Shown: positions 1-64,000 of the stretch, piece by piece
How positions within the stretch are numbered: position 1 is the stretch's first letter
Layout: every line of letters begins with the position of its first letter
Assembly: GCA_017508385.1 (NCBI GenBank)
Contig: JAFVZB010000011.1
Location: 1 to 64,000, forward strand
Reading direction: 5' to 3'
Length of the DNA: 64,000 nucleotides
DNA from: Lentisphaeria bacterium
GTDB taxonomy: Bacteria > Verrucomicrobiota > Lentisphaeria > Victivallales > Victivallaceae
Program-made: the position numbers and the translations under genes
Notes under the pieces: model-generated
What the model was told of the DNA's origin: nothing
What the model saw: only the letters and a program-made list of their open reading frames with translations
Database searches by the model: none

Positions 1-93
1 GCGACGCTGCGGGCAGGCACTCAGGGCCTTTGATTTACTTTTCTTTTCTTTTTCTTCGCGTCCGAAACGCACCAACTGATTGATTGTCGGCAT
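1..93 (-). CDS. rpsL: 30S ribosomal protein S12, 5' end only
   Basis: The first 31 codons of ribosomal protein S12, a small-subunit protein of the decoding centre, are visible on the minus strand; the rest lies beyond the window edge. The N-terminus MPTINQLVRFGRE is the conserved S12 start. The ATG is at 91-93, with an AAGGA ribosome-binding site about seven bases upstream. It follows rpoC after 147 bases, the usual rpoBC-rpsL order. A large inverted repeat lies in the gap, so its expression may be partly separated from rpoC. Confidence 0.95.
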   Translation of the reverse strand, partial: MPTINQLVRFGREEKEKKSKSKALSACPQRR

Positions 94-162
94 AACCTTT
101 TCCTTGATATTTCCTGTTTTATATCTTAAAAAGCTTTATACATCTACACATTACGAGCATAT

Positions 163-220
163 AAAATATCACAGAAACGCAATGTTTTCAAGTATTTTTC
201 ATTGCGTTTCCTGATATTTT
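163..220. repeat. Inverted repeat between rpoC and rpsL
   Basis: Two arms of about 20 bases (163-184 and 200-220) are complementary: an outer 9-bp block (163-171 with 212-220) and an inner 11-bp block GAAACGCAATG/CATTGCGTTTC (174-184 with 200-210), separated by a small internal bulge, with a 15-base loop. In RNA from either strand this would be a long stem. There is no clean run of U after it on the minus strand, so it may be a processing site, a partial attenuator or a 3'-end stabiliser rather than a simple terminator. Confidence 0.7.
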
Positions 221-240
221 TCAACATTTTGTTGTTTTTA

Positions 241-3200
241 TCACTCGTCTGAGCTCTCAACACCAAAACCTTCCTCGGGAGTTTCCGGCAAATATTCCTT
301 TGCCTCGTCGGGCAGCATATCGCCTTCGGCTTCTCTCCACTGGGCGGCGACATCGCTCACGCTTTCCTCGGCATCGGCATTTTCGGCAGGAAGTTCAGGC
401 TCGATTTCGGTTCCGAGATATTTCAGTCTCAGGTTCTGAACTCTTGCAGTACCGGTTCCGGCGGGAATCAGATGTCCGGTGATGACGTTCTCTTTGAATC
501 CGGCAAGGTTATCGATCTTTCCGACCGTGGCAGCCTCGGTGAGGATACGGGTGGTATCCTGGAACGATGCCGCTGAGATGAAGCTCTCGGTTTCCAATGC
601 GGCTTTGGTGATACCAAGCAGCACCGGCTCTGCCTCGGCGGGTTTGCCGCCGCGCTCGATGACTTCACGGTTGATACGGTTGAACTCGATACGGTCGAGC
701 TGCTCACCCTGGAGATAGTCAGTTGCGCCCGGATCGGTGATGCGAACCTTCTGCATCATCTGACGGATGATGATCTCAATGTGCTTATCATTGATCTCAA
801 CACCCTGGGTACGGTACACCAACTGGATCTCATCGACCAGGTGACGCTGGAGTTCGTGGATTCCGCAGATCTCAAGCAGAGTGTGCGGAATGATCGAACC
901 CTCGGTCAGCTTCTGACCCTTGCGGACGAAGTCTCCTTTGCTCACGGTGAGGTGCTTGTGCAACGGTATTGAGTTATGCTCCTCAACTTTGCCGGAAACT
1001 CGGTCACGGATAATGAGCTGGCGTTTGTTGCGGACAACGTTATCCTGCTCAATAAATCCGTCGATACGGGCGATCTCAGCAACGTCCTTCGGCATGCGGG
1101 CCTCAAACAGCTCCGCAATTCGGGGAAGACCGCCGATAATATCTTTGTTCTTGGAGGACTGACGGGGAACACGGGCGACAACCATACCTGAGCTGACACG
1201 CTCTCCGGTGTGGGTCATCAACACCGCTCCTGACGGAAGCGGATAGTTGGCAATGACTTCTCCGGCGTCATCGGTAATGACGATCTGCGGATGCAGGTCA
1301 TCACGGTGCTCCATAACTGTTCCCTGATCGGAGGAACCGCGTTTCTGCTTCTGGATGGTGACACCTTCCACCAAGTCCTGAAGCTGGACGATTCCATCCA
1401 CCTCGATGATGATCGGAACGTGACTCGGATCCCAGCTGGCGAACACTTCGTTGAGTTTGACTGTTTCGCCATCCATCTTCTCGAGCACTGAACCGGCATC
1501 CAGCTCGTAACGCTCGAGTTCAGCCTCTGCCTGAGCATCGCTCCAGAAGTCGAAGTCCTTGATGTTGGTGCCGATCGCGGCTGCCTCAACAAGAGCATTC
1601 TCGCGCTTCTCTTTCTCGATCTCTTTGGCTTTGACCGGATCGTAAATGATCACATATCCGTTCTTATTGACAACGACGTTCTTGCCCTTCTGGTTGAGGA
1701 CGGTACGAACGTTGAAGTATTTCAAAACACCGGCACTGTGCGCAGTGAGAACCGGCTGTTTGTATGCACTTGACGCAGTTCCTCCGATGTGGAACGTACG
1801 CATTGTAAGCTGAGTACCGGGCTCACCGATCGACTGGGCGGCGATGATACCGAGAGCATCTCCCTCACGTGCCTCACGGTCGCTGGCAAGGTTCCAGCCG
1901 TAGCACTTGACACAGAGTCCGTGCTTGCTCTCGCAGCTGAGGGCGGAGCGGATGAGCACACGTTTGATACCGCGGTCATCGATGAGTTTCGCCTTCTCAG
2001 CAGTGAATATCTCGCCTGCTGCGATGATGAGACGTCCGTCACTGTAAACGGGGTCACGGACATCCTGGGCACTGTAACGGCCGATGATACGGTCGCTCAA
2101 CGGGAGCATGACTTCGTCACCCTCGGTAATGGCACTTGTCCAGACACCTTTGGTGGTTCCGCAATCGTGCTCACGGCAGATGATATCCTGAGCGACGTCA
2201 ACCAGACGGCGGGTCATGTAACCGGAGTCTGCGGTTTTAAGAGCGGTATCAGCAAGTCCCTTACGGGCACCGTGGGTACTGATGAAGTACTCGAGCACCG
2301 AAAGTCCCTCACGGAAGTTGGAGATGATCGGACGCTCAATGATGTCGCCGGACGGTTTTGCCATAAGTCCGCGCATACCTGCAAGCTGACGGATCTGGTC
2401 TTTGCTGCCACGGGCGCCGGAATCGAGCATGGCGTACACCGGGTTGATCTCGCCTCTCTGGCTGGCTGCCTCAAGACGGGTGATCAACTCGTCAGCAACG
2501 GTCTTGCTCGCCTGACTCCAGATATCGATGACCTTCTTGTAACGCTCACCGTCGGTCAACAGACCGTCGTTGTACTGAGCGAGAACGGTATCGACCTCGG
2601 CACGGGCTTTCTCGATGATCTCAGCCTTGGTCTCAGGAACCTGAAGGTCAGCGATGGAAATTGAAAGTCCGGCGAGAGTTGAGTGTTTGTAACCGAGATC
2701 TTTGAGGTCGTCGAGCAACTTGATGGTTGCTTCGTGACCGGCGATCTGGTAGGAATCACTGATAAGTTTACCGAGCTGCTTTTTCTTGGCAACTGCGTTA
2801 TAGAAACCGAGTCTCTTATCCCAGATCTCGTTGAAGATACAACGTCCGGCGGTAGTCAGGATGTATTTGGAATCCTTATCACCGTAGAGAGTATCCTTGC
2901 CCAGGTCGGGGTTCGGGATCTTTACCGCATCGTGCATGGTAATGAATCCTGCCTGCTTTGCGTAGAGAACCTCAAAGTAGTCACGGTAAAGTTTTGCACG
3001 CTCCTTGTTCTGCGGAGGGCAGGTAAGATAGTAGCTGCCCAGAGTGATGTCGTGGGTCGGAGTGGCAATCGGTTTTCCGTTGGCAGGTGAGAAGATGTTG
3101 TTGGGAGAAAGCATCAGCAGCTTGGTCTCCATCTGTGCCTCGTTCGACAGCGGAACGTGGACAGCCATCTGGTCACCGTCGAAGTCGGCGTTGTACGCAG

Positions 3201-4572
3201 TACACACCAGGGGGTGCAGACGGATGGCAGAACCCTCGATCAACACCGGGTCAAATGCCTGGATACTCAGACGGTGCAGAGTGGGAGCACGGTTGAGCAT
3301 GATGGGATGACCTTTGGTGACCTCTGCGAGGATATCCCAAATCACATCCTCTCCGCGCTCGATCATCTTCTTGGCGGCACGGACGGTATGAGCAAGTCCG
3401 CGCTCCTTGAGGTGACGGATGATGAAGGGCTCAAAGAGGATCATAGCCATCTTCTTCGGCAGACCGCACTGATGGATCTTCAACTCAGGACCGACAACGA
3501 TAACTGAACGGCCGGAGTAGTCAACACGTTTACCGAGCAGGTTCTGACGGAAACGTCCCTGCTTACCTTTGAGCATATCAGAGAGACTCTTGAGCGCACG
3601 GTTACCGGCACCGGTGACGGCACGGCCGTGGCGACCGTTATCCATCAGGGAGTCAACAGCTTCCTGAAGCATACGTTTCTCGTTGCGGATGATCACCTCG
3701 GGAGTACGCAGCTGGAGCAGGTTGTTCAGACGGTTGTTGCGGTTGATGACACGACGGTAGAGGTCGTTCAAATCGCTGGTGGCAAAACGTCCACCCTCGA
3801 GCGGAACCAGCGGACGGAGATCCGGAGGAATCACGGGGAGAACTGACAAAATCATATATTCGGGACGGGAGTTTCCTGAAATGAATCCCTCGACCAGACG
3901 GAGACGTTTTGCAAGCTTCTTGCGCAGAGCTTTGTTGTTTCCGCCTTTGAGTTTGTTTTCAAGATCGGCTTTGAGCTGGATAAGATCGACCTGCTCAAGA
4001 AGTTTCTTGATGGCAGGAGCTCCCATCTCGGCAACAAAGCTGTCACCGTAATCCTCGCAAGCCTGACGGTACTCATGCTCACTGAGGATCTGCTGAAGCT
4101 GCAGTGAAGAGGTTCCCGGATCGGTAACCACATAATCTTCATAGTAAATGACGCTTTCAAGATGCTTGGCAGTCATATCGAGAATAAGTCCGATACGGCT
4201 GGGCATACACTTGAAGAACCAGATGTGGGAAACGGGAACTGCAAGCTCGATGTGTCCCATTCTTTCACGGCGGACTTTGGCGTGAGTCACTTCAACTCCG
4301 CAGCGGTCACAGATGAGACCTTTGGTCTTGACACGTTTGTGCTTTCCGCAGTTACACTCCCAGTCACGGGTGGGTCCGAAAATACGCTCACAGAAGAGAC
4401 CGCCCTTCTCGGGTTTCAGGCTGCGGTAGTTGATGGTTTCGGGATTTTTCACCTCGCCATGGGACCAGGAACGGATGGTATCCGGACTTGCCACGTTGAT
4501 CGAAATCGCATCAAAGTGGTTTGACTGTTCCTTTGCGAGCATCTCGCGATATGCGTTGGTATTATCAATCAT
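241..4572 (-). CDS. rpoC: DNA-directed RNA polymerase subunit beta'
   Basis: Largest RNA polymerase subunit (1443 residues, normal bacterial size), which holds the catalytic magnesium site. The catalytic motif NADFDGDQ is at residues 461-468, with D463, D465 and D467 as the metal ligands. The N-terminal zinc finger has C73, C75, C88 and C91, and the second zinc site has cysteine pairs near residues 800 and 880. The C-terminus is an acidic tail, a variable part of the family. It starts 15 bases after rpoB and is cotranscribed with it. Confidence 0.98.
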
Positions 4573-4587
4573 TGTTGCTGTCCTGTA

Positions 4588-7500
4588 TTAGTTGTTATCA
4601 GATTTTTTGATCGTGCGGATGTCGAGTCCGAGACTCTGCATCTCTTTGAGCAACACGTTGAAGGATTCCGGACGTTCGGACTCCAACAGGCTCTTACCGG
4701 TAACGATCGACTCGTAAATCCGGTTGCGTCCCTTGGTATCGTCGGACTTGACGGTGAGCATTTCCTGCAGAGTGTAAGCGGCACCGTAGGCTTCGAGTGC
4801 CCAGACTTCCATCTCTCCGAAACGCTGACCTCCGTGCTGCGCCTTACCGCCGAGGGGCTGCTGGGTAACCAGTGAGTAGGGACCGACCGCACGGGCGTGG
4901 ATCTTGTTGGCAACGAGGTGGTCGAGTTTGAGCATGTAGATCTCACCGACCATCACGCGCTGATCGAAACGGTCTCCGGTGCGTCCGTCGAAGACGTCGG
5001 CCTTACCGTCATAGACGTAGCTGCCGTCTTTCTGCTGGCGGAATCCCCAGTGATAGTTCTTGCCATTCTCTTCGGCGTAACGCTCGTTGGCTTTTTCCAT
5101 GAGGTTGACGATATCCTCCTCCTGAGCACCGTCGAACACCGGAGTGGCGACTTTGATGCCGAGCATCTTGGCAGCCCAGCCGAGGTGAGTCTCGAGAACC
5201 TGTCCGATATTCATACGGCTCGGCACGCCGAGCGGGTTGAGAACGATATCGACCGGAGTTCCGTCCGCAAGGAACGGCATATCCTCGATCGGAACGATTC
5301 TGGAAACAATACCTTTGTTTCCGTGACGTCCTGCCATCTTATCACCGACCTGGAGTTTGCGCTTGCAGGCAATATAGACTTTGACACGTTTGATGGTGCC
5401 CTGCTCTGAGTCGAATGAATCAACACTGTCGAGATAACGGCGGCGATGCTCCTCGTTCTCCTCGAACTGGGGCTTGAAGCTGTCGATGATCTCGGCGATC
5501 TTGGTCTTGGCTTCGCAATCTTCCATTGACCAGCTGTCGTAGTGCATGGCAAGTTTCTGGATGGCGTTCTTGTTGACCTTTCTGTTGGCATTGATCAGAA
5601 CCGCAGAGCTCTGGCTGTCAGCTGAAGCATCGATCACAGGATAGGGAAGTTTGACTCCGAAAAGCGCATCAGAAAGACGGCTGGTCAAATCCTCAAGCAG
5701 AGCATTGTAGGTCTCGCGATAGTTGTTGCGGATCTGCTTTTCCTGATTTTTCTTCTCGGTCTTGGTCATGCTCTGTTTGGCACCGATCTCCTTGGCGTAC
5801 TCGGTGCGGATATCCATAACGATACCGCCCTTGCCGCTGGAAACCATCAAGCTGGAATCCTTGACGTCGGCAGCTTTTTCACCGAAGATGGCACGGAGCA
5901 GACGCTCCTCAGGAGCAAGCTCGGTCTCATTTTTCGGAGTGATCTTACCGACAAGGATATCTCCCGGCTTGACCTCAGCTCCCTCGTAAACGATACCGCG
6001 GCTGTCGAGATTGCGCAGTGCATCCTCGCTGACGTTCGGAATATCACGGGTGATTTCCTCAGGACCGAGTTTGGTGTCACGGCTGGCGATTTCAAACTCA
6101 TCAACGTGGATACTGGTATAAGTATCCTCTTTCACCAGTTTCTGACTGACGATGATAGCGTCCTCGAAGTTGTATCCGCACCAGGGCATGAATGCGACCA
6201 GCACGTTGTGTCCGAGAGCGAGCTCACCACCCTGAGTTGCGGCACCGTCGGCAAGCAGGTCACCCTTGGCGACCTTATCACCGCGTTTGACAACCGGCTT
6301 CTGGTTGATGCAGGTTCCGGCGTTGCTGCGCAGATATTTATAGAGTCTGTAAACCTGACGCTCCGGGTTTTCGGCGTTGCCATCGGGAGTGACCACGATG
6401 TGAGCACTGTTGACCTCGGCAACGATACCATCGGCTTTGGCGACGATAACGGCACGGGAGTCTCTGGCGATGCGCTCTTCAAGACCGGTTCCGACGTAGG
6501 GTGACTCGGGAGTCATCAGGGAAACAGCCTGGCGCTGCATGTTTGATCCCATCAAAGCACGGTTTGCGTCATCGTGCTCGAGGAACGGAATGATTCCGGC
6601 AGCTGCACTGACCAGCTGTTTCGGTGAAACGTCCATATACTGAACGGTCTCACGGGGATGCTCCTCAGATTCACCACGGTAGCGGCACATGATCATCGGA
6701 CGGACAAAACGGTTCTCCTCATCGAGCAGAGCGTTTGCCTGAGCGATAACAAATTTTTCCTCTTTGTCAGCGGTGAGGTAATCGATCTGATTGGTGACCT
6801 GACCATCGACGACCTTGCGGTAAGGAGTCTCAATAAATCCGTACTCATCTATAATAGCATAGAGTGAGAGTGAACTGATAAGACCGATGTTCGGTCCCTC
6901 AGGAGTCTCGATCGGGCAGATACGTCCGTAGTGACTGGTGTGAACGTCACGAACCTCAAATCCGGCACGGTCACGGCTCAAACCTCCCGGTCCGAGGGCG
7001 GAAAGACGACGTTTGTTGGTGACTTCGCTCAACGGGTTGATCTGATCCATGAACTGGGAAAGCTGGCTGCGGGCAAAGAAGTCACGGATGACTCCGGCAA
7101 ATGCTTTCGGGTTGATGAGCTTTGAAGGAGTCACGTTGGGATCATCAAAGGTCATGTGCTCGCGGATGAGACGCTCGGTGCGCAGCAAACCTACGCGGCA
7201 CTGATTCTGCAGCAGCTCTCCGACGGTGCGGATACGGCGTGCGCCCAGGTGGTCGATATCATCGGCAGGAGCGTTGTTGTGGCGCATCTTGATGAGCATT
7301 TTGGTAGCTGCCATAAGATCTTTGGGATCAAGAACACGCAGATCAGCGGGAAGTCCGACTCCGAGACGCTCGTTGAGCTTGTAACGACCCACAGCTCCGA
7401 GGTCGTAACGACGGCTGTCGAAGAAGAGACGTTTGACCAGCAGACGGGCGTTGTTGATGTTCGGCGGATCTCCCGGACGCATACGGCGATAGATCTCTTT

Positions 7501-8406
7501 GAGAGCATCTTCTTCGTTGCGGGCGGGATCTTTGTGCAGACTGGCGAAGAGATAGTTATCTCCCTCAGCAACATAAGCCAGTTCGACCTGATCGATTCCG
7601 TTCTCGCTGAGAATGGCGAGATGCTGTTCGTTGATCTGCACCAGCTCATCGATGAGAACGATATCGTTTTCGTCGGTAACATCGTCAACTGTGTAGTATT
7701 TTGAAAGATCTGCGGGATCGATCTTCAGAAGGTCAGAGAGTTTCCAGGTTTTGACCTCATAGATCTCCTGCAGGATGTCGCGGTTGGTCGGATAACCGAT
7801 TGCACGCAGGAAGGTGGTGATGTAGAACTTGCGGCGGCGGCGGCGACGGTCGAGATAGATGAGGATGTTGTCGTTGATATCGAACTGAACATCCATCCAG
7901 CTTCCGCGGTCAGGAATGACACGATAGCTGTAAAGAGTGCGTCCGGAGGTATGACGGGTCTTCTCGAAGCAGATTCCCGGACTGCGGTGCAGCTGACTGA
8001 TGATGACACGCTCGGCACCGTTGATGATGAAGGTTCCCTGCTCGGTCATGATCGGAATATCACCCATGTAAACACGCTCAGGGATCTCGTTTCCATTGAC
8101 CTTCAGCAGGAAATCGACGTACAGCGGAGCATCATAAACTTTACCGTCTTTGATACAGTCGATCACGTTGCTCTTCTGCTCGCTGGGAGTTCCGATCTCG
8201 TATGAGACGAACTCGAGGCTCATCTGTTTGTCAAAACTCTCGATGGGGAAAATCTCGGTAAAGACTTCCTGGAGTCCGTGGTTCTTGCGCTCTTCCGGCG
8301 GAGTGAAACGCTGGAGGAAATTCGCATAGGAGTCGAGCTGGATTCCGATCAGGTCCGGAATTTCCAGAACGTCATGGAGTTTTCCAAAGTTCTTTCTTTT
8401 CTGCAT
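4588..8406 (-). CDS. rpoB: DNA-directed RNA polymerase subunit beta
   Basis: Beta subunit of RNA polymerase (1272 residues). The rifampicin-binding region is seen near residues 447-475 (SQFMDQINPLSEVTNKRRL), and the conserved GDKMAGRHGNKG block near residue 1021 contacts the active site. The ATG at 8406 is preceded by AGGAG. It lies first in the rpoB-rpoC pair, 459 bases downstream of rplL, and that gap holds strong hairpins that probably set the ratio of ribosomal protein to polymerase synthesis, as is known for other bacteria. Confidence 0.98.
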   Translation of the reverse strand: MQKRKNFGKLHDVLEIPDLIGIQLDSYANFLQRFTPPEERKNHGLQEVFTEIFPIESFDKQMSLEFVSYEIGTPSEQKSNVIDCIKDGKVYDAPLYVDFLLKVNGNEIPERVYMGDIPIMTEQGTFIINGAERVIISQLHRSPGICFEKTRHTSGRTLYSYRVIPDRGSWMDVQFDINDNILIYLDRRRRRRKFYITTFLRAIGYPTNRDILQEIYEVKTWKLSDLLKIDPADLSKYYTVDDVTDENDIVLIDELVQINEQHLAILSENGIDQVELAYVAEGDNYLFASLHKDPARNEEDALKEIYRRMRPGDPPNINNARLLVKRLFFDSRRYDLGAVGRYKLNERLGVGLPADLRVLDPKDLMAATKMLIKMRHNNAPADDIDHLGARRIRTVGELLQNQCRVGLLRTERLIREHMTFDDPNVTPSKLINPKAFAGVIRDFFARSQLSQFMDQINPLSEVTNKRRLSALGPGGLSRDRAGFEVRDVHTSHYGRICPIETPEGPNIGLISSLSLYAIIDEYGFIETPYRKVVDGQVTNQIDYLTADKEEKFVIAQANALLDEENRFVRPMIMCRYRGESEEHPRETVQYMDVSPKQLVSAAAGIIPFLEHDDANRALMGSNMQRQAVSLMTPESPYVGTGLEERIARDSRAVIVAKADGIVAEVNSAHIVVTPDGNAENPERQVYRLYKYLRSNAGTCINQKPVVKRGDKVAKGDLLADGAATQGGELALGHNVLVAFMPWCGYNFEDAIIVSQKLVKEDTYTSIHVDEFEIASRDTKLGPEEITRDIPNVSEDALRNLDSRGIVYEGAEVKPGDILVGKITPKNETELAPEERLLRAIFGEKAADVKDSSLMVSSGKGGIVMDIRTEYAKEIGAKQSMTKTEKKNQEKQIRNNYRETYNALLEDLTSRLSDALFGVKLPYPVIDASADSQSSAVLINANRKVNKNAIQKLAMHYDSWSMEDCEAKTKIAEIIDSFKPQFEENEEHRRRYLDSVDSFDSEQGTIKRVKVYIACKRKLQVGDKMAGRHGNKGIVSRIVPIEDMPFLADGTPVDIVLNPLGVPSRMNIGQVLETHLGWAAKMLGIKVATPVFDGAQEEDIVNLMEKANERYAEENGKNYHWGFRQQKDGSYVYDGKADVFDGRTGDRFDQRVMVGEIYMLKLDHLVANKIHARAVGPYSLVTQQPLGGKAQHGGQRFGEMEVWALEAYGAAYTLQEMLTVKSDDTKGRNRIYESIVTGKSLLESERPESFNVLLKEMQSLGLDIRTIKKSDNN

Positions 8407-8431
8407 TGTCTGCTCCTGTTTGCGGTTTCAC

Positions 8432-8447
8432 CCACCCTTAAGGGTGG
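8432..8447. repeat. 16-bp perfect palindrome in the rpoB leader
   Basis: CCACCCTTAAGGGTGG is a perfect palindrome between the long hairpin and the rpoB ribosome-binding site. It could be a small RNA stem in the leader or a protein-binding site. Nothing else in the window matches it, so its role is open. Confidence 0.5.
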
Positions 8448-8537
8448 ATTTGACCATTTTGTTTATAAAAAATTCACTAAATTTTCAATTTATTTTCATC
8501 GGAAGTCAAAAAACTGACTCCCTTTACACGAAACAAC

Positions 8538-8577
8538 CGATCCCCCGTTCTTTTGACAAAAAAGAACCGGGCATCGG
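8538..8577 (-). promoter_or_regulatory. Long hairpin in the rplL-rpoB mRNA
   Basis: Two 18-base arms (8538-8555 and 8560-8577) pair at 16 of 18 positions around a short loop. No U-run follows on the minus strand. In Escherichia coli the same gap carries an attenuator and an RNase III cleavage site; a long near-perfect stem in the same place suggests a comparable processing site. That role is inferred from position and shape only. Confidence 0.5.
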
Positions 8578-8811
8578 AATGCCAGATATTATTTAACGCA
8601 CCGGACAAAAAACCACATCGCAGTACGGTAAAATCACTTTTCAGATACCATGAAATACAGCAAAAGACCACACTGCATTGTCATGTTCGGGATTGAAAAC
8701 AACCCCATTTTTTATTTTTTCAAGCGGATATCGCTCCTCAAAATTGCGTGTTTTCCAACGGGTACCAATGATGAAAAACAACTCAATACAGATACTAAAT
8801 CCTAAACGAAA

Positions 8812-8844
8812 CAGCGACCGGAGGGAAAAACTCCCCTCCAGTCG
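8812..8844 (-). terminator. Attenuator or partial terminator after rplL
   Basis: An 11-bp stem with one G-U pair (8815-8825 with 8834-8844) and a U-containing loop begins 21 bases after the rplL stop codon. It is followed on the minus strand by a weak U-rich stretch (CTGTTTCGTTT). It would partly stop transcription between the ribosomal protein genes and rpoBC. Confidence 0.6.
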
Positions 8845-8865
8845 TTGTGGAACAAGTAACTTTTA

Positions 8866-9252
8866 TTACTTGACTTCGACCTTGGCGCCAGCCTTCTCGA
8901 GCTGTTCCTTGATCTTCTCGGCCTCTTCCTTGGAAGCGCCTTCTTTGATGGCCTTGGGAGCACCCTCGACCAGATCTTTGGCCTCTTTCAGACCAAGACC
9001 GGTGATGGCGCGGACCTCTTTGATGACGTTGATTTTGTTGTCGCCGAAGCTGGCGAGGATCACGTCAAACTCAGTTTTTTCCTCAGCGGGAGCGGCGGCG
9101 GCAGCGGGAGCTGCAGCAGCGGCGACTGCCACGGGGGCAGCGGCGCTGACGCCAAGACGCTCTTCCAGAGTCTTGACCAGCTGGGAGAGTTCCAGAACGG
9201 TCATGTTCTCAATGTAGGAAACGAATTCTTCCATTTTGTTTTCTTCGGACAT
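8866..9252 (-). CDS. rplL: 50S ribosomal protein L7/L12
   Basis: Stalk protein of the large ribosomal subunit (128 residues), present in several copies per ribosome, which recruits translation GTPases. The N-terminal dimerisation helix, an Ala-rich flexible hinge at about residues 36-58 and the C-terminal domain with [15 protein letters not shown] are all visible. It follows rplJ by 19 bases and ends just before an attenuator-like hairpin. Confidence 0.97.
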
Positions 9253-9271
9253 CTTAATGCCTTCCTTATAT

Positions 9272-9796
9272 TCAGTTGCTGTTTTGGACTTTGTCTTTGT
9301 ATGCGTTGATCACGTTGACGATACTCGCAGCCTTGGCGTTGAGCACGGTCACCAGATTGCGCGACGGTGCCTGCAGGACACCGAGCAGCATCGCCTGAAG
9401 CACCGGCTTGGACGGGAGATCCGCCAGAGCGGTGACATCATCGGATGAAAGGACGTTTCCGTCCATATAGCCGCCCTTGCTCTGCAGGAGATTGCACTTC
9501 TTGGCAAACTCCTTGACCAGTTTAGCCACTGCGCTGCAGTCACCCTGACCGTAGATTATTGCAGTGCTGCCGGTCAAATCGACGGCATCCAGACCGTTGA
9601 TTTCAAGTGCCGCTGCCGCCTTCTTGATGAGGGCATTCTTCTGAACACTGCAGCGGGCATTGACTGCCGCAAGCTGAGTGCGAAGCTCAGTGACATCTTT
9701 CACGGTCATACCGGCGTAGGTGACGAAATAGCAGTAATCAGCATCGTTGATCATGCTGCTGATCGACTGAACCAGAAACTTTTTCTCGCTTCTCAT
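9272..9796 (-). CDS. rplJ: 50S ribosomal protein L10
   Basis: L10 (174 residues) anchors the L7/L12 dimers to the 23S rRNA. The N-terminal rRNA-binding domain contains the [13 protein letters not shown] segment typical of the family. Its start codon overlaps the rplA stop by one base, so there is no room for a separate L10-binding leader like the one known in front of rplJ in other bacteria; control presumably acts elsewhere in the operon. Confidence 0.96.
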
Positions 9797-10497
9797 TATT
9801 TCGCCCTCGCCAATTCTTTAACGTTGACCTTGATACCGGGAGTCATAGTTCCGGAAATGGTGCAGGAGATAAGATAAACTCCTTTGGCTGAACTCGGTTT
9901 TGCCTTGTTCACTGCGTCTGCGATCGCATCAAAGTTGGCGATCAGAGCGGCAGTCTCAAATGAGAGCTTGCCGAACGGGACATGGACGCAGGCACCACGA
10001 TCTGCACGAAACTCAACTCGACCGGCCTTAGCGACCTTGACAGCCTCGCCGACAGCATCGGTAACAGTACCGGTTTTCGGGTTGGGCATAAGACCGCGGG
10101 GACCCAGCTGACGACCGAGCGGACGAACCATTTTCATGGCGTCAGGAGTGGCAATCAGAATGTCAAAATCGGCATAACCGTCTTTGATTTTCTGAACCAG
10201 ATCCTCATAACCGACCACGTCTGCACCAGCTTCTTTGGCCTCGGCAGCAGCAGGACCGTCGGCAACAACCGCGACTCTGACCGCTTTACCGGTTCCGCTG
10301 GGCAGCGCAACCGCGCCGCGGACCGTCTGATCTGACTTGCGGGGATCGATTCCGAGTTTGATCGCAATTTCTGCGGTCTGGTCGAATTTGACTCCCGGCA
10401 GTTTTTTGAGCAGCTCGATAGCCTCTTCGAGAGTGTGGCGTGCATTGATATCGCCAACGACTTCCAGCTGCTGTTTGTACAGTTTACTTCTACGCAT
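9796..10497 (-). CDS. rplA: 50S ribosomal protein L1
   Basis: L1 (233 residues) forms the L1 stalk that helps tRNA leave the E site, and in many bacteria it represses its own operon. The motif [15 protein letters not shown] is diagnostic. It overlaps rplK by eight bases upstream and rplJ by one base downstream, so translation of the three is coupled. Confidence 0.97.
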
Positions 10498-10918
10498 CGA
10501 CCACCTCGATTCCCATACTGCGTGCGGTTCCTTCGATGATGCGCATCGCCGCTTCTTCGCTACGGGCGTTGATGTCTTCCTTCTTTATCTGCACGATCTC
10601 ACGGATCTGATCACGAGTGATCTTACCCGCTTTCTCGCTGCCCGGCTTTTTAGCTCCGGATGCCACACCGACTGCCTTCTTGATGAGGACGGCTGCCGGC
10701 GGGGATTTGCAGATAAAGGTGAAACTACGATCCTGATAGACCGTAATCACAACAGGAATAACTGTTCCGCTCTGAGCTTGAGTGGCGGCATTGAACTGCT
10801 TACAGAACTCCATAATGTTGCAACCGGCCGCACCGAGTGCGGGTCCGATCGGCGGAGCCGGGTTAGCGGCACCTGCCGGTATCTGCAACCGGATCAAGCC
10901 TGTAACCTTCTTTGCCAT
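10490..10918 (-). CDS. rplK: 50S ribosomal protein L11
   Basis: L11 (142 residues) is part of the GTPase-associated centre. The proline-rich segment [11 protein letters not shown], the binding site of thiopeptide antibiotics in this family, is present near the N-terminus. It is the first of the tightly coupled rplKAJL set, 115 bases after nusG; that gap would be the natural place for an L1-binding leader, but only a short GGCAG/CTGCC hairpin is visible there. Confidence 0.97.
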
Positions 10919-11033
10919 AGTTAAACTTCCTTACTTTTGAGTTCCACGTGGTCTGAACCGGCAGGAATTCTGCCACATCGAACACACCAATTTTTTAAGT
11001 AAAGTCTTGACCTTCTTGACTGATGAAAACTCA

Positions 11034-11648
11034 TCAGCTCAAACGATCAACCTGCCAGAACCCCAATTCAACCGGAGTAGAACGACCGAACACCGAGACT
11101 GAAATAACCAGTCTGCCGCGTTCACGATCGACTTCCTGAACGGTTCCTTCAAAGCCCTCGAACGCATCCTCTTTGATCTGAACACGATCGCCGACTTCAT
11201 AAATACACTTCTCAATGCTGCGGTCTGCATCATCCTCAGGATTGCGACGCAGCTCTTCAATCTCACGATCGGTCAGCGGAATCGGACGATTGCCGCCACC
11301 GGGGAAGCCCATCACACCCTGGACACCACGGACAAAATACCATGCTGCCTCATTGATGCTGCCATCTTCCTCGTAAAGATCCATGCGAACGAAAACATAT
11401 CCGGGGAAGATCTTGCGTTTGGTATCGATCGGTTTCTTTCCGTTACGATACTCTTTGACAGTCTCCATCGGGATAAACGCCTCATAGACCTTCAGCTGAT
11501 CACCCATATTGATCTGACGCTGAATAGTGTCGCGGACCTTGTTTTCGTTTCCGGAAAGGGTCTGCACAACAAACCACTGACCGCGATTATCCTGCTGTTC
11601 CTCCGGCTGTTCGACGGGGAGTCCGTTGTTTTCGTTCATCTCTTCCAT
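11034..11648 (-). CDS. nusG: Transcription termination/antitermination factor NusG
   Basis: NusG (204 residues) binds RNA polymerase and couples it to Rho or to the ribosome. After an acidic N-terminal extension of about 23 residues, the NGN domain begins at WFVVQTLSGNENKV, with FPGYVFVRM in its core, and a C-terminal KOW domain contains YEVGDRVQIKEDAFEGFEG. The first ATG is preferred over the one three codons later, because the purines before the second sit too close to it. It follows secE by 21 bases. Confidence 0.96.
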   Translation of the reverse strand: MEEMNENNGLPVEQPEEQQDNRGQWFVVQTLSGNENKVRDTIQRQINMGDQLKVYEAFIPMETVKEYRNGKKPIDTKRKIFPGYVFVRMDLYEEDGSINEAAWYFVRGVQGVMGFPGGGNRPIPLTDREIEELRRNPEDDADRSIEKCIYEVGDRVQIKEDAFEGFEGTVQEVDRERGRLVISVSVFGRSTPVELGFWQVDRLS

Positions 11649-11669
11649 ATTCTATAACCAAGCCTACGC

Positions 11670-11897
11670 TTAATTGATATTGCCAACTGTAACCAGACGG
11701 ATCACCAGACGGGCGACCTCATCAACACCTGCGACGAAACAGGCAAGAATAAGCATTGCAACCACGACCAAAACGGTTGACTCTGCCAACTGACGGCGGT
11801 CGGGCCAGGTGCAGCGGCGCATTTCAGCCGCTGTCTCAGCAATGAAACGACGGATCTTGCCGATGAATGAAACCTTGTTCTGTTTTTCTTTATCCAT
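11670..11897 (-). CDS. secE: Preprotein translocase subunit SecE
   Basis: A 75-residue SecE with an amphipathic segment containing the conserved RRCTWPDRRQL stretch followed by one membrane helix (about residues 42-62). It is an essential part of the SecYEG channel. The open frame extends upstream into the tRNA-Trp gene; the start chosen here (MDKEKQNKV, ATG at 11895-11897) gives the usual length, although no strong ribosome-binding site precedes it. Its place between tRNA-Trp and nusG is classical. Confidence 0.93.
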   Translation of the reverse strand: MDKEKQNKVSFIGKIRRFIAETAAEMRRCTWPDRRQLAESTVLVVVAMLILACFVAGVDEVARLVIRLVTVGNIN

Positions 11898-11938
11898 AGT
11901 ATTTAATCGCTTATTTTCGTCCGGTGTAACAAAATAAT

Positions 11939-12015
11939 TGGCAGGAGAGGTGAGGCTCGAACTCACGACCTGCGGTTTTGGAGACCGCTGCTCTAGCCAA
12001 CTGAGCTACTCTCCT
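11939..12015 (-). tRNA. tRNA-Trp (anticodon CCA)
   Basis: A complete cloverleaf can be folded. The acceptor stem AGGAGAG pairs with CTCTCCT, the anticodon loop is CTCCAAA with anticodon CCA, the T-loop is GTTCGAG-like, and the 3' CCA is encoded. It sits between rpmG and secE, as in many bacteria. Confidence 0.97.
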
Positions 12016-12086
12016 GCAAAAGTGTTCCTTTCGGAACCAGCTGCCGGTTACTACACCGACTGCGCTTTTGCGGACCTGCCGTTTTA

Positions 12087-12239
12087 TCAGCGGGTCTCTT
12101 TATGCAAGGTGTGCTTATGCTCGAACTTGCAATACTTTTTCTTCTCAAGGCGCTCAGGAGTGTTGCGCTTCTCTTTCATCGTCGTATAGTTACGACGTTT
12201 GCACTCAGTGCACTCCAAAATAACCAGTTCACGGGCCAT
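12087..12239 (-). CDS. rpmG: 50S ribosomal protein L33
   Basis: A 50-residue L33 ([20 protein letters not shown]...). The open frame reaches further upstream, but the ATG at 12237-12239 gives the standard length. The first zinc-binding pair CTEC is present, while the second pair of the usual C-C/C-C ribbon is reduced to one cysteine ([15 protein letters not shown]), so zinc binding is altered or lost. It lies between tuf and tRNA-Trp. Confidence 0.95.
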
Positions 12240-12312
12240 AACAGCACCACTTTTTCTATTTGTATTCCTGCTGCGCTCGCAACAGAAAAGCATTAACGTT
12301 TATACGATAATT

Positions 12313-12344
12313 ATCCCGAACCGCCTCTATCAGCGGTCCGGGAT
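12313..12344 (-). terminator. Hairpin between tuf and rpmG
   Basis: A 12-bp stem with one G-U pair (12313-12324 with 12333-12344) and an 8-base loop starts about 20 bases after the tuf stop. No U-run follows, so it may reduce read-through into rpmG or protect the tuf message rather than act as a full terminator. Confidence 0.55.
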
Positions 12345-12363
12345 ATGTCACATTTACAAGTAA

Positions 12364-13560
12364 TTACTTGACGATCTCGGTGACTCGACCGGAGGCAACG
12401 GTGCGTCCGCCTTCACGGATAGCGAAGCGGAGACCCTTCTCCATAGCGATCGGGGCGATCAGCTCAACGGAGATGCTGGTGTTATCACCGGGCATGACCA
12501 TCTCGACACCCTCTGCGAGAGTGATGGTACCGGTCACGTCAGTGGTACGGAAGTAGAACTGAGGACGATAGTTGTTGAAGAACGGAGTGTGACGTCCACC
12601 TTCCTCTTTGCTCAGAACGTAAATCTCGCCCTTGAACTGGGTGTGCGGAGTAACGCTGCCCGGTTTGGCAAGAACCTGACCACGGGCGACATCCTCTTTC
12701 TTGGTGCCGCGGAGCAAGCATCCGACGTTATCACCGGCCTCACCCTGATCGAGAAGTTTACGGAACATCTCGATACCGGTAACGGTGGTTTTCACGGTGT
12801 CACGGATACCGACGATCTCAACCTCTTCACTGAGCTTGATGATTCCGCGCTCGATACGTCCGGTGACCACGGTTCCACGACCCTCGATTGAGAAGACGTC
12901 CTCAATCGGCATCAGGAAGGGTTGGTCAACATCACGTGCCGGCTCGGGAACGAAAGCGTCAACAGCTTCCATAAGCTCGACGATGCACTGAGTAGCAGGA
13001 TCATCGGGGTTACCCTCAGCCTCAACAGCCTTCAGAGCAGAACCCTTGACGATCGGAGTATCATCGCCGGGGAAATCATATTTGCTGAGGAGCTCGCGGA
13101 TTTCCATCTCAACGAGGTCGAGCAGCTCAGGATCATCAACCTGATCAACTTTGTTCATGAAGACGACGATAGCGGGCACACCGACCTGACGGGCGAGCAG
13201 AACGTGCTCGTAGGTCTGAGCCATCGGGCCGTCGGTTGAAGCGATCACGAGGATGGCTCCATCCATCTGGGCAGCACCGGTGATCATGTTCTTAACGTAG
13301 TCAGCGTGTCCGGGGCAGTCAACGTGTGCATAGTGACGTTTCTCGGTCTGATACTCAACGTGTGAAGTGTTGATGGTGATACCACGCTCACGCTCCTCGG
13401 GAGCGTTGTCGATGTCAGCATAGTTCTTCAGCTCACCACCGAATTTGCGAGCCATCGTCATGGTGATGGCAGCGGTAAGGGTGGTTTTACCATGGTCAAC
13501 GTGACCGATGGTACCAATGTTGACGTGCGGCTTTGTTCTTTCGAATTTTTCCTTAGCCAT
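12364..13560 (-). CDS. tuf: Elongation factor Tu
   Basis: EF-Tu (398 residues) carries aminoacyl-tRNA to the ribosome as a GTP complex. The P-loop GHVDHGKT (about residues 19-26), DCPGHADY and NKVD motifs of the G domain are present, followed by two beta-barrel domains. A strong AGGAGGACCAGAA leader precedes the ATG. It is cotranscribed with the tRNA-Leu and tRNA-Thr genes just upstream. Confidence 0.98.
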
Positions 13561-13627
13561 TTTCTGGTCCTCCTGATAAAAGGGGTTTGTTTGAATTCGT
13601 TTTTGAAATTTGATTACTACTAAAAAA

Positions 13628-13703
13628 TGGAGCCTACATCCGGACTTGAACCGGAGACCTCATCCTTACCAAGGATGTGCTCTACCGACTGAGCTATGTA
13701 GGC
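13628..13703 (-). tRNA. tRNA-Thr (anticodon GGT)
   Basis: A full cloverleaf. The acceptor GCCTACA pairs with TGTAGGC, the anticodon arm is CATCC-TTGGTAA-GGATG with anticodon GGT, and the 3' CCA is encoded. It lies directly upstream of tuf, a conserved neighbourhood. Confidence 0.97.
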
Positions 13704-13717
13704 ATTTAACAAAAAAA

Positions 13718-13802
13718 TGGTACTCGAGGGGGGACTTGAACCCCCAAGGTTTGCACCATATGGACCTCAACCATACGCGTCTGCCAATTCCGCCACCCGA
13801 GC
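13718..13802 (-). tRNA. tRNA-Leu (anticodon GAG)
   Basis: A class II tRNA of 85 bases with a long variable arm. The anticodon arm is TATGG-TTGAGGT-CCATA, giving anticodon GAG, and the CCA is encoded. Two G-U pairs occur in the acceptor stem, including the first pair. It is the first gene of the tRNA-tuf transcript. Confidence 0.95.
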
Positions 13803-13849
13803 ACTTAAAATTTTCAGGTTTCAATCTATTTCGATTGACAACATTCCTT

Positions 13850-13877
13850 AATATAATGGTGTTTTTCTTTTTTTCAA
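13850..13877 (-). promoter_or_regulatory. Promoter of the tRNA-Leu/tRNA-Thr/tuf unit
   Basis: On the minus strand, TTGAAA (13872-13877), a 16-base spacer and TATATT (13850-13855) lie about 50 bases upstream of tRNA-Leu. The same TATATT-type -10 box recurs before many genes in the window. Confidence 0.7.
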
Positions 13878-13933
13878 ATGAGTTTTAGATTTTTTTAGCA
13901 TTTTTTTGGCATTTTTTCTGTTTTTTCAGGCAA

Positions 13934-16165
13934 TCAATGCAATTCTCCGTCATAATTGAATGTTTCCGACTCTATCGTGCGCCAGGTGGCGTTGGTCAAA
14001 TCATAGTAGTCATAAACGCCATCCATGCGGGGTATCGAAAAGACCGGACGGGCAAAAATGCGGGTAAGTCCGCTCCTTTTATCGTATCTCACTTCAAACT
14101 CCTGGCGGCGGTTGTCGTGAACCTGACCCTCAACAGGAATAGCGGCTCTCGTAGTCAGCAATGCAGGTCTGCCGTGGCGGTACAGTTCGACCGGAACAAC
14201 TGACTTTCCGACCAGTGCCGCTACGGAATCCTTTTCAAGCTCTATGTGCGCCATCACCTTTGCCGTCCCCATTCGCTGCAACTCGACTGTTGCCATACTG
14301 TTGCACACCGGAAGCGGAGTGGATGCTGTTACTACTATATCATTATATTTTTCCAGCAGAGCAAATCCGTACAGCGAAGTGACCCTGAAGCGGCGTATTC
14401 CAAGATTATAAGCGTTTTCTATTGCTTTGGCTACGGAATTTACCCTGTCTTCACTGATAAACTCGGGCAGGATCGCCTCTCCGCACTCTTTTCCGGCATC
14501 AAAAACGCTCACGGCACGCACGGCATTTTTATTGCCCGGCTCAGCTCCGTGAACTTTGACGGCAACGGTTTCCACCAGCTTGGCAGGCAGAGTGTACTGC
14601 AGAGCAAGTGCTGTGTAATCACGCCGGAACTGCTCAAGAGCTATTCCGCTGTTGTCAATCACTCCGCCATTGGCAAGCCGCTGTTTGGCAAATTTCCAAA
14701 ACTCACGTCTCAACTCTTTGAGTATGGCAACCGGCAGAAAGTAGCTGCCGTCAATACTGACATTGCAAACTCCGAGCTCGAAGCGGTCGGAGTCAGCGCA
14801 GGCGAACTCTTTTTTCAACTGCTCAGCATCTGCAGGACGCTTTTGAGCATCACTCAGATCAAGCGCATAACTCCACTCAGGCAAAATGGTATTTCCTGAG
14901 TTGACAACTATATTGTTGCGGGTCAACACCACATCGAGATCGACTTTCATGCGCTTATCAGGCAGTGCCGCAACTCTGGCGGAGTAATCTCCGAAACTCT
15001 CGCCGATTTTGAAAATCACTCCCCGCTCGGGAACGGGTTTATCGCAGCAGACAAAAACCCGGTCACCGCTCTTCGCCCGTTTTGCAGGCTGATTGTTGAC
15101 GAATATTTTGGTGAGACTCACAGCCGGTCCGTCATCTCCGCCGAGCGGCTGGATACGCAAACGGTCGCCGAGTCCTATTCGGCGGGTGGCTGTAAATCCG
15201 AAACCATCTTCGGCGACGGCTTCGACACTGCCGCAACGGATTCCGGTCGCTCCGATGGAGTCGAACTTCACCAATCCGTCAAACGACTCTTTGCGGTAAA
15301 ATCCGGTCGACCACTTGCGTCCGCAGGTGCGGCTGAGGAGCTCTCTTGCCTCTCCGATGCGTTCACTGAACGACTCGGGCGGAGTATCGAGCATCATTCG
15401 ATAGGCGGAAACCGCCGCTGTCACATAGTCCGGCTGGCGCAATCTGCCCTCGATTTTCAGACTCTCTACGCCGATATCACACAACTCCGGAATCAGCTCA
15501 AGTGCGGCGAGATCCTGCGGAGAAAAGAAAAATCCATTGCCGTCTTTTGAATAATAACGGCGGCGGCAGGGCTGTTTGCACTTGCCGCGGTTGCCGCTGT
15601 AACCGCCCATGTGTGAGGAAAAGAGACAACATCCGGAAAGGCTGCAACAGAGTGCTCCGTGAATGAACACCTCTATTTCAAGCTGACTCTTTTTTCTGAT
15701 ACTGCGCAACTCATCCATCGTCACCTGACGTTCAAGCACGACACGTTTGAGTCCGAGTTTTTCAGCAACGGCAAGACCGGCTGAGTTGTGAAATCCCATC
15801 TGAGTCGAACCGTGGAGCTCAAGATTTGGAAAATACTCTCTGGCGACACGCAACACTCCCAGATCCTGCACCAGCAGAGCATCGGGAGATATCTCGTTGA
15901 GGGCGGCAAGCATTTCCACCACTTCGGGCAATTCGGTCTCTTTGATGAGCGTGTTGAGCGTGACGTAAACTTTTTTGCGGTTGCGGTGGGCATAATCAAC
16001 TATTTTTGCCATCGTATCGGCATCAAAATTTTCTCCGCGCTCACGGGCGTTGAACTTGTTCAAGCCTGCATAAATGGCGTCTGCTCCTGCATCGAACGCA
16101 GCCAGTGCTGAGGCGGGAGTTCCTGCCGGAGCCAGCAATTCGGGAAGTATTCTTTTTTCGGTCAT
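13934..16165 (-). CDS. U32 family protein, RlhA-like (23S rRNA hydroxylation)
   Basis: A 743-residue member of peptidase family U32. Its size and two-part structure resemble RlhA (YdcP), which hydroxylates a cytidine of 23S rRNA; this role is inferred from the family. The N-terminus ELLAPAGTP...GADAIYAGL is typical of the U32 barrel. The cysteine-rich GALCCSLSGCC...GKCKQPCRRRY region (about residues 170-205) is the expected iron-sulfur ligand cluster. A long C-terminal region follows, as in RlhA. It is the last gene of the nagA operon, six bases after the permease. Other U32 hydroxylases (UbiU, TrhP) are shorter. Confidence 0.8.
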   Translation of the reverse strand: MTEKRILPELLAPAGTPASALAAFDAGADAIYAGLNKFNARERGENFDADTMAKIVDYAHRNRKKVYVTLNTLIKETELPEVVEMLAALNEISPDALLVQDLGVLRVAREYFPNLELHGSTQMGFHNSAGLAVAEKLGLKRVVLERQVTMDELRSIRKKSQLEIEVFIHGALCCSLSGCCLFSSHMGGYSGNRGKCKQPCRRRYYSKDGNGFFFSPQDLAALELIPELCDIGVESLKIEGRLRQPDYVTAAVSAYRMMLDTPPESFSERIGEARELLSRTCGRKWSTGFYRKESFDGLVKFDSIGATGIRCGSVEAVAEDGFGFTATRRIGLGDRLRIQPLGGDDGPAVSLTKIFVNNQPAKRAKSGDRVFVCCDKPVPERGVIFKIGESFGDYSARVAALPDKRMKVDLDVVLTRNNIVVNSGNTILPEWSYALDLSDAQKRPADAEQLKKEFACADSDRFELGVCNVSIDGSYFLPVAILKELRREFWKFAKQRLANGGVIDNSGIALEQFRRDYTALALQYTLPAKLVETVAVKVHGAEPGNKNAVRAVSVFDAGKECGEAILPEFISEDRVNSVAKAIENAYNLGIRRFRVTSLYGFALLEKYNDIVVTASTPLPVCNSMATVELQRMGTAKVMAHIELEKDSVAALVGKSVVPVELYRHGRPALLTTRAAIPVEGQVHDNRRQEFEVRYDKRSGLTRIFARPVFSIPRMDGVYDYYDLTNATWRTIESETFNYDGELH

Positions 16166-16171
16166 AACATA

Positions 16172-17350
16172 TTACTCCAATCTTATACGCGGATCTGCCC
16201 ACGCATAAGCGAGGTCAGCCAGCAAATTCACAGTCACAAACAAAAAAGCACTCAAAACGACGATCGCTTTCAAGAGCTGTATATCTGAATTGTAGAGGGC
16301 ATCAACTCCTGCGAAACCGAGTCCGGGAATCCCGAAGAAGGACTCGAGCAGCAGACTGCCGGTAAAGAGAAAGGGAAGTCCGGCACTTGCCCGGGTGATT
16401 ATCTGGATTCCGGCATTGCGCAACAAATGACAGCCGTAAACTTTTACAGGCGCCGCACCTTTTGCGACGGCAGTTCTCAAATACTCTTTCTTCAATTCAT
16501 CTGAAAAAACGGTTCTGAAAAAGCGGACATTTGCACCGACACCGCAGAGGATCCCGACGATGACGGGAAGAAACAGGTGCTTCACGCTTTCAAATCCCCA
16601 GAGCGGAAAGAGGTCAAGGGTGTAGCCGAGAAACCACTGGCTCAAAATTATCACCACAAGATAACTTACACTCATTCCTGAAACCGACAGCAAAACCAGC
16701 AGACGGTCGGCAAATGTGTTGCGGAACGCCACGGCGATGAGGGCGAAAACGATGCCGAAAAAAATCTCTCCGGCAAAAACCGGAAGCATCAGGGCAAGCG
16801 ATGGCAGGATACAGCGCTTGAGGATATCTTTGATCGGTTCACCCGTGGAAATCGTCTCACCGAAATTGAAAAATGAGATATAGGGAAACTCACTGCTGAA
16901 TGAAACGATCTCTCCAAACGTGCGCAGAAATCTGGAGTTAAAGGGATTGCTCTGATAACGGAAAACTTCAATTTTGAGCACCTTTTCTCCGGGCGCGAGC
17001 TCCGCAAAAAACTCCTCTTTGCCGCTTTCGATTTTGAACTCATAGTTCTTCCGGCTGCTTTTCATGCGGCAGAGCAGCTCTTCCGAGTCAAAGTTGCGCA
17101 GAAAACGCACCCCGTTTTCACTGTTCTGCCATCGGAACGCTTCGCTGCGGCAGCAGTGACCGAAAAACAGCGGCAGGTCTCCGCCGAGTTTGCGCCGCAA
17201 TGAATCTATCTCCTGCGGACGGGCATCTTTGCCCAATGCAGCCGCAGCCGGGTCCCCTGCCCCCAGCTGGAACAATACGAAAGTCATCATCACGACTCCG
17301 ATGATGACCAGTACTGAATAACTTGTACGACGCAATATATAGTTCAACAT
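16172..17350 (-). CDS. ABC transporter permease, OppB/DppB type, without partners nearby
   Basis: A 392-residue inner-membrane permease of the peptide/nickel importer family. It has one N-terminal helix (MLNYILRRTSYSVLVIIGVV), a large extracytoplasmic stretch (about residues 35-175) and five further helices. The cytoplasmic loop near residues 290-310 (EYLRTAVAKGAAPVKVYG) is the EAA-type ATPase contact, and the ending WADPRIRLE is typical. No second permease, binding protein or ATPase is adjacent; its neighbours concern RNA and translation. It may pair with components elsewhere. Confidence 0.82.
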   Translation of the reverse strand: MLNYILRRTSYSVLVIIGVVMMTFVLFQLGAGDPAAAALGKDARPQEIDSLRRKLGGDLPLFFGHCCRSEAFRWQNSENGVRFLRNFDSEELLCRMKSSRKNYEFKIESGKEEFFAELAPGEKVLKIEVFRYQSNPFNSRFLRTFGEIVSFSSEFPYISFFNFGETISTGEPIKDILKRCILPSLALMLPVFAGEIFFGIVFALIAVAFRNTFADRLLVLLSVSGMSVSYLVVIILSQWFLGYTLDLFPLWGFESVKHLFLPVIVGILCGVGANVRFFRTVFSDELKKEYLRTAVAKGAAPVKVYGCHLLRNAGIQIITRASAGLPFLFTGSLLLESFFGIPGLGFAGVDALYNSDIQLLKAIVVLSAFLFVTVNLLADLAYAWADPRIRLE

Positions 17351-17353
17351 TTT

Positions 17354-17830
17354 TTACGGATGCACCGCCGGAAGTCCGGCTGATTTGCGCATATTATTAT
17401 AGTATATGAAAAACTCACTGTCACGGGCAATCATTTTGAGCAGAGATGTTGCCGTAACTCCGAAAGTTTCTGCTGCCTTGCGGTAATCCCATGCACAGGA
17501 GTCGAGCAGATCGAGTAATTTTGCCAGAAACAGCGGGTACATTTTATTTTCGAGCGAACACACCGTCTGCTCCGGCGGAATGTACTCCCGTCGTACAGCA
17601 TACGCCAGACGTTTGCGCAACTTGACCAGTGCTGTCGCACGGTTGCGGTGCTGACTGCGCTCGGAACAATCCTCTGCTGTAATGGAATACTCTTCAAGAG
17701 TGACCCTGACGGCACTGGAAGTTTTGTTGCGCTTCTGCCCGCCGTTGCCGGTGGCTTTGAAAAACTCAAGACGGCAGTAGCGCACCAATTCTTCGTCATC
17801 CATCAAAAGCAATGTATCCCGGTCAGGCAT
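17354..17830 (-). CDS. Release-factor-like protein with a GGQ motif
   Basis: A 158-residue protein made essentially of domain 3 of class I release factors. The peptidyl-tRNA hydrolysis motif TGNGGQKRNKTSSAVRV is at about residues 26-42 and is followed by a segment SERSQHRNR also seen in such proteins. It lacks the codon-recognition domains. Relatives such as ArfB and PrfH rescue stalled or damaged ribosomes; whether this one does so is inferred. A basic ArfB-type tail is not obvious. It sits three bases after the methyltransferase gene. Confidence 0.8.
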   Translation of the reverse strand: MPDRDTLLLMDDEELVRYCRLEFFKATGNGGQKRNKTSSAVRVTLEEYSITAEDCSERSQHRNRATALVKLRKRLAYAVRREYIPPEQTVCSLENKMYPLFLAKLLDLLDSCAWDYRKAAETFGVTATSLLKMIARDSEFFIYYNNMRKSAGLPAVHP

Positions 17831-17833
17831 ATC

Positions 17834-18679
17834 TCAGTCTATCATGTACCGGACGCAGACTCCGGCAGGAAGCACCCTGCCGGTTGACTCCGGAATGGTC
17901 ATTTCAAATGATTCAAAACTGCCTTTGCCGGGAAACGCCTCTCTGATCATACGCTCGAGCACCAGAAGAGAAAATCCCGGAGAGTGACAGCTCAACACCA
18001 GAGTAAATCTTACGTCACGGTCACGCAGAGAGGCGCAATCGGCGAGGAGTTTCGGCAAATCGGTCTCGATTTTCCAGACTTCGCCTTTGTTGCCGCGTCC
18101 GAATGACGGAGGGTCGAGGGCGATGAGAGAGTAGCGGTTTTCACGGCGCAGCTCACGCTGGACAAATTTTTTCACATCGTCAACTATCCAGCGGATAGTC
18201 GGAGGAACGTGCGGATTGTGGGTGAGATTTTCCCTGCCCCAATCAACCATTCCCTGAGCGGCGTCAAGGTGACACGCAGAAGCTCCGGTCGCCGCCATCG
18301 CCATACTGCCGATCCCGGAGTATCCGAAAAGGTTCAACGCCTTTTCTCCTTTACCGATGCGGCTTTTGAAAAACTCCCAGTTGGAGTACTGCTCGGCGAA
18401 AAAACCGAGATGTCCGAAACCGGTCGGCTTCATTATCAGATTGAATCCGCCCCATTCGGCAAGCCAGCTTTGCGGGATGCGGCTTTTGTATTTCCAATTT
18501 CCCGAACCGTCACTGTTGCGGCTGAACACGGCGTCTGCCGCCAGCCACTCATCTTCAGAAAGCGACGGAGCCCAAAATGCGTTCAATGCAGGACGCACCA
18601 GGCGGTAAGGTCCGACCTGTTCAAGTTTCTTCAAATTTCCGCTGTCAAGCAGACGGTATGGCAAAATTTCACGGGACAT
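17834..18679 (-). CDS. Class I SAM-dependent methyltransferase, RlmI/RlmL-like
   Basis: A 281-residue methyltransferase. The SAM-binding motif NLFGYSGIGSMAMAATGAS and the catalytic-type motif LDPPSFGRG match the family of 23S rRNA cytosine or guanine methylases and their relatives. It lacks the N-terminal PUA domain of RlmI. The ATG at 18677-18679 is preferred over one 14 codons upstream because GAGGAG lies eight bases before it, inside the end of nagA. Target unknown; an rRNA substrate is plausible given its operon partners. Confidence 0.83.
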   Translation of the reverse strand: MSREILPYRLLDSGNLKKLEQVGPYRLVRPALNAFWAPSLSEDEWLAADAVFSRNSDGSGNWKYKSRIPQSWLAEWGGFNLIMKPTGFGHLGFFAEQYSNWEFFKSRIGKGEKALNLFGYSGIGSMAMAATGASACHLDAAQGMVDWGRENLTHNPHVPPTIRWIVDDVKKFVQRELRRENRYSLIALDPPSFGRGNKGEVWKIETDLPKLLADCASLRDRDVRFTLVLSCHSPGFSLLVLERMIREAFPGKGSFESFEMTIPESTGRVLPAGVCVRYMID

Positions 18680-18683
18680 AAAC

Positions 18684-19871
18684 TCACTCCTCACTGCGAT
18701 ATACGATCGAACCTCTGACAACGGTCATCAAAAGCCGGTTGGTTCCACGTTCAAAAACGGCAAGATCCGCCCGTAATCCGGGACGGAGCAAACCGCGGTC
18801 TTCAAGTTTTAACTCTGCCGCCGGATTGGCGGTCACCGCCCGTGCCGCCCGAGTCTCGGCAAGGTGACCGCTGCTCATAAGGCTGTGCCAGCCGGAGTTC
18901 AACATGGTTGTCGTTCCGGCAAGAGCTCCTGTGGCAGTCTGGGAAAATCCGTTTATCACTTTGATTGCAGTTTTGCCGATGTGATACTCTCCATCGGGCA
19001 TCATCGCTGCCATCGTTCCGTCACTGATACCAACGATACGGTCAGCACGCTTGCAGCGGCAGGCGAGATCGACCATACGGGGATGCACATGACGTCCGTC
19101 GATAATCAGCTCGGCGGTGACCCTGTTGTCGGTGAGTACGATCGAAGCGAGTCCGAGGTCACGCTGGTGGAGCGGCTGCATACCGTTGAAGAGATGGGTA
19201 CAGCGGGTCGCTCCGGCATCGATCGCGCGCAAAGTTTCATCGGCATCGGCAACGCTGTGGCCCATTGACGGAATAACATTGTATGAGAGCATCAACTCGA
19301 TCAATTTATCTGAATTCTTCAACTCAGGAGCAAAAGTCATGGTTTTGACCATTCCGTCTCCTGTTTTGAAGATATCTTCGGCAAACTTCAGGTCGATTTC
19401 CGACAACAATTCTACCGGCTGGGAGCCGGATTTGCACGGATTGAGAAACGGACCCTCAAGGTGAACGCCGAGCGGCTCAGCTCCGCTTTTGCAGCGGCGC
19501 ATCTCTGACACCAGATTTCCGAGATTGGATATCATCGCATCAGGAGTATTGGCGACGACCGTCGGAACAAAACCGGTAACTCCGCAGCGGCAGAGGGTGA
19601 GACACATATCCTCCAGAGTACGGGGAGAGCTTTCGAGAGCTGAACAGTCGCATCCGCCTGCTCCGTGAATGTGAGTATCGATAAACCCGGGAGTCATATA
19701 AGCGTTTTCAAAACGCACCACTTCGAGCTGAGTTTCCATCGTAAAACCGCTCAAACCGCCAACAGCGATGATTTTGTCATTCTCGCAGAGAACAGCGGCA
19801 TTCTCTATTTTTTCATCCGGAGTTACCAGATAATCCACCACATACAGGCGGCGAACACGCTCATTTGCCAT
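18684..19871 (-). CDS. nagA: N-acetylglucosamine-6-phosphate deacetylase
   Basis: Amidohydrolase of 395 residues that removes acetate from GlcNAc-6-phosphate in amino-sugar catabolism and cell-wall recycling. Metal and active-site motifs are visible: DTHIHGAGG near residue 60, HLEGPFLNP, GHSVADADE, THLFNGMQPLH and GISDGTMAAMMPDG. The ATG at 19869-19871 (MANERV) has GAGGTG five bases upstream; an ATG four codons earlier lacks a site. It is first in a five-gene operon whose other members are not sugar genes. No nagB is seen nearby. Confidence 0.93.
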   Translation of the reverse strand: MANERVRRLYVVDYLVTPDEKIENAAVLCENDKIIAVGGLSGFTMETQLEVVRFENAYMTPGFIDTHIHGAGGCDCSALESSPRTLEDMCLTLCRCGVTGFVPTVVANTPDAMISNLGNLVSEMRRCKSGAEPLGVHLEGPFLNPCKSGSQPVELLSEIDLKFAEDIFKTGDGMVKTMTFAPELKNSDKLIELMLSYNVIPSMGHSVADADETLRAIDAGATRCTHLFNGMQPLHQRDLGLASIVLTDNRVTAELIIDGRHVHPRMVDLACRCKRADRIVGISDGTMAAMMPDGEYHIGKTAIKVINGFSQTATGALAGTTTMLNSGWHSLMSSGHLAETRAARAVTANPAAELKLEDRGLLRPGLRADLAVFERGTNRLLMTVVRGSIVYRSEE

Positions 19872-19906
19872 ATAACACCTCATAAAAAATACTATACACC
19901 GGAGTT

Positions 19907-19935
19907 AATATAGCACAGTGGCAGTAATTTTTCCA
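19907..19935 (-). promoter_or_regulatory. Promoter of the nagA operon
   Basis: On the minus strand, TGGAAA (19930-19935), 17 bases and TATATT (19907-19912), about 36 bases upstream of the chosen nagA start. Confidence 0.6.
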
Positions 19936-19979
19936 TACATCAAACATCATTACTGCATTTTTTTCATATTTTTTCAAAT

Positions 19980-20007
19980 TTGCATTTTTTGAAAACTGCG
20001 TTACATT
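19980..20007 (+). promoter_or_regulatory. Promoter of the 20029 gene
   Basis: TTGCAT (19980-19985), 16 bases and TACATT (20002-20007), followed by AAAGGAG before the start codon. Confidence 0.5.
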
Positions 20008-20028
20008 ATTACACAAAGGAGATCATCT

Positions 20029-20703
20029 ATGTATAAAAACAAAAAACTGTGCATTTTTTCGTTTGTAATTTCAACTCTCATATGTTTCGCCGGAGAAAAT
20101 CATGGCGGTGTTGCCCAATTGTGCTTTGATTTATACATTCTGAACCCGGATGGAACCAAAGCAAAACTGACCACTTCCGCCAGAAGAGTCGGGAAAAACC
20201 GCATCGTAACTGTAAAGCCGCATACAAAAACATACTCTTATTCCAGCAATTCCTGTTCTTTTATCAAAACAGAACACTGGCTGCGTTCTCCGTTTCCGGA
20301 CGGTTACATGGAAATAAAAGCGGAAGCAGATTGTCTGCTCAAATTTGAGTTCACAGCATCTGAACCACCAAAAGGGAAATATTACTGGAACGAGATGAAA
20401 TTATTTGTGGATGACAAACTTGTTCCGGAAAATGAATTTACAGTAAGATACGAAAAACGGAACTGCAACCTGCCGAAAATAATCAAAAAAACGCCATACA
20501 CTTACAAAAGAGGCAAAAGAAAATATACATCTTATCGCAAAACCCTGGTCGCAAGGGAGGTCAAAGATATTCCGTCTCCGCAGAACGGAGGAATTATCTT
20601 CAACAGTTACCGCAGACCAATATTCACCAAACTGCTCAAAAAAGGGGAAAGTTTCAAACACCACTTTGAAGTAAAAGCCATTTCGGAAGTGGAATTCAAA
20701 TAA
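20029..20703 (+). CDS. Secreted protein of unknown function
   Basis: A 224-residue protein that I do not recognise. It begins with a signal peptide (MYKNKKLCIFSFVISTLICF, cleavage near residue 21) and is otherwise polar, with many Lys and Tyr residues. A basic stretch (KKTPYTYKRGKRKYTSYRK) lies near residues 150-170. An AAAGGAG site precedes the ATG and a terminator follows the stop, so it is a single-gene unit. Its base composition is more A-rich than its neighbours, which may indicate transfer or weak codon selection. Confidence 0.7.
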   Translation: MYKNKKLCIFSFVISTLICFAGENHGGVAQLCFDLYILNPDGTKAKLTTSARRVGKNRIVTVKPHTKTYSYSSNSCSFIKTEHWLRSPFPDGYMEIKAEADCLLKFEFTASEPPKGKYYWNEMKLFVDDKLVPENEFTVRYEKRNCNLPKIIKKTPYTYKRGKRKYTSYRKTLVAREVKDIPSPQNGGIIFNSYRRPIFTKLLKKGESFKHHFEVKAISEVEFK

Positions 20704-20706
20704 ACA

Positions 20707-20750
20707 CAAAAAAACGTCCTTGCGCCATAAAGCGAAGGACGTCATTTCTG
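20707..20750. terminator. Shared terminator between the 20029 gene and obgE
   Basis: ACGTCCTT (20714-20721) pairs with AAGGACGT (20735-20742). An A-run on the left gives a U-run for minus-strand transcripts. The genes on both sides converge on it. Confidence 0.75.
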
Positions 20751-20763
20751 AAAACAACAGTTT

Positions 20764-21786
20764 TCACTTGATATTGTAGAAACCGGCTTTCTTTGCGGCA
20801 GTGACCTGCTCCCTTACTCCATTGAGCAAGCCGCCGAGTTCTCCGATAGCGGCAGTGACCGGATATATGGCAATCACTTCACTTGCCAATTTCTCTTTCA
20901 GACGATCAAGGTTTTCTTCAGCTCCCTCAAGATCCATTTTATTGGCGACAATCATTGTGGCGCGTTTTGAAAGTCCGGGCATGTAAAGCTCAAGTTCGTT
21001 TTTGAGCGCATCAAGATCATCAAGCGGATCCCTGCCGTCAACTCCGCCCATATCGAGAACGTAACTCAGCACCGAGGTGCGCTCGATGTGACGCAAAAAA
21101 GCGTGCCCGAGTCCGACGTTTTCGTGAGCTCCCTCGATGAGTCCCGGAATATCGGCAACAAGGATTCGCTCGAAATCGGGATACTCGACCACTCCCACCA
21201 CGGGGTTAAGCGTGGTAAAGGGATAGCTTGCAACTTTGGGTTTGGCGGCGGAAATTGCTCCAAGCAGAGTTGACTTTCCGGCATTGGGAAATCCGACCAG
21301 ACCGACATCGGCGATGGTCTTCAACTCAAGCTGGCAGCTCTTTTCTTCACCGGGCTTGCCCTCTTCGCAATAGCGGGGCACTCGGTTTACACTGCTTACG
21401 AAACGGGCATTTCCACGCCCTCCCCTGCCGCCTTTGGCGACCATGACCCGCATTCCGGGAGCATCAAGATCGGCAATCAGCTCTCCGGTCTCGGCATCGG
21501 TGACCACGGTTCCCACGGGAACTTTCACGATAACCGGCTCGGCATTTCTGCCGTGACAGCCTGCTCCCTTTCCGCCCGGACCGTTGGCTCCGCGGAAATG
21601 GCTTTGATAAACCAATGCGACCAGACTCTGCTCACTTGAAGTGCTTTCCAAATACACACTGCCGCCTGCTCCGCCGTCTCCGCCGTCGGGGCCGCCCTTG
21701 GGAACGAATTTTTCCCGGCGAAAACTGCAGCATCCGTTGCCGCCGTCGCCGCCTTTGACGGTTATTTTTACTCTGTCAACAAACAT
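20764..21786 (-). CDS. obgE: GTPase Obg
   Basis: Obg (340 residues) is an essential GTPase linked to large-subunit assembly and stress responses. The glycine-rich Obg fold (GGDGGNGCCSFRREKFVPKG...) covers the first 160 residues. The G domain follows, with GFPNAGKST, DIPGLIEGAHENVGLGH and NKMDL motifs. The C-terminal extension of some family members is short. GAGG precedes the ATG. A strong terminator separates it from rpmA upstream. Confidence 0.96.
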   Translation of the reverse strand: MFVDRVKITVKGGDGGNGCCSFRREKFVPKGGPDGGDGGAGGSVYLESTSSEQSLVALVYQSHFRGANGPGGKGAGCHGRNAEPVIVKVPVGTVVTDAETGELIADLDAPGMRVMVAKGGRGGRGNARFVSSVNRVPRYCEEGKPGEEKSCQLELKTIADVGLVGFPNAGKSTLLGAISAAKPKVASYPFTTLNPVVGVVEYPDFERILVADIPGLIEGAHENVGLGHAFLRHIERTSVLSYVLDMGGVDGRDPLDDLDALKNELELYMPGLSKRATMIVANKMDLEGAEENLDRLKEKLASEVIAIYPVTAAIGELGGLLNGVREQVTAAKKAGFYNIK

Positions 21787-21802
21787 TATTTACCTCTTAT
21801 TC

Positions 21803-21842
21803 AAAAAAAATGTCCGGAAAGCTGAAGATGCTTCCCGGACAT
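21803..21842 (-). terminator. Intrinsic terminator after rpmA
   Basis: A 13-bp stem with one G-U pair, a 7-base loop and eight U residues on the minus strand, between rpmA and obgE. obgE is therefore either expressed by read-through or from a promoter not recognised here. Confidence 0.85.
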
Positions 21843-21878
21843 CAAAGACTTTTTTTACAGACGATCAAACGTCCGACA

Positions 21879-22133
21879 TCAGTTCGCGGCGACCGGAACG
21901 ATGCTGACTTTGCGCTGCTCTTTGCAGAACTGAACAGTTCCGTCGCAGAGAGCGAAAAGGGTGTAATCACGTCCGCAACCGACGTTCACGCCGGGACGGA
22001 AACGGGTTCCACGCTGACGGACGATGATGGAACCGGCGGTGACGTTCTCGCCGCCAAATGCCTTGATACCGAGAAACTTCGGTTTACTGTCGCGACCGTT
22101 ACGGCTGCTTGACTGACCTTTCTTATGTGCCAT
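21879..22133 (-). CDS. rpmA: 50S ribosomal protein L27
   Basis: L27 (84 residues) reaches the peptidyl-transferase centre with its N-terminus. [16 protein letters not shown] and the [17 protein letters not shown] stretch are diagnostic. rplU (L21), which usually sits just upstream, is absent; instead rpmA has its own promoter. CAGGAGTC lies eight bases before the start. Confidence 0.96.
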
Positions 22134-22188
22134 GATTAAGACTCCTGTTTATATTAAAATTACAAAATTATTCACTTGACGATTGCTT

Positions 22189-22217
22189 AAGATACCACCA
22201 TTTGCATCAAAAGTCAA
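22189..22217 (-). promoter_or_regulatory. Promoter of rpmA
   Basis: On the minus strand, TTGACT (22212-22217), 17 bases and TATCTT (22189-22194), 55 bases before the rpmA start and just after the end of the oxidoreductase gene. Confidence 0.65.
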
Positions 22218-22228
22218 GCGCAATTTGA

Positions 22229-23218
22229 TTATTTATTGTTATTTTCAACGAGAACACTGTTATTTCTCGCCCATATCACCTTGCGGCACGGAGATAATTC
22301 ATCTTCGATAGAGAGGTCAAAGACCGGTTTTCCCGTGCGTACTTCATCGACGAACGCCTGAAAGAAATCGTATTTTTCCTCTGAAACATCTATCTCGGTG
22401 ACTCCTTTGCCACTCTGATAGAGGCGGACTTTACCCAATCCCTCACCGCCGTCGAGAAAGCCGTTTTCGCCGAACACCCGGACATACTCGTAGCCCCAAT
22501 GATTCCAATGAGGAGAACATGGACCGCAATAGTTGGCAGTTCCCGAGGCGACTCCGCCGTTTTCAAGCGTCATGGCAAAAACCACCGCCCTGCGGCAATC
22601 GCTGTTTTCATGGTCGTTGCCGAGCGTGGTCTCTCTCGCAGTCACTTCGACTACTTTCAACTGAGTGACAAACTCAATAAAGCGCATATTGTAGATACCC
22701 ACCTGACGGATGAGTCCGCCGTCGATATCTTCGCTCTTCGGACGGCGGTCGTGCCACGGATAGCTCTTCTGGGTGTGCACGCTTATCACTTTGCCGATGA
22801 CTCCTTCGGATATGAGACGTCTCATTCCGCAGTAAGGAGCGGCACTGTATGTCCCCGCCTGCTCGTGATAGATCATTCCGGTGCGTTTGGAAGTCGCGAT
22901 GATTTCATCAAGCTCTTCTTCGGTGAATGCGCTTGGTTTCTCAGCGTAAACGTGTTTACCCTGCTCCATGCACCACACGGCAAGAGCGGCTTGCCCTTTT
23001 CTCAGCGGAGCGCAGAGAGAAACTATATCTACTCCGCTATTTTTCACCATATCTTCAAGCGACTCGTATCGGGGAGCTTTGCCCCGCACGCTTTCGGGCA
23101 TGGCGCACTCTTCGACTCCGGAAATGCCGACTACTTCAACTTCCGGCATCGTATATGCTTTCCAGACCTGATGACCTCCGCCGTTTCCGTAAAGGGCGAC
23201 TTTGACGGTATTCTTCAT
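22229..23218 (-). CDS. Gfo/Idh/MocA family oxidoreductase
   Basis: A 329-residue NAD(P)-dependent dehydrogenase-like protein. The N-terminal Rossmann fold has VALYGNGGGH. The conserved EKP of the family is found in HVYAEKPSAF, and a C-terminal alpha/beta domain follows. The true start is the ATG overlapping the TSCPD stop by one base (TAATG). Substrate unknown: sugars and sugar derivatives are common in this family. It is the last of a four-gene operon beginning at 24964. Confidence 0.85.
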   Translation of the reverse strand: MKNTVKVALYGNGGGHQVWKAYTMPEVEVVGISGVEECAMPESVRGKAPRYESLEDMVKNSGVDIVSLCAPLRKGQAALAVWCMEQGKHVYAEKPSAFTEEELDEIIATSKRTGMIYHEQAGTYSAAPYCGMRRLISEGVIGKVISVHTQKSYPWHDRRPKSEDIDGGLIRQVGIYNMRFIEFVTQLKVVEVTARETTLGNDHENSDCRRAVVFAMTLENGGVASGTANYCGPCSPHWNHWGYEYVRVFGENGFLDGGEGLGKVRLYQSGKGVTEIDVSEEKYDFFQAFVDEVRTGKPVFDLSIEDELSPCRKVIWARNNSVLVENNNK

Positions 23219-23469
23219 TACAACACCTTTTTCAATGCTTCTGCCAGCTGGTCGGGACAGCTGCTCTGACGGCTGCCGCAACAAATGCCGCTCAACCTTT
23301 TTACCGCCTCTGAAGCGGTCATTCCCCGCACCAGAGCAGTTATTCCCAGGTGATTTCCCGGGCATCCGCCGCGGAACACCACATCTTTCACCTCTTTGGT
23401 CGAGTCGTCAACTTCGACCTCGATCTCATAAGCGCAGACTGTGCCGTTGGTATCATGGATTATCTTCAT
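23218..23469 (-). CDS. Stand-alone TSCPD domain protein
   Basis: An 83-residue protein with four conserved cysteines in GGCPGN, GICCGSR and SSCPD. This matches the small TSCPD-domain family related to the C-terminal part of vitamin B12-dependent ribonucleotide reductase; the cysteines suggest metal binding. No reductase gene is adjacent. It sits between the CobS-like gene and the oxidoreductase gene with minimal spacing. Confidence 0.8.
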   Translation of the reverse strand: MKIIHDTNGTVCAYEIEVEVDDSTKEVKDVVFRGGCPGNHLGITALVRGMTASEAVKRLSGICCGSRQSSCPDQLAEALKKVL

Positions 23470-23472
23470 TTT

Positions 23473-24189
23473 TCACCCCAATATTATCATGCTGCAAAGC
23501 AGAAGAAGCACCTCTGCGCATCCGGAAGCAAACGTAACATCATTACCGTTGACGATGTAATCTTCTGACCACACTTTTTTGCGGAAAAAGAGCGCAGTGC
23601 CTGCCGTTACCGCAAGCGAGACGAGCGTCGCCAGCGGATAACTCCAGAACCAGAGAAAAGCTATCACACCCGGTATCAGGTAGAGTTTCCACCGCTCTCC
23701 GGCTTCGACTTTGATTATGGAATTTTCCTCTCCGAAAGTTGCGCAGTACATTTCAAGCGAAAACACCAGCACAAAGAAAAGCAGGATAAATCCGGTATTT
23801 TCCCCGTTGGCGATGGCAAAAAACGCCGCGAGTTTGAAGAGAATAACAAAAGTCACCATTGAGTTCACAAAACTGCCGGCGCTCTCTTTGAAGATAAACT
23901 CTGCAATCTTTTCAGCAACCATTTTTCCGCTTCTGCCGGAATTGACCATTTCCATGATGATAACAGCGGCAAAAGCCCAGATGGCACTGCAGGGGATATT
24001 GACGTTCAACAGAATTCCGAGAGCGGCAAGAATGACTCCCGGAACCGCTCCTGCAACCGGTATCATCACCGCAGTATCAAATGAGCTGCTTTCCTGAACA
24101 TCAAACTTTTCCGCCCACGGCAGAGGAATATCGACCATCATATTCCACGCCGAAAGAAACGAGCTGCAAATTTTATCAAGATGCTTCAT
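23473..24189 (-). CDS. Membrane protein resembling CobS
   Basis: A 238-residue integral membrane protein with about six hydrophobic segments. The N-terminus (SAWNMMVDIPLPW, then FDTAVMIPVAGAVPGVIL) and the C-terminus (GNDVTFASGCAEVLLLL) resemble the family of adenosylcobinamide-GDP ribazoletransferase, which joins the two halves of cobalamin. The central Asp-rich motif expected of active CobS is not evident, and no other cobalamin genes are adjacent, so the activity is doubtful. GGAGG lies ten bases before the ATG, inside the acyltransferase gene. Confidence 0.45.
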   Translation of the reverse strand: MKHLDKICSSFLSAWNMMVDIPLPWAEKFDVQESSSFDTAVMIPVAGAVPGVILAALGILLNVNIPCSAIWAFAAVIIMEMVNSGRSGKMVAEKIAEFIFKESAGSFVNSMVTFVILFKLAAFFAIANGENTGFILLFFVLVFSLEMYCATFGEENSIIKVEAGERWKLYLIPGVIAFLWFWSYPLATLVSLAVTAGTALFFRKKVWSEDYIVNGNDVTFASGCAEVLLLLCSMIILG

Positions 24190-24964
24190 CTTCAAGTATC
24201 CTCCAGTACTCCTGTTCCATTTCGGAATGCACACGCTGTGCGAGAGTTTTGCGGTTTTCTCCATCCGCAATTTCCGTCACTCCTATAATATAGACCCTCG
24301 AGACCACTTTTTTCAAGCCCAATGCGTGCCATAAATAAGTTCCGAAGCCGACATCACCGTACCACGCACTGCTTTTTTCGGGCTCTTCCGGGCAGCTGTA
24401 AAAGAGCAGAACCTTGAAAATCCTGCATTTCGTGAGTTCAGCCGCATCGAAAGCGGTCGATTTGAACGGAAGAACTCCATGCAGTCCGTCGGTACTGGTT
24501 CCCTCGGGATAGACCAGCATATTTACCGAATTTCTGATGGTCCGGGTGATTTCAATCGCACTCTTTTTCGATTCAAGTTTGCGTTTGCGGTCGATCCAGA
24601 CCGGACGTGACAACGCTACCAGCCAGCCGATCACAGGTGTGCTTTTCAGCTCTTTTTTAGGAGCAAATCTTACCGGAAACACCGAGGCGTTTACCAATAT
24701 ATCAAAGGGTCCTGTATGATTGCTTACAACAAGTCCGCCCTGCTCCGTAACTTTTCCGTTCAACTCGATCGACACATTCATGATTTTGGCACATATCCCT
24801 GCCCACACCCGGGTCAGTTTTGCCGCACGGAGCATGACCAGTTTTTCATTGCGGAACACAGTCACCAAAAAACAGAACACTCCGATAAGAAAACTCCAGT
24901 TCACAAGAAGCAAAATGCGTATGATGCGGCGGAAAAATCCGCAAACCGCTTCAACTATTTTCAT
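24176..24964 (-). CDS. 1-acyl-glycerol-3-phosphate acyltransferase family protein
   Basis: A 262-residue PlsC-type acyltransferase acting on membrane phospholipid or ornithine-lipid precursors. An N-terminal membrane helix is followed by the catalytic NHTGPFD motif (NHX4D pattern) near residue 80 and the substrate-binding YPEGTSTDG near residue 150. A GTG three codons upstream is possible, but the ATG at 24962-24964 has GGAG eight bases before it. First gene of the operon; the CobS-like gene overlaps its end by 14 bases. Confidence 0.87.
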   Translation of the reverse strand: MKIVEAVCGFFRRIIRILLLVNWSFLIGVFCFLVTVFRNEKLVMLRAAKLTRVWAGICAKIMNVSIELNGKVTEQGGLVVSNHTGPFDILVNASVFPVRFAPKKELKSTPVIGWLVALSRPVWIDRKRKLESKKSAIEITRTIRNSVNMLVYPEGTSTDGLHGVLPFKSTAFDAAELTKCRIFKVLLFYSCPEEPEKSSAWYGDVGFGTYLWHALGLKKVVSRVYIIGVTEIADGENRKTLAQRVHSEMEQEYWRILEDEAS

Positions 24965-24996
24965 AAAATTCACTCCGATATTCTTTACTTTTCTAT

Positions 24997-25025
24997 ATTA
25001 TAATGCATCTTGGACACATTTACAA
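24997..25025 (-). promoter_or_regulatory. Promoter of the acyltransferase operon
   Basis: On the minus strand, TTGTAA (25020-25025), 17 bases and TATAAT (24997-25002). It lies back to back with the fumarase promoter. Confidence 0.7.
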
Positions 25026-25026
25026 C

Positions 25027-25054
25027 TTGCCTATTGACAAAAAAGGTATATATT
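25027..25054 (+). promoter_or_regulatory. Promoter of the fumarase-murG operon
   Basis: TTGCCT (25027-25032), 16 bases and TATATT (25049-25054). A TTGACA at 25034 is only 9 to 11 bases from any -10 box, so it is not used in this reading. Confidence 0.6.
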
Positions 25055-25086
25055 ATGACGTATTTCACAATTTTTCAGGAGTTATT

Positions 25087-25935
25087 ATGCAAAGAATCAT
25101 CTCGTACGACACCGTCGTGGAACAGGTTGCCGCCCTTTGCGGAAAAGCCGCTTGCGATCTGTCTGCCGATGTAAAAAAGGTGCTCTTTTCAGCAAAAGAG
25201 CGTGAAACAACTGCAATGGCAAAAGATTTTTTTGACCAGTATCAGGAAAACAGCAAAATAGCAGAATCGACCCGTCTGCCGCTCTGTCAGGATACCGGTT
25301 TTGCCGTCTATTTCATCGAACTGGGATGCGATGTAAAACTTGACAGGTCTGATATTTACAGCGCAGTAAACGAGGGAACACGCAAAGGTTACGGAGAATT
25401 TTTCCTGAGAAAATCCATCGTTTCCGACCCGCTTTTTGACCGTAAAAACACCCGTGACAACACTCCGGCTATCATCCACCTGAAACTGGTTGCCGGAGAT
25501 AAAATCAAAATCGTTCTCGCTCCGAAGGGCGGCGGCAGTGAAAATATGAGCGCAGTAAAAATGCTCAAGCCCTCCGACGGACGTCAGGGTGTCGTTGACT
25601 TTGTGGTGAACTCCGTGGTCAACGCAGGCGGAAACCCCTGCCCGCCGACCGTGGTCGGTGTCGGCATCGGCGGAACTATGGAAATGGCGGCTATCCTCGC
25701 AAAAACCGCTCTTTTGCGGGAGCTCGGCAAGCCTGCTGAGGATGAGCGTTATGCAGAACTTGAAAGGGAGATCCTTGAAAAGATAAACGCATCCGGAGTC
25801 GGTCCGCAGGGATTGGGCGGCAATGTCACCAGCCTTGCCGTTCAGATTTTACACCATCCGTGCCATCTGGCAAGTCTGCCGGTGGCGGTAAATCTCAACT
25901 GCCATGCGGCAAGACACGCAGAGGTGACGATATGA
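25087..25935 (+). CDS. Fumarate hydratase class I, alpha subunit
   Basis: A 282-residue iron-sulfur subunit of the two-subunit class I fumarase (or a tartrate dehydratase of the same family), converting fumarate to malate. Candidate [4Fe-4S] ligands are in [15 protein letters not shown] and the C-terminal [16 protein letters not shown] region. The upstream ATG of the open frame is rejected because CAGGAG stands five bases before the ATG at 25087. Its stop overlaps the beta-subunit start (ATGA). Confidence 0.92.
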
Positions 25936-26456
25936 TAAAGAAGATAACTACTCCGTTTTCAGCCGCAGATGCTTCAGATCTCAAAGCCGGAGACCAACTC
26001 AGACTCACCGGAGTCATTTACACCGGACGTGATGCCGCCCACAAGCGATTGGTCGCCCTGCTCGACGAGGGCAAAGAGCTGCCTGTCGATCTGCGTGACC
26101 AATTCATCTACTTTGTCGGTCCTTGCCCGGCTCCTCCGGGACGCCCCATCGGCAGTGCCGGTCCGACCACCAGCTACCGCATGGACGCCTACTCGCCGAG
26201 ATTGATCGCCGATTGCGCTTTGCGTGGAATGATCGGCAAAGGCAACCGCTCCAAGGAGGTCGTCGATGCCATGAAACAGCACAAAGCGGTCTATTTTGCC
26301 GCTACCGGCGGTGCCGGAGCTCTCATCGCCCAGTGCATCAAAAAAGCGGATGTTGTCGCTTTCGATGATCTTGGTCCTGAGGCGATCTACCGGCTCGAAG
26401 TGGAAGATTTCCCGCTCACCGTGGCCATCGACTGCAACGGCAACACTCTTTACTGA
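25932..26456 (+). CDS. Fumarate hydratase class I, beta subunit
   Basis: A 174-residue C-terminal-type subunit of the class I hydratase. VGPCPAPPGRPIGSAGPTTSYRMD is the family core, followed by GKGNRSKEV and the FAATGGAGALIA stretch. The start ATG overlaps the alpha stop and GAGGTG lies inside the alpha gene, so the two are translationally coupled. It continues into murG after 16 bases. Confidence 0.92.
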   Translation: MIKKITTPFSAADASDLKAGDQLRLTGVIYTGRDAAHKRLVALLDEGKELPVDLRDQFIYFVGPCPAPPGRPIGSAGPTTSYRMDAYSPRLIADCALRGMIGKGNRSKEVVDAMKQHKAVYFAATGGAGALIAQCIKKADVVAFDDLGPEAIYRLEVEDFPLTVAIDCNGNTLY

Positions 26457-26472
26457 CAGGGGAACTGCACCA

Positions 26473-27588
26473 ATGGCTCTGGAAAGAATGATCATAACCT
26501 GCGGAGGTACCGGCGGGCACTTCTATCCCGGACTTGCCATCGCCAAAGAGTTTCAGGATAGAGGAGGCAAAGTCATTTTGCTTTTATCAGGTGTCAACGC
26601 CGAAAAACAATCTGAAATCGCAAGAAGTCAGGGGGTCGGGGCAGAATGTCTGCCGATGATGCCTCACCCTCTGAAAAAGCCTTTCAAATTTTTATCCGGT
26701 CTCTTCGGAGGCATTTCAGGTTCACGCAGGGTGATAAAGCGTTTTGCTCCGCAAGCCATTCTCGGAATGGGCAGTTTTGCCAGTCTGCCGCCGATTGCCG
26801 CTGCGAAACTTTCCCGAATACCGTTGATGCTGCATGACGGAAACGCCCGTGTCGGCAGAGCAAACAGATGGTTTTCGCATCTGGCAGAATTTCTGGCAGT
26901 CGCCTATCCTGCGGTGAATGCGAAAAAGGTAAAAGCTCCGCTGCACGTTACCGGAATGCCGCTGAGAAAAGAGCTGATTCTGCAAAGGAATATTTCAAAA
27001 TCTGGCGCCATTTCCAAACTCAATGAGTTATTTGAATGCAATCTCGATGCGAACAAAAATACCATTCTGGTGTTCGGAGGCAGTCAGGGAGCGGCGATTT
27101 TCAACGAATACTATCCTGAAGCATTCAGAAAACTTGAGGAACGTGATTTTCAGATACTCCATCTGACGGGAAAAGGCAAAATCGAAACTCCAAAAAAGAT
27201 ATATCAGGGTGCAAATTTCCCGTATCTTCTGCTGGAAAGCAGTGAAAAGATGGAGCTCTTTCTTGCCGCCGCCGACCTTGCCGTCTGCCGTTCAGGCGGA
27301 AGCTCTCTTGCCGAACTGGCACTCTTCGGAGTTCCTGCGATATTGACTCCGTATCCGCAGGCGGCAGAGGGGCACCAGACCGACAACGCAAGAGAGTTTG
27401 CCAAGTGCGATGCGGCAAAGATAGTTCCCAATGAGGAACTCACCAAAGAGAAAGCAGTCGAACTTATATCAGAGTATCTCGACAATGAATCCGACTGGCA
27501 AAGAAGAGCGCAGATCATGGCAACTAAAGCCATGCCCGATGCGACAAAGCAACTGCTTGAACTTATAGAAAAAGCTCTTGCAAAATAA
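26473..27588 (+). CDS. murG: UDP-GlcNAc--undecaprenyl-PP-MurNAc-pentapeptide GlcNAc transferase
   Basis: MurG (371 residues) adds GlcNAc to lipid I to make lipid II at the inner face of the membrane. The N-terminal GGTGGHFYPGLAIAKEF, the central GGSQGA and the C-terminal UDP-binding CRSGGSSLAELALFG...EGHQTDNAREF are all present. It is outside a division-and-cell-wall cluster and shares an operon with fumarase, which is unusual. AGGGG lies about ten bases upstream of the ATG. Confidence 0.92.
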   Translation: MALERMIITCGGTGGHFYPGLAIAKEFQDRGGKVILLLSGVNAEKQSEIARSQGVGAECLPMMPHPLKKPFKFLSGLFGGISGSRRVIKRFAPQAILGMGSFASLPPIAAAKLSRIPLMLHDGNARVGRANRWFSHLAEFLAVAYPAVNAKKVKAPLHVTGMPLRKELILQRNISKSGAISKLNELFECNLDANKNTILVFGGSQGAAIFNEYYPEAFRKLEERDFQILHLTGKGKIETPKKIYQGANFPYLLLESSEKMELFLAAADLAVCRSGGSSLAELALFGVPAILTPYPQAAEGHQTDNAREFAKCDAAKIVPNEELTKEKAVELISEYLDNESDWQRRAQIMATKAMPDATKQLLELIEKALAK

Positions 27589-27598
27589 ACAACAAAAA

Positions 27599-27633
27599 AA
27601 AGCTCCGGCAGTAGCAGTGTGTTCCGGAGCTTT
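27599..27633. terminator. Bidirectional terminator between murG and the FAD oxidoreductase
   Basis: A 10-bp perfect stem AAAGCTCCGG/CCGGAGCTTT (27599-27608 with 27624-27633), with A- and T-rich flanks on both sides, lies between two converging genes. Confidence 0.8.
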
Positions 27634-27636
27634 CTG

Positions 27637-28944
27637 TTACATAACGCCTTTTTCTTTCAAAGCGGCATTCACCAATCTTCCGTCAAGGTCGCATGGGTAA
27701 ACCGAACTCTTTACCGCCATTGCGGCTGCGGTTCCTGCGCCCTCACCCACTGCGCAAACAGGAGGAATGACTCTGCTGCTGCTGTGCAGGGCGTGGTCAA
27801 CGGATATAGCACGGCATCCCATCAGCAGATTGACACTCTTTTCGGGAACGATCGCCCGGTAACTTATCTCATAATAGTCATCGGCAGCTATTTTTTTCAA
27901 ATAAGTTCCGGTTCCGCTCGGGTTGTGGATATCTATTGAATAGCTGCCCTTTGCCACTGCATCAGGATATTTTCTGGCGGTATCAAAATCCTCGACCGTC
28001 TGCACGATTTTACCCTTTATGCGGCGGCTCTCACGTACACCGACATGATGGGCTATCGACGAAATGCGGGCGTTTTCGCATCCAGGAACATGATTTTTCA
28101 GAAATCCGTAATACTCACGCACCTGACGTCTGCCTTCGATTTCAGCTTCAGAAAGCTCAACGGCATTGACTCCGCTCTTTTTTATGATGCGGGTGGTGTT
28201 GAAGTGAACCGTCTCATCTATCCATGTGTTGAACCACAACACATTTTCACGGGGGCAGTTGATTTTGCCTTCGGCTTTCAGACGGTCATAGATGGCATTG
28301 ACTCCGGCACGGTCGGGATATCTTGAGCGGTCTATTCCGCTCAATTTAAAACAGGTGGTCATCGGCTGGCAAAGTCCATCTTCGTTGCCATACATCGCCT
28401 CACATCCGGAAAGAACCGCAAGATCTCCGTCTCCCGTGGAGTCAATGAAAACTTTGCCTTTTACCGCAACGTATCCCGACTTCGAGGAAAAAACTGCGGC
28501 TTCGATTTTGCCGCCATCCATTATAACATCACTGAGATTGTGGTGGTAAAGCAGTTTCACTCCGCTCTCAAGGCAGAGCTCTTCGAGCACCAGCATGGAG
28601 ACGTTTTTATCCACGATGCGGCTGTAAAAATCCATATAGCTCTCATCGTATTTCTGTTCTTTTATCTCGGAAACAAGATATTTTCTCATGCGGCTGCACC
28701 ACTCCTGAAAGATGCCTTTGGTCAGATATTTACCGTGAGCGTGATTGCTCATAAACGGGGAGACCTCTCCGAATGAAGCCATACCGCCCAGTGCTCCGTA
28801 CCTTTCGACCAGCACAGTTTTCACGCCGTTTCTGGCGGCTGCGACTGCGGCGCAGACTCCGCCGGGACCTCCGCCGACAACCACGACATCGGCGCTTTCC
28901 ACCACGGGAATATCTCTATTCACAGTATAATTCAATGTATTCAT
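27637..28944 (-). CDS. FAD-dependent oxidoreductase
   Basis: A 435-residue flavoprotein of the FAD-dependent oxidoreductase (PF12831-like) family. The dinucleotide-binding motif VVVVGGGPGGVCAAVAAARNG is near residue 20 and IDSTGDGDLAVLSG near residue 175. Such genes often stand beside glycan catabolism genes, but the substrate is unknown. Its leader (AGGACAATAACAAAAA before the ATG) is the 3' end of the former DUF4838 gene, so the two were probably a tight operon before the insertion at 28953-31192. Confidence 0.85.
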   Translation of the reverse strand: MNTLNYTVNRDIPVVESADVVVVGGGPGGVCAAVAAARNGVKTVLVERYGALGGMASFGEVSPFMSNHAHGKYLTKGIFQEWCSRMRKYLVSEIKEQKYDESYMDFYSRIVDKNVSMLVLEELCLESGVKLLYHHNLSDVIMDGGKIEAAVFSSKSGYVAVKGKVFIDSTGDGDLAVLSGCEAMYGNEDGLCQPMTTCFKLSGIDRSRYPDRAGVNAIYDRLKAEGKINCPRENVLWFNTWIDETVHFNTTRIIKKSGVNAVELSEAEIEGRRQVREYYGFLKNHVPGCENARISSIAHHVGVRESRRIKGKIVQTVEDFDTARKYPDAVAKGSYSIDIHNPSGTGTYLKKIAADDYYEISYRAIVPEKSVNLLMGCRAISVDHALHSSSRVIPPVCAVGEGAGTAAAMAVKSSVYPCDLDGRLVNAALKEKGVM

Positions 28945-28952
28945 TTTTTGTT

Positions 28953-28986
28953 ATTGTCCTAAATTTTGTGAAAAACATTTATAATT
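28953..28986. repeat. 34-bp direct repeat, copy next to the FAD gene
   Basis: Identical over 34 bases to 31193-31226 and in the same orientation. In the minus-strand frame of the DUF4838 gene this copy reads NYKCFSQNLGQ followed at once by TAA, so it looks like the original 3' end of that gene. It begins eight bases before the FAD start codon. Confidence 0.95.
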
Positions 28987-29195
28987 TCGGTATTACGCCC
29001 AAAAGATACCTGAAAAATCTTCTGATGCGCAAGATCTCCACACTGCTTTCCCGGGAAAAAACCACCTTGCGTGCCGCAGCCGATGAACTGCGGTTCAGTT
29101 CGGATTTCTATCTTTCCCGTTTTATCCGCAAAAACGCCGGTATCCCTGCTCCCCGATTCCGGAAACAGCTGCAGCAATACCCCGGAAAATGGTGA
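28987..29195 (+). pseudogene. AraC-type regulator, 5'-truncated remnant
   Basis: The frame encodes FGITPKRYLKNLLMRK, then ISTLLSREKTTLRAAADEL and FYLSRFIRKNAGIPAPRF. This matches the end of an AraC-family DNA-binding domain: the end of the first helix-turn-helix and the whole second one. The N-terminal sensor and first helices are missing, and the match stops at the 34-bp repeat. It ends directly against the stop of the inserted glycosidase-like gene (convergent), as if both had been neighbours in the donor. Confidence 0.75.
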
Positions 29196-31184
29196 TCATT
29201 CCAGAGTGATGCAGACGGGAACGGTGTGATCAAAACGCATTTTGACTTTTATACCGTCAGCAGTTCTTTCATAGGGAAGATCCTGCCATGAGACATCCTG
29301 ATCCAGAAAGCGCAATTTGGAGCATTGCCGCAAATTTTCAGGAAGATACAAAGCTAGTTCCTCAAGGGGATCAACAGCAAGGTTGATACAGGTCAGGAAC
29401 GCTTTGAAATCTTTCTTTTCCACAGGTTTGTTGGCAATGAAAAATACATGAGGCGCCTTTTTGACCATGGGGAACTGAGCATTGCATCTGATGAGAAGCT
29501 CCTGCAAAAGAGCCTGACGGCGGTAGTTAAAAAGGGAACTTGCATGATGATTTTCCAACGCAGCAGCAAAAATCACCACCTTGCCTCCCAGGGAGTTCCG
29601 GAAAAAAGTCATGCCGGGAGCGGTGTATTTGCCGTGGAAATCAACGATCTTCGTCACTTCTTCGCAGCCGGGGTCAGTGATCTCCACCTTGTAGAGGAAA
29701 CCGTTTCCTTTGGGAGAATACGCATCCGCTCTTGTCATGGTGCGCCCCTTGAGTTCCGGACAGAAACTGTCGCAAATGATCTCTTTCGCCCCCAGATCGA
29801 AACGCGCTTTTCCCTGAAGCAGACCTTCTTCCACCCGGGCTCCTGTGAAGCGGGCAAAATTCCTTTCTGTCAGCACCCGGGCGGCGTCACCGTCAAGGAA
29901 AAGATTTTTGGCAAGAAGCTCCATGATCTTTTCATCGCTCAAAAAGCGCAGCTGTTCGCCTGAGACAAGAACGATATCTTCATCTTCTCTCGTGGTATAG
30001 GGGATCCCGAACGCAGAAACCACCTTGAGCCACTCCGCCTGACGGCAGGGGAAATTGACTCTTTCAAAAGGATCACCCAAGAGCCGCACGCCCTGCAGCT
30101 GACACCCCTCAACACTTTTACGGATGGCATTGAAACGGGAACGCTCACGGTGATACATCAAACTGTACGCCTTCTCTTCATCGTGGTCATCCAGCATCTG
30201 CTGGTTCTGAAAGACTGCGCCGTCAAAACCGAAAGAGAAGACTGCCCCCATCATAGCACGCATACAGCCGGCGGAGGTGTAAAAACGGGTGTGGGGATAG
30301 GTATCGCATTCGTGAATGAAAGTAAAATCCCCCTTGATGTGCTCTTTGGAGTAAAGGCATGAAAACAAGGTTCCAGGCAGATTCTTTATTTGTTCACCGC
30401 TATAAAAGGTTCCGTGAAAACGCACAAAAGGGGTATGCTTATTTCCGGCTAAGGCACGGGCGACTGCTTCGGCACAGTTGCCATCCTTTGCGCTGCTTCC
30501 GGGTTCCATGCACCCCATGGGGATCTCCGGAGTCAATTTATCCGCCTCAGTTCTGACAGCTTGAGCAAAAAGCACAAGAGAATCTTTCGCAAGCGTCTGC
30601 CACCTGCGGAGCAATTCCCGTGATTCAGCTTTCTTTTCAGTAAAGAGATACTCCAACTCCTTTCTTGAGTAAGATCTGCCTTCCCTGCGGGCAAATTCGG
30701 CGAGGTGATGTTCGCAAAAGCAGCCGGCGCCCCCGTGGCAGTTGATTCCGAAATCATCTTCTGTAATGAAAAAATCGGGACGTGCTTTATCAAGGAAAAA
30801 TGCGACATCTTCGGCAAAGCGTTTCCGGTACCCGGGATCCAGGGGACAGGTGGAAAAAGGGGCTTCAGTACCATTTTGCCTGACGATCCGGGTATATCCG
30901 GGGGTAGGTCCGGATTTCAAAGTCAGTGTGTGCCACCAGCCGAAACTGATTTCAGGAGCCAGAAGCGCCTTGATCTGCTTAAAAATCTCGGCGCGCTCTT
31001 CAAAGTATTCCCGGGGCGGATAAGAGATACTGCGCCAACCTTTTGACGGCAGAACGAGCACAAATCTGCTGAATCCGTAATTGGAGTGCTGAAACATGAT
31101 ATTGTCTGCAACGCTGCGGACATCCGTATCAAAGGCCCCCATATAAACCGGGATCAATATGTTGATTTCATCGTGTTTTTTCAT
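29196..31184 (-). CDS. Inserted glycosidase-like protein (internal start of the fused frame)
   Basis: A 662-residue protein starting at MKKHDEINILIPVYMG. It has no signal peptide. The start and repeated alternation look like a TIM-barrel of glycoside-hydrolase type: GWWHTLTLKSG, then FFITEDDFGINCHGG with a C-x-C-x2-H motif near residue 153, then a beta-rich C-terminus. The family is not recognised with certainty. A weak AGGA lies 12 bases upstream in the duplicated repeat, so it may be made on its own as well as part of the fusion described in the next entry. Confidence 0.6.
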   Translation of the reverse strand: MKKHDEINILIPVYMGAFDTDVRSVADNIMFQHSNYGFSRFVLVLPSKGWRSISYPPREYFEERAEIFKQIKALLAPEISFGWWHTLTLKSGPTPGYTRIVRQNGTEAPFSTCPLDPGYRKRFAEDVAFFLDKARPDFFITEDDFGINCHGGAGCFCEHHLAEFARREGRSYSRKELEYLFTEKKAESRELLRRWQTLAKDSLVLFAQAVRTEADKLTPEIPMGCMEPGSSAKDGNCAEAVARALAGNKHTPFVRFHGTFYSGEQIKNLPGTLFSCLYSKEHIKGDFTFIHECDTYPHTRFYTSAGCMRAMMGAVFSFGFDGAVFQNQQMLDDHDEEKAYSLMYHRERSRFNAIRKSVEGCQLQGVRLLGDPFERVNFPCRQAEWLKVVSAFGIPYTTREDEDIVLVSGEQLRFLSDEKIMELLAKNLFLDGDAARVLTERNFARFTGARVEEGLLQGKARFDLGAKEIICDSFCPELKGRTMTRADAYSPKGNGFLYKVEITDPGCEEVTKIVDFHGKYTAPGMTFFRNSLGGKVVIFAAALENHHASSLFNYRRQALLQELLIRCNAQFPMVKKAPHVFFIANKPVEKKDFKAFLTCINLAVDPLEELALYLPENLRQCSKLRFLDQDVSWQDLPYERTADGIKVKMRFDHTVPVCITLE

Positions 31185-33977
31185 CTTATGTGATTGTCCT
31201 AAATTTTGTGAAAAACATTTATAATTACCATTGTTGACGACTACATTGCCTACACAATATCTTCGCTCAATATCGGCTTTCCATATACATATCCAGCCGT
31301 AAGTGTACGGAGCATTGCCGACCGGGTCGGCGCAGATATTGTTTATCACAAGTTCATTGCACTTTGCATTTAATATACCATGCGGAATACTGATTTCAAA
31401 GTTGCCCCACTTGCCGGCACCTTTATCAAACTTGATGTTTCCGGAAAAAACCCTCTTTCCGTTTACAGTTATTTCGCAGGGAACTTCTTCAAGCTCGGTC
31501 ATTCCGATGAGGGTGATTTTCTTTACATCGTTTCCGGAAAACCTTGACACCGCCCTGCTCCACGGTGAGCTCGCCCGGCGCAGACAGATATTCTCACGGG
31601 ATACCGGACGGCTCGGGTAATACTGTGCTCCTTTGAAGTCGCCGCTTTTTATCGTATTGCCTGAGACGACTTTGAGCTCTTTCGGCTTCACCACCGGGTT
31701 TGCCATAAACTTTTTCATCTCAGGGTCAAGCCAGAATTTTTTGTTTTTGATTTTTATTCCGGTGACATAGCTGAACCACACTGACACATCTCTGTACGGA
31801 TGCGGATAATTGGTGAATGAGACCTTTTTATTCAATATCTTCATCAATTCAGCCACCTGGCTGGCAAAACGTTTGTAGTCGTTGTTCAACGGAGCATTAT
31901 TTACGTTGAACTCATCAAGTTCGCTGAAAAGCAACACTGCTTTATGGTACATCAGCGACCTGCGCGCCCTGCCCTCAGCCGGAGCAGCGGCGATCGCTTT
32001 ATCAAGCAATTTATGCAGATCAGCCAGCAGTTCAGGAGTAACTGTGCCAGTGATGGGAAACTCACAATACTGACTCGGCTTTTTCTCTTTGACGTGTTTA
32101 TAAATACGGTTGAAGTAATCGACCATGTACGGAGCTGCCTCTTTACCGTAGTAAAACTGCATATGCTCCTTTATCAGAGATTGCACGTCGATATCATCCT
32201 GCCAGAACATCTTTCCCCACACATAGGTCATCAGTGCTTCAAACTGAGGAGTTACTCCGCAGATTTCAAAACCGCTGAAATTTCTCTCCCTGCAATATTT
32301 TATACGCTCGCAAGTTGCAGTAAACGGCACAGTAAGTGCGTAACGGTTCTGAAATTGAGTTGGATAGACAAAAGCCGTTATATTGCCGTTTTCAACACTT
32401 TTCTGCCAGTTTTCAAGTTGACGCCACCCCTCACGGTTTCCGTAAGATTCATTGACGCTGTCGGATGTAAAATTGGGCTTGTAAAACGCGTATTTTACTA
32501 CAACCTGAGGATGCATTTTCAAATCTTCAATCGGCTCGGCTGTGTATGTGTAAGCATGTGCAATTATCTTTTTACCGGGAAACTCAGGCATCACCTCTCT
32601 TGCGACCTCGTTTATCATATCCATATAAACTCTGGTCCATGAGTTTTCTTTGGAATTGGCACGGCACTTGTCGCACTGGCACCAGTTATGAAAATCGCAG
32701 CTGGCAAGTAATACAAACTCTGCCTGCGGAGCATTTTTCAAATAACGCCTGGCGGCTTCTTTGTAAAGTCTGCGAACCTCAGGATTGGAATAACATTTCG
32801 GTTGCTCTCTGCGGTTGCGCGGATCACGGCGTTTGCCATCCTTACCAATTGCAAAAAGTTCAGGATTTGTTTCAAAAAGCGTTGACGGAACTATAAATAT
32901 ATCATTGTGATGCGGCAAATCTCTACCGTAAACTGCCGGTGCAATGAGCATCTTTTTATTGCAGTATCCCATACCGATCATATCGCCGTAATCATTGAAA
33001 AAACTGAAAGTAAACGGTGTTGAGCGTCTGCACTCAAATTTGGGAAAAACCACATTTTTTTCAGTTGGTATGACTTGATGAAAGCGTCCGTAAAATTTGA
33101 ATCCGCAATTTTTGAGCAGCTCGTATGAGCCGTGAACCAGATTGAACGACTTGTTTGCGCTTATAACTATATTTTTACCGCTTGAAACTTTGAAAACGTT
33201 TTTCGCTTTGCATTCCTTGAGAGTGTTATCGGCAAAACCGATATTGACCGCATCATCCGACGGCAGTTTGCCGACGGTCAGAGGAAGCATTTTTCCGGTC
33301 TGCAAATAGAGATATTTCCTCAATCTCACTGCGGCAAAGAGCTGCCAGTAATCGGGATTTTCCGGCATTTTTACGGAAACGATTTTTTTGCCGTCATAAT
33401 TGCTGAACGGAGTGTTTTTCTCATTCAAACTGTCGGTCACTTCCTGAAAACTCACGGATGTGACATCAAGTTTCGCTCCCGGAGTCAGGTGTAAACGCAA
33501 AACTATTTTATCAGCTGTACAGTGTTCTTCGATCTGATCAGGAGTATTGAAGTTTTTATTTTCAAGAAGGTGCGGAGTCAGAAACTCTTCGCTCCAATTA
33601 CCGCTGCCGGTGATTTTCCGGCGGATTATATTTTTTCTTCCCTTTGCTCCCTTAACATAAATTGTCAGCATTATGTAGCTGCGCGGAGTATTGGTATAAC
33701 TGAAACTCATTTTTTGGCGCAGCAAATCGTTATCCCACTCTTTTTCGAGAGTAACTTTTCCTGCGGCGGAAAGAATAAGTCTGCCGTTTTTCTCAGAACA
33801 TTTCCAGTTGCGCTGCGGTTCAAAGATTTTGAAAGGCAGCGTTCCGTGCCCCGGAATTTCCGGATAATCCATTGCTTCGCACTGCTTTGCCCACTCGTGG
33901 ATATACACTTTGGAATCCTGAGCGTACATGCTCATTACACCGGCAATGAGCAGGCAGAGAAAAAACATTTTTTTCAT
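29196..33977 (-). CDS. DUF4838-type secreted protein fused in frame to the inserted protein
   Basis: One uninterrupted frame of 1593 residues. Residues 1-920 are a secreted DUF4838-type protein: signal peptide MKKMFFLCLLIAGVMSMYA, an N-terminal alpha/beta region, a barrel with the SCDFHNWCQCDKC motif near residue 433, and a C-terminal beta-sandwich-like part ending YGWICIWKADIERRY. Residues 921-931 come from the 34-bp repeat and its edge, and 932-1593 are the inserted glycosidase-like protein. The original gene probably stopped at a TAA that the insertion replaced with TCA. AGGAG precedes the ATG at 33975-33977. It follows a pseudopilin gene by 22 bases. DUF4838 proteins are probable glycan-active enzymes; the substrate is unknown. 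Confidence 0.75.
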   Translation of the reverse strand: MKKMFFLCLLIAGVMSMYAQDSKVYIHEWAKQCEAMDYPEIPGHGTLPFKIFEPQRNWKCSEKNGRLILSAAGKVTLEKEWDNDLLRQKMSFSYTNTPRSYIMLTIYVKGAKGRKNIIRRKITGSGNWSEEFLTPHLLENKNFNTPDQIEEHCTADKIVLRLHLTPGAKLDVTSVSFQEVTDSLNEKNTPFSNYDGKKIVSVKMPENPDYWQLFAAVRLRKYLYLQTGKMLPLTVGKLPSDDAVNIGFADNTLKECKAKNVFKVSSGKNIVISANKSFNLVHGSYELLKNCGFKFYGRFHQVIPTEKNVVFPKFECRRSTPFTFSFFNDYGDMIGMGYCNKKMLIAPAVYGRDLPHHNDIFIVPSTLFETNPELFAIGKDGKRRDPRNRREQPKCYSNPEVRRLYKEAARRYLKNAPQAEFVLLASCDFHNWCQCDKCRANSKENSWTRVYMDMINEVAREVMPEFPGKKIIAHAYTYTAEPIEDLKMHPQVVVKYAFYKPNFTSDSVNESYGNREGWRQLENWQKSVENGNITAFVYPTQFQNRYALTVPFTATCERIKYCRERNFSGFEICGVTPQFEALMTYVWGKMFWQDDIDVQSLIKEHMQFYYGKEAAPYMVDYFNRIYKHVKEKKPSQYCEFPITGTVTPELLADLHKLLDKAIAAAPAEGRARRSLMYHKAVLLFSELDEFNVNNAPLNNDYKRFASQVAELMKILNKKVSFTNYPHPYRDVSVWFSYVTGIKIKNKKFWLDPEMKKFMANPVVKPKELKVVSGNTIKSGDFKGAQYYPSRPVSRENICLRRASSPWSRAVSRFSGNDVKKITLIGMTELEEVPCEITVNGKRVFSGNIKFDKGAGKWGNFEISIPHGILNAKCNELVINNICADPVGNAPYTYGWICIWKADIERRYCVGNVVVNNGNYKCFSQNLGQSHKMKKHDEINILIPVYMGAFDTDVRSVADNIMFQHSNYGFSRFVLVLPSKGWRSISYPPREYFEERAEIFKQIKALLAPEISFGWWHTLTLKSGPTPGYTRIVRQNGTEAPFSTCPLDPGYRKRFAEDVAFFLDKARPDFFITEDDFGINCHGGAGCFCEHHLAEFARREGRSYSRKELEYLFTEKKAESRELLRRWQTLAKDSLVLFAQAVRTEADKLTPEIPMGCMEPGSSAKDGNCAEAVARALAGNKHTPFVRFHGTFYSGEQIKNLPGTLFSCLYSKEHIKGDFTFIHECDTYPHTRFYTSAGCMRAMMGAVFSFGFDGAVFQNQQMLDDHDEEKAYSLMYHRERSRFNAIRKSVEGCQLQGVRLLGDPFERVNFPCRQAEWLKVVSAFGIPYTTREDEDIVLVSGEQLRFLSDEKIMELLAKNLFLDGDAARVLTERNFARFTGARVEEGLLQGKARFDLGAKEIICDSFCPELKGRTMTRADAYSPKGNGFLYKVEITDPGCEEVTKIVDFHGKYTAPGMTFFRNSLGGKVVIFAAALENHHASSLFNYRRQALLQELLIRCNAQFPMVKKAPHVFFIANKPVEKKDFKAFLTCINLAVDPLEELALYLPENLRQCSKLRFLDQDVSWQDLPYERTADGIKVKMRFDHTVPVCITLE
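31193..31226. repeat. 34-bp direct repeat, copy at the DUF4838/insert junction
   Basis: Perfect match of 28953-28986. Here the DUF4838 frame continues through the repeat as CAA TCA CAT AAG and into the inserted gene, so no stop codon is met. Confidence 0.95.
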
Positions 33978-33999
33978 ATAAAAATTCTCCTGAAAAAAA

Positions 34000-34761
34000 T
34001 CACAACGCCGACGGACCGGCATTTGTCTTGTTGTAGCCAAAAAACTTATTTATCGGCTTCCGGGTATTATCGGTGATATACATCAACTCATCCCTCAGCA
34101 TAAGTTGGACGTGACCATCGACAAATCCGACCTGAGTATATCCGTTGTGTCTTGCTGACGGAGCGTATCCGACATCACCGTTATGATATGATACATAAGC
34201 ATCACCCAGCGCCTTTCCGTCGAGACTGCCGACTTCACACATCAACACCCTGAGAGATGGTTTGGATATGCGTGTGAGTTTGCTTCCGTAACCGTAAGTG
34301 CCGCCAGTAGTGATATATTTTGCTGACAGGAAATAGGTATTGTATCCGTAACTCACTTTTTTGGCATTGACTTCATAACTTACCTGACGGCCATCCATCG
34401 GGCAGTACAGCTGACTTTTGGATGCGTCGCCGTTAAACTCCGCTTTGTTTATCTTGACTCCGGCAAACTTATACATCTCATGATACCAGCGGCGCAGATC
34501 ACTGGCATTTGTGCCGCTCCATGAGCAGCGCCAGTAAAAGGTATCATCATGAGAATCGGCATACAGAAGATGTCCTCTGGTCCAGGTATTGACCTGAGAG
34601 GCGCAAGTCGTAGTTCTTGCCCGGTCACGTGCACTTGACAGTGCGGGCATGAGTATTGATGCCAATATGGCTATAATGGCGATAACCACCAACAGTTCGA
34701 TAAGGGTGAACTTTTTCCCGTTTTTTCCCATTCTGATTCCGTCTTTTCTGATTACGTTCAT
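34000..34761 (-). CDS. Pseudopilin with H-X9-DG motif (locus 1)
   Basis: A 253-residue type II secretion/type IV pilin-like protein. The prepilin signal [20 protein letters not shown] follows a short basic leader; cleavage is expected before Phe. After it come a hydrophobic helix and a periplasmic domain with CP and H-X9-DG signatures (HNGYTQVGFVDGHV near residue 210), the hallmark of the large pseudopilin families of Planctomycetes and Lentisphaerae. AGGAGGTG lies five bases before the ATG. It heads an operon with the DUF4838 gene and faces the PocR/AraC regulator. Confidence 0.9.
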   Translation of the reverse strand: MNVIRKDGIRMGKNGKKFTLIELLVVIAIIAILASILMPALSSARDRARTTTCASQVNTWTRGHLLYADSHDDTFYWRCSWSGTNASDLRRWYHEMYKFAGVKINKAEFNGDASKSQLYCPMDGRQVSYEVNAKKVSYGYNTYFLSAKYITTGGTYGYGSKLTRISKPSLRVLMCEVGSLDGKALGDAYVSYHNGDVGYAPSARHNGYTQVGFVDGHVQLMLRDELMYITDNTRKPINKFFGYNKTNAGPSAL

Positions 34762-34866
34762 AAAAACACCTCCTGTTGTCAGTTTTTTTGGGTACTGGTA
34801 ATAAAATACAATGATTTTTTATAAAAAACTATGGACTTTTTTGCTTTTTTGTTGTATATTTTCAAT

Positions 34867-35673
34867 ATGAAAGAGAATATTGACATTTTTAAATCATTTT
34901 GCCGCATGGTCGAGACGGAGTTCAGCTGCAAACTCTGTCTGCATGACTACACCGGTATGCTCGCTCACGGAGAGCTTCCTCACATACACATATCAGAATG
35001 TTGTACTGCGTTCAAAAAGAGTGTACGCAGACGGCACCTGCTCTGTACCGACTTTGACCAGACAAAAGTTCATCAGAAGATGCTCTCACTGCAAAGGGGA
35101 TTTTTCAAACAGTGCCACTGCGGAATTCTTGAGGCGGTTTTTCCGGTTTACTGCAAAGGAACTCTTGCCGGAGTTATTTTTGCCGGTCCATTTGCAGGTG
35201 GTGAGGCGGAACTCACTGTTCCGGTGACCAAAATAACTCAACATAAATTTCCGTCGCTTGATACCCCGACCCGGGAGCGGCTGCTGGCGACAGGAGAACT
35301 GCTGGCAAGTTATCTCGGAAACTGCTGTACTCCTGATTTCGGAACAGACCGCAAAGGAGTGATAAAGGATTATCTTCAGCACCATGCAAGCTCTTACTCC
35401 GCCTCTCTTGAAGAGCTCTCTGAAAAACTCGGACTGAGTCCGGCACGCACAAGCGAAGCGGTCAAAAAGATTTTCAACTGCTCCTTTTCCCATCTGCTCA
35501 ACGCCGAGAGATTGAGGATCTCCAAAATATATCTTGACAACACCGACTACCCCATGGAAATCATCGCAAGAAAAGCCGGTTTCAGAGACGGAACCTATTT
35601 TCACCGGGTTTTCAAGCGTTTTAATGGAGTTACTCCCGGAGAATATCGCAAAAAGCACTCTCAAATTTCTTGA
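34867..35673 (+). CDS. PocR-domain AraC family regulator
   Basis: A 268-residue transcription factor. Residues 1-150 form a PocR-like sensor rich in Cys and His (EFSCKLCLHDYTG, HLLCTDFDQ, KQCHCGILE); residues 165-268 are a two-helix-turn-helix AraC domain (KLGLSPARTSEAVKKIFN and FRDGTYFHRVFKRFNGVTPGEY). The start MKENIDIF lies only seven bases after a TATATT box and has no ribosome-binding site, suggesting a leaderless message; an in-frame ATG 12 codons upstream would overlap the promoter. It is divergent from the pseudopilin operon, which it probably controls. Confidence 0.85.
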   Translation: MKENIDIFKSFCRMVETEFSCKLCLHDYTGMLAHGELPHIHISECCTAFKKSVRRRHLLCTDFDQTKVHQKMLSLQRGFFKQCHCGILEAVFPVYCKGTLAGVIFAGPFAGGEAELTVPVTKITQHKFPSLDTPTRERLLATGELLASYLGNCCTPDFGTDRKGVIKDYLQHHASSYSASLEELSEKLGLSPARTSEAVKKIFNCSFSHLLNAERLRISKIYLDNTDYPMEIIARKAGFRDGTYFHRVFKRFNGVTPGEYRKKHSQIS

Positions 35674-35698
35674 AATCCGCAAAAATATATTGTATATT
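35670..35698 (+). promoter_or_regulatory. Promoter of greA
   Basis: TTGAAA (35670-35675), 17 bases and TATATT (35693-35698), starting within the last codon of the regulator gene and about 90 bases upstream of greA. Confidence 0.65.
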
Positions 35699-35791
35699 AT
35701 TGAGCTGTAAAATCAACTTTCTTCCGGAACACCAGTTTTTCCGGCAGGACAACGCGGAAAAAATCAGTTTCCGCAGGAGAAAAACATTATT

Positions 35792-37897
35792 ATGGATAAA
35801 GCTAAATTTGAAGAACTTGTACTGGCAGCCGCTGCCAATCCGTCACGGGCTCTGCTCGACAAACTCTCCGCAGAAATCAAAGGTGCTGAACATCCGCTCT
35901 CAGCCGATGTCAACGCCGCTCTTGCAGTTTTGTGGGAAAAGTGGAGCGGAACTGAACTCGACACCGCTTCATCTGAAATCTGTCTTATCGCCGCTGCCGC
36001 CGGTGTAAACGACACTCCGGAGTTCCGCAAACTGCTGGTCAACGCCACCAAGACCCTGCTGCCCAACGACCTCGGACACAACCCCGTCATGCGTGCTCTC
36101 GGTGTCCGTGACGAAAGGACTCCGCTTACTGAAGTGGCAAAACGTCTGCGCAGACTTCTTTCTCTCAAAAACGGCACGGTGGTGTTTCTGCCGTCATCCT
36201 GCCGCTGGGGAGTGGCAAGTTCGGTTGACCCCATCAACTGCACACTTCCGGTCAAAACTTTCCGCGGAGTCGGTGCCAACAGCTCAATTCCGCTCGATGC
36301 AGTGCTCAAAGATGTCATCTGCCTTGAGCTCGATATCGAAATCGAACAGCTGGTGCTTGCCGATTCTGCGATGATTCCGGCTCAGAAGTTCCGTGAGATC
36401 GTCAAACGCCGTGCCCGCTTCGAGGTCGATGACCAGCAGATGCGCGCCATGGCTCTCTCAGGATGCGCCCGCAAACTGGCTCCGACCGCCTTCGATGCCT
36501 ACTGGAACGCCACTGCCGCCGCAACTACTGCCGCCGCAACCAGAACCAGCAGCGCCGGACGCAGTCTGCTCGAGATGGATCAGCTGCTCACCGCAGAAGA
36601 GAAAGCCGGAGCAGGAGAATTTACGACCGATGACCTTATCGGATTCCGTGCGTTCTTCGTGCGTCTCAAACCCGATACCGCAGTCCGTGAAAGCAAGATG
36701 CTCGGCGAAGTTATCAGCAAAGTAGCTTCCCGCTGCGCCAAAGAGTGCTGGAAAGAGCTGTTTGCTCCGTTGCAGACCAAAGCTCCGTTCTGGCCCGCCG
36801 ACATCACTAAAGCTCCGTGGAACACCATCGGAGTCTGGGGTGATCTCTCAGCCAAAGCCATCACCAAAGTCGCTGAAGTTACCTGCGAACTCTTTGATAT
36901 TGAGTACACTTCTAAAGGAATGATGCGTCTGCCGCTCAAAGCACTCAACGGTTTCGGAACTTTCCTTACCGATGATGACATTTACGATGCCGCAAGCGAG
37001 TGCAAGACCTTCACTCCTGATATCCTGCTCTGGATTTGGAAAAACTCCAAGAAACGCAAGAGCGAACTCCTGCCTCCTTTCGTCACCGTTGAGAGTGTCT
37101 GCCGTGTTCTCTCCGGAGCGGAACTTCCCAAAGCATGGAGTGCCGCCAGACGCGAACTGCGCTCTCTTTTGATGGATAACGCCCAGTTCCAGACCCGCAT
37201 GGTCGAATCTGCCTGCGGAAACATGAAACTCTTTACTTCGGTTCTCCAGGGCGCACTCTTCCTCAGCGCAAGTGAGCGTCAGAGTCTTATGGTGAAACTC
37301 GCCCGTATCTCCCCTGCTCTCAGAGCTCACATCGAGGGCGGAGCCGGTCAGCTCATTCTCAAGGCCGGTGTCGGTAAAACCAATGTCGGAGAAGCTCCGG
37401 CAGAAGAGATCCCGAACCTCACCAGTGTCAAATCTCACCGCCGTCTGGTGGCTGAACTTGATGATATCGTCAATGTGCAGATTCCGGAAAACCGTGAAGC
37501 TCTCAAAATCGCCCGTGCACACGGTGACTTCCGTGAGAACTCTGAGTTCGATGCCGCCAAAGAGCGCCGCAACCACCTCGGCAAACGCAGAAGCGAACTC
37601 GAAAGAGAGCTCGCCCAGCTTCAGAGCATCGTCCTCAAAAACGTCGTGGTCAAAGATACCGCCGTTGTCGGCAGTGCCATTGAGCTCAAATATGCAGATG
37701 GAAAAGTTGAAAACTACATGCTGCTCGGCTCATGGGATGGCGACCCCGACCGCAAGTTCCTCTCATTCAAGACCCGTCTCGGCAGTGCCGTGCTCAACAA
37801 AAAGGTCGGAGAGACTTTCGATGCTCCCGGAGGCAAGTGCACTCTGGTATCTGTCGCCGCCCTGCCCGCTGAGATCATCACTGAGCTCGATGACTGA
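35792..37897 (+). CDS. greA: Transcription elongation factor GreA with a large N-terminal extension
   Basis: A 701-residue protein. The last 160 residues are a full GreA: a coiled coil (ENREALKIARAHGDFRENSEF, with the acidic tip residues in the ENSEFDAAKER region) and a C-terminal FKBP-like domain. GreA stimulates cleavage of backtracked RNA in stalled polymerase. The first 540 residues are helical and match no domain I can name. Ordinary GreA has about 160 residues; comparable long forms are known in chlamydiae, so this supports PVC ancestry. A phosphoesterase gene follows after two bases. Confidence 0.9.
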   Translation: MDKAKFEELVLAAAANPSRALLDKLSAEIKGAEHPLSADVNAALAVLWEKWSGTELDTASSEICLIAAAAGVNDTPEFRKLLVNATKTLLPNDLGHNPVMRALGVRDERTPLTEVAKRLRRLLSLKNGTVVFLPSSCRWGVASSVDPINCTLPVKTFRGVGANSSIPLDAVLKDVICLELDIEIEQLVLADSAMIPAQKFREIVKRRARFEVDDQQMRAMALSGCARKLAPTAFDAYWNATAAATTAAATRTSSAGRSLLEMDQLLTAEEKAGAGEFTTDDLIGFRAFFVRLKPDTAVRESKMLGEVISKVASRCAKECWKELFAPLQTKAPFWPADITKAPWNTIGVWGDLSAKAITKVAEVTCELFDIEYTSKGMMRLPLKALNGFGTFLTDDDIYDAASECKTFTPDILLWIWKNSKKRKSELLPPFVTVESVCRVLSGAELPKAWSAARRELRSLLMDNAQFQTRMVESACGNMKLFTSVLQGALFLSASERQSLMVKLARISPALRAHIEGGAGQLILKAGVGKTNVGEAPAEEIPNLTSVKSHRRLVAELDDIVNVQIPENREALKIARAHGDFRENSEFDAAKERRNHLGKRRSELERELAQLQSIVLKNVVVKDTAVVGSAIELKYADGKVENYMLLGSWDGDPDRKFLSFKTRLGSAVLNKKVGETFDAPGGKCTLVSVAALPAEIITELDD

Positions 37898-37899
37898 CA

Positions 37900-38745
37900 G
37901 TGGACGACGAAAGCATACTGTTTCCCGCCTCGAAGCGGTTTCCGGAACGTGTCAGCAGATGGCAGCGCATTTCCGGCAGACCGCTTGGCAGAAACAAACA
38001 GAAAATGACGGTGACGGTGAAGTACGCTTTACCGCCGCCTTTTTTGTGCCCGGACGGAGTGAAAATCGCATTTGTCTCTGATTTACACTACACCGGAAAT
38101 GAAAAATCACGTCTCATCGCCGATGAGATAATATCCGTGCTAAAAGAGGAAAAGTGTGATTTGCTCCTGCTTGGCGGCGACATCTGCGCAGATGCCTGCC
38201 ACCTGAAATATTTACCGGATATCCTGAGCCGTTTGGGTGAGTGTGCCGAAAAATGTATTGCCATTGCCGGCAACTGGGAACGGGGCAAATTCTGGCTTCC
38301 TGCGGACTACTGGCATAAACTGTACCAAAAGTACAATATATCTTTTCTTGTCAACGCTCAGGAAAAATTCAGAAACATCACCGTCACCGGAGTTGATGAC
38401 TGCGGCAGAGGTTTTCCGCAGCTGCCGTGTGCTTTTGACCAAAATTCATGCAACATCCTGCTCGCCCACCGTCCTGATACCGTGGTATGGCTCGACAGCA
38501 GCGATGATGAGTTGAAAAACTGCCACCTTGCACTCTGCGGACACACTCACGGCGGGCAGATAAAATTTATCCGCGGTCTGCTCCCGGCAAGCAAGTACGG
38601 CTGGGATTTTGACCACGGATTTTTCAACCACAGATTGAACAATACCAAGATGTACGTCTCAAGCGGCGCAGGAGAACTGACGTTCCCGTACAGAATAAAC
38701 TGCCCGAGAGAAATCGTTATCTTTTCTGCTGCCGCAGAGAGTTGA
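37900..38745 (+). CDS. Metallophosphoesterase, YaeI/LpxG-like
   Basis: A 281-residue calcineurin-like phosphoesterase with the dimetal motifs in order: FVSDLHYTGNEKS, LLGGDICAD, AGNWERGK, LAHRPD and CGHTHGGQI. YaeI- and LpxG-type members cleave phosphodiesters, and LpxG of chlamydiae hydrolyses UDP-diacylglucosamine in lipid A synthesis; that function is only a possibility here. No signal peptide. The open frame uses a GTG start two bases after greA; later starts are possible because about 50 N-terminal residues precede the fold. Confidence 0.82.
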   Translation: MDDESILFPASKRFPERVSRWQRISGRPLGRNKQKMTVTVKYALPPPFLCPDGVKIAFVSDLHYTGNEKSRLIADEIISVLKEEKCDLLLLGGDICADACHLKYLPDILSRLGECAEKCIAIAGNWERGKFWLPADYWHKLYQKYNISFLVNAQEKFRNITVTGVDDCGRGFPQLPCAFDQNSCNILLAHRPDTVVWLDSSDDELKNCHLALCGHTHGGQIKFIRGLLPASKYGWDFDHGFFNHRLNNTKMYVSSGAGELTFPYRINCPREIVIFSAAAES

Positions 38746-38747
38746 TA

Positions 38748-41045
38748 TCACTCAAAAACAAGTTTTTCCACCACAGGAAATCCTGCCGGATGCTGAGGAG
38801 CGGCTGATTTATCAAAGTCAAGCAGCTGAGTGCTGCACTCGAGAGAGTCTCTTGACCTGCCCTCGTAGCCGAAACACCACAACTCGAAATCGGCTTTGCT
38901 TATACTGCCGCCGAAAGAGATATGATAATAGGTCTCTCCTCCGGGAGGAACCGGTACTGAATAGTAAGCGGTTTTACCGTCGTAAATATTTTCCGGATTG
39001 CGGAACTCTCCGTAGCCGGGAACTCCTACCGGAATCGAAATCATCGCCGGGGCAAATGATGAACCTGATGTATGTATTCCGGCATACCTTGAGGCAACCA
39101 CTCTGATTTTACACTCAGCAGGTGCGGCAAGGCGCAACTCAAGCGGATTCACGCGGTACGGTGTCTTGAGAGAAAAGAGCAGATTTCCCTTTTCCTCGTC
39201 AAGAGTGACCTTGCTGAAAACGATTTCCGGAACCTGATGCAGTTCATCAATATAGGGTCCGATCGTCTCATTGATACGCTTTGATGCCGGGAAGAACACT
39301 TTTCCGTCTATCATCTGGAACGGCACATCGTAGGGAAGAGTCAGGTTGGTGAGAGTTATAACTTTCACCTCTTCAGGCAGCAGCATGACGTGCTTTTCCA
39401 TTTTACGGTAATCGGGGTAGAACTGCACCGCATTGCCCCACTCGGCAGGAAGCTCGAACTCCTGCGGAACGGGAGCGGGATTGCGGAGAAGTATCCAGTT
39501 ATCCTGTTTGAAACCGTAAACTTCGCCTGCTCCCGGGTTGCCTCCGAAAAGTTTGCCGTGCTTGACGATGAAACGCTCTTTGTAATCACGGGCAAACTGC
39601 ATGACTTGACGCATTGAGCTGATTCTGAAATCGGTGAGACTCTCAGGCTGAAGAGTCCAGGTGTGGTAGGTTGAACCGCGCAGCAGACAGTGCATCAAAT
39701 TATCCATCCAGGTATTGTCATCATCGAGGAACACGTTGCGGATTGAGTTGGGAAACTCGTGGTTATCAAGCGAGTTCAACGGGATCAATCCGTTGTCTCT
39801 GACAAAGTGGATGTAGTACATGAAGTCACGGTGGGTCGCCGCTGCCGCCCGCTGGTGCAGAGTCGGCAGGCTGATATACTCACTGTCACCTGAGTTGCAC
39901 AGGAATATCTGCTGCCCCTGAATCAGCCACCACGGTGAGGGCCAGAAAGCACCCACACGCACCAGAATGGAGGGGTTGACCTTGCGGATTTTCTTCATGA
40001 TACGTCCGACCGCATTCACATAAGCCTCACGGACATGATTTACGGTCGGGTACTCATCTTTGAATTGGTCACAACTGGCACACTCATTATCCCAGTCGAT
40101 TTTGAAGTGGGATACAGATTTTGCCAGTTCGGCAAAACGGTCACCGATTTTCTCTTCCAGTCCTTTGTCGAGCAAGACTCCGTAACCCTCGCCGCAGTAG
40201 CCGCTGGAACGCCCCTTGCCGACCGCAAAACCCTGCTGACGGATAAATTCGGGGTCGATTCCCATCGGTCCGTTGTGAGATATCCACAAGCTCAGTTTGG
40301 AGTAATTTTCCGGCTCAAGTCCCGGCTTCGGCTCAAAGAAACTTTTACGGTCTGCCCAGCCTGCATCGAATGTGTAAACATCAGGGTCAAGTCCGAGCTT
40401 GACGTAAGAATCGATGAATTTGTGCATGGCTTCACCGGTAACAGAGTATTCGTAATTTCCCTGATACGGGTCGGACCAGAACGAACAGAAGGCAAAAAAC
40501 GGTTCGAGTGCAAGCGGCTCACGGATATCGGCAAGGTAATCGCGGAACATCTGCTCAGGGTCTTCAGAAAATCCCATAACCGCTTCGACAACTTCAAGTT
40601 TGTCACCCTGCCACACCGGATGGTGGCGCAGAACATAAGTTTTTGTTCCGTCAGCCTCATCTTCTATGGTATTGAATCCAGCCGGATGTGCGAGGCTGAC
40701 AAAGAACTCTTTTCCGACAAGCGGATAGCCGCAACCGGGCATATATCCTGAGCCCTCCTCTTCGGCGGAAAAACTGTTCTCTCTCTGGAACGAGGGAACG
40801 TATCCGCACATTTTGAGTTCGGCATCATCTGTTTTCTGGCGGTCAACTTCAAGGTAATCAGGAGTGGGGAGATCGCACTTTTTAGTAACTTCCACCCGTT
40901 TATACCAGAAATCGTCCCGCTTTTCCCATGAAGTGCGTATCGACAACTCGTCACACTCAAAAAACTCCGAATCCGGAGTATAGATTTTTCCACCGACCGA
41001 CAGGGTCACTGCCGGAAAATCAAAAATTTTCCCATCAAGCAACAT
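38748..41045 (-). CDS. Alpha-galactosidase-like glycoside hydrolase (GH36 type)
   Basis: A 765-residue protein, apparently cytoplasmic (no signal peptide). It has an N-terminal beta-sandwich, then a barrel with VYTFDAGWADRKSFFEP and FKIDWDNECASCDQF, whose Asp matches the nucleophile region of clan GH-D melibiases. A C-terminal beta domain follows. Sugar specificity cannot be read from the sequence. The ATG at 41043-41045 has GAGGA seven bases upstream and lies 11 bases after the amidohydrolase-like gene; the longer frame upstream is not used. Confidence 0.75.
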   Translation of the reverse strand: MLLDGKIFDFPAVTLSVGGKIYTPDSEFFECDELSIRTSWEKRDDFWYKRVEVTKKCDLPTPDYLEVDRQKTDDAELKMCGYVPSFQRENSFSAEEEGSGYMPGCGYPLVGKEFFVSLAHPAGFNTIEDEADGTKTYVLRHHPVWQGDKLEVVEAVMGFSEDPEQMFRDYLADIREPLALEPFFAFCSFWSDPYQGNYEYSVTGEAMHKFIDSYVKLGLDPDVYTFDAGWADRKSFFEPKPGLEPENYSKLSLWISHNGPMGIDPEFIRQQGFAVGKGRSSGYCGEGYGVLLDKGLEEKIGDRFAELAKSVSHFKIDWDNECASCDQFKDEYPTVNHVREAYVNAVGRIMKKIRKVNPSILVRVGAFWPSPWWLIQGQQIFLCNSGDSEYISLPTLHQRAAAATHRDFMYYIHFVRDNGLIPLNSLDNHEFPNSIRNVFLDDDNTWMDNLMHCLLRGSTYHTWTLQPESLTDFRISSMRQVMQFARDYKERFIVKHGKLFGGNPGAGEVYGFKQDNWILLRNPAPVPQEFELPAEWGNAVQFYPDYRKMEKHVMLLPEEVKVITLTNLTLPYDVPFQMIDGKVFFPASKRINETIGPYIDELHQVPEIVFSKVTLDEEKGNLLFSLKTPYRVNPLELRLAAPAECKIRVVASRYAGIHTSGSSFAPAMISIPVGVPGYGEFRNPENIYDGKTAYYSVPVPPGGETYYHISFGGSISKADFELWCFGYEGRSRDSLECSTQLLDFDKSAAPQHPAGFPVVEKLVFE

Positions 41046-41055
41046 TTTTATTTCC

Positions 41056-41955
41056 TCAAAGTTTGCTGCTGCGCAGTTTGCGGCAGTCGGCAAAGTAATC
41101 CTCAAGACTCAACAACCCGTACTCTTTTGCGATATCAAGAGCAGTAAACTCATCACTGCAGCTGTAAAGAACGGCAAAAGCGAGAGGAGAATCCTCGTCA
41201 ATGAGCACACTGTTTTTGTATTTGCGGCGGATATCGGGAAATTTATCTGCATTTTCCGCAGCGTGCATAACAAAACGGTCGAGATTTATGCGTGCCTGAG
41301 CCACCCGTTTGTAGTAGGTCGATATATTCAGACACCTGCCGAGCGGGTCGATGATCTCACTGCATCCATCTTTGAGCGCACTTGCCATAAATGCTCCGGT
41401 ACGCACTGCCCAGTTGTTTTTGACACAGCCGCCGTTGTAGTAGCTGGAAAAACAGAGGATATCAGGAGCTAGAGCGATATATTCATCTCTCAGCTCGTCA
41501 AAATTCAAATCAAAACAGAGTATTCCCCCGAGTTTTCCCGCCGGAGTATCAACCACCACTGCTCCGTCACCCGGAACAGTTCCTTTGGCAATCGCCTGCG
41601 GAGTCGGAAACGTCTTGTGATACATTCCGAGAAGTTCGCCATCGTGACCGTAGTAGAGTATCGACTGACGGGGTTTGCCGTCAAGAATTATTCGGGAAAC
41701 TCCGGCAACCACGCACTTGTTGCGTTTGGCAAATTCACTGTAAGCAGTAAGTCTCGGACCGGGATCGTTGATATCCTCACCGGTTCCGGCAGGCTGGCGC
41801 ATCATCATGGTCTCGCAGGTGACAACAAGATCGACTCCGGTACCATCGAGCACAGCTGCCGCCTCATTGAACTGCCTGAGCGCCTCATCAAGCGGCTCTT
41901 CGCCGCGCTCCATTATCATGCCGTTGATTGCCGCCACATTGATAAACTTTGCCAT
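41056..41955 (-). CDS. Carbon-nitrogen hydrolase (nitrilase superfamily)
   Basis: A 299-residue nitrilase-superfamily protein. The catalytic triad can be placed as Glu in TCETMMMR (about residue 49), Lys in YHKTFP and Cys in GGILCFDLNFDELR. Members hydrolyse amides, ureides or nitriles. GGAG lies eight bases before the ATG at 41953-41955, and a promoter lies just upstream. It is paired with the GH36-like gene, which suggests a substrate carrying an amide group, such as an N-acyl or glycosylated amide; this is inference. Confidence 0.85.
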   Translation of the reverse strand: MAKFINVAAINGMIMERGEEPLDEALRQFNEAAAVLDGTGVDLVVTCETMMMRQPAGTGEDINDPGPRLTAYSEFAKRNKCVVAGVSRIILDGKPRQSILYYGHDGELLGMYHKTFPTPQAIAKGTVPGDGAVVVDTPAGKLGGILCFDLNFDELRDEYIALAPDILCFSSYYNGGCVKNNWAVRTGAFMASALKDGCSEIIDPLGRCLNISTYYKRVAQARINLDRFVMHAAENADKFPDIRRKYKNSVLIDEDSPLAFAVLYSCSDEFTALDIAKEYGLLSLEDYFADCRKLRSSKL

Positions 41956-41998
41956 TTTATTCTCCGTATTTACAGTTGATGAACACACTCTCCGTCAT

Positions 41999-42026
41999 AA
42001 TATATTGCCGACCTCAACTAATGCAA
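41999..42026 (-). promoter_or_regulatory. Promoter of the nitrilase-GH36 pair
   Basis: On the minus strand, TTGCAT (42021-42026), 16 bases and TATATT (41999-42004), 44 bases before the nitrilase start. Confidence 0.7.
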
Positions 42027-42082
42027 TACCAAAACGAGTAATTTTTTATCATTTTGTATAAAATCGGATATCAACTCATCTT

Positions 42083-44131
42083 TTACTGCGGCAATTCAAA
42101 ACAATAGGTGGCAAAACTGCCAAGCTCCGGAAGTTCAAAAATATCTCCTGATTTTTCCACGGCAATGCCATCAGCAAGGCGGATAAGGCGGTTAGTCGAA
42201 GTGCTGACTTTGATGTTGCGCACGGGAGCAATCCATTCAACGGCACAGCCGCACTCCTGCATGACTCCGCAGTAGTTGAGCAAATGCAGATAGTAACGGT
42301 TCTCTGCGGCGTTGTATGTGGTGTTGCACACCACTCCTGCCGGAGCAGTCACCTTTACCGGAAAATCTCCGGCGAGCAGGTCGAACAGTTTTGCCAATGC
42401 TTCACGGCTCTCGGGAAGACGGCGTGATTCAAAATGCAGACCGATATCGGCTGCGCACCACAACACCCTGCCTTTGCCGTAACTATTCAACACAATTGCA
42501 GGAGGAGTGCCGTATGGAAACTCAAGCGGTTCACCGAACGCTCCGCCTGCCGGAAGATAAAGGTCGGCAAGCAGTTTTGTTCCCGGCATCGCTTCAGCAA
42601 TTTTGTATTCGAGAGTTCGCTCCATGTAGGGAACTCCCACCACCGCATCGCTCACAGGCAGAAGCGCAGTTCCGTCAGCGAATTTGAAATACGCTTCGGG
42701 AACAAGTGAATAACCGTGACGGGGTCCGGTCTCACGGTACTCTCTGCCGTGACAGGGTTCGGCAGGACGCTCCTTGATATTTTTCACTCCGATAAACTCT
42801 GACGGAGCCTGAAAGTTTCCGGTAAGATAAACTGCTCCGCCCTCACTGACATAGGTCATTAGCGCATCAAGAGCACGGTCATCGAGGTGTGTTGCTCCGG
42901 GAAGTGCCACAGCACGGTACTTTTTCAACCGCTCAAGGGTGATTTGGGTATCAAAGAAACAGCTCACCTGACGGTGACTCTGCTGCAAAGCAATCAACGT
43001 TCCGCTGAATGAGCGGGCGATGAGTCCCTGATGCCGGGGGTCAGCTTCTTCAAAACTCTTTCTCGGATAAACCAGTGCGATGTGCTCAACGCTTTTGCTT
43101 TCATGGTAAACTCCGGCAAGGCGGGAGTGCATTCTGACCTGCTCTGAGAGCATGGGAGCATTGGTGATATCGTTAAGATATGTGGTCATGGCGCACACCA
43201 TGGGCGTTGCACCGTGCATGAGATAAGCTCCGTTGACCGTTTCGATTTCCGCCATGGCGAAGTTTCTCAGTGTCTCGTATGGCCCCGGAGGAAGATATCC
43301 CAGTGACACTCCGTCGAGAGCCTCGCCGAGCTTGAGTGTTTCAAGGGTAGTCCAGAATGACCCCGGACGGTGTATTTCGGTAGTATTTCCGCCGAAAGCG
43401 TTGAGATTGGTCAACTCAGGAATTCCTGTGCGGTGGGTTGGCAGAAACTCAAGAGTCATGTTGAACATCAGTGCAAGGCGTTCAGGAGCTATCTCTCTTA
43501 TGCGGCGCACGATTTCCCGACAGGAGTCATCACGCACCTGATTGAGTATCTGCTGCGAGCCATCGGCGAAGGAGAGTTTTTCCGGCATCTCTCTGCCGCT
43601 CTTATTGAAATAAGCCCTGCGGCAGTGAGCACATGAACAATCACCGTACCAGGTAGGTCCATCGAGATAGAGGGCATCAAAATCATAATTTGAGCACAAC
43701 TCACCGACGGCTCCGTACATGGCGGAAAGAAAATCATCGTTCCTCATGCAGGTACGGAAGTGATTGGGCTGCCCTCCCCAGCGGCACGGAGTACCATCGA
43801 ACTCTCTTGCGACCCACTCAGGATGCTTTTCGGCGCAAGTATAATGGAGCACTCCGAAGTGGCAGTACGCCATCACTTTTATACCGTTGGAGTGCATGGC
43901 TTGCAGCACCTCGCTGAAGAGGTCGCGTTCTCCAAGCCCGGGATATTTGGGCAGATACTTTGAGTCACCGAAAGTGTGAACTCCCCAGCGTATTGCCGGA
44001 TAGCGGACAAACTCAGCTCCGCAGGCACGGACGGCGGCAACCAGTTGAGCCGTATCTTTCCATGCCGGAAGCTCGTTCTCTTCAATAATGGCAACCGGAG
44101 TTGACTTTATCCAATCGTAAGAGATATTCAC
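42083..44131 (-). CDS. Glycosidase-like protein with barrel and GH42-type trimerisation region
   Basis: A 682-residue cytoplasmic protein. The N-terminal half looks like the barrel of the hypothetical glycosyl hydrolase families, with FRTCMRNDDFLSAMY, ALYLDGPTWYGD and a C-x-C-x2-C motif near residue 165. The second half has a beta-galactosidase trimerisation-like fold (KKYRAVALPGATHLDDRAL, VSEGGAVYLTG, YGKGRVLWCAADIG). The start is a GTG at 44129-44131 with AGGTGG seven bases upstream; ATG codons further up lie inside the SIS gene. It follows that gene by one base. Confidence 0.7.
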   Translation of the reverse strand: MNISYDWIKSTPVAIIEENELPAWKDTAQLVAAVRACGAEFVRYPAIRWGVHTFGDSKYLPKYPGLGERDLFSEVLQAMHSNGIKVMAYCHFGVLHYTCAEKHPEWVAREFDGTPCRWGGQPNHFRTCMRNDDFLSAMYGAVGELCSNYDFDALYLDGPTWYGDCSCAHCRRAYFNKSGREMPEKLSFADGSQQILNQVRDDSCREIVRRIREIAPERLALMFNMTLEFLPTHRTGIPELTNLNAFGGNTTEIHRPGSFWTTLETLKLGEALDGVSLGYLPPGPYETLRNFAMAEIETVNGAYLMHGATPMVCAMTTYLNDITNAPMLSEQVRMHSRLAGVYHESKSVEHIALVYPRKSFEEADPRHQGLIARSFSGTLIALQQSHRQVSCFFDTQITLERLKKYRAVALPGATHLDDRALDALMTYVSEGGAVYLTGNFQAPSEFIGVKNIKERPAEPCHGREYRETGPRHGYSLVPEAYFKFADGTALLPVSDAVVGVPYMERTLEYKIAEAMPGTKLLADLYLPAGGAFGEPLEFPYGTPPAIVLNSYGKGRVLWCAADIGLHFESRRLPESREALAKLFDLLAGDFPVKVTAPAGVVCNTTYNAAENRYYLHLLNYCGVMQECGCAVEWIAPVRNIKVSTSTNRLIRLADGIAVEKSGDIFELPELGSFATYCFELPQ

Positions 44132-44132
44132 T

Positions 44133-44882
44133 TCACAACCACCTGATGATCGGACGATATTTGGCGTAGAGTGCCTGATTCTTTTCCAATCCGCCCTCAA
44201 CGTTGATGGAGTTGATGACAGGTGGCTCGATGCCCTCATCAATGAGCATCTCGCAGACTTTCAACACCAGACTGTTGCAGATGAATGCGTTGCCGAATGT
44301 GGAGTAACTGCCGACTTTGCTTGCCAGGCCATCCATCTGCAGGAGAGCATCACCGTACTCCATATAAGTATAGATAACAGTGTCGATCATCTCGTGGAGA
44401 TTTTGTCCCGTATGGTGACGACCCTTGAAATCACGGGGAAGTTTTTCGGCGTAATCGGTCGAAGTTACGGCGATGACTTTGACTCCGCGCTTTTTGCACT
44501 GAATGGCGGTCTCGATGGTGATGGGATTTATTCCGTAACCGTTGACCAGCAGAAGCAGATCACCCTCTTTGATTCCGTAAAAGTCGAGGATGTACGGAGC
44601 AAGCTCTCCGCAACGCTCGCCGAGCGGAACGTGGGGAATACGCACGCTGTCGGCAAAAACCGGACTGACGCAGGCAAGACCGCCAGCCCGGTGGAACATC
44701 TCTTCAGCCATCATATTGGAGTGTCCGCCGCTGCCGAAAACGTAAAGCACACTGCCGTCTTTGATATGGTCGGCGATCATCCGGGCAGCTTTTTCGATAA
44801 CCTCGCTCTGCTCGTTGTAAATTTTCTCAAGTTTCTCTTCAATAGCATCAAGATACTCACGAATGTAATTGCGGGTCGCCAT
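44133..44882 (-). CDS. SIS domain protein
   Basis: A 249-residue sugar isomerase-type protein. VLYVFGSGGHSNMMAEEMFHRAGG is the phosphosugar-binding SIS motif near residue 45, and LLLLVNGYGINPITIE the second. Close relatives are annotated as UPF0309 or sugar isomerase domain proteins. It probably handles a phosphorylated sugar released by the glycosidase encoded next. AAAGGAA lies about nine bases before the ATG at 44880-44882. Its promoter has an operator-like palindrome. Confidence 0.85.
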   Translation of the reverse strand: MATRNYIREYLDAIEEKLEKIYNEQSEVIEKAARMIADHIKDGSVLYVFGSGGHSNMMAEEMFHRAGGLACVSPVFADSVRIPHVPLGERCGELAPYILDFYGIKEGDLLLLVNGYGINPITIETAIQCKKRGVKVIAVTSTDYAEKLPRDFKGRHHTGQNLHEMIDTVIYTYMEYGDALLQMDGLASKVGSYSTFGNAFICNSLVLKVCEMLIDEGIEPPVINSINVEGGLEKNQALYAKYRPIIRWL

Positions 44883-44923
44883 AAGACTTGTTCCTTTCTT
44901 TTGGAGTTCGGATACATGACTTT

Positions 44924-44937
44924 TTGTATCAATACAA
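44924..44937. promoter_or_regulatory. Operator-like palindrome before the SIS operon
   Basis: TTGTATCAATACAA: perfect 6-base arms around two central bases, directly downstream of the -10 box. Similar half-sites (TTGTAT/ATACAA) occur in the promoter of the locus that encodes a GntR regulator (56342-56373). AraR-type GntR operators in other bacteria have TTGTAC/GTACAA arms, so a related repressor is plausible. Confidence 0.5.
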
Positions 44938-44938
44938 C

Positions 44939-44966
44939 AATATAACACAACACAAGGAATTTACAA
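44939..44966 (-). promoter_or_regulatory. Promoter of the SIS-glycosidase operon
   Basis: On the minus strand, TTGTAA (44961-44966), 16 bases and TATATT (44939-44944). Confidence 0.7.
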
Positions 44967-45040
44967 ACCTGTTTCCGGCTATTTTTCTGTTTATATATGG
45001 AGGAAGTGCAATATTTTATCAAAAATGTTTCAAAAACCGC

Positions 45041-45068
45041 TTGCAAAAGCGCAAAACGGTGGTATATT
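45041..45068 (+). promoter_or_regulatory. Promoter of the tRNA-Gly-Gly-Leu cluster
   Basis: TTGCAA (45041-45046), 16 bases and TATATT (45063-45068), 17 bases before the first tRNA-Gly. Confidence 0.75.
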
Positions 45069-45085
45069 AAAAAACATGACGATAA

Positions 45086-45161
45086 GCGAGTGTAGCTCAG
45101 TTGGTAGAGCATCACGTTGCCAACGTGATTGTCGCCGGTTCGAATCCGGTCACTCGCTCCA
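45086..45161 (+). tRNA. tRNA-Gly (anticodon GCC), copy 1
   Basis: Cloverleaf with acceptor GCGAGTG/CACTCGC, anticodon arm TCACG-TTGCCAA-CGTGA with anticodon GCC, and encoded CCA. Identical to the second copy 118 bases downstream. Confidence 0.97.
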
Positions 45162-45203
45162 TTTTCAAATCAAATGGTGGAGCGCAGTCGTCAAGGTTTT
45201 ATT

Positions 45204-45279
45204 GCGAGTGTAGCTCAGTTGGTAGAGCATCACGTTGCCAACGTGATTGTCGCCGGTTCGAATCCGGTCACTCGCTCCA
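45204..45279 (+). tRNA. tRNA-Gly (anticodon GCC), copy 2
   Basis: Identical in all 76 bases to copy 1, separated from it by 42 bases of unlike spacer. It looks like a tandem duplication that raises the dose of this tRNA. Confidence 0.97.
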
Positions 45280-45296
45280 TTTTTTTGTACAAAAGT

Positions 45297-45381
45297 GCCG
45301 AAGTGGCGAAATGGCAGACGCGCTAGACTCAAAATCTGGTTCCCTCGTGGAGTGTGGGTTCAAGTCCCACCTTCGGTACCA
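45297..45381 (+). tRNA. tRNA-Leu (anticodon CAA)
   Basis: Class II tRNA of 85 bases with acceptor GCCGAAG/CTTCGGT, anticodon loop CTCAAAA giving anticodon CAA, a long variable arm and encoded CCA. Last gene of the cluster, followed by a terminator. Confidence 0.96.
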
Positions 45382-45393
45382 ATCTTGTTTTAC

Positions 45394-45426
45394 AGGCAGC
45401 CCAGAGTATATCCGGGTTGCCTTTTT
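45394..45426 (+). terminator. Terminator of the tRNA cluster
   Basis: AGGCAGCCC pairs with GGGTTGCCT (one G-U pair) around an 11-base loop and is followed by five T residues. Confidence 0.85.
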
Positions 45427-45557
45427 GATTTATGTGGCGACTTTATTTGAAGGTATGTCGGAACCGTTTTACTGTTGAACAGCTGCCGTAAAGAGTTACA
45501 AACCACCGTTAAGGCTGTTATTTGATCTTAGCTTTGTTCCAGATAAGGGGAGATGAT

Positions 45558-45654
45558 GCGGGGAAAGCGTGAAAACTTCTTTTCACGAGAAAAGAAGTTT
45601 TCCCTCTCTCCCCGCGCCCCTCTCTCCCTTTCAAGAAAAGCGGGGAACTTTTTT
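45558..45654. repeat. Palindromic repeat element, copy 1
   Basis: About 97 bases, roughly 85 percent identical to 49461-49554. The first 58 bases fold into a long imperfect hairpin with 12-base inner arms of the type AAACTTCTTTT/AAAAGAAGTTT and outer GCGGGG/CCCCGC arms. The rest, TTTCAAGAAAAGCGGGGAAC and a T-run, is also shared with copy 2. It ends at the stop codon of the second pectate-lyase-fold gene. Between the tRNA terminator and this element nothing else is recognised. Confidence 0.85.
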
Positions 45655-46921
45655 ATTCACCTTTACCTACCCGTGTCGGGAACAGAGCCTTGTTCTTTGC
45701 GGCGGGACCGGTGATATCTTTGGGTATTTCCCGTGCCGGAACTTCTCCGAAACGGCAATCACTGCCGCTCTTGAAAAACTCTTTCAACTGTGTCGGAACC
45801 ATTCCGCCGAGAGCGGAGTTTGCGTTGTAAACGTTGTTGGCAATCCGGAATTTTATGACTGCCATAGCCTTCCTGTCGGATTTGACCTTTTCGACATCAA
45901 GAGACGGGTCACACACGATAAACGGATGTCCGCTTGAGGAGTAATTGTTTTCAAGAACGAGACTTCCGGGAATGTCAAACAAACGGATGACTCCGGCGTT
46001 TTCCCTTTTGAGCTGACCGCAGGCGAGCAGGCAGTTGGTGATGGATATCCTGCCGTAACTTGAATACGGATGACGCAACGGAGGTCCGGAAAAGTTGTAA
46101 ACAGCAGGTATTCCTCCGCCCTCGCCTCCGAAACGGGTTCCTTCAGCTTCAAATCTTGCATAGTTATCCACCCAGCGTGCGTTGTGGTAATAGAGCGGAC
46201 CTTTGTCCGGATTGGCTGACGGAGTAAGACAGCAGAACTCAAACTTCATCGTTCCGTAGGGGTTGATGAACGCCGCTCCGTCTGCCATGTAGGGCTGGGC
46301 AAGATCGACCCAGGTATCACGCACAACAAAGAGGTCTCCATAGTTCTGGGCACACCGGTAGTTTTTGGAAAAAAGACACTTTTCGACCACTGCCTGACTC
46401 GAAAGGTGAGATACTCCCTTTCCCGGTTTGAGCTTGACGGCGATTTCCTGTGCGTACAAGAACTGGCAATCCCGTATGAAAATAAGCGTTTTGTCAACAT
46501 TGCGGTTGGAAAATTGCAGCTGCACTCCGCCACCGATGAAAATCAGGCTTTCCACCCGGTTGCGGTGAGTTGATATATCAAACATGATGCCGTTTTTTTC
46601 TCCGTGCCACTCGATGAAAGGGCAGGCATCTTTTCCTGCAAGGTTGGTATAGGGGCCGACCTTGATGGTTCCTGTGATTTTATAAGTGCCCGCCGGAAAA
46701 GTTACCGTCACTCCAGAACCGTAATAGCTGGACTTTGGACTTCCACGGAAATTGCGGCGCACTTTGACCTTTTTTGCCGCAGCATCGATTGCCGCCTGAA
46801 CAGCTTGAGTGTCATCGGTTTTGCCATCTCCTTTGGCTCCGAACTTTCTGACGTTGAACTCCCCTGCTCCAAGCAGGAGCGGCAACGCAGACAACAAAAA
46901 GAGTATTGCTGTTTTTTTCAT
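45653..46921 (-). CDS. Secreted pectate-lyase-fold protein 2
   Basis: A 422-residue protein with a signal peptide (MKKTAILFLLSALPLLLG) followed by FNVRKFGAKGDGKTDDTQAV, the start of the right-handed beta-helix of Pectate_lyase_3/GH28-related enzymes. Such proteins cleave polyuronides or other acidic glycans outside the cytoplasm; the exact activity is unknown. It lies two bases after its paralogue, with the ATG at 46919-46921; a GTG two codons upstream is an alternative start. Confidence 0.8.
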   Translation of the reverse strand: MKKTAILFLLSALPLLLGAGEFNVRKFGAKGDGKTDDTQAVQAAIDAAAKKVKVRRNFRGSPKSSYYGSGVTVTFPAGTYKITGTIKVGPYTNLAGKDACPFIEWHGEKNGIMFDISTHRNRVESLIFIGGGVQLQFSNRNVDKTLIFIRDCQFLYAQEIAVKLKPGKGVSHLSSQAVVEKCLFSKNYRCAQNYGDLFVVRDTWVDLAQPYMADGAAFINPYGTMKFEFCCLTPSANPDKGPLYYHNARWVDNYARFEAEGTRFGGEGGGIPAVYNFSGPPLRHPYSSYGRISITNCLLACGQLKRENAGVIRLFDIPGSLVLENNYSSSGHPFIVCDPSLDVEKVKSDRKAMAVIKFRIANNVYNANSALGGMVPTQLKEFFKSGSDCRFGEVPAREIPKDITGPAAKNKALFPTRVGKGE

Positions 46922-46923
46922 TT

Positions 46924-48672
46924 TCACATTTTCCGCTTATTTTCGGCTGCTTTCTTTTTCAATGCTTCAGCACGTCTTGTTTCAGCAGCTTTGGTTGACT
47001 CCAACACCGGTTTTGAGTTGAAACCGAGTTCCCGTATTTCAAGCATACTTCCGGCATCTGCATAGACAAAGTGGTGCGTTTTGCCTTTTTCGGCGGAACG
47101 GTAGTTACGTCCGATGTAATAGATTTTGAGTGAAAGCGTCTTCTTTCCTTTAAGGGCGGGAACCAGAGCCGGAACATTGACTTCAAAGACTCCGAGTCCT
47201 CTCTGCTGGGCGCGGAAAGCATACAATCTGCCGCTCTCTTCATCAATGAATTTCACCGCAAACTCTCCGTAAGTGTCACTTGCCATATCCATCAGGAAGT
47301 ACGGAGTTTTGTCAAAATCGACCTTGACATGTTTGAGAGTCGCAAACGGAGCATCATTTTCGCTTCCGTTCCAGCGTCTCATCAGAACTGCCGGTTCACT
47401 TTTGCGGACTATCGAAAGCAAATCTTTGTTTTTGAAAATCTGACCGTCAACATTTTTTTCGACAACAAAGTCAACTCCGGGAGCGGTAAAGACGTTGAGT
47501 TCGCAACTGCCTTTACGGGGAGTGATTTTTGCCTCTGCAATACGTTTGGCAACCGCCTTGTCATCGAGCCATCCTGCCGGCATCGGAACAGGTTTTATCA
47601 CCGGATTTTCCAGCAAAGCAGGCATCATCGGCTCATCAAGTTCGGTGGTGATATTTCCCTTTACCCTGAAGTTGACCATGCGTTTTTCAGCAAAAAAATA
47701 GTTTTCAAGGTCGATTTCAGGAGCTACTTTGATTGCAACAGCCCCGTTGAGGGTGTTATCCTTAACTGTTATCTGATTGGGAACTTCGACACAGTAAACA
47801 ACTGCGTTGCGCTGAGGACTGGTATTAGTTGATATCTGGCTGGATTCAACGATAACCTGACTGCCGATCCCATGGATATCATATTTGCGGAAATTGTATA
47901 TGGCAGTATAGCCGCCGCCCTCCGCTCCGAAGCGGCAGGCAATGCAGTGAAGTGAGCCATAGTTGTCTATCCACCTCTGGTCTGCTCCGTTGCAGAGCGG
48001 AACTCCGAGCATATTGTTGACAAACATATATCCCTGCCGGTTGATGATGGCGGCACGGTCAAACATACGCTCAGGAGTCATCAGCCAGAAGTCACGCAGA
48101 ACTGCCCAGTCACAGCGGTTTTCCACCGCACTCATACAACGGATAAACTCGCAGTTTGAAAGAGTAAAAAGCGTGCTTTGCGCCCCTTTGAGCGTTTCGA
48201 CCGCCGTTCCGGAAGAGTGAAAAAAGCGGCAGTGGTCAATAAAAATCAGGCTTTTGTCGATGTTGTCATTGGTGAGAACGATATGCTGCTTTCCACCGGA
48301 AAAACTGAATCCTGAAATATTCACCGCCCAGAAAGTAGTGTAGTTGAAGGTGATGGCATTTCTGTCTTTCTGAATTATGCGGGCTCCGTCACTTTTGAGT
48401 GACACATCGCTGATGTTCATGGTTCCTTTGACAATATATGTTCCCTGCGGAAAATACACTGTACGCTGGTCGTGGGCGGCCTTGAATTTTTTGTATGATC
48501 TGCTGCCTTTGCCGAGAGCCTTCATCGCCGCTTCACAGGCACGCCGGATCGCTGCCGTATCATCGGTTTTTCCGTCACCTTTCGCTCCGAAATCCCTGAC
48601 ATTGTACGTGTTTTGTGCCACCGCCGCAAACACAAAGGCTAGTACGGTAATAAATAATGTTATTTTTTTCAT
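46924..48672 (-). CDS. Secreted pectate-lyase-fold protein 1
   Basis: A 582-residue paralogue of the next gene. It has a signal peptide (MKKITLFITVLAFVFAAVA) and then YNVRDFGAKGDGKTDDTAAI, the beta-helix entry motif. Both proteins share further blocks such as FGAEGGGYTAIYNF. It is longer by a C-terminal domain of about 150 residues of unknown type (from about residue 400), which ends in a Lys/Ala-rich tail. A GGGGG-type site precedes the ATG. It follows the pseudopilin gene by 73 bases. Confidence 0.8.
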   Translation of the reverse strand: MKKITLFITVLAFVFAAVAQNTYNVRDFGAKGDGKTDDTAAIRRACEAAMKALGKGSRSYKKFKAAHDQRTVYFPQGTYIVKGTMNISDVSLKSDGARIIQKDRNAITFNYTTFWAVNISGFSFSGGKQHIVLTNDNIDKSLIFIDHCRFFHSSGTAVETLKGAQSTLFTLSNCEFIRCMSAVENRCDWAVLRDFWLMTPERMFDRAAIINRQGYMFVNNMLGVPLCNGADQRWIDNYGSLHCIACRFGAEGGGYTAIYNFRKYDIHGIGSQVIVESSQISTNTSPQRNAVVYCVEVPNQITVKDNTLNGAVAIKVAPEIDLENYFFAEKRMVNFRVKGNITTELDEPMMPALLENPVIKPVPMPAGWLDDKAVAKRIAEAKITPRKGSCELNVFTAPGVDFVVEKNVDGQIFKNKDLLSIVRKSEPAVLMRRWNGSENDAPFATLKHVKVDFDKTPYFLMDMASDTYGEFAVKFIDEESGRLYAFRAQQRGLGVFEVNVPALVPALKGKKTLSLKIYYIGRNYRSAEKGKTHHFVYADAGSMLEIRELGFNSKPVLESTKAAETRRAEALKKKAAENKRKM

Positions 48673-48745
48673 TTGTTTACCCCCGGTGTTATAGTTAATG
48701 TATGACTGCCTGTATTGTTTTCATAGAGATAGTTTTTCTATATTG

Positions 48746-49675
48746 TTATTTGTTTACGCCATACCAGAACATCCAATTATCATCCCGTTTGACAAAATCT
48801 GTCGGTTCGCTGCCCGCCATGGAGCTTACGTGACCATCGAGCATCAGCATATTGATACGGCTGTTATGACGGAAACTGGCGCCCTGACCTGCGGCGTAAC
48901 TTATGCGGTGGGAAATGCCGTGCGGTTCGATTGCCATTTCTTTTACGTTATAAGTTCCACCGGAAAAGGCAGTTTCCGGATTTACTCCGGGAGCCACCTG
49001 TATTTCAGTTGAAGCAAGTACACCGGAAGGATTTTTCAGTTTGACTATCTTTATCTGGGGAACATTGAGTTTACCGCTCTTCATGTAAGGAAAAATCAGC
49101 AAATTCAAACCGTAGTTGGTTCCTGAGTGAAACACTCCATAGCCCGGACATTTTGTCCATTGGACTCCCTGATATGGTCTTGAGCGGGTTTTGGATATGG
49201 AAAAATGGATAAAACCGTTGTTTTTCAGAGTATTTTGCCCGTTGATACTCCAAACGTTAAAGCTCGCATTCAAGGTGGGAATGAAATCCCCGTAGCTGTC
49301 TGTATAGAAAGAGACCGCATACCCGAGATTTTTCAGGTTGTTTTGACAGGTTGAACTCTTTGCCCGCTCCCGTGCCTGAGAGAGAGCCGGCATCAGTATG
49401 CCTGCCAATATAGCTATGATTGCGATAACAACCAATAGTTCTATAAGGGTAAAGGAATACGCGGGGAGAGAGGGAAACTTCTTTTCCCGTGAAAAGAAGT
49501 TTCCCTCTCTCCCCGCCCCCCTCTCACCCTTCAAGAAAAGCGGAGTACTTTTTTGAAAATAATACAACGGCGAAGCACATATTTGACAAGTTTTGCTCAC
49601 CAGAAGTTCGATCAAAGTAAAACTGCTGCCTTGTCTCTTCCCGGCGGAATTGAGGTTTACTTTTCCGTTTTTCAT
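48746..49675 (-). CDS. Pseudopilin with a duplicated signal motif and an embedded repeat (locus 2)
   Basis: A 309-residue pseudopilin. FTLIELLV occurs twice: first near residue 19, followed by the non-hydrophobic [11 protein letters not shown], and again near residue 75, where the normal [17 protein letters not shown] helix follows. The 50-odd residues between are largely encoded by a palindromic repeat element ([18 protein letters not shown]). Only the second motif has a membrane helix, so cleavage there would leave a long leader. The H-X9-DG motif ([14 protein letters not shown]) is near residue 283. The second of two close ATGs (49673-49675) is best spaced from AAGGAGG. Confidence 0.85.
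49461..49554. repeat. Palindromic repeat element, copy 2, inside the pseudopilin gene
   Basis: About 94 bases. 49461-49485 and 49492-49516 are perfect 25-base inverted arms around a 6-base loop, and the remaining part matches copy 1 (45558-45654). The element keeps the pseudopilin reading frame open on the minus strand. Confidence 0.9.
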
Positions 49676-49700
49676 TCTCATGCCTCCTTGTTTTTGGATT

Positions 49701-49718
49701 AACTTAAACGTTTAAGTT
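49701..49718. promoter_or_regulatory. LacI-type operator of the pectate-lyase locus
   Basis: AACTTAAACGTTTAAGTT is a perfect 18-bp palindrome with the central CG common in operators of LacI-family repressors. It lies immediately downstream of the -10 box of the pseudopilin promoter, at the expected start of transcription, and the adjacent divergent gene encodes a LacI-family protein. Binding would block transcription. Confidence 0.75.
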
Positions 49719-49726
49719 GCGCAATA

Positions 49727-49755
49727 AAAATACACCGGAAAAAGCGTTTTGTCAA
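49727..49755 (-). promoter_or_regulatory. Promoter of the pseudopilin-pectate lyase operon
   Basis: On the minus strand, TTGACA (49750-49755), 17 bases and TATTTT (49727-49732), a near-consensus housekeeping promoter. Confidence 0.8.
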
Positions 49756-49815
49756 GATGCAAATTGCCTTGAAAGTCAAAAAAAACAGATAAAATCTTGA
49801 AAAAAAAGTGATAAT

Positions 49816-49844
49816 TTGTAGAAAATCCTGAAAGATGGTATATT
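49816..49844 (+). promoter_or_regulatory. Promoter of the LacI-family gene
   Basis: TTGTAG (49816-49821), 17 bases and TATATT (49839-49844), 38 bases before the start codon. Confidence 0.6.
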
Positions 49845-49882
49845 TTATAGATGATTTACAAAGCATAACCGGAGCAAAAACA

Positions 49883-50881
49883 ATGAAAGTACGCCTTAAA
49901 GATATTGCCGCACGGACAGGGCTTTCAATAGCAGCTGTTTCGAGAGCGTTGTCTGACAAGAGCGACATATCTCCTGAGACAAAAGATATGGTGCGCCGCA
50001 TAGCCGGTGAAATGGGATATATTCCCAACATCAATGCCCGCAATATGAAGAGCGGACGCAGCGGAACTGTCGGTATGCTTACCAGCCATCTTGTGAATGC
50101 CCTGACCGCAGAGCGCACCTCATATTTGATTCGCAAACTGCAAATGAGAAATATCAAGCTGCTGATTTCAGAATTTGCCGACAACTCCATCGAGTGGCTG
50201 CTCCAAAACCGGGTCGATGCCATCATTGCAGGAAGTATGTTTATTCCCGAGATGGTGCAGCAGCTCAAGGATATATCAAAACGCTGTCTTGGCAATGATT
50301 TCCCCATCATCACATTCGGTACTGTCCACATTCCCGGAACCGATGCCGTCAAGCTGGATTATATCGAAAGCGGATACAAGCTGGCAACCCATCTCTACGA
50401 TTCAGGCTGCCGCTCTTTGCTGGTAACCTGCGGAGGAGTCATGTCACGCCGTGAAGACGGCATACGTCAGGCGGCACTGGAGCGCGGCTTGCCGATGCCG
50501 GAATTGATTTTGGATAAAGAACCAACTCTCGCTTCGGAATACCACGCAGTAAAAGAGTATCTTGCCAATGCAAAAACATTGCCGGATGGCATAATCATAC
50601 ACAACAATCACTCTGCAATGGGAGTCTTGACTGCTCTGCGGGAACATGGAATCAGGATCCCGCAGGATATGCGTGCTGCCATTCTTGAAGATGCCGGTAT
50701 CGGACAATACTTCACTCCGCCGCTTACGACCTGCGGTTTCGACCACTTTCTGTTGACTGACCAGCTTTGGAAAATACTGGAGTACCGCCTCGACCATCCG
50801 GGAGCGAGGGGGGCAGACATAATCAAAAGCATACCTCCGGTCTTGAAGATACGCGAATCGAGCGCATCCGACGGCAAGTGA
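49883..50881 (+). CDS. LacI family transcriptional regulator
   Basis: A 332-residue repressor-type protein. Residues 2-22 (VRLKDIAARTGLSIAAVSRA) form the LacI helix-turn-helix, followed by the hinge helix and a periplasmic-binding-protein-like sensor. CCGGAG stands nine bases before the ATG. It is divergent from the pseudopilin operon and the palindrome at 49701-49718 is its probable operator. The effector is presumably a sugar from pectin-like material (inference). Confidence 0.88.
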   Translation: MKVRLKDIAARTGLSIAAVSRALSDKSDISPETKDMVRRIAGEMGYIPNINARNMKSGRSGTVGMLTSHLVNALTAERTSYLIRKLQMRNIKLLISEFADNSIEWLLQNRVDAIIAGSMFIPEMVQQLKDISKRCLGNDFPIITFGTVHIPGTDAVKLDYIESGYKLATHLYDSGCRSLLVTCGGVMSRREDGIRQAALERGLPMPELILDKEPTLASEYHAVKEYLANAKTLPDGIIIHNNHSAMGVLTALREHGIRIPQDMRAAILEDAGIGQYFTPPLTTCGFDHFLLTDQLWKILEYRLDHPGARGADIIKSIPPVLKIRESSASDGK

Positions 50882-50895
50882 CTTTGCTGAAACTC

Positions 50896-50985
50896 AGAGG
50901 ATTTTTCCGTCGAGGGATATGGTTATCACCCGGGTCGGGATGGGTTTGCCTGATTTTTCTATCGCACGGGATGTTATTGCCGCTG
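50896..50985. repeat. 90-bp direct repeat, duplicated copy
   Basis: Identical for 90 bases to 52616-52705 and in the same orientation. In the minus frame it encodes the last 30 residues of the iron-sulfur protein (ending SLDGKIL), here followed by TGA. It lies 14 bases after the LacI stop. Confidence 0.97.
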
Positions 50986-51036
50986 CTCCTGAAATGACAA
51001 GAGAGGTACTGGGAAAGAGTGGAAAAACTGAGCCAG

Positions 51037-52410
51037 TCAAATAATAACAACTGCAGGAGTTGTTGCATTTTTAAGCACAGGAACACCGTCAACAAGAAGA
51101 GTAAGTCCTTTTCCGTACGCAAAATGCTCGCCATTCCGGTCAAAGATCATGGAAACAGTTTTGCCGCGGCAGGGAAGATTTTCAAGCAGGAAATAATCCC
51201 ATTCCGCAGGAATCAATGGATTTATCCTTACCGTGCCGTCGCTTTGCGGACGGAACCCTGCAAGTCCGGTTATAACAAGATCACAATAAGTTGAGTGATT
51301 GTAATTAAGACTGCGTGCGCCCAAGTCAGTGTACCAGACACCATTTTCAGGATCATAACTTTCTGCCAAATGAGGAACACCATCCTTGTAATGGCACATC
51401 GTATAAGTTTTCAGCAGTTTGAAATAATCTTCGCTGCTGACAAAATTCTGTTTGTAATTATTCAACAGATTTGCCATACCGTCCAGAGCCTGGGAAGATG
51501 CAAACGGCCAGCACCATCCATTCCACATACACTTACCGGGTGCGCTGTGTTCGACAAGATAATCCTCGTGATTTTTTTCCAGGGTACGCAAACCGTACGG
51601 AGCGCAGAAATACTCTTCATCCATAATATATTTCCATGCGCAGCTGAAATCCTCATCGGGCATATTATAGCACCACGGTATATATCCCTCCAACTCAATG
51701 CCGTTGATAAAGAAGCGGTTATCACGCCTTCTGTCAACAAAGAATGAGCGTTTTCTGTTCCATACCAACCTTTGAAACACCGTCTTGAGCTGCCCGGCTT
51801 TCCGGCGGAACATCCCGGCATCATCAGTGCGGTTCAGCATGGCGGCAGTTTCTGCCAAAGCAACGGCATCAGCATACATGTAACTGTTTAATGTACTGCG
51901 GTATCCTTCGCCGCCATGGCTTTGACCGTAACTCAATGCGAGAAGAGCAAATTCCATTCCGTCGCGGTCCGGAATCTGCCAGAAAAGTCCGTAATTACTG
52001 TCAAACCGTTCTTTTTCCCATTCTTCGTAATTGGACTTCATTGCTTCATAAAGTTCTTTTGCCATTTCATACTCACCGGAAACAATGCAGTATTTCATGC
52101 AGCTGTTTGCCAACGGAAAACTGTAAAGGCGCGGCTGGGCTTCACTGCTGCACCAGAAGGAAATGTAATCACGCATGAATTTCCGGTCTTTAATCCAACG
52201 CCCCTCTGCAATATGATGATGTGCCGGACAACTGATCGTGCCGTCAACGCCGGAATGAATTACCGGAATAGAAAATTCAGTTATAATGTATTTCCCGTTG
52301 GCTCGCTGAAAAATATGAGTTGAGTAAGCCTCCCAGCGGTAACGGAAGATTTCCTCTATGTGCGAATCAGGACACAAAAAACTTGGAACAAGCTGGCTAA
52401 AATTTTCCAT
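51037..52410 (-). CDS. Glycoside hydrolase with a six-hairpin fold (GH63/MGH1-like)
   Basis: A 457-residue protein without a signal peptide. It has the (alpha/alpha)6-barrel pattern of the GH63/trehalase group: FWQIPDRDGMEFALL, MYADAVALAETAAMLNR, GCENARISS-free helical repeats, HSAPGKCMWNGWCWPFASSQ with the conserved W-x-G-x-x-W stretch, and a C-terminal SLNYNHSTYCDLVITGLAG. The acid and base residues are not assigned with certainty. AAGGAGT lies a few bases before the ATG. It lies wholly within the cassette bounded by the 90-bp repeat. Confidence 0.72.
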   Translation of the reverse strand: MENFSQLVPSFLCPDSHIEEIFRYRWEAYSTHIFQRANGKYIITEFSIPVIHSGVDGTISCPAHHHIAEGRWIKDRKFMRDYISFWCSSEAQPRLYSFPLANSCMKYCIVSGEYEMAKELYEAMKSNYEEWEKERFDSNYGLFWQIPDRDGMEFALLALSYGQSHGGEGYRSTLNSYMYADAVALAETAAMLNRTDDAGMFRRKAGQLKTVFQRLVWNRKRSFFVDRRRDNRFFINGIELEGYIPWCYNMPDEDFSCAWKYIMDEEYFCAPYGLRTLEKNHEDYLVEHSAPGKCMWNGWCWPFASSQALDGMANLLNNYKQNFVSSEDYFKLLKTYTMCHYKDGVPHLAESYDPENGVWYTDLGARSLNYNHSTYCDLVITGLAGFRPQSDGTVRINPLIPAEWDYFLLENLPCRGKTVSMIFDRNGEHFAYGKGLTLLVDGVPVLKNATTPAVVII

Positions 52411-52615
52411 AGATACTCCTTAATCTTCAAAGGGGGGTTATCATTGTGTTTCAATATCCTGATTTTTGCGGCAATGAACACAAAGGCTGTTATTATTATG
52501 GCGGTTTGGATTAGAAATATAGCATATAACCCATGTTTTGTCAAACTCTCAAATCCGCCTTTATCCATAAAATCTTTCAGCATGGATGCGTGCTTTCGGC
52601 AAAGCCGGTGTTTTT
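52411..52615 (-). pseudogene. Fragment of a membrane-protein gene at the cassette edge
   Basis: The minus-strand frame is open from the repeat boundary inward and encodes one clear membrane helix (GLYAIFLIQTAIIITAFVFI) followed by a basic segment (AAKIRILKH), as at the C-terminus of a transporter. The frame runs on into the glycosidase gene. An ATG at 52581-52583 has no ribosome-binding site, so a small intact gene is less likely than a 5'-truncated remnant. A run of six G/C at 52431-52436 may hide a frameshift near its end. Confidence 0.45.
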
Positions 52616-53366
52616 AGAGGATTTTTCCGTCGAGGGATATGGTTATCACCCGGGTCGGGATGGGTTTGCCTGATTTTTCTATCGCACGGGATGTTATTGC
52701 CGCTGTTCCTCCGCAACAGGGAACTTCCATCCTCAAAATTGTCACAGAGAGAATGTTGTGACTTGCAAAAATCGCAGCGAGCTTTTCGATGTATTCATCT
52801 GCCGCTCCGTCAAGTTTCGGACAGAATACGATGAGCTTTTTCCCCTTGAGGAAATCAGCGTGGAATGCTCCGTATGTGTGTGCCACACAGTCGGCTGAGA
52901 CAAGTATATGTGCGTTATCAAAAAACTCCGACTGCGGATTGAGCAGTTTCAACTGCACGGGCCACTGGCGCAGTTCAGACTGGGTATTCCCGGCTGGAGC
53001 TCCGTCTGAAATGTTTTCGTCGAACACCACCTCTGTTGATTTGAGATAATCCAATGCTCTCTTGTAAAGCTCATCTTCATTGTGGTCCTTGAGGTGCTGC
53101 AAGTGGGCGGCGACAGCGGATGTTCCGCATCTAATCACGTTTGCCATGACTTTTTCTTCGTCGTATGATTCAGCTTTGCGCTCGATCACTCTTATTGCAT
53201 CCTGCGGACAACGCTTTATGCACGCTCCGAGCCCGTCGCAGAACACGTCGCTTACCAGACACGCTTTGCCGTTGACTATCTGCAAGGCTCCTTCAGGACA
53301 GTTGGGAATACACTCACCGCATCCGTTACACCTGGCTTGGTCGATCTGAATGATTTTGCGTTTCAT
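52614..53366 (-). CDS. Iron-sulfur protein with two [4Fe-4S] ferredoxin motifs
   Basis: A 250-residue protein. CNGCGECIPNCPEGA (about residues 13-27) and a second, modified set CDGLGACIKRCPQDA give two cluster sites. The remaining 190 residues contain further cysteines, including VPCCGG, and are of a type seen in stand-alone ferredoxin-like proteins of anaerobes; the partner is unknown. The 3' end (52616-52705) is duplicated at 50896-50985. Its start overlaps the HD gene by four bases. Confidence 0.83.
   Translation of the reverse strand: MKRKIIQIDQARCNGCGECIPNCPEGALQIVNGKACLVSDVFCDGLGACIKRCPQDAIRVIERKAESYDEEKVMANVIRCGTSAVAAHLQHLKDHNEDELYKRALDYLKSTEVVFDENISDGAPAGNTQSELRQWPVQLKLLNPQSEFFDNAHILVSADCVAHTYGAFHADFLKGKKLIVFCPKLDGAADEYIEKLAAIFASHNILSVTILRMEVPCCGGTAAITSRAIEKSGKPIPTRVITISLDGKIL
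52616..52705. repeat. 90-bp direct repeat, copy within the iron-sulfur gene
   Basis: The in-place 3' end of the iron-sulfur protein gene, identical to 50896-50985. The stop codon here is TAA, formed by the T-run of the cassette edge; the other copy ends in TGA. Both give the same protein end. Confidence 0.97.
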
Positions 53367-54007
53367 AATCTGGTTTCCTCATCAAGACGTGAAAAAAATT
53401 CCGACATAAATTTTGCTCTTTCAACTGCGATGCGTGCTCCGGGAAGAGTCTGCATCACTTCCGGCAGTTTGCTCAACTTGACCAGATATTCACGGTACGC
53501 CGTATCCTGCAAGCTGTATGCAGGGGAGTTCAATGCTTCGTCACGGGTGTTGTGAAGACGTGCTCCGCACTTTCCGGCAAAAAGGAAAGCCCTGCCGATG
53601 CCGACCGCTCCGAGGGAGTCGAGTTTGTCGGCATCGAACACTATTTTTTCCTCGAGGCTCACAGGATAGATTTTTCCTCTGAAACGGTGGCGCAGAACCG
53701 CAGAAACGATGCGCTCACGCAGCTTGTCGGGAATATCTCTGGTCAACAAATAGCTGTTGGCAAGTTGAGCTCCGAGTTGAGCGTGGCAACACTTTCCGCT
53801 CTGCTCATCTTCGAGCGGACGGGCGATATCGTGGAGCCACACCGCCATACACACGCAAAAGGCATCTGCCTGCGGAATTTCCCGCAAAAGCATCTGAGCA
53901 TTTTGCAATACTCTTTTGGTATGGTCAAAATCGTGGCAGCCGCCTGTACCGCCGAGTTTTTCTGCGGCGAAGCGGGATGCTGATATCAGCTCTTTTTGTT
54001 CATCCAT
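53363..54007 (-). CDS. HD domain phosphohydrolase
   Basis: A 214-residue HD-superfamily protein with His in CHDFDHTKRV, the HD doublet in WLHDIARP and a later Asp in VFDADKLDSLG. The family hydrolyses nucleotides or other phosphate esters; the substrate is unknown. It overlaps the iron-sulfur gene by four bases (ATGA), so the two are coupled. Confidence 0.82.
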   Translation of the reverse strand: MDEQKELISASRFAAEKLGGTGGCHDFDHTKRVLQNAQMLLREIPQADAFCVCMAVWLHDIARPLEDEQSGKCCHAQLGAQLANSYLLTRDIPDKLRERIVSAVLRHRFRGKIYPVSLEEKIVFDADKLDSLGAVGIGRAFLFAGKCGARLHNTRDEALNSPAYSLQDTAYREYLVKLSKLPEVMQTLPGARIAVERAKFMSEFFSRLDEETRL

Positions 54008-54042
54008 AAAAATGCTCCTCTATTCAACATAGAAGATAGCAC

Positions 54043-54954
54043 CTATTGCGGTAAAATCAAGCGCAATACTGCGGCAAGAAGAAATAATATCACGGCTTTG
54101 AGGGAAAAGTTTGCCTTCAACTCCTGTTTTGCCGCACAATATGCCTCTTTGTACGCCCTGCGTTTCAGCGCGAGACGGGTCAATCCGCGATAGTGTTTTG
54201 CCAGATGAGAAAGTAAAATCTGCAACAGTTCTGCTTCGCTCTTTTCTGTGCGGCGTGAGATATCGGGGAGCTGCTCTTTTATCAACCCGAGCACGGTTAT
54301 TCCTGCGTTATACATTTTGGCTGTATCCGAACTCTGATTGCCCTGATGCAGACGGTAATACACCGGAACATCCTGAGAGTGAATGAACTTACCGTACTGC
54401 GCCAGCTGAAGATAAAAATACCAGTCGTCGCACGGAACTGTTCCGGTCACAAAAACAATACCGTTCTTTTCGACTGTCTCTTTGCGGAACATAACGCAAC
54501 TTGTGCTGTGGATTTTGTTTTGTTCCAGCTCGGAAACAAACGCATCACCTCCGACAATGCCGTAGTCGGGAATATCTATGGTGTCTGAGCTTCCGAAAAC
54601 TTCGATGGGAGAATAGACCAGCACCGCCCCACTGTCTGAGTCGAGCATTTGCTTTTGGATAAGCAGTTTGTCTTTGTGCCACAAGTCGTCGTGGTCGAGC
54701 AGTGCGATGTACTTGCCGCTGGCGGCAGAAATTCCGGTGTTGCGGGCGGATGCCACTCCTCCGTTGGGTTGAGTGATGACCACGATGCGCTCATCGGTGA
54801 AGCCTGCTATTATTTCCCGGGTCGGCTCACGGCTGCCGTCGTCAACGAGAATCAGCTCAAAATCGGTGAAGCTCTGTTGCAGAACCGAGTTCACCGTTTC
54901 GATGAGCAGAGCTCCTGTATTATATACCGGAATGATGACGGATATCTCAGCCAT
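54043..54954 (-). CDS. Family 2 glycosyltransferase
   Basis: A 303-residue GT-A glycosyltransferase. SVIIPVYNTGALL at the N-terminus, LVDDGSREPT and the DHDD nucleotide-sugar and metal motif near residue 86 are typical of GT2. A C-terminal hydrophobic stretch (AVILFLLAAVLRLILP) may attach it to the membrane. It probably adds a sugar to a surface glycan. Its start overlaps the symporter stop by one base (TAATG), so it is coupled to that gene. Confidence 0.88.
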   Translation of the reverse strand: MAEISVIIPVYNTGALLIETVNSVLQQSFTDFELILVDDGSREPTREIIAGFTDERIVVITQPNGGVASARNTGISAASGKYIALLDHDDLWHKDKLLIQKQMLDSDSGAVLVYSPIEVFGSSDTIDIPDYGIVGGDAFVSELEQNKIHSTSCVMFRKETVEKNGIVFVTGTVPCDDWYFYLQLAQYGKFIHSQDVPVYYRLHQGNQSSDTAKMYNAGITVLGLIKEQLPDISRRTEKSEAELLQILLSHLAKHYRGLTRLALKRRAYKEAYCAAKQELKANFSLKAVILFLLAAVLRLILPQ

Positions 54955-56270
54955 TACTTTTCGTCGTCTATCATGCCCAGACGTTTGCCTACGACGTAAG
55001 TGCCGACGTTGTCGCCTGCGACGTTGCAGGCGGTCTCAAACATGTCGAGCAAGGGATTTATTCCGAGGGCAAGAGCGATGACGGTCGATACCTGCGTCGG
55101 AGTGAGATTGAAGAGCTCGAGCACCATGAAGAGCAGAAAGATACTGCCTCCGGGAACTCCGCCTGCTCCGACTGAGGCGAATACCACTCCGATGACCATC
55201 AGGATGATTTGTGTGAAGGTAAGTTCAAAACCGAAAAGATTGGCGGCGAGCACGGCGAACACCGGAAGATGGATGCAGACTCCATCCATGTTGACGGTAG
55301 CTCCGAGCGAGAGGGTGAAGCCTGAAAGTTCGTCACGCACTTTGAGTTTCTCTTTGGCGGTGCGCATTGAAACCGGAAGTGTCGCCGCACTGGAACGGGT
55401 GACAAAGGCGGTCAGAATCGGCTCACGCAGTTTCCAGATTATCGGATAGGGGTTGACTTTGCAGATCACCGCCATGAAAAGCGGATAGCAAACCAGAAGC
55501 ATCAACAGTATTCCGACTATCACACAGAGCGCGACCTGAAAATATGACTGGAACAATCCGACACCGTACACTGCGAAGTTGCAGGCGGTGAGAGCGAAAA
55601 TGCCGACGGGAAAATAGAGCATGACCCATTCGATGATCTTGAAGATGCTTTTCTGCATGGCGTTGATGACATCGAGCATGAGTTTGATACAGCGGCAAGT
55701 CTCTTCATCCCGGGCAGTGTCAAGCACGACACGGGCGGCGAGTCCGAAGAGGATGGCAAAGACGATTATCGGCAGAAAGTTGCCGTCGGCGAGAGCTTTG
55801 AATGGATTGGTAAAGAGGCTGTAAATCACGTTCAAAAATGCGTTGCCGGTTCCGGATGATGAACTCTTCATGCTGTCAACCTGCGTCATCAGTTTTCCGG
55901 CAAGCTCATTTACCGAGGCAAGTTTGGGATTAAAGCAGATGGCGACGATACTGCCGAAAACTGCCGCATAGAGAGAGGTGAAGAAGTACCATGCACAGAC
56001 TCCGATGCCCATTTTTCCGAAAGTTTTGGTCGGCAGACTGGCGGCTCCGTAAACGAGGGAGAAGAAGATGATGGGGATAACGATCATCTTGAGCATATTC
56101 ACCAGAATGACTCCGAAGGGAGAGAGCAGCGATACCGCTTTGGTGAGGAATGCTTCGCCCCGGATGACTCCGAGCTTATACAGCACCAATCCGGCGGCAC
56201 AGCCGAGAACGAATGCTCCGAGGTTGAGGTAGATCAGGGGAATACGACGATACCAGCTGAAAATTTTCAT
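54954..56270 (-). CDS. Dicarboxylate/amino acid:cation symporter
   Basis: A 438-residue transporter of the DAACS (GltP/SstT) family with about eight helices and two re-entrant loops. The serine-rich hairpin FVTRSSAATLPVS and the motif NMDGVCIHLPVFAVLAAN correspond to the substrate and cation sites. The longer frame upstream is not used: the ATG at 56268-56270 has AGGA six bases before it. First gene of a two-gene unit with the glycosyltransferase. Confidence 0.9.
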   Translation of the reverse strand: MKIFSWYRRIPLIYLNLGAFVLGCAAGLVLYKLGVIRGEAFLTKAVSLLSPFGVILVNMLKMIVIPIIFFSLVYGAASLPTKTFGKMGIGVCAWYFFTSLYAAVFGSIVAICFNPKLASVNELAGKLMTQVDSMKSSSSGTGNAFLNVIYSLFTNPFKALADGNFLPIIVFAILFGLAARVVLDTARDEETCRCIKLMLDVINAMQKSIFKIIEWVMLYFPVGIFALTACNFAVYGVGLFQSYFQVALCVIVGILLMLLVCYPLFMAVICKVNPYPIIWKLREPILTAFVTRSSAATLPVSMRTAKEKLKVRDELSGFTLSLGATVNMDGVCIHLPVFAVLAANLFGFELTFTQIILMVIGVVFASVGAGGVPGGSIFLLFMVLELFNLTPTQVSTVIALALGINPLLDMFETACNVAGDNVGTYVVGKRLGMIDDEK

Positions 56271-56306
56271 AAAAAATCCTTTTTGTTGTCCTTTTTTGTT
56301 TGGAAT

Positions 56307-56335
56307 AATATAGCATAACAGAGAGATGTTTGCAA
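56307..56335 (-). promoter_or_regulatory. Promoter of the symporter gene
   Basis: On the minus strand, TTGCAA (56330-56335), 17 bases and TATATT (56307-56312). Confidence 0.7.
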
Positions 56336-56341
56336 ATATTT

Positions 56342-56373
56342 TTGTATTGCTATTGACAAAATACAACTTGTAT
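56342..56373. promoter_or_regulatory. Operator-like half-sites in the locus 3 promoter
   Basis: TTGTAT (56342-56347), ATACAA (56361-56366) and TTGTAT (56368-56373). The last two form the palindrome ATACAACTTGTAT in the spacer of the promoter. Because the operon encodes a GntR regulator, self-regulation is likely but not shown. Confidence 0.5.
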
Positions 56374-56381
56374 GCTATCTT
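56353..56381 (+). promoter_or_regulatory. Promoter of locus 3
   Basis: TTGACA (56353-56358), 17 bases and TATCTT (56376-56381), 43 bases before the first start codon. Confidence 0.75.
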
Positions 56382-56424
56382 AACTATACAACATATACAC
56401 CCCCATATCAATGAGAGGAAAAAA

Positions 56425-57807
56425 ATGCGCAAATTTGCAATAATATTTTCTGTTATCCTGCTGACGGCCGCTGCCGGAGCAAAGGATATATTCCGCCACG
56501 AAGTAAAGAGTGCGAAAAAGCCGTGGACTCACGAAAAGTTCCTCAACAGCAATGAGCGTTTCTCTTTTATTATTGTTCCTGACCGCACCGGAAGTGAACG
56601 CCCCGGAGTTTTCCCTGAGGCGATAAAAAAAGCAAATCTGTTCCAGCCTGAGTTCATCATCTCGGTCGGAGACCTCATTCAGGGACCTACTGAAATTCTT
56701 GAGCAATCCCCTTACCACCTGAGAAAACAGTGGAAAGAGTTGCTCAGCTTCACTGAGAAGTCAGAGGCTCCCTTCTTCTATGTTCCCGGCAATCACGATA
56801 TCTCCCGCACCCGTGAGGGCTTCCCCCGGGCGAATGAGGATAGCGCAATGGTCTGGAAAGAGTTTGCCGGAGATGCCTACTATTACTTTATATATAAAAA
56901 CGTGCTCTTTCTCGTGCTCAACACCCTCGAGGGCAGAGATGCGAGAGTTCCGCAGGTGCCTATGACCGAGAGTCAGGCGAAGTGGGCGGTCGATGTCTTG
57001 AAGAAACATCAGGATGTCCGCTGGACTTTCGTCTTTCTGCACCAGCCGGATATCTGGATCAACAAATGCTATGCTCCCGTAGAGGAGGAGCTGCGCAAAC
57101 GCAAATACACCTCTTTCGCCGGTGACTGGCACCACTATATCAAATTCAAACGCCACGGCAGAGACCACTACGCTCTTGCCACCGCAGGAGGAATCTCTCA
57201 GATGCGGGGAGTGAAATACGGCGAGTTCGACCATCTTACTTACGTTACCATGACCGAAAAAGAGCCGGTGATCGTCAATATCGCACTTGACGGAATTCTT
57301 CCTGAAGATGTGGTGACTCCGGCAAACATCAGAAAGCCGTACCGCAATCACCTTGATACCGAGCCGTTCGTTCCGGCAAAGGGAGAGCCGTGGAAAGCTG
57401 TCATCGACAGTCACACTCTCAGGAAAAACATCGGCAGGAACGGCGGAACGCTCGATGGCAGAGTTGTGAAAGTTTCAGGCAAATCATGCGTTGAACTCAT
57501 CGACCTTGACCACCCTGCCCCCGCAGGAAGAAAAATCCTGCTGCACGCCGGTTGCCGTGCCGATATCAACGGCGGAAAAGATGCCTCATTCAACGTTAGA
57601 ATAAGGATGCTCGATGCCAAAGGCAAACTGCTCGGCTCTGAGGGAATGACTCTGAAAAAGAGCTCGGCATGGAAAAACTCATCCACCGAATTTACCGTTC
57701 TGCCCGGAACGGCAAAATTGCAGCTTGAAATATCCGCTTTGAATATGGATGAAAAATCATGCGGAGAAGTCCGCAACATCTTTATTTTTGACACAACTCA
57801 CTACTGA
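56425..57807 (+). CDS. Secreted metallophosphoesterase
   Basis: A 460-residue calcineurin-type phosphoesterase with signal peptide MRKFAIIFSVILLTAAAGA. Motifs: FIIVPDRTGSE, ISVGDLIQGP, VPGNHDISRT, FLHQPDIW and AGDWHHYIKF; the first metal motif has DRT in place of the common DxH. A C-terminal beta-rich domain (from about residue 345) may bind carbohydrate. It could remove phosphate from glycans or nucleotides outside the cytoplasm (inference). GAGAGG stands before the ATG. First gene of locus 3. Confidence 0.82.
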   Translation: MRKFAIIFSVILLTAAAGAKDIFRHEVKSAKKPWTHEKFLNSNERFSFIIVPDRTGSERPGVFPEAIKKANLFQPEFIISVGDLIQGPTEILEQSPYHLRKQWKELLSFTEKSEAPFFYVPGNHDISRTREGFPRANEDSAMVWKEFAGDAYYYFIYKNVLFLVLNTLEGRDARVPQVPMTESQAKWAVDVLKKHQDVRWTFVFLHQPDIWINKCYAPVEEELRKRKYTSFAGDWHHYIKFKRHGRDHYALATAGGISQMRGVKYGEFDHLTYVTMTEKEPVIVNIALDGILPEDVVTPANIRKPYRNHLDTEPFVPAKGEPWKAVIDSHTLRKNIGRNGGTLDGRVVKVSGKSCVELIDLDHPAPAGRKILLHAGCRADINGGKDASFNVRIRMLDAKGKLLGSEGMTLKKSSAWKNSSTEFTVLPGTAKLQLEISALNMDEKSCGEVRNIFIFDTTHY

Positions 57808-57826
57808 AAAAAGAGAGCATCTGCCG

Positions 57827-58858
57827 ATGAGAGATAAGAGCAAATTCAGGATGATCGCCGACCAGTTCCGCTACATGATACGCAGCGGCGAACTGGTTTC
57901 CGGAGAAAAATTCCATACCCGAAAGGAGTTGTGCTCTTTATACAACATCAGCCTGATGACCGCTTTCCATGTTCAGGAGGAGCTTCAGAAAGATGGTTTG
58001 ATTGCCAATGTTCCCGGTGTGGGATTTTTTGTCAACTCTCCTGAGGTGTTCAAAACAAGTCAGGCGACCAAGCCGATAAAAAGAGTGCGGATGATCGGTT
58101 CTCCGCAGGCGATAGGAAAAGAGGCAGAATTCGGTTCAGCCATCGTAAGAGGAGCTCAGGAAGAGTGCAAACTGTACGATATCGAGTTCGATTTGGAACT
58201 GGTACAGGTGTTGAACAACCCCGCCCGCATAATCAACACCTCACGCAAGCTTGCTTCCGACGAAGCGTTGTTGATAATGCTCCACAGTGAATTGCTGCCC
58301 GAAGTTGTCAATCTGCTGCTCGCACCCGAGGTGCGTGCGGTCACGACCTATCGCAGTTTTCCCGGCAAAGCCTCCGTTCTGCCTGACCTCAGATATGCCG
58401 CACGGCAGACCGTGGATTTTTTGAAGAGGCGCGGAGTCAAAAAATTTCTCTACGCAGGCTTATGCAGCCGCTGGCAGTTTCCCCAGCACGAGACCGAGTT
58501 TTACGAAAACATTTGCGAAGCGGCAAAGGAGTTCACTTTTGAAGCCGATTTCAGCGGCAATTTCAGAGAATTGGAAAAACACGCTGCCGAATTTGCTCCG
58601 GATGCCATCGTTTTTTCTCAATCCGATGCCGCAGTGCACTTTGCCGACAATCATCTTGTCAACTGCAGCAAAAGACCCATTATCACCGGATATGGGCACG
58701 CCGTTTTGCAGGGCAAAGAGAAAACTCTCGATGCAGTATATTACCCCGATGCGTTTGGAATGGGCAAAAAAGCGGTGCGATTGCTTTTGACTCCCGATAT
58801 GGAAAACCGCATTCCGCTCTGGGAGCGGGTCGGCGGCAAACTTATTGAATTCAACTGA
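57827..58858 (+). CDS. GntR family regulator with LacI-like sensor domain
   Basis: A 343-residue regulator. Residues 1-70 are a GntR winged helix (IADQFRYMIRSGELVSGEKF, TRKELCSLYNISLMTA, LQKDGLIANVPGVGFFV). From about residue 85 a periplasmic-binding-protein-like domain follows, the arrangement of AraR. The longer frame upstream overlaps the phosphoesterase gene and is rejected. Only a weak purine-rich site precedes the ATG, so translation may depend on the upstream gene. It probably controls locus 3. Confidence 0.85.
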   Translation: MRDKSKFRMIADQFRYMIRSGELVSGEKFHTRKELCSLYNISLMTAFHVQEELQKDGLIANVPGVGFFVNSPEVFKTSQATKPIKRVRMIGSPQAIGKEAEFGSAIVRGAQEECKLYDIEFDLELVQVLNNPARIINTSRKLASDEALLIMLHSELLPEVVNLLLAPEVRAVTTYRSFPGKASVLPDLRYAARQTVDFLKRRGVKKFLYAGLCSRWQFPQHETEFYENICEAAKEFTFEADFSGNFRELEKHAAEFAPDAIVFSQSDAAVHFADNHLVNCSKRPIITGYGHAVLQGKEKTLDAVYYPDAFGMGKKAVRLLLTPDMENRIPLWERVGGKLIEFN

Positions 58859-58900
58859 TTTGCACATAACAACAACTTCTCACAGAAAGGAGAACAAAAC

Positions 58901-59668
58901 ATGAAAAAACTTACAGGAAACGAGTTGGTATCTGCTTGGAACAAGCAGATGAAGCTGTTCAGCTTCACGCTGATCGAACTGCTGGTCGTGATTGCCATTA
59001 TCGCAATCCTCGCCGCAATCCTGATGCCTGCACTTTCGTCGGCACGTGAGCGTGCAAAACACGCACAGTGCGCTTCAAATCAGAAAACGATTGCCGCAGC
59101 GTTCCAGCAGTACGCTGACGACAACAAGGGAATGCTGCCGCCGCCGTATCAGCTGAACTGGCCCAACAAATTGCAGTGGATTCCTTCCAACAAGAGCAAC
59201 ACCACAAAAGGATACAGAGCAGGTGCAAGATGGCTGTGCCATCTGGGCTATCTGCCCGGCAACCCCCGCGACAGCCAGAGGTGGGTTGCATACAAAATTC
59301 TGAACTGCCCCGCATACATATCCAAGGGACAGACCACCAGTTACTTCTGGTTTGCCGGATATAAAGATGACTCCTGGTTGAGCAGCTTGGATAAGCTCCC
59401 CGCCAATCCCGCAAAATTTGAGTGCTACCTCTTCGGAGATGTCGCCGGATTCGATATCATTTGGATCGATGACAAAACCTATGATTTCATCCAAAATCAC
59501 CCTGCCGGATCAAACTGGGCAAGACATGACGGAAGTGTGGTAAACCTTCAATTTGAAAGCCTTTATTACATCACCAGAAAAGACCAGAAATTCTACGTTC
59601 CTTTTGAAATCAGGTACGGAAGATACGAATCAAGTATTCAGGAAGGTCTCAAAACCTTACAAAAATAA
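58901..59668 (+). CDS. Pseudopilin (locus 3)
   Basis: A 255-residue pseudopilin with a 20-residue leader and the [22 protein letters not shown] helix, followed by [17 protein letters not shown] as in the other two. The C-terminal signature is shortened: [10 protein letters not shown] replaces the H-X9-DG stretch seen in the paralogues, so the loop between His and Asp-Gly is lost. AAAGGAG lies eight bases before the ATG. It is followed after 16 bases by the DUF4838 gene. Confidence 0.88.
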
Positions 59669-59684
59669 CCCAGGGGAAATAACA

Positions 59685-61964
59685 ATGAAAAAAATTCTTT
59701 TGATGCTGTGCTGCTTTGCAGTGACAGCGGCGTTTGCTGTGGAGTGGAACATGGCAGATGTCTCAATCGTAATGCCGAAAAAAGTCACTCCGAATCTGGA
59801 GCGTGCCAAAAAGGAGCTTGAGTTCCATCTCAACTTCATCGGCGGAAAAGTTGTCGAAAACGGCAAGTATAAAATGCACATCGGAGTTCGTCCGAAAGGC
59901 GCGCCGAAAAACGCCAGATTTCAGGCGGTCTGTTTTATCAAAGGTAACGACATCTACTTCTACGGCGATGAGAGCAGGAGACGTCCTCAGCAGTGCGGCT
60001 CACTTATGGCAATATATACTTTCTTCCGCAAGTATTACGATATGCGCTATCTCCGCCCCGGTGACGAGTGGATAACCTGCAAAAAGGGTGCAAAAATCAC
60101 CCTGCCCGACAACGAAACCATCACCTTCAAGACCAAGCTCGAACTTATCAGTCTGCGTGTTTACGGTACTGACCGTATAGTGAACAACAACGGATTTGCT
60201 CCGAAAGAGCTGCAGACTCCGCTTGCCAAAGCAAAGGATATTATTAAAAAAGAGAATCTCTGGCGTTTGCGCAACCGTCTCGTGACCCGCCACCAGTTCA
60301 AGTACGGTCACGCTTTCAGAGCATGGCAGAAGCGTTTTCTTGCAACTAAGCCCGAGTATTTCGGTCTCAGCCCCTACGGAACCAGAGGTCTGCCGAGATT
60401 TCAGGACCATCTGGTAAAACTCTGTCTTACCAACGATGCTGTTATCGACCAGATCATCGCCGACTGGGTCAAGGCGGGCAAAGGCAAATACCTCAACCTC
60501 TGCCCCAACGATGGTACTCCCGGCTACTGCTTCTGCGAAAACTGCCGCAAACTTGATGCCGACCTGCCCGGAGAGAGATTCCACAGCCACAAGACTGACC
60601 GTTATCTCAACTTCTGGAACAGAGTCATCGCCAAAGCAAGAGAGATACGTCCTGACGTTACTGCGATCGTCTATATTTACAGCTACTACCGTTTCCCGCC
60701 GCGGCGGGAAAAAATCCAGTTCCCCGACAATACCATCTGCGGTATGGTTCCGCAGATGACCGAAGCCGCCGGAGACATATTTGAGCAGTGGAAAAAAGCC
60801 GGAATGAAACACTGTTTCTTCCGTCCGAACTACATACACTACCGGGACGTGCTCCCGAGAGGTATTGACAAATTCCTGTACGACTCATACAACAAAGCCG
60901 CAAGTTTCAACTTTATCGGTGCTGACTACGATGCGATCCCCAACCGCCGTCCCAGCGACCTTGAGTTCTACGTTCTCGCAAGGATTCTCGACGAGCCCGA
61001 TGCTAAATTCGAGGACATCATCAATGAATACTGCGCAGCTTACGGAAAAGCCTCAGAAGCAGTCAAAGCCTACTACGCCAGACTCCGCACCCGCGGAGAG
61101 GCGGCTCTGCAAGCCACTGCAAAGAAAATGGCAGCTCAGAATCTCTCTGTGCTCGATGACGGAGAACTCGGCAAATATGCCGTTTCAGGACATACCGAAA
61201 AAGATTTGATCGAAGACATCAACGTTCTCAAAGAGGGCTTGAAAGTCAAAGACCTCTGCCCGGTCGCAAAAAAACGTCTTGAAGAGTTGATCATCTCAGC
61301 AGAGCACTACCTGCACACCTTCCGCTTCATGAGAGCAGGAGCTGTCAACAAAGACTTGGAAAAATATGCCAAAATCCTCCACGATTTCCGCATTGCCAAC
61401 AAAGATGTGCTCAACGAAAACTTCGGTCTCATCTATTCACGTAAGGAAAAGAAATTCTGGAACAATGTTGAGTTCTACAACAAAGACGTCAAAAAGAACA
61501 ATTACAGTCCCGCCGACCCCAGTGCAGGATGGAGAGCAAGCTTTGACGACCCCGGTCTGGCTAACTGGACTGCCCGTAAAGGATATGTGAAAATCACCGA
61601 CTCCACCGCAAGTTTTGACAAATACTCTGTGGAACTTGCTCCCCAATCCGCAAAAGGTGACACCATTGGAATTTGGAGAAGAGCGGTTCCCGTAACTCCC
61701 GGAAAAGAGTACAAACTGAGCTTCGATTTCAAATTCGACGGGGTCACTCATGGCTCAATAAGAATCGTCACCGGCGGAAAAGTGCGCAAACCTCTGCTCC
61801 GCAAAGTGACCAAAGACAACGGCAAAGGTTTCTGGATAAGCAACGAAGCAAAATTCAAAGTTCCCGAAGGATGTGACGTAATCGATATCTACGTCAACGT
61901 CGGCAAAGGAACAAAAGACGGTGCAAAAGCATTCGTTGACAACATCGTCCTGACCAGACAGTGA
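59685..61964 (+). CDS. Secreted DUF4838-type protein with C-terminal carbohydrate-binding-like domain
   Basis: A 759-residue protein with signal peptide MKKILLMLCCFAVTAAFA. An N-terminal alpha/beta domain (LERAKKELEFHLNFIGG) is followed by a barrel with LCPNDGTPGYCFCENC near residue 280, the motif shared with the DUF4838 protein of locus 1. The last 150 residues (WRASFDDPGLANW...FVDNIVLTRQ) resemble a family 4/9-type carbohydrate-binding module. It is probably a glycan-active enzyme; the substrate is unknown. CAGGGG precedes the ATG, and a strong terminator follows. Confidence 0.8.
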   Translation: MKKILLMLCCFAVTAAFAVEWNMADVSIVMPKKVTPNLERAKKELEFHLNFIGGKVVENGKYKMHIGVRPKGAPKNARFQAVCFIKGNDIYFYGDESRRRPQQCGSLMAIYTFFRKYYDMRYLRPGDEWITCKKGAKITLPDNETITFKTKLELISLRVYGTDRIVNNNGFAPKELQTPLAKAKDIIKKENLWRLRNRLVTRHQFKYGHAFRAWQKRFLATKPEYFGLSPYGTRGLPRFQDHLVKLCLTNDAVIDQIIADWVKAGKGKYLNLCPNDGTPGYCFCENCRKLDADLPGERFHSHKTDRYLNFWNRVIAKAREIRPDVTAIVYIYSYYRFPPRREKIQFPDNTICGMVPQMTEAAGDIFEQWKKAGMKHCFFRPNYIHYRDVLPRGIDKFLYDSYNKAASFNFIGADYDAIPNRRPSDLEFYVLARILDEPDAKFEDIINEYCAAYGKASEAVKAYYARLRTRGEAALQATAKKMAAQNLSVLDDGELGKYAVSGHTEKDLIEDINVLKEGLKVKDLCPVAKKRLEELIISAEHYLHTFRFMRAGAVNKDLEKYAKILHDFRIANKDVLNENFGLIYSRKEKKFWNNVEFYNKDVKKNNYSPADPSAGWRASFDDPGLANWTARKGYVKITDSTASFDKYSVELAPQSAKGDTIGIWRRAVPVTPGKEYKLSFDFKFDGVTHGSIRIVTGGKVRKPLLRKVTKDNGKGFWISNEAKFKVPEGCDVIDIYVNVGKGTKDGAKAFVDNIVLTRQ

Positions 61965-61983
61965 TTTGCAAACTGCAATACAG

Positions 61984-62017
61984 GCACTCTCCCCGCGCCG
62001 GGAGGGTGCTTTTTTTC
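61984..62017 (+). terminator. Terminator of locus 3
   Basis: GCACTCTCCC pairs with GGGAGGGTGC (one G-U pair) around a six-base loop, followed by seven T residues. Confidence 0.9.
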
Positions 62018-62048
62018 TTTAACACTCACCTCTTATACGCATCAGCAC

Positions 62049-62076
62049 TTGAAAAATCCGCTTTTCATGGTATATT
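62049..62076 (+). promoter_or_regulatory. Promoter of etfBA
   Basis: TTGAAA (62049-62054), 16 bases and TATATT (62071-62076), leaving a leader of about 95 bases before the etfB start. Confidence 0.7.
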
Positions 62077-62175
62077 ATGTCTCGAAGCAGTGTGCTCTCT
62101 TTGCCCGAGAGTCAACACAATTATCTTTCGGTGAAAAGTTTTTCAAGTAAGAAACCACATAAGGAGGGACGAATC

Positions 62176-63060
62176 GTGGGACTTAAGATTCTCGTTTTCG
62201 TCAAACAGGTTCCGGATACTCAGAATATTTCCGGAAGCGCAATGACCCCCGAGGGAACCGTCAACCGTGCAGCTCTGCCGGCGATCTTCAACCCCGAGGA
62301 CCTCAATGCGCTCGAGCTGGCTCTTCAGCTCAAAGATCGTTACAATGCAGAAGTTACCGTAGCTACCATGGGTATGCCCGCCGCAGCCGAAGTCCTGCGC
62401 CAGAGCCTCTACCGCGGTGCCGACCGTGCAGTGCTGGTCACCGACCGCGCGCTCGCCGGAGCTGACACCCTCGCTACCAGCTACACTCTTTCATGCTGTG
62501 CAAAAAAGGTCGGCGCAGTTGACCTCATCCTCTGCGGACGTCAGGCTATCGACGGTGACACCGCTCAGACCGGTCCCCAGATCGCAGAAAAACTCAACAT
62601 CCCCCAACTCTGCTACGTCGAGGAAGTCAAGGATATCGCCGACGGCAAAATCACTCTGCGCCGTGCCATCGAGGGCGGATATGAGATCCTCGAGTCTCCC
62701 ATGCCCGCTCTGCTCACCGTTATCGACTGCAACCTGCCCCGTCCGGTCAACGTCAAGAGCATGATGAAGAACAAGCGCGCCAAGACCGCAAGCGAAATCA
62801 AAGCCGCTTTCAAAGATGATCCCGCAGCTGCCGATGCCGAAATGGCAAAACTTGCAGCCAAAGGTCTGCTTATCGAAGAGTGGAGCGCAGCCGATATCGA
62901 AGCCGATCCCCAGAGAATCGGTTTCGCCGGAAGTCCCACTAAAGTCAAACAGGTGCAGAGCGTCATCCTGACCGCAGGTGATGCCAAGTCAGTCGCTCCG
63001 ACTGCCGATGCCATCGCCGAACTCATGCACGAACTCATCAGCGATCATACCCTGGGGTGA
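62176..63060 (+). CDS. etfB: Electron transfer flavoprotein, beta subunit
   Basis: A 294-residue ETF beta subunit (FixA/EtfB), which carries electrons from acyl-CoA or other dehydrogenases. LKILVFVKQVPDTQNI is the N-terminus, and CGRQAIDGDTAQTGPQIAEKL is the signature and AMP/FAD-binding region. The start is a GTG with AAGGAGGG seven bases upstream; the longer ATG frame upstream is mostly promoter and leader. It is followed by etfA after five bases. Confidence 0.94.
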   Translation: MGLKILVFVKQVPDTQNISGSAMTPEGTVNRAALPAIFNPEDLNALELALQLKDRYNAEVTVATMGMPAAAEVLRQSLYRGADRAVLVTDRALAGADTLATSYTLSCCAKKVGAVDLILCGRQAIDGDTAQTGPQIAEKLNIPQLCYVEEVKDIADGKITLRRAIEGGYEILESPMPALLTVIDCNLPRPVNVKSMMKNKRAKTASEIKAAFKDDPAAADAEMAKLAAKGLLIEEWSAADIEADPQRIGFAGSPTKVKQVQSVILTAGDAKSVAPTADAIAELMHELISDHTLG

Positions 63061-63065
63061 GCAAT

Positions 63066-64000
63066 ATGTCACAGAATATCGGAAACGTTTGGGTCTTCAT
63101 CGAACAGGAGGCCGGTAAAATCGCCAACGTCAGTCTTGAGCTGGTCTGCAAAGGCCGTGAACTGGCTGACCGTCTGGGTGTCAAACTCGAGGCCCTGCTC
63201 CTCGGAGACAACGTCGCTCACCTGAGCGATACCCTCTTCTCTTACGGCTGCGACAAGGTCATTCTGGCTGAGGACCCCCGTCTTGAGCCCTTCACCGTGC
63301 TGCCCTACGCAAGAGTCATCGTCAATCTCATTCTTGAGAAGAAACCGAACATCCTCATGTTCGGAGCCACTCTCAAGGGCAGAGAGCTCGCTCCCCGTGT
63401 CTCATCAGAGAAGAAAGCCGGACTCACCGCCGACTGCACCGATCTGCAGATCGACGACTTCACCGATGTCCGCACCAAAGAGACCTTCAAGGATAAACTC
63501 ATGCAGATCCGTCCGGCTTTCGGCGGAAACATCATCGCAACCATCGTCAACTCATGGGATGACCCCCAGATGGTCACCGTCCGTGAGGGCGTTATGAAGC
63601 TCGGAACTCCCGACCCCACCCGCAAAGGTGAGATCGAGAAGGTTTCCGTTGAGCTCACCGAGGCTGAGACCGTGGTCAAGGTCATCGAGAGGATCCGTGC
63701 TGACAAAGAGATCGACCTGCAGGGTGCTCAAATCATCGTTGCAGGTGGCTACGGTGTCGGCTCAAAAGCCAACTTCAAACTCATCGAAGATCTCGCAGAG
63801 GCTCTCGGCGGAGAGGTCGGTGCCAGCCGTGCCGCCGTCGATGCCGGATGGATCGACCATGACCACCAGATCGGTCAGACCGGTGTCACCGTCCGTCCCC
63901 GCCTCTACATCGCCTGCGGTATTTCAGGTGCGATCCAGCACCGTGCCGGTATGGACGACTCCAAAAAGATCATCGCCATCAACACCGATCCGGATGCTCC
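63066..64000 (+). CDS. etfA: Electron transfer flavoprotein, alpha subunit (3' end cut off)
   Basis: The first 311 codons of the ETF alpha subunit; the frame is open at the window edge. The N-terminal domain starts NIGNVWVFIEQEAGKIANVS, and the FAD-binding C-terminal domain shows VGASRAAVDAGW, HQIGQTGVTVRP and YIACGISGAIQH. GGGGTGAG precedes the ATG at 63066. It forms a dimer with EtfB. Confidence 0.95.
   Translation, partial: MSQNIGNVWVFIEQEAGKIANVSLELVCKGRELADRLGVKLEALLLGDNVAHLSDTLFSYGCDKVILAEDPRLEPFTVLPYARVIVNLILEKKPNILMFGATLKGRELAPRVSSEKKAGLTADCTDLQIDDFTDVRTKETFKDKLMQIRPAFGGNIIATIVNSWDDPQMVTVREGVMKLGTPDPTRKGEIEKVSVELTEAETVVKVIERIRADKEIDLQGAQIIVAGGYGVGSKANFKLIEDLAEALGGEVGASRAAVDAGWIDHDHQIGQTGVTVRPRLYIACGISGAIQHRAGMDDSKKIIAINTDPDA

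Follow-up and report, generated by a model that had tools for sequence, protein, structure and literature searches.

The window analysed in this study is a stretch of 64,000 nucleotides from a Lentisphaeria bacterium whose own genome is a draft of 94 contigs and 2.48 Mb, estimated to be 86% complete. On the minus strand of this window, a DUF4838 gene (31265..33977; PF16126, E 2.4e-38) and a downstream FAD-dependent oxidoreductase gene (27637..28944; PF12831, E 2e-113) are separated by a segment bounded by a direct repeat, the two copies of which, at 28953-28986 and 31193-31226, are identical in 34 of 34 bases and have the same orientation, exactly as the first-pass annotation had described. 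Between the repeats lie two genes arranged tail to tail: a 68-aa C-terminal fragment of an AraC-type regulator (28987..29195, plus strand) and a complete gene of 662 aa (29196..31184, minus strand), here called the cargo gene. No third copy of the 34-mer is found at up to 3 mismatches in the draft genome, which has two copies only, and dinucleotide-shuffled windows give 0 matches at the same threshold.

Comparison with G015, a genome of the same genus, reveals a site that lacks this segment. In G015 a DUF4838 gene with 95% amino acid identity directly precedes an FAD gene (82%), with neither insert nor repeat. Positions 31270-37900 of the window align with 12506-5860 of G015 contig C8, and positions 27708-28952 align with 13774-12530, such that 2317 bp in the window occupy the place of 23 bp in G015. 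The DUF4838 protein of G015 ends in ...KADIKRSAK*, followed by 12 bases and then the ATG of the FAD gene. This alignment demonstrates that the lineage of the window gained the segment by insertion or that G015 lost it cleanly, and the insertion sequence (IS) remnants described below, which occupy both edges of the segment in the window, favour insertion. The proposal that the segment was inserted between the DUF4838 and FAD genes is thus borne out. The expectation of a relative with this junction and a single 34-base copy holds for the junction but not for the copy, since the 34-mer is absent from the G015 junction. For the same reason, we rejected the idea that the 34-mer is the native tail of the DUF4838 gene.

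The identity of the repeat emerges from its copies in other genomes. Four other genomes of the family (G001, G061, G062 and G073) carry the exact 34-mer, often within about 125 bp of contig ends, as a multicopy IS would predict, and near-identical 34-mers (1-3 mismatches) occur in ten more genomes besides the bacterium's own; these copies adjoin unrelated sequence. A loose search with the inner 23 bases finds matches in several relatives, and those in G012 and G051 extend upstream alike, reading ...GNVVIxxGNYKCFSQNLGQ*. The 34-mer encodes the last 11 codons of this reading frame (NYKCFSQNLGQ), which belong to a transposase and overlap the terminal inverted repeat. One right-end homologue (L076 in G051) is the C-terminus of a 460-aa transposase ORF, the last residues of which, ...GNYKCFSQNLGQ, are encoded by the homologue of the 34-bp repeat. 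This 460-aa transposase of the relatives matches the NCBIfam ISH6 model NF041731 with E 2.5e-145 and 484 bits (cut-off 240), and in Pfam it gives a weak Transposase_mut match. With the transposase as query, 30 of 100 genomes of relatives show copies that are full, broken or truncated. Complete copies, with left and right ends paired, are 1450-1451 bp long in G051, G048 and G056 and are flanked by exact 8-bp target duplications; their terminal inverted repeats are GTTATTGTCCCAAATTTTGTGA and GATAATGTCCC... at the two ends, and only the right type occurs in the window. The IS itself extends 3 bp past the 34-mer to its true edge, which is AAC in 25 of 34 right-end copies, with a terminal C in 33 of the 34. 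The 8 bp past this edge are 80% A+T, and their consensus has A as the second and T as the seventh base, in agreement with the published ISH6 target AANATNTT, an A+T-rich 8-bp duplication (PMC3942029). As judged from these comparisons, both 34-bp copies are the right ends of two decayed ISH6-family ISs in the same orientation. We rejected the reading of the 34-mer as a regulatory motif, a promoter or operator in shared use, since there are just two copies in the own genome and those of the relatives are IS ends. We also considered the IS end as a promoter for downstream genes, and consensus matches are at chance level.

The two remnants differ in length and in the terminal triplet. The remnant that abuts the FAD gene (RE2; 28950..28986, minus strand) comprises the last 37 bp of the IS, that is, the 34-bp repeat plus the terminal AAC, and its 34-bp part is identical (34/34) to the IS ends in the four genomes with exact copies. 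The remnant at the DUF4838 side (RE1; 31190..31264, minus strand, upper boundary approximate) retains about 75 bp of IS right end, as delimited by tblastn and alignment, and encodes the transposase tail RYCVGNVVVNNGNYKCFSQNLGQ. In the own genome, tblastn with the 460-aa transposase detects the transposase tail only, at window positions 31194-31268 (residues 436-460, 68%, E 1.3e-4), so the window keeps only the last 25 or so codons; neither a left end nor a transposase core was found in the window. Read in the direction of the operon, the order is the DUF4838 tail, whose last codons are replaced by IS sequence, then RE1 ending in CAC, ATAAGATG (31182..31189, minus strand), the cargo gene, the antisense AraC fragment, RE2 ending in AAC, and AAAAAATG (28942..28949, minus strand). 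RE1 thereby connects the DUF4838 tail to the cargo start, and RE2 connects the AraC C-terminus to the FAD start. Both IS edges sit 5 bases before a start codon, and the start codon falls within the 8-bp target: AAAAAATG, a putative half of a target duplication by analogy with the 8-bp duplications at complete relatives, holds that of the FAD gene, and ATAAGATG, assigned by its position relative to the IS edge, holds that of the cargo gene. With the left ends lost, no 8-bp duplication is visible in the window, and AAAAAATG next to RE2 lacks a counterpart on the DUF4838 side. RE2 keeps the transposase stop TAA. In RE1, the terminal triplet CAC instead of AAC removes the stop, which reads TCA, and as a result the DUF4838 gene, transposase tail and cargo gene form one frame of 1614 aa. 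The first-pass annotation had taken deletion of the interior and one repeat to give a normal operon, with a TAA stop for DUF4838 and six bases to the FAD start. That junction is not the ancestral one: the G015 protein stops after KADIKRSAK, and both the TAA and the six-base spacing stem from the IS end, where the transposase stop is followed by the bases that lead up to the FAD ATG.

The AraC fragment covers positions 21-80 of Pfam HTH_18 and lacks about 210 N-terminal residues relative to full-length ORFs of 285 aa (G126) and 282 aa (G013), to which it is 79% and 74% identical. BLAST homology to a full-length orthologue sets in at 28985, 2 bp within the repeat, independently confirming the earlier statement that the cut in the regulator gene coincides with the edge of the repeat. 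The repeat is open in the AraC frame, and the same starting point of homology led us to reject it as AraC coding sequence. In G126 and G013 the full AraC gene sits downstream of a pyruvate-formate-lyase-like gene (the family is named for G126). Searches of the own genome recovered neither the AraC N-terminus, for which the search had no positive control, nor this partner gene; this fits import of the fragment, but the absence of the N-terminus is weak evidence, because that genome is 86% complete.

The cargo gene belongs to a Lentisphaeria family without a named domain and has orthologues with 61% identity in G012 and G027 and 59% in G126. The family has members in 70 of 149 related genomes, many of which have several, and two of the nearest relatives are from Lentisphaeria of yak cecum and sheep colon. 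The first-pass annotation was right that the gene is complete, but its description as glycosidase-like is unproven: the 662-aa protein has no Pfam, NCBIfam or PDB match, and profile searches of the family were also empty. Its structure prediction gave a poor model (pLDDT 37.5), which we set aside. Across the family, the acidic residues D143, D144, E292 and D294 are invariant. The third-position G+C of the cargo gene (0.545) lies within that of its neighbours (0.50-0.60), so the gene is not marked as foreign, and a foreign base composition of the insert, which we also considered, gave no signal.

ISH6, designated p-MULT 2, is a family of the Mutator superfamily (Guerillot et al. 2014, PMC3942029), and in that 2014 survey all retrieved members but one were archaeal. 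The terminal inverted repeats by which the family is recognised end in C and are 18-39 bp long in prokaryotic Mutator-type elements. The elements in our relatives resemble the family in being single-gene ISs with a transposase far above the model cut-off, terminal inverted repeats ending in C and an A+T-rich 8-bp target duplication. Their host lineage, in contrast to the almost wholly archaeal set of that survey, is Lentisphaeria, and the copies in the window differ further in being remnants without transposase core or left end. As in a composite transposon, two ends of the same IS family flank a gene segment that is missing in a relative. Unlike in such a transposon, little is left of either IS copy, a functional transposase is lacking, and neither the outer left end nor the target duplication is present; the segment could be no more than the relic of one. 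Short same-end pieces in G015 (165-277 bp) and G051 (187 and 388 bp) recall MITEs or internally deleted IS derivatives, whereas the ends of the window unit are in direct and not inverted orientation. In G015, the 165-277 bp pieces form a MITE family with about 20 right-end copies (L081, L083, L085, L091 and other loci), ISH6-like inverted repeats and 8-bp target duplications. An element of about 50 bp in G074 (L163, 1470-1540, contig C66) is hardly more than two joined IS ends (GTTATTGTCCCAAATTATAAGTGTTTTTCACAAAATTTGGGACAATAAC).

Other repeats were observed in the window. A dispersed 55-nt repeat, CCCTCTCTC...CAAGAAAAGCGG, is found at 45599-45653 and 49500-49554; the latter copy lies within a prepilin-like ORF (48746-49681), with two pilin-type leader motifs around the repeat, and a similar motif adjoins MITE copies in G015. 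A second cassette is bounded by a 95-bp direct repeat (94/95) at 50896-50990 and 52616-52710, whose sequence is that of the 3'-terminal part of a ferredoxin-like gene (52614-53366, minus strand) and which flanks a complete 457-aa gene (51037-52410, minus strand) with relatives in G022, G031 and G002. This repeat was also considered as an ISH6 end, and it is not one. Just inside its right copy, about 61 bp at 52555-52615 form a dispersed sequence that also occurs at G015:C53:28840 and G000:C15:19871 and that, by eye, looks terminator-like.

Taken together, we consider that both repeats are of IS origin and that the cargo gene arrived by an IS-linked route of one kind or another, with a probability of roughly 0.87. 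One such route, to which we give about even chances when taken alone, is composite transposition. Chromosomal DNA captured between two ISH6 copies of the same orientation would have arrived as a unit of the composite type, IS1 - cargo gene - AraC - IS2, moved by its two outer ends, the left one of IS1 and the right one of IS2. A first deletion would then have removed most of IS1 along with the last few DUF4838 codons, and a second one most of IS2 along with the AraC N-terminus. The cargo gene now sits within the host operon, where a one-base difference at the IS edge, CAC for AAC, joins it to the DUF4838 frame. This route would take a single transposition followed by two deletions. That the unit transposed as a whole can only be inferred, because the window is without left end, transposase core and 8-bp duplication. 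Against such an arrival, the tail-to-tail arrangement of the AraC and cargo genes was seen in no relative, nor was a donor with the two genes convergent found among them; in G013, relatives of both lie on one contig with other genes between. The absence of full IS copies in the own genome weighs little, given that it is 86% complete.

A second route, which shares the IS origin and differs in the arrival step only, appears possible, although we hold it tentatively and at less than even odds. An ISH6 element would have been resident between the DUF4838 and FAD genes, and an incoming, possibly circular, fragment, on which the cargo gene and AraC tail came together with an IS end, would have recombined with it, duplicating the right end. 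Such a history is about as simple as composite transposition. In its favour, the copies match in all 34 bp and point the same way, which is what one crossover with a circle would produce, and RE2 abuts the FAD gene at an IS edge; but for homologous recombination a match of 34 bp is short, at least if no longer IS copies existed then, and no direct trace of a circle is seen. It is very unlikely that a metagenome assembler created the arrangement by joining unrelated contigs through a shared IS end: the draft has 94 contigs and contigs of relatives do break at the ISH6 end, but both outer flanks are collinear with G015, so the cargo gene would need placing exactly between them, and the copies share only 34 bp, which is within the span of ordinary short reads. 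Least credible of all is the original view of a 34-bp target duplication made by a novel insertion process, which accounts for an exact direct repeat at both insert edges and an empty site in G015 but not for the lack of the 34-mer at that site, its presence at IS ends in unrelated contexts of other genomes, or the continuation of the copy at 31193 as IS sequence to about 75 bp.

The IS origin of both repeats replaces a claimed new insertion mechanism, one without a mobile element, with a known one. It also shows that, where a gene ends in a long and exact direct repeat, this repeat can be the tail of a transposase gene running into its terminal repeat. That ISH6-type right ends in direct orientation serve as repeated capture points in Lentisphaeria is a long shot; if true, short decayed ends of 37-75 bp would be recombination sites that load genes into operons at start codons. 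For the family itself, an element described mainly from archaea is widespread in Lentisphaeria, where it occurs as full copies, deletion derivatives and a MITE family.
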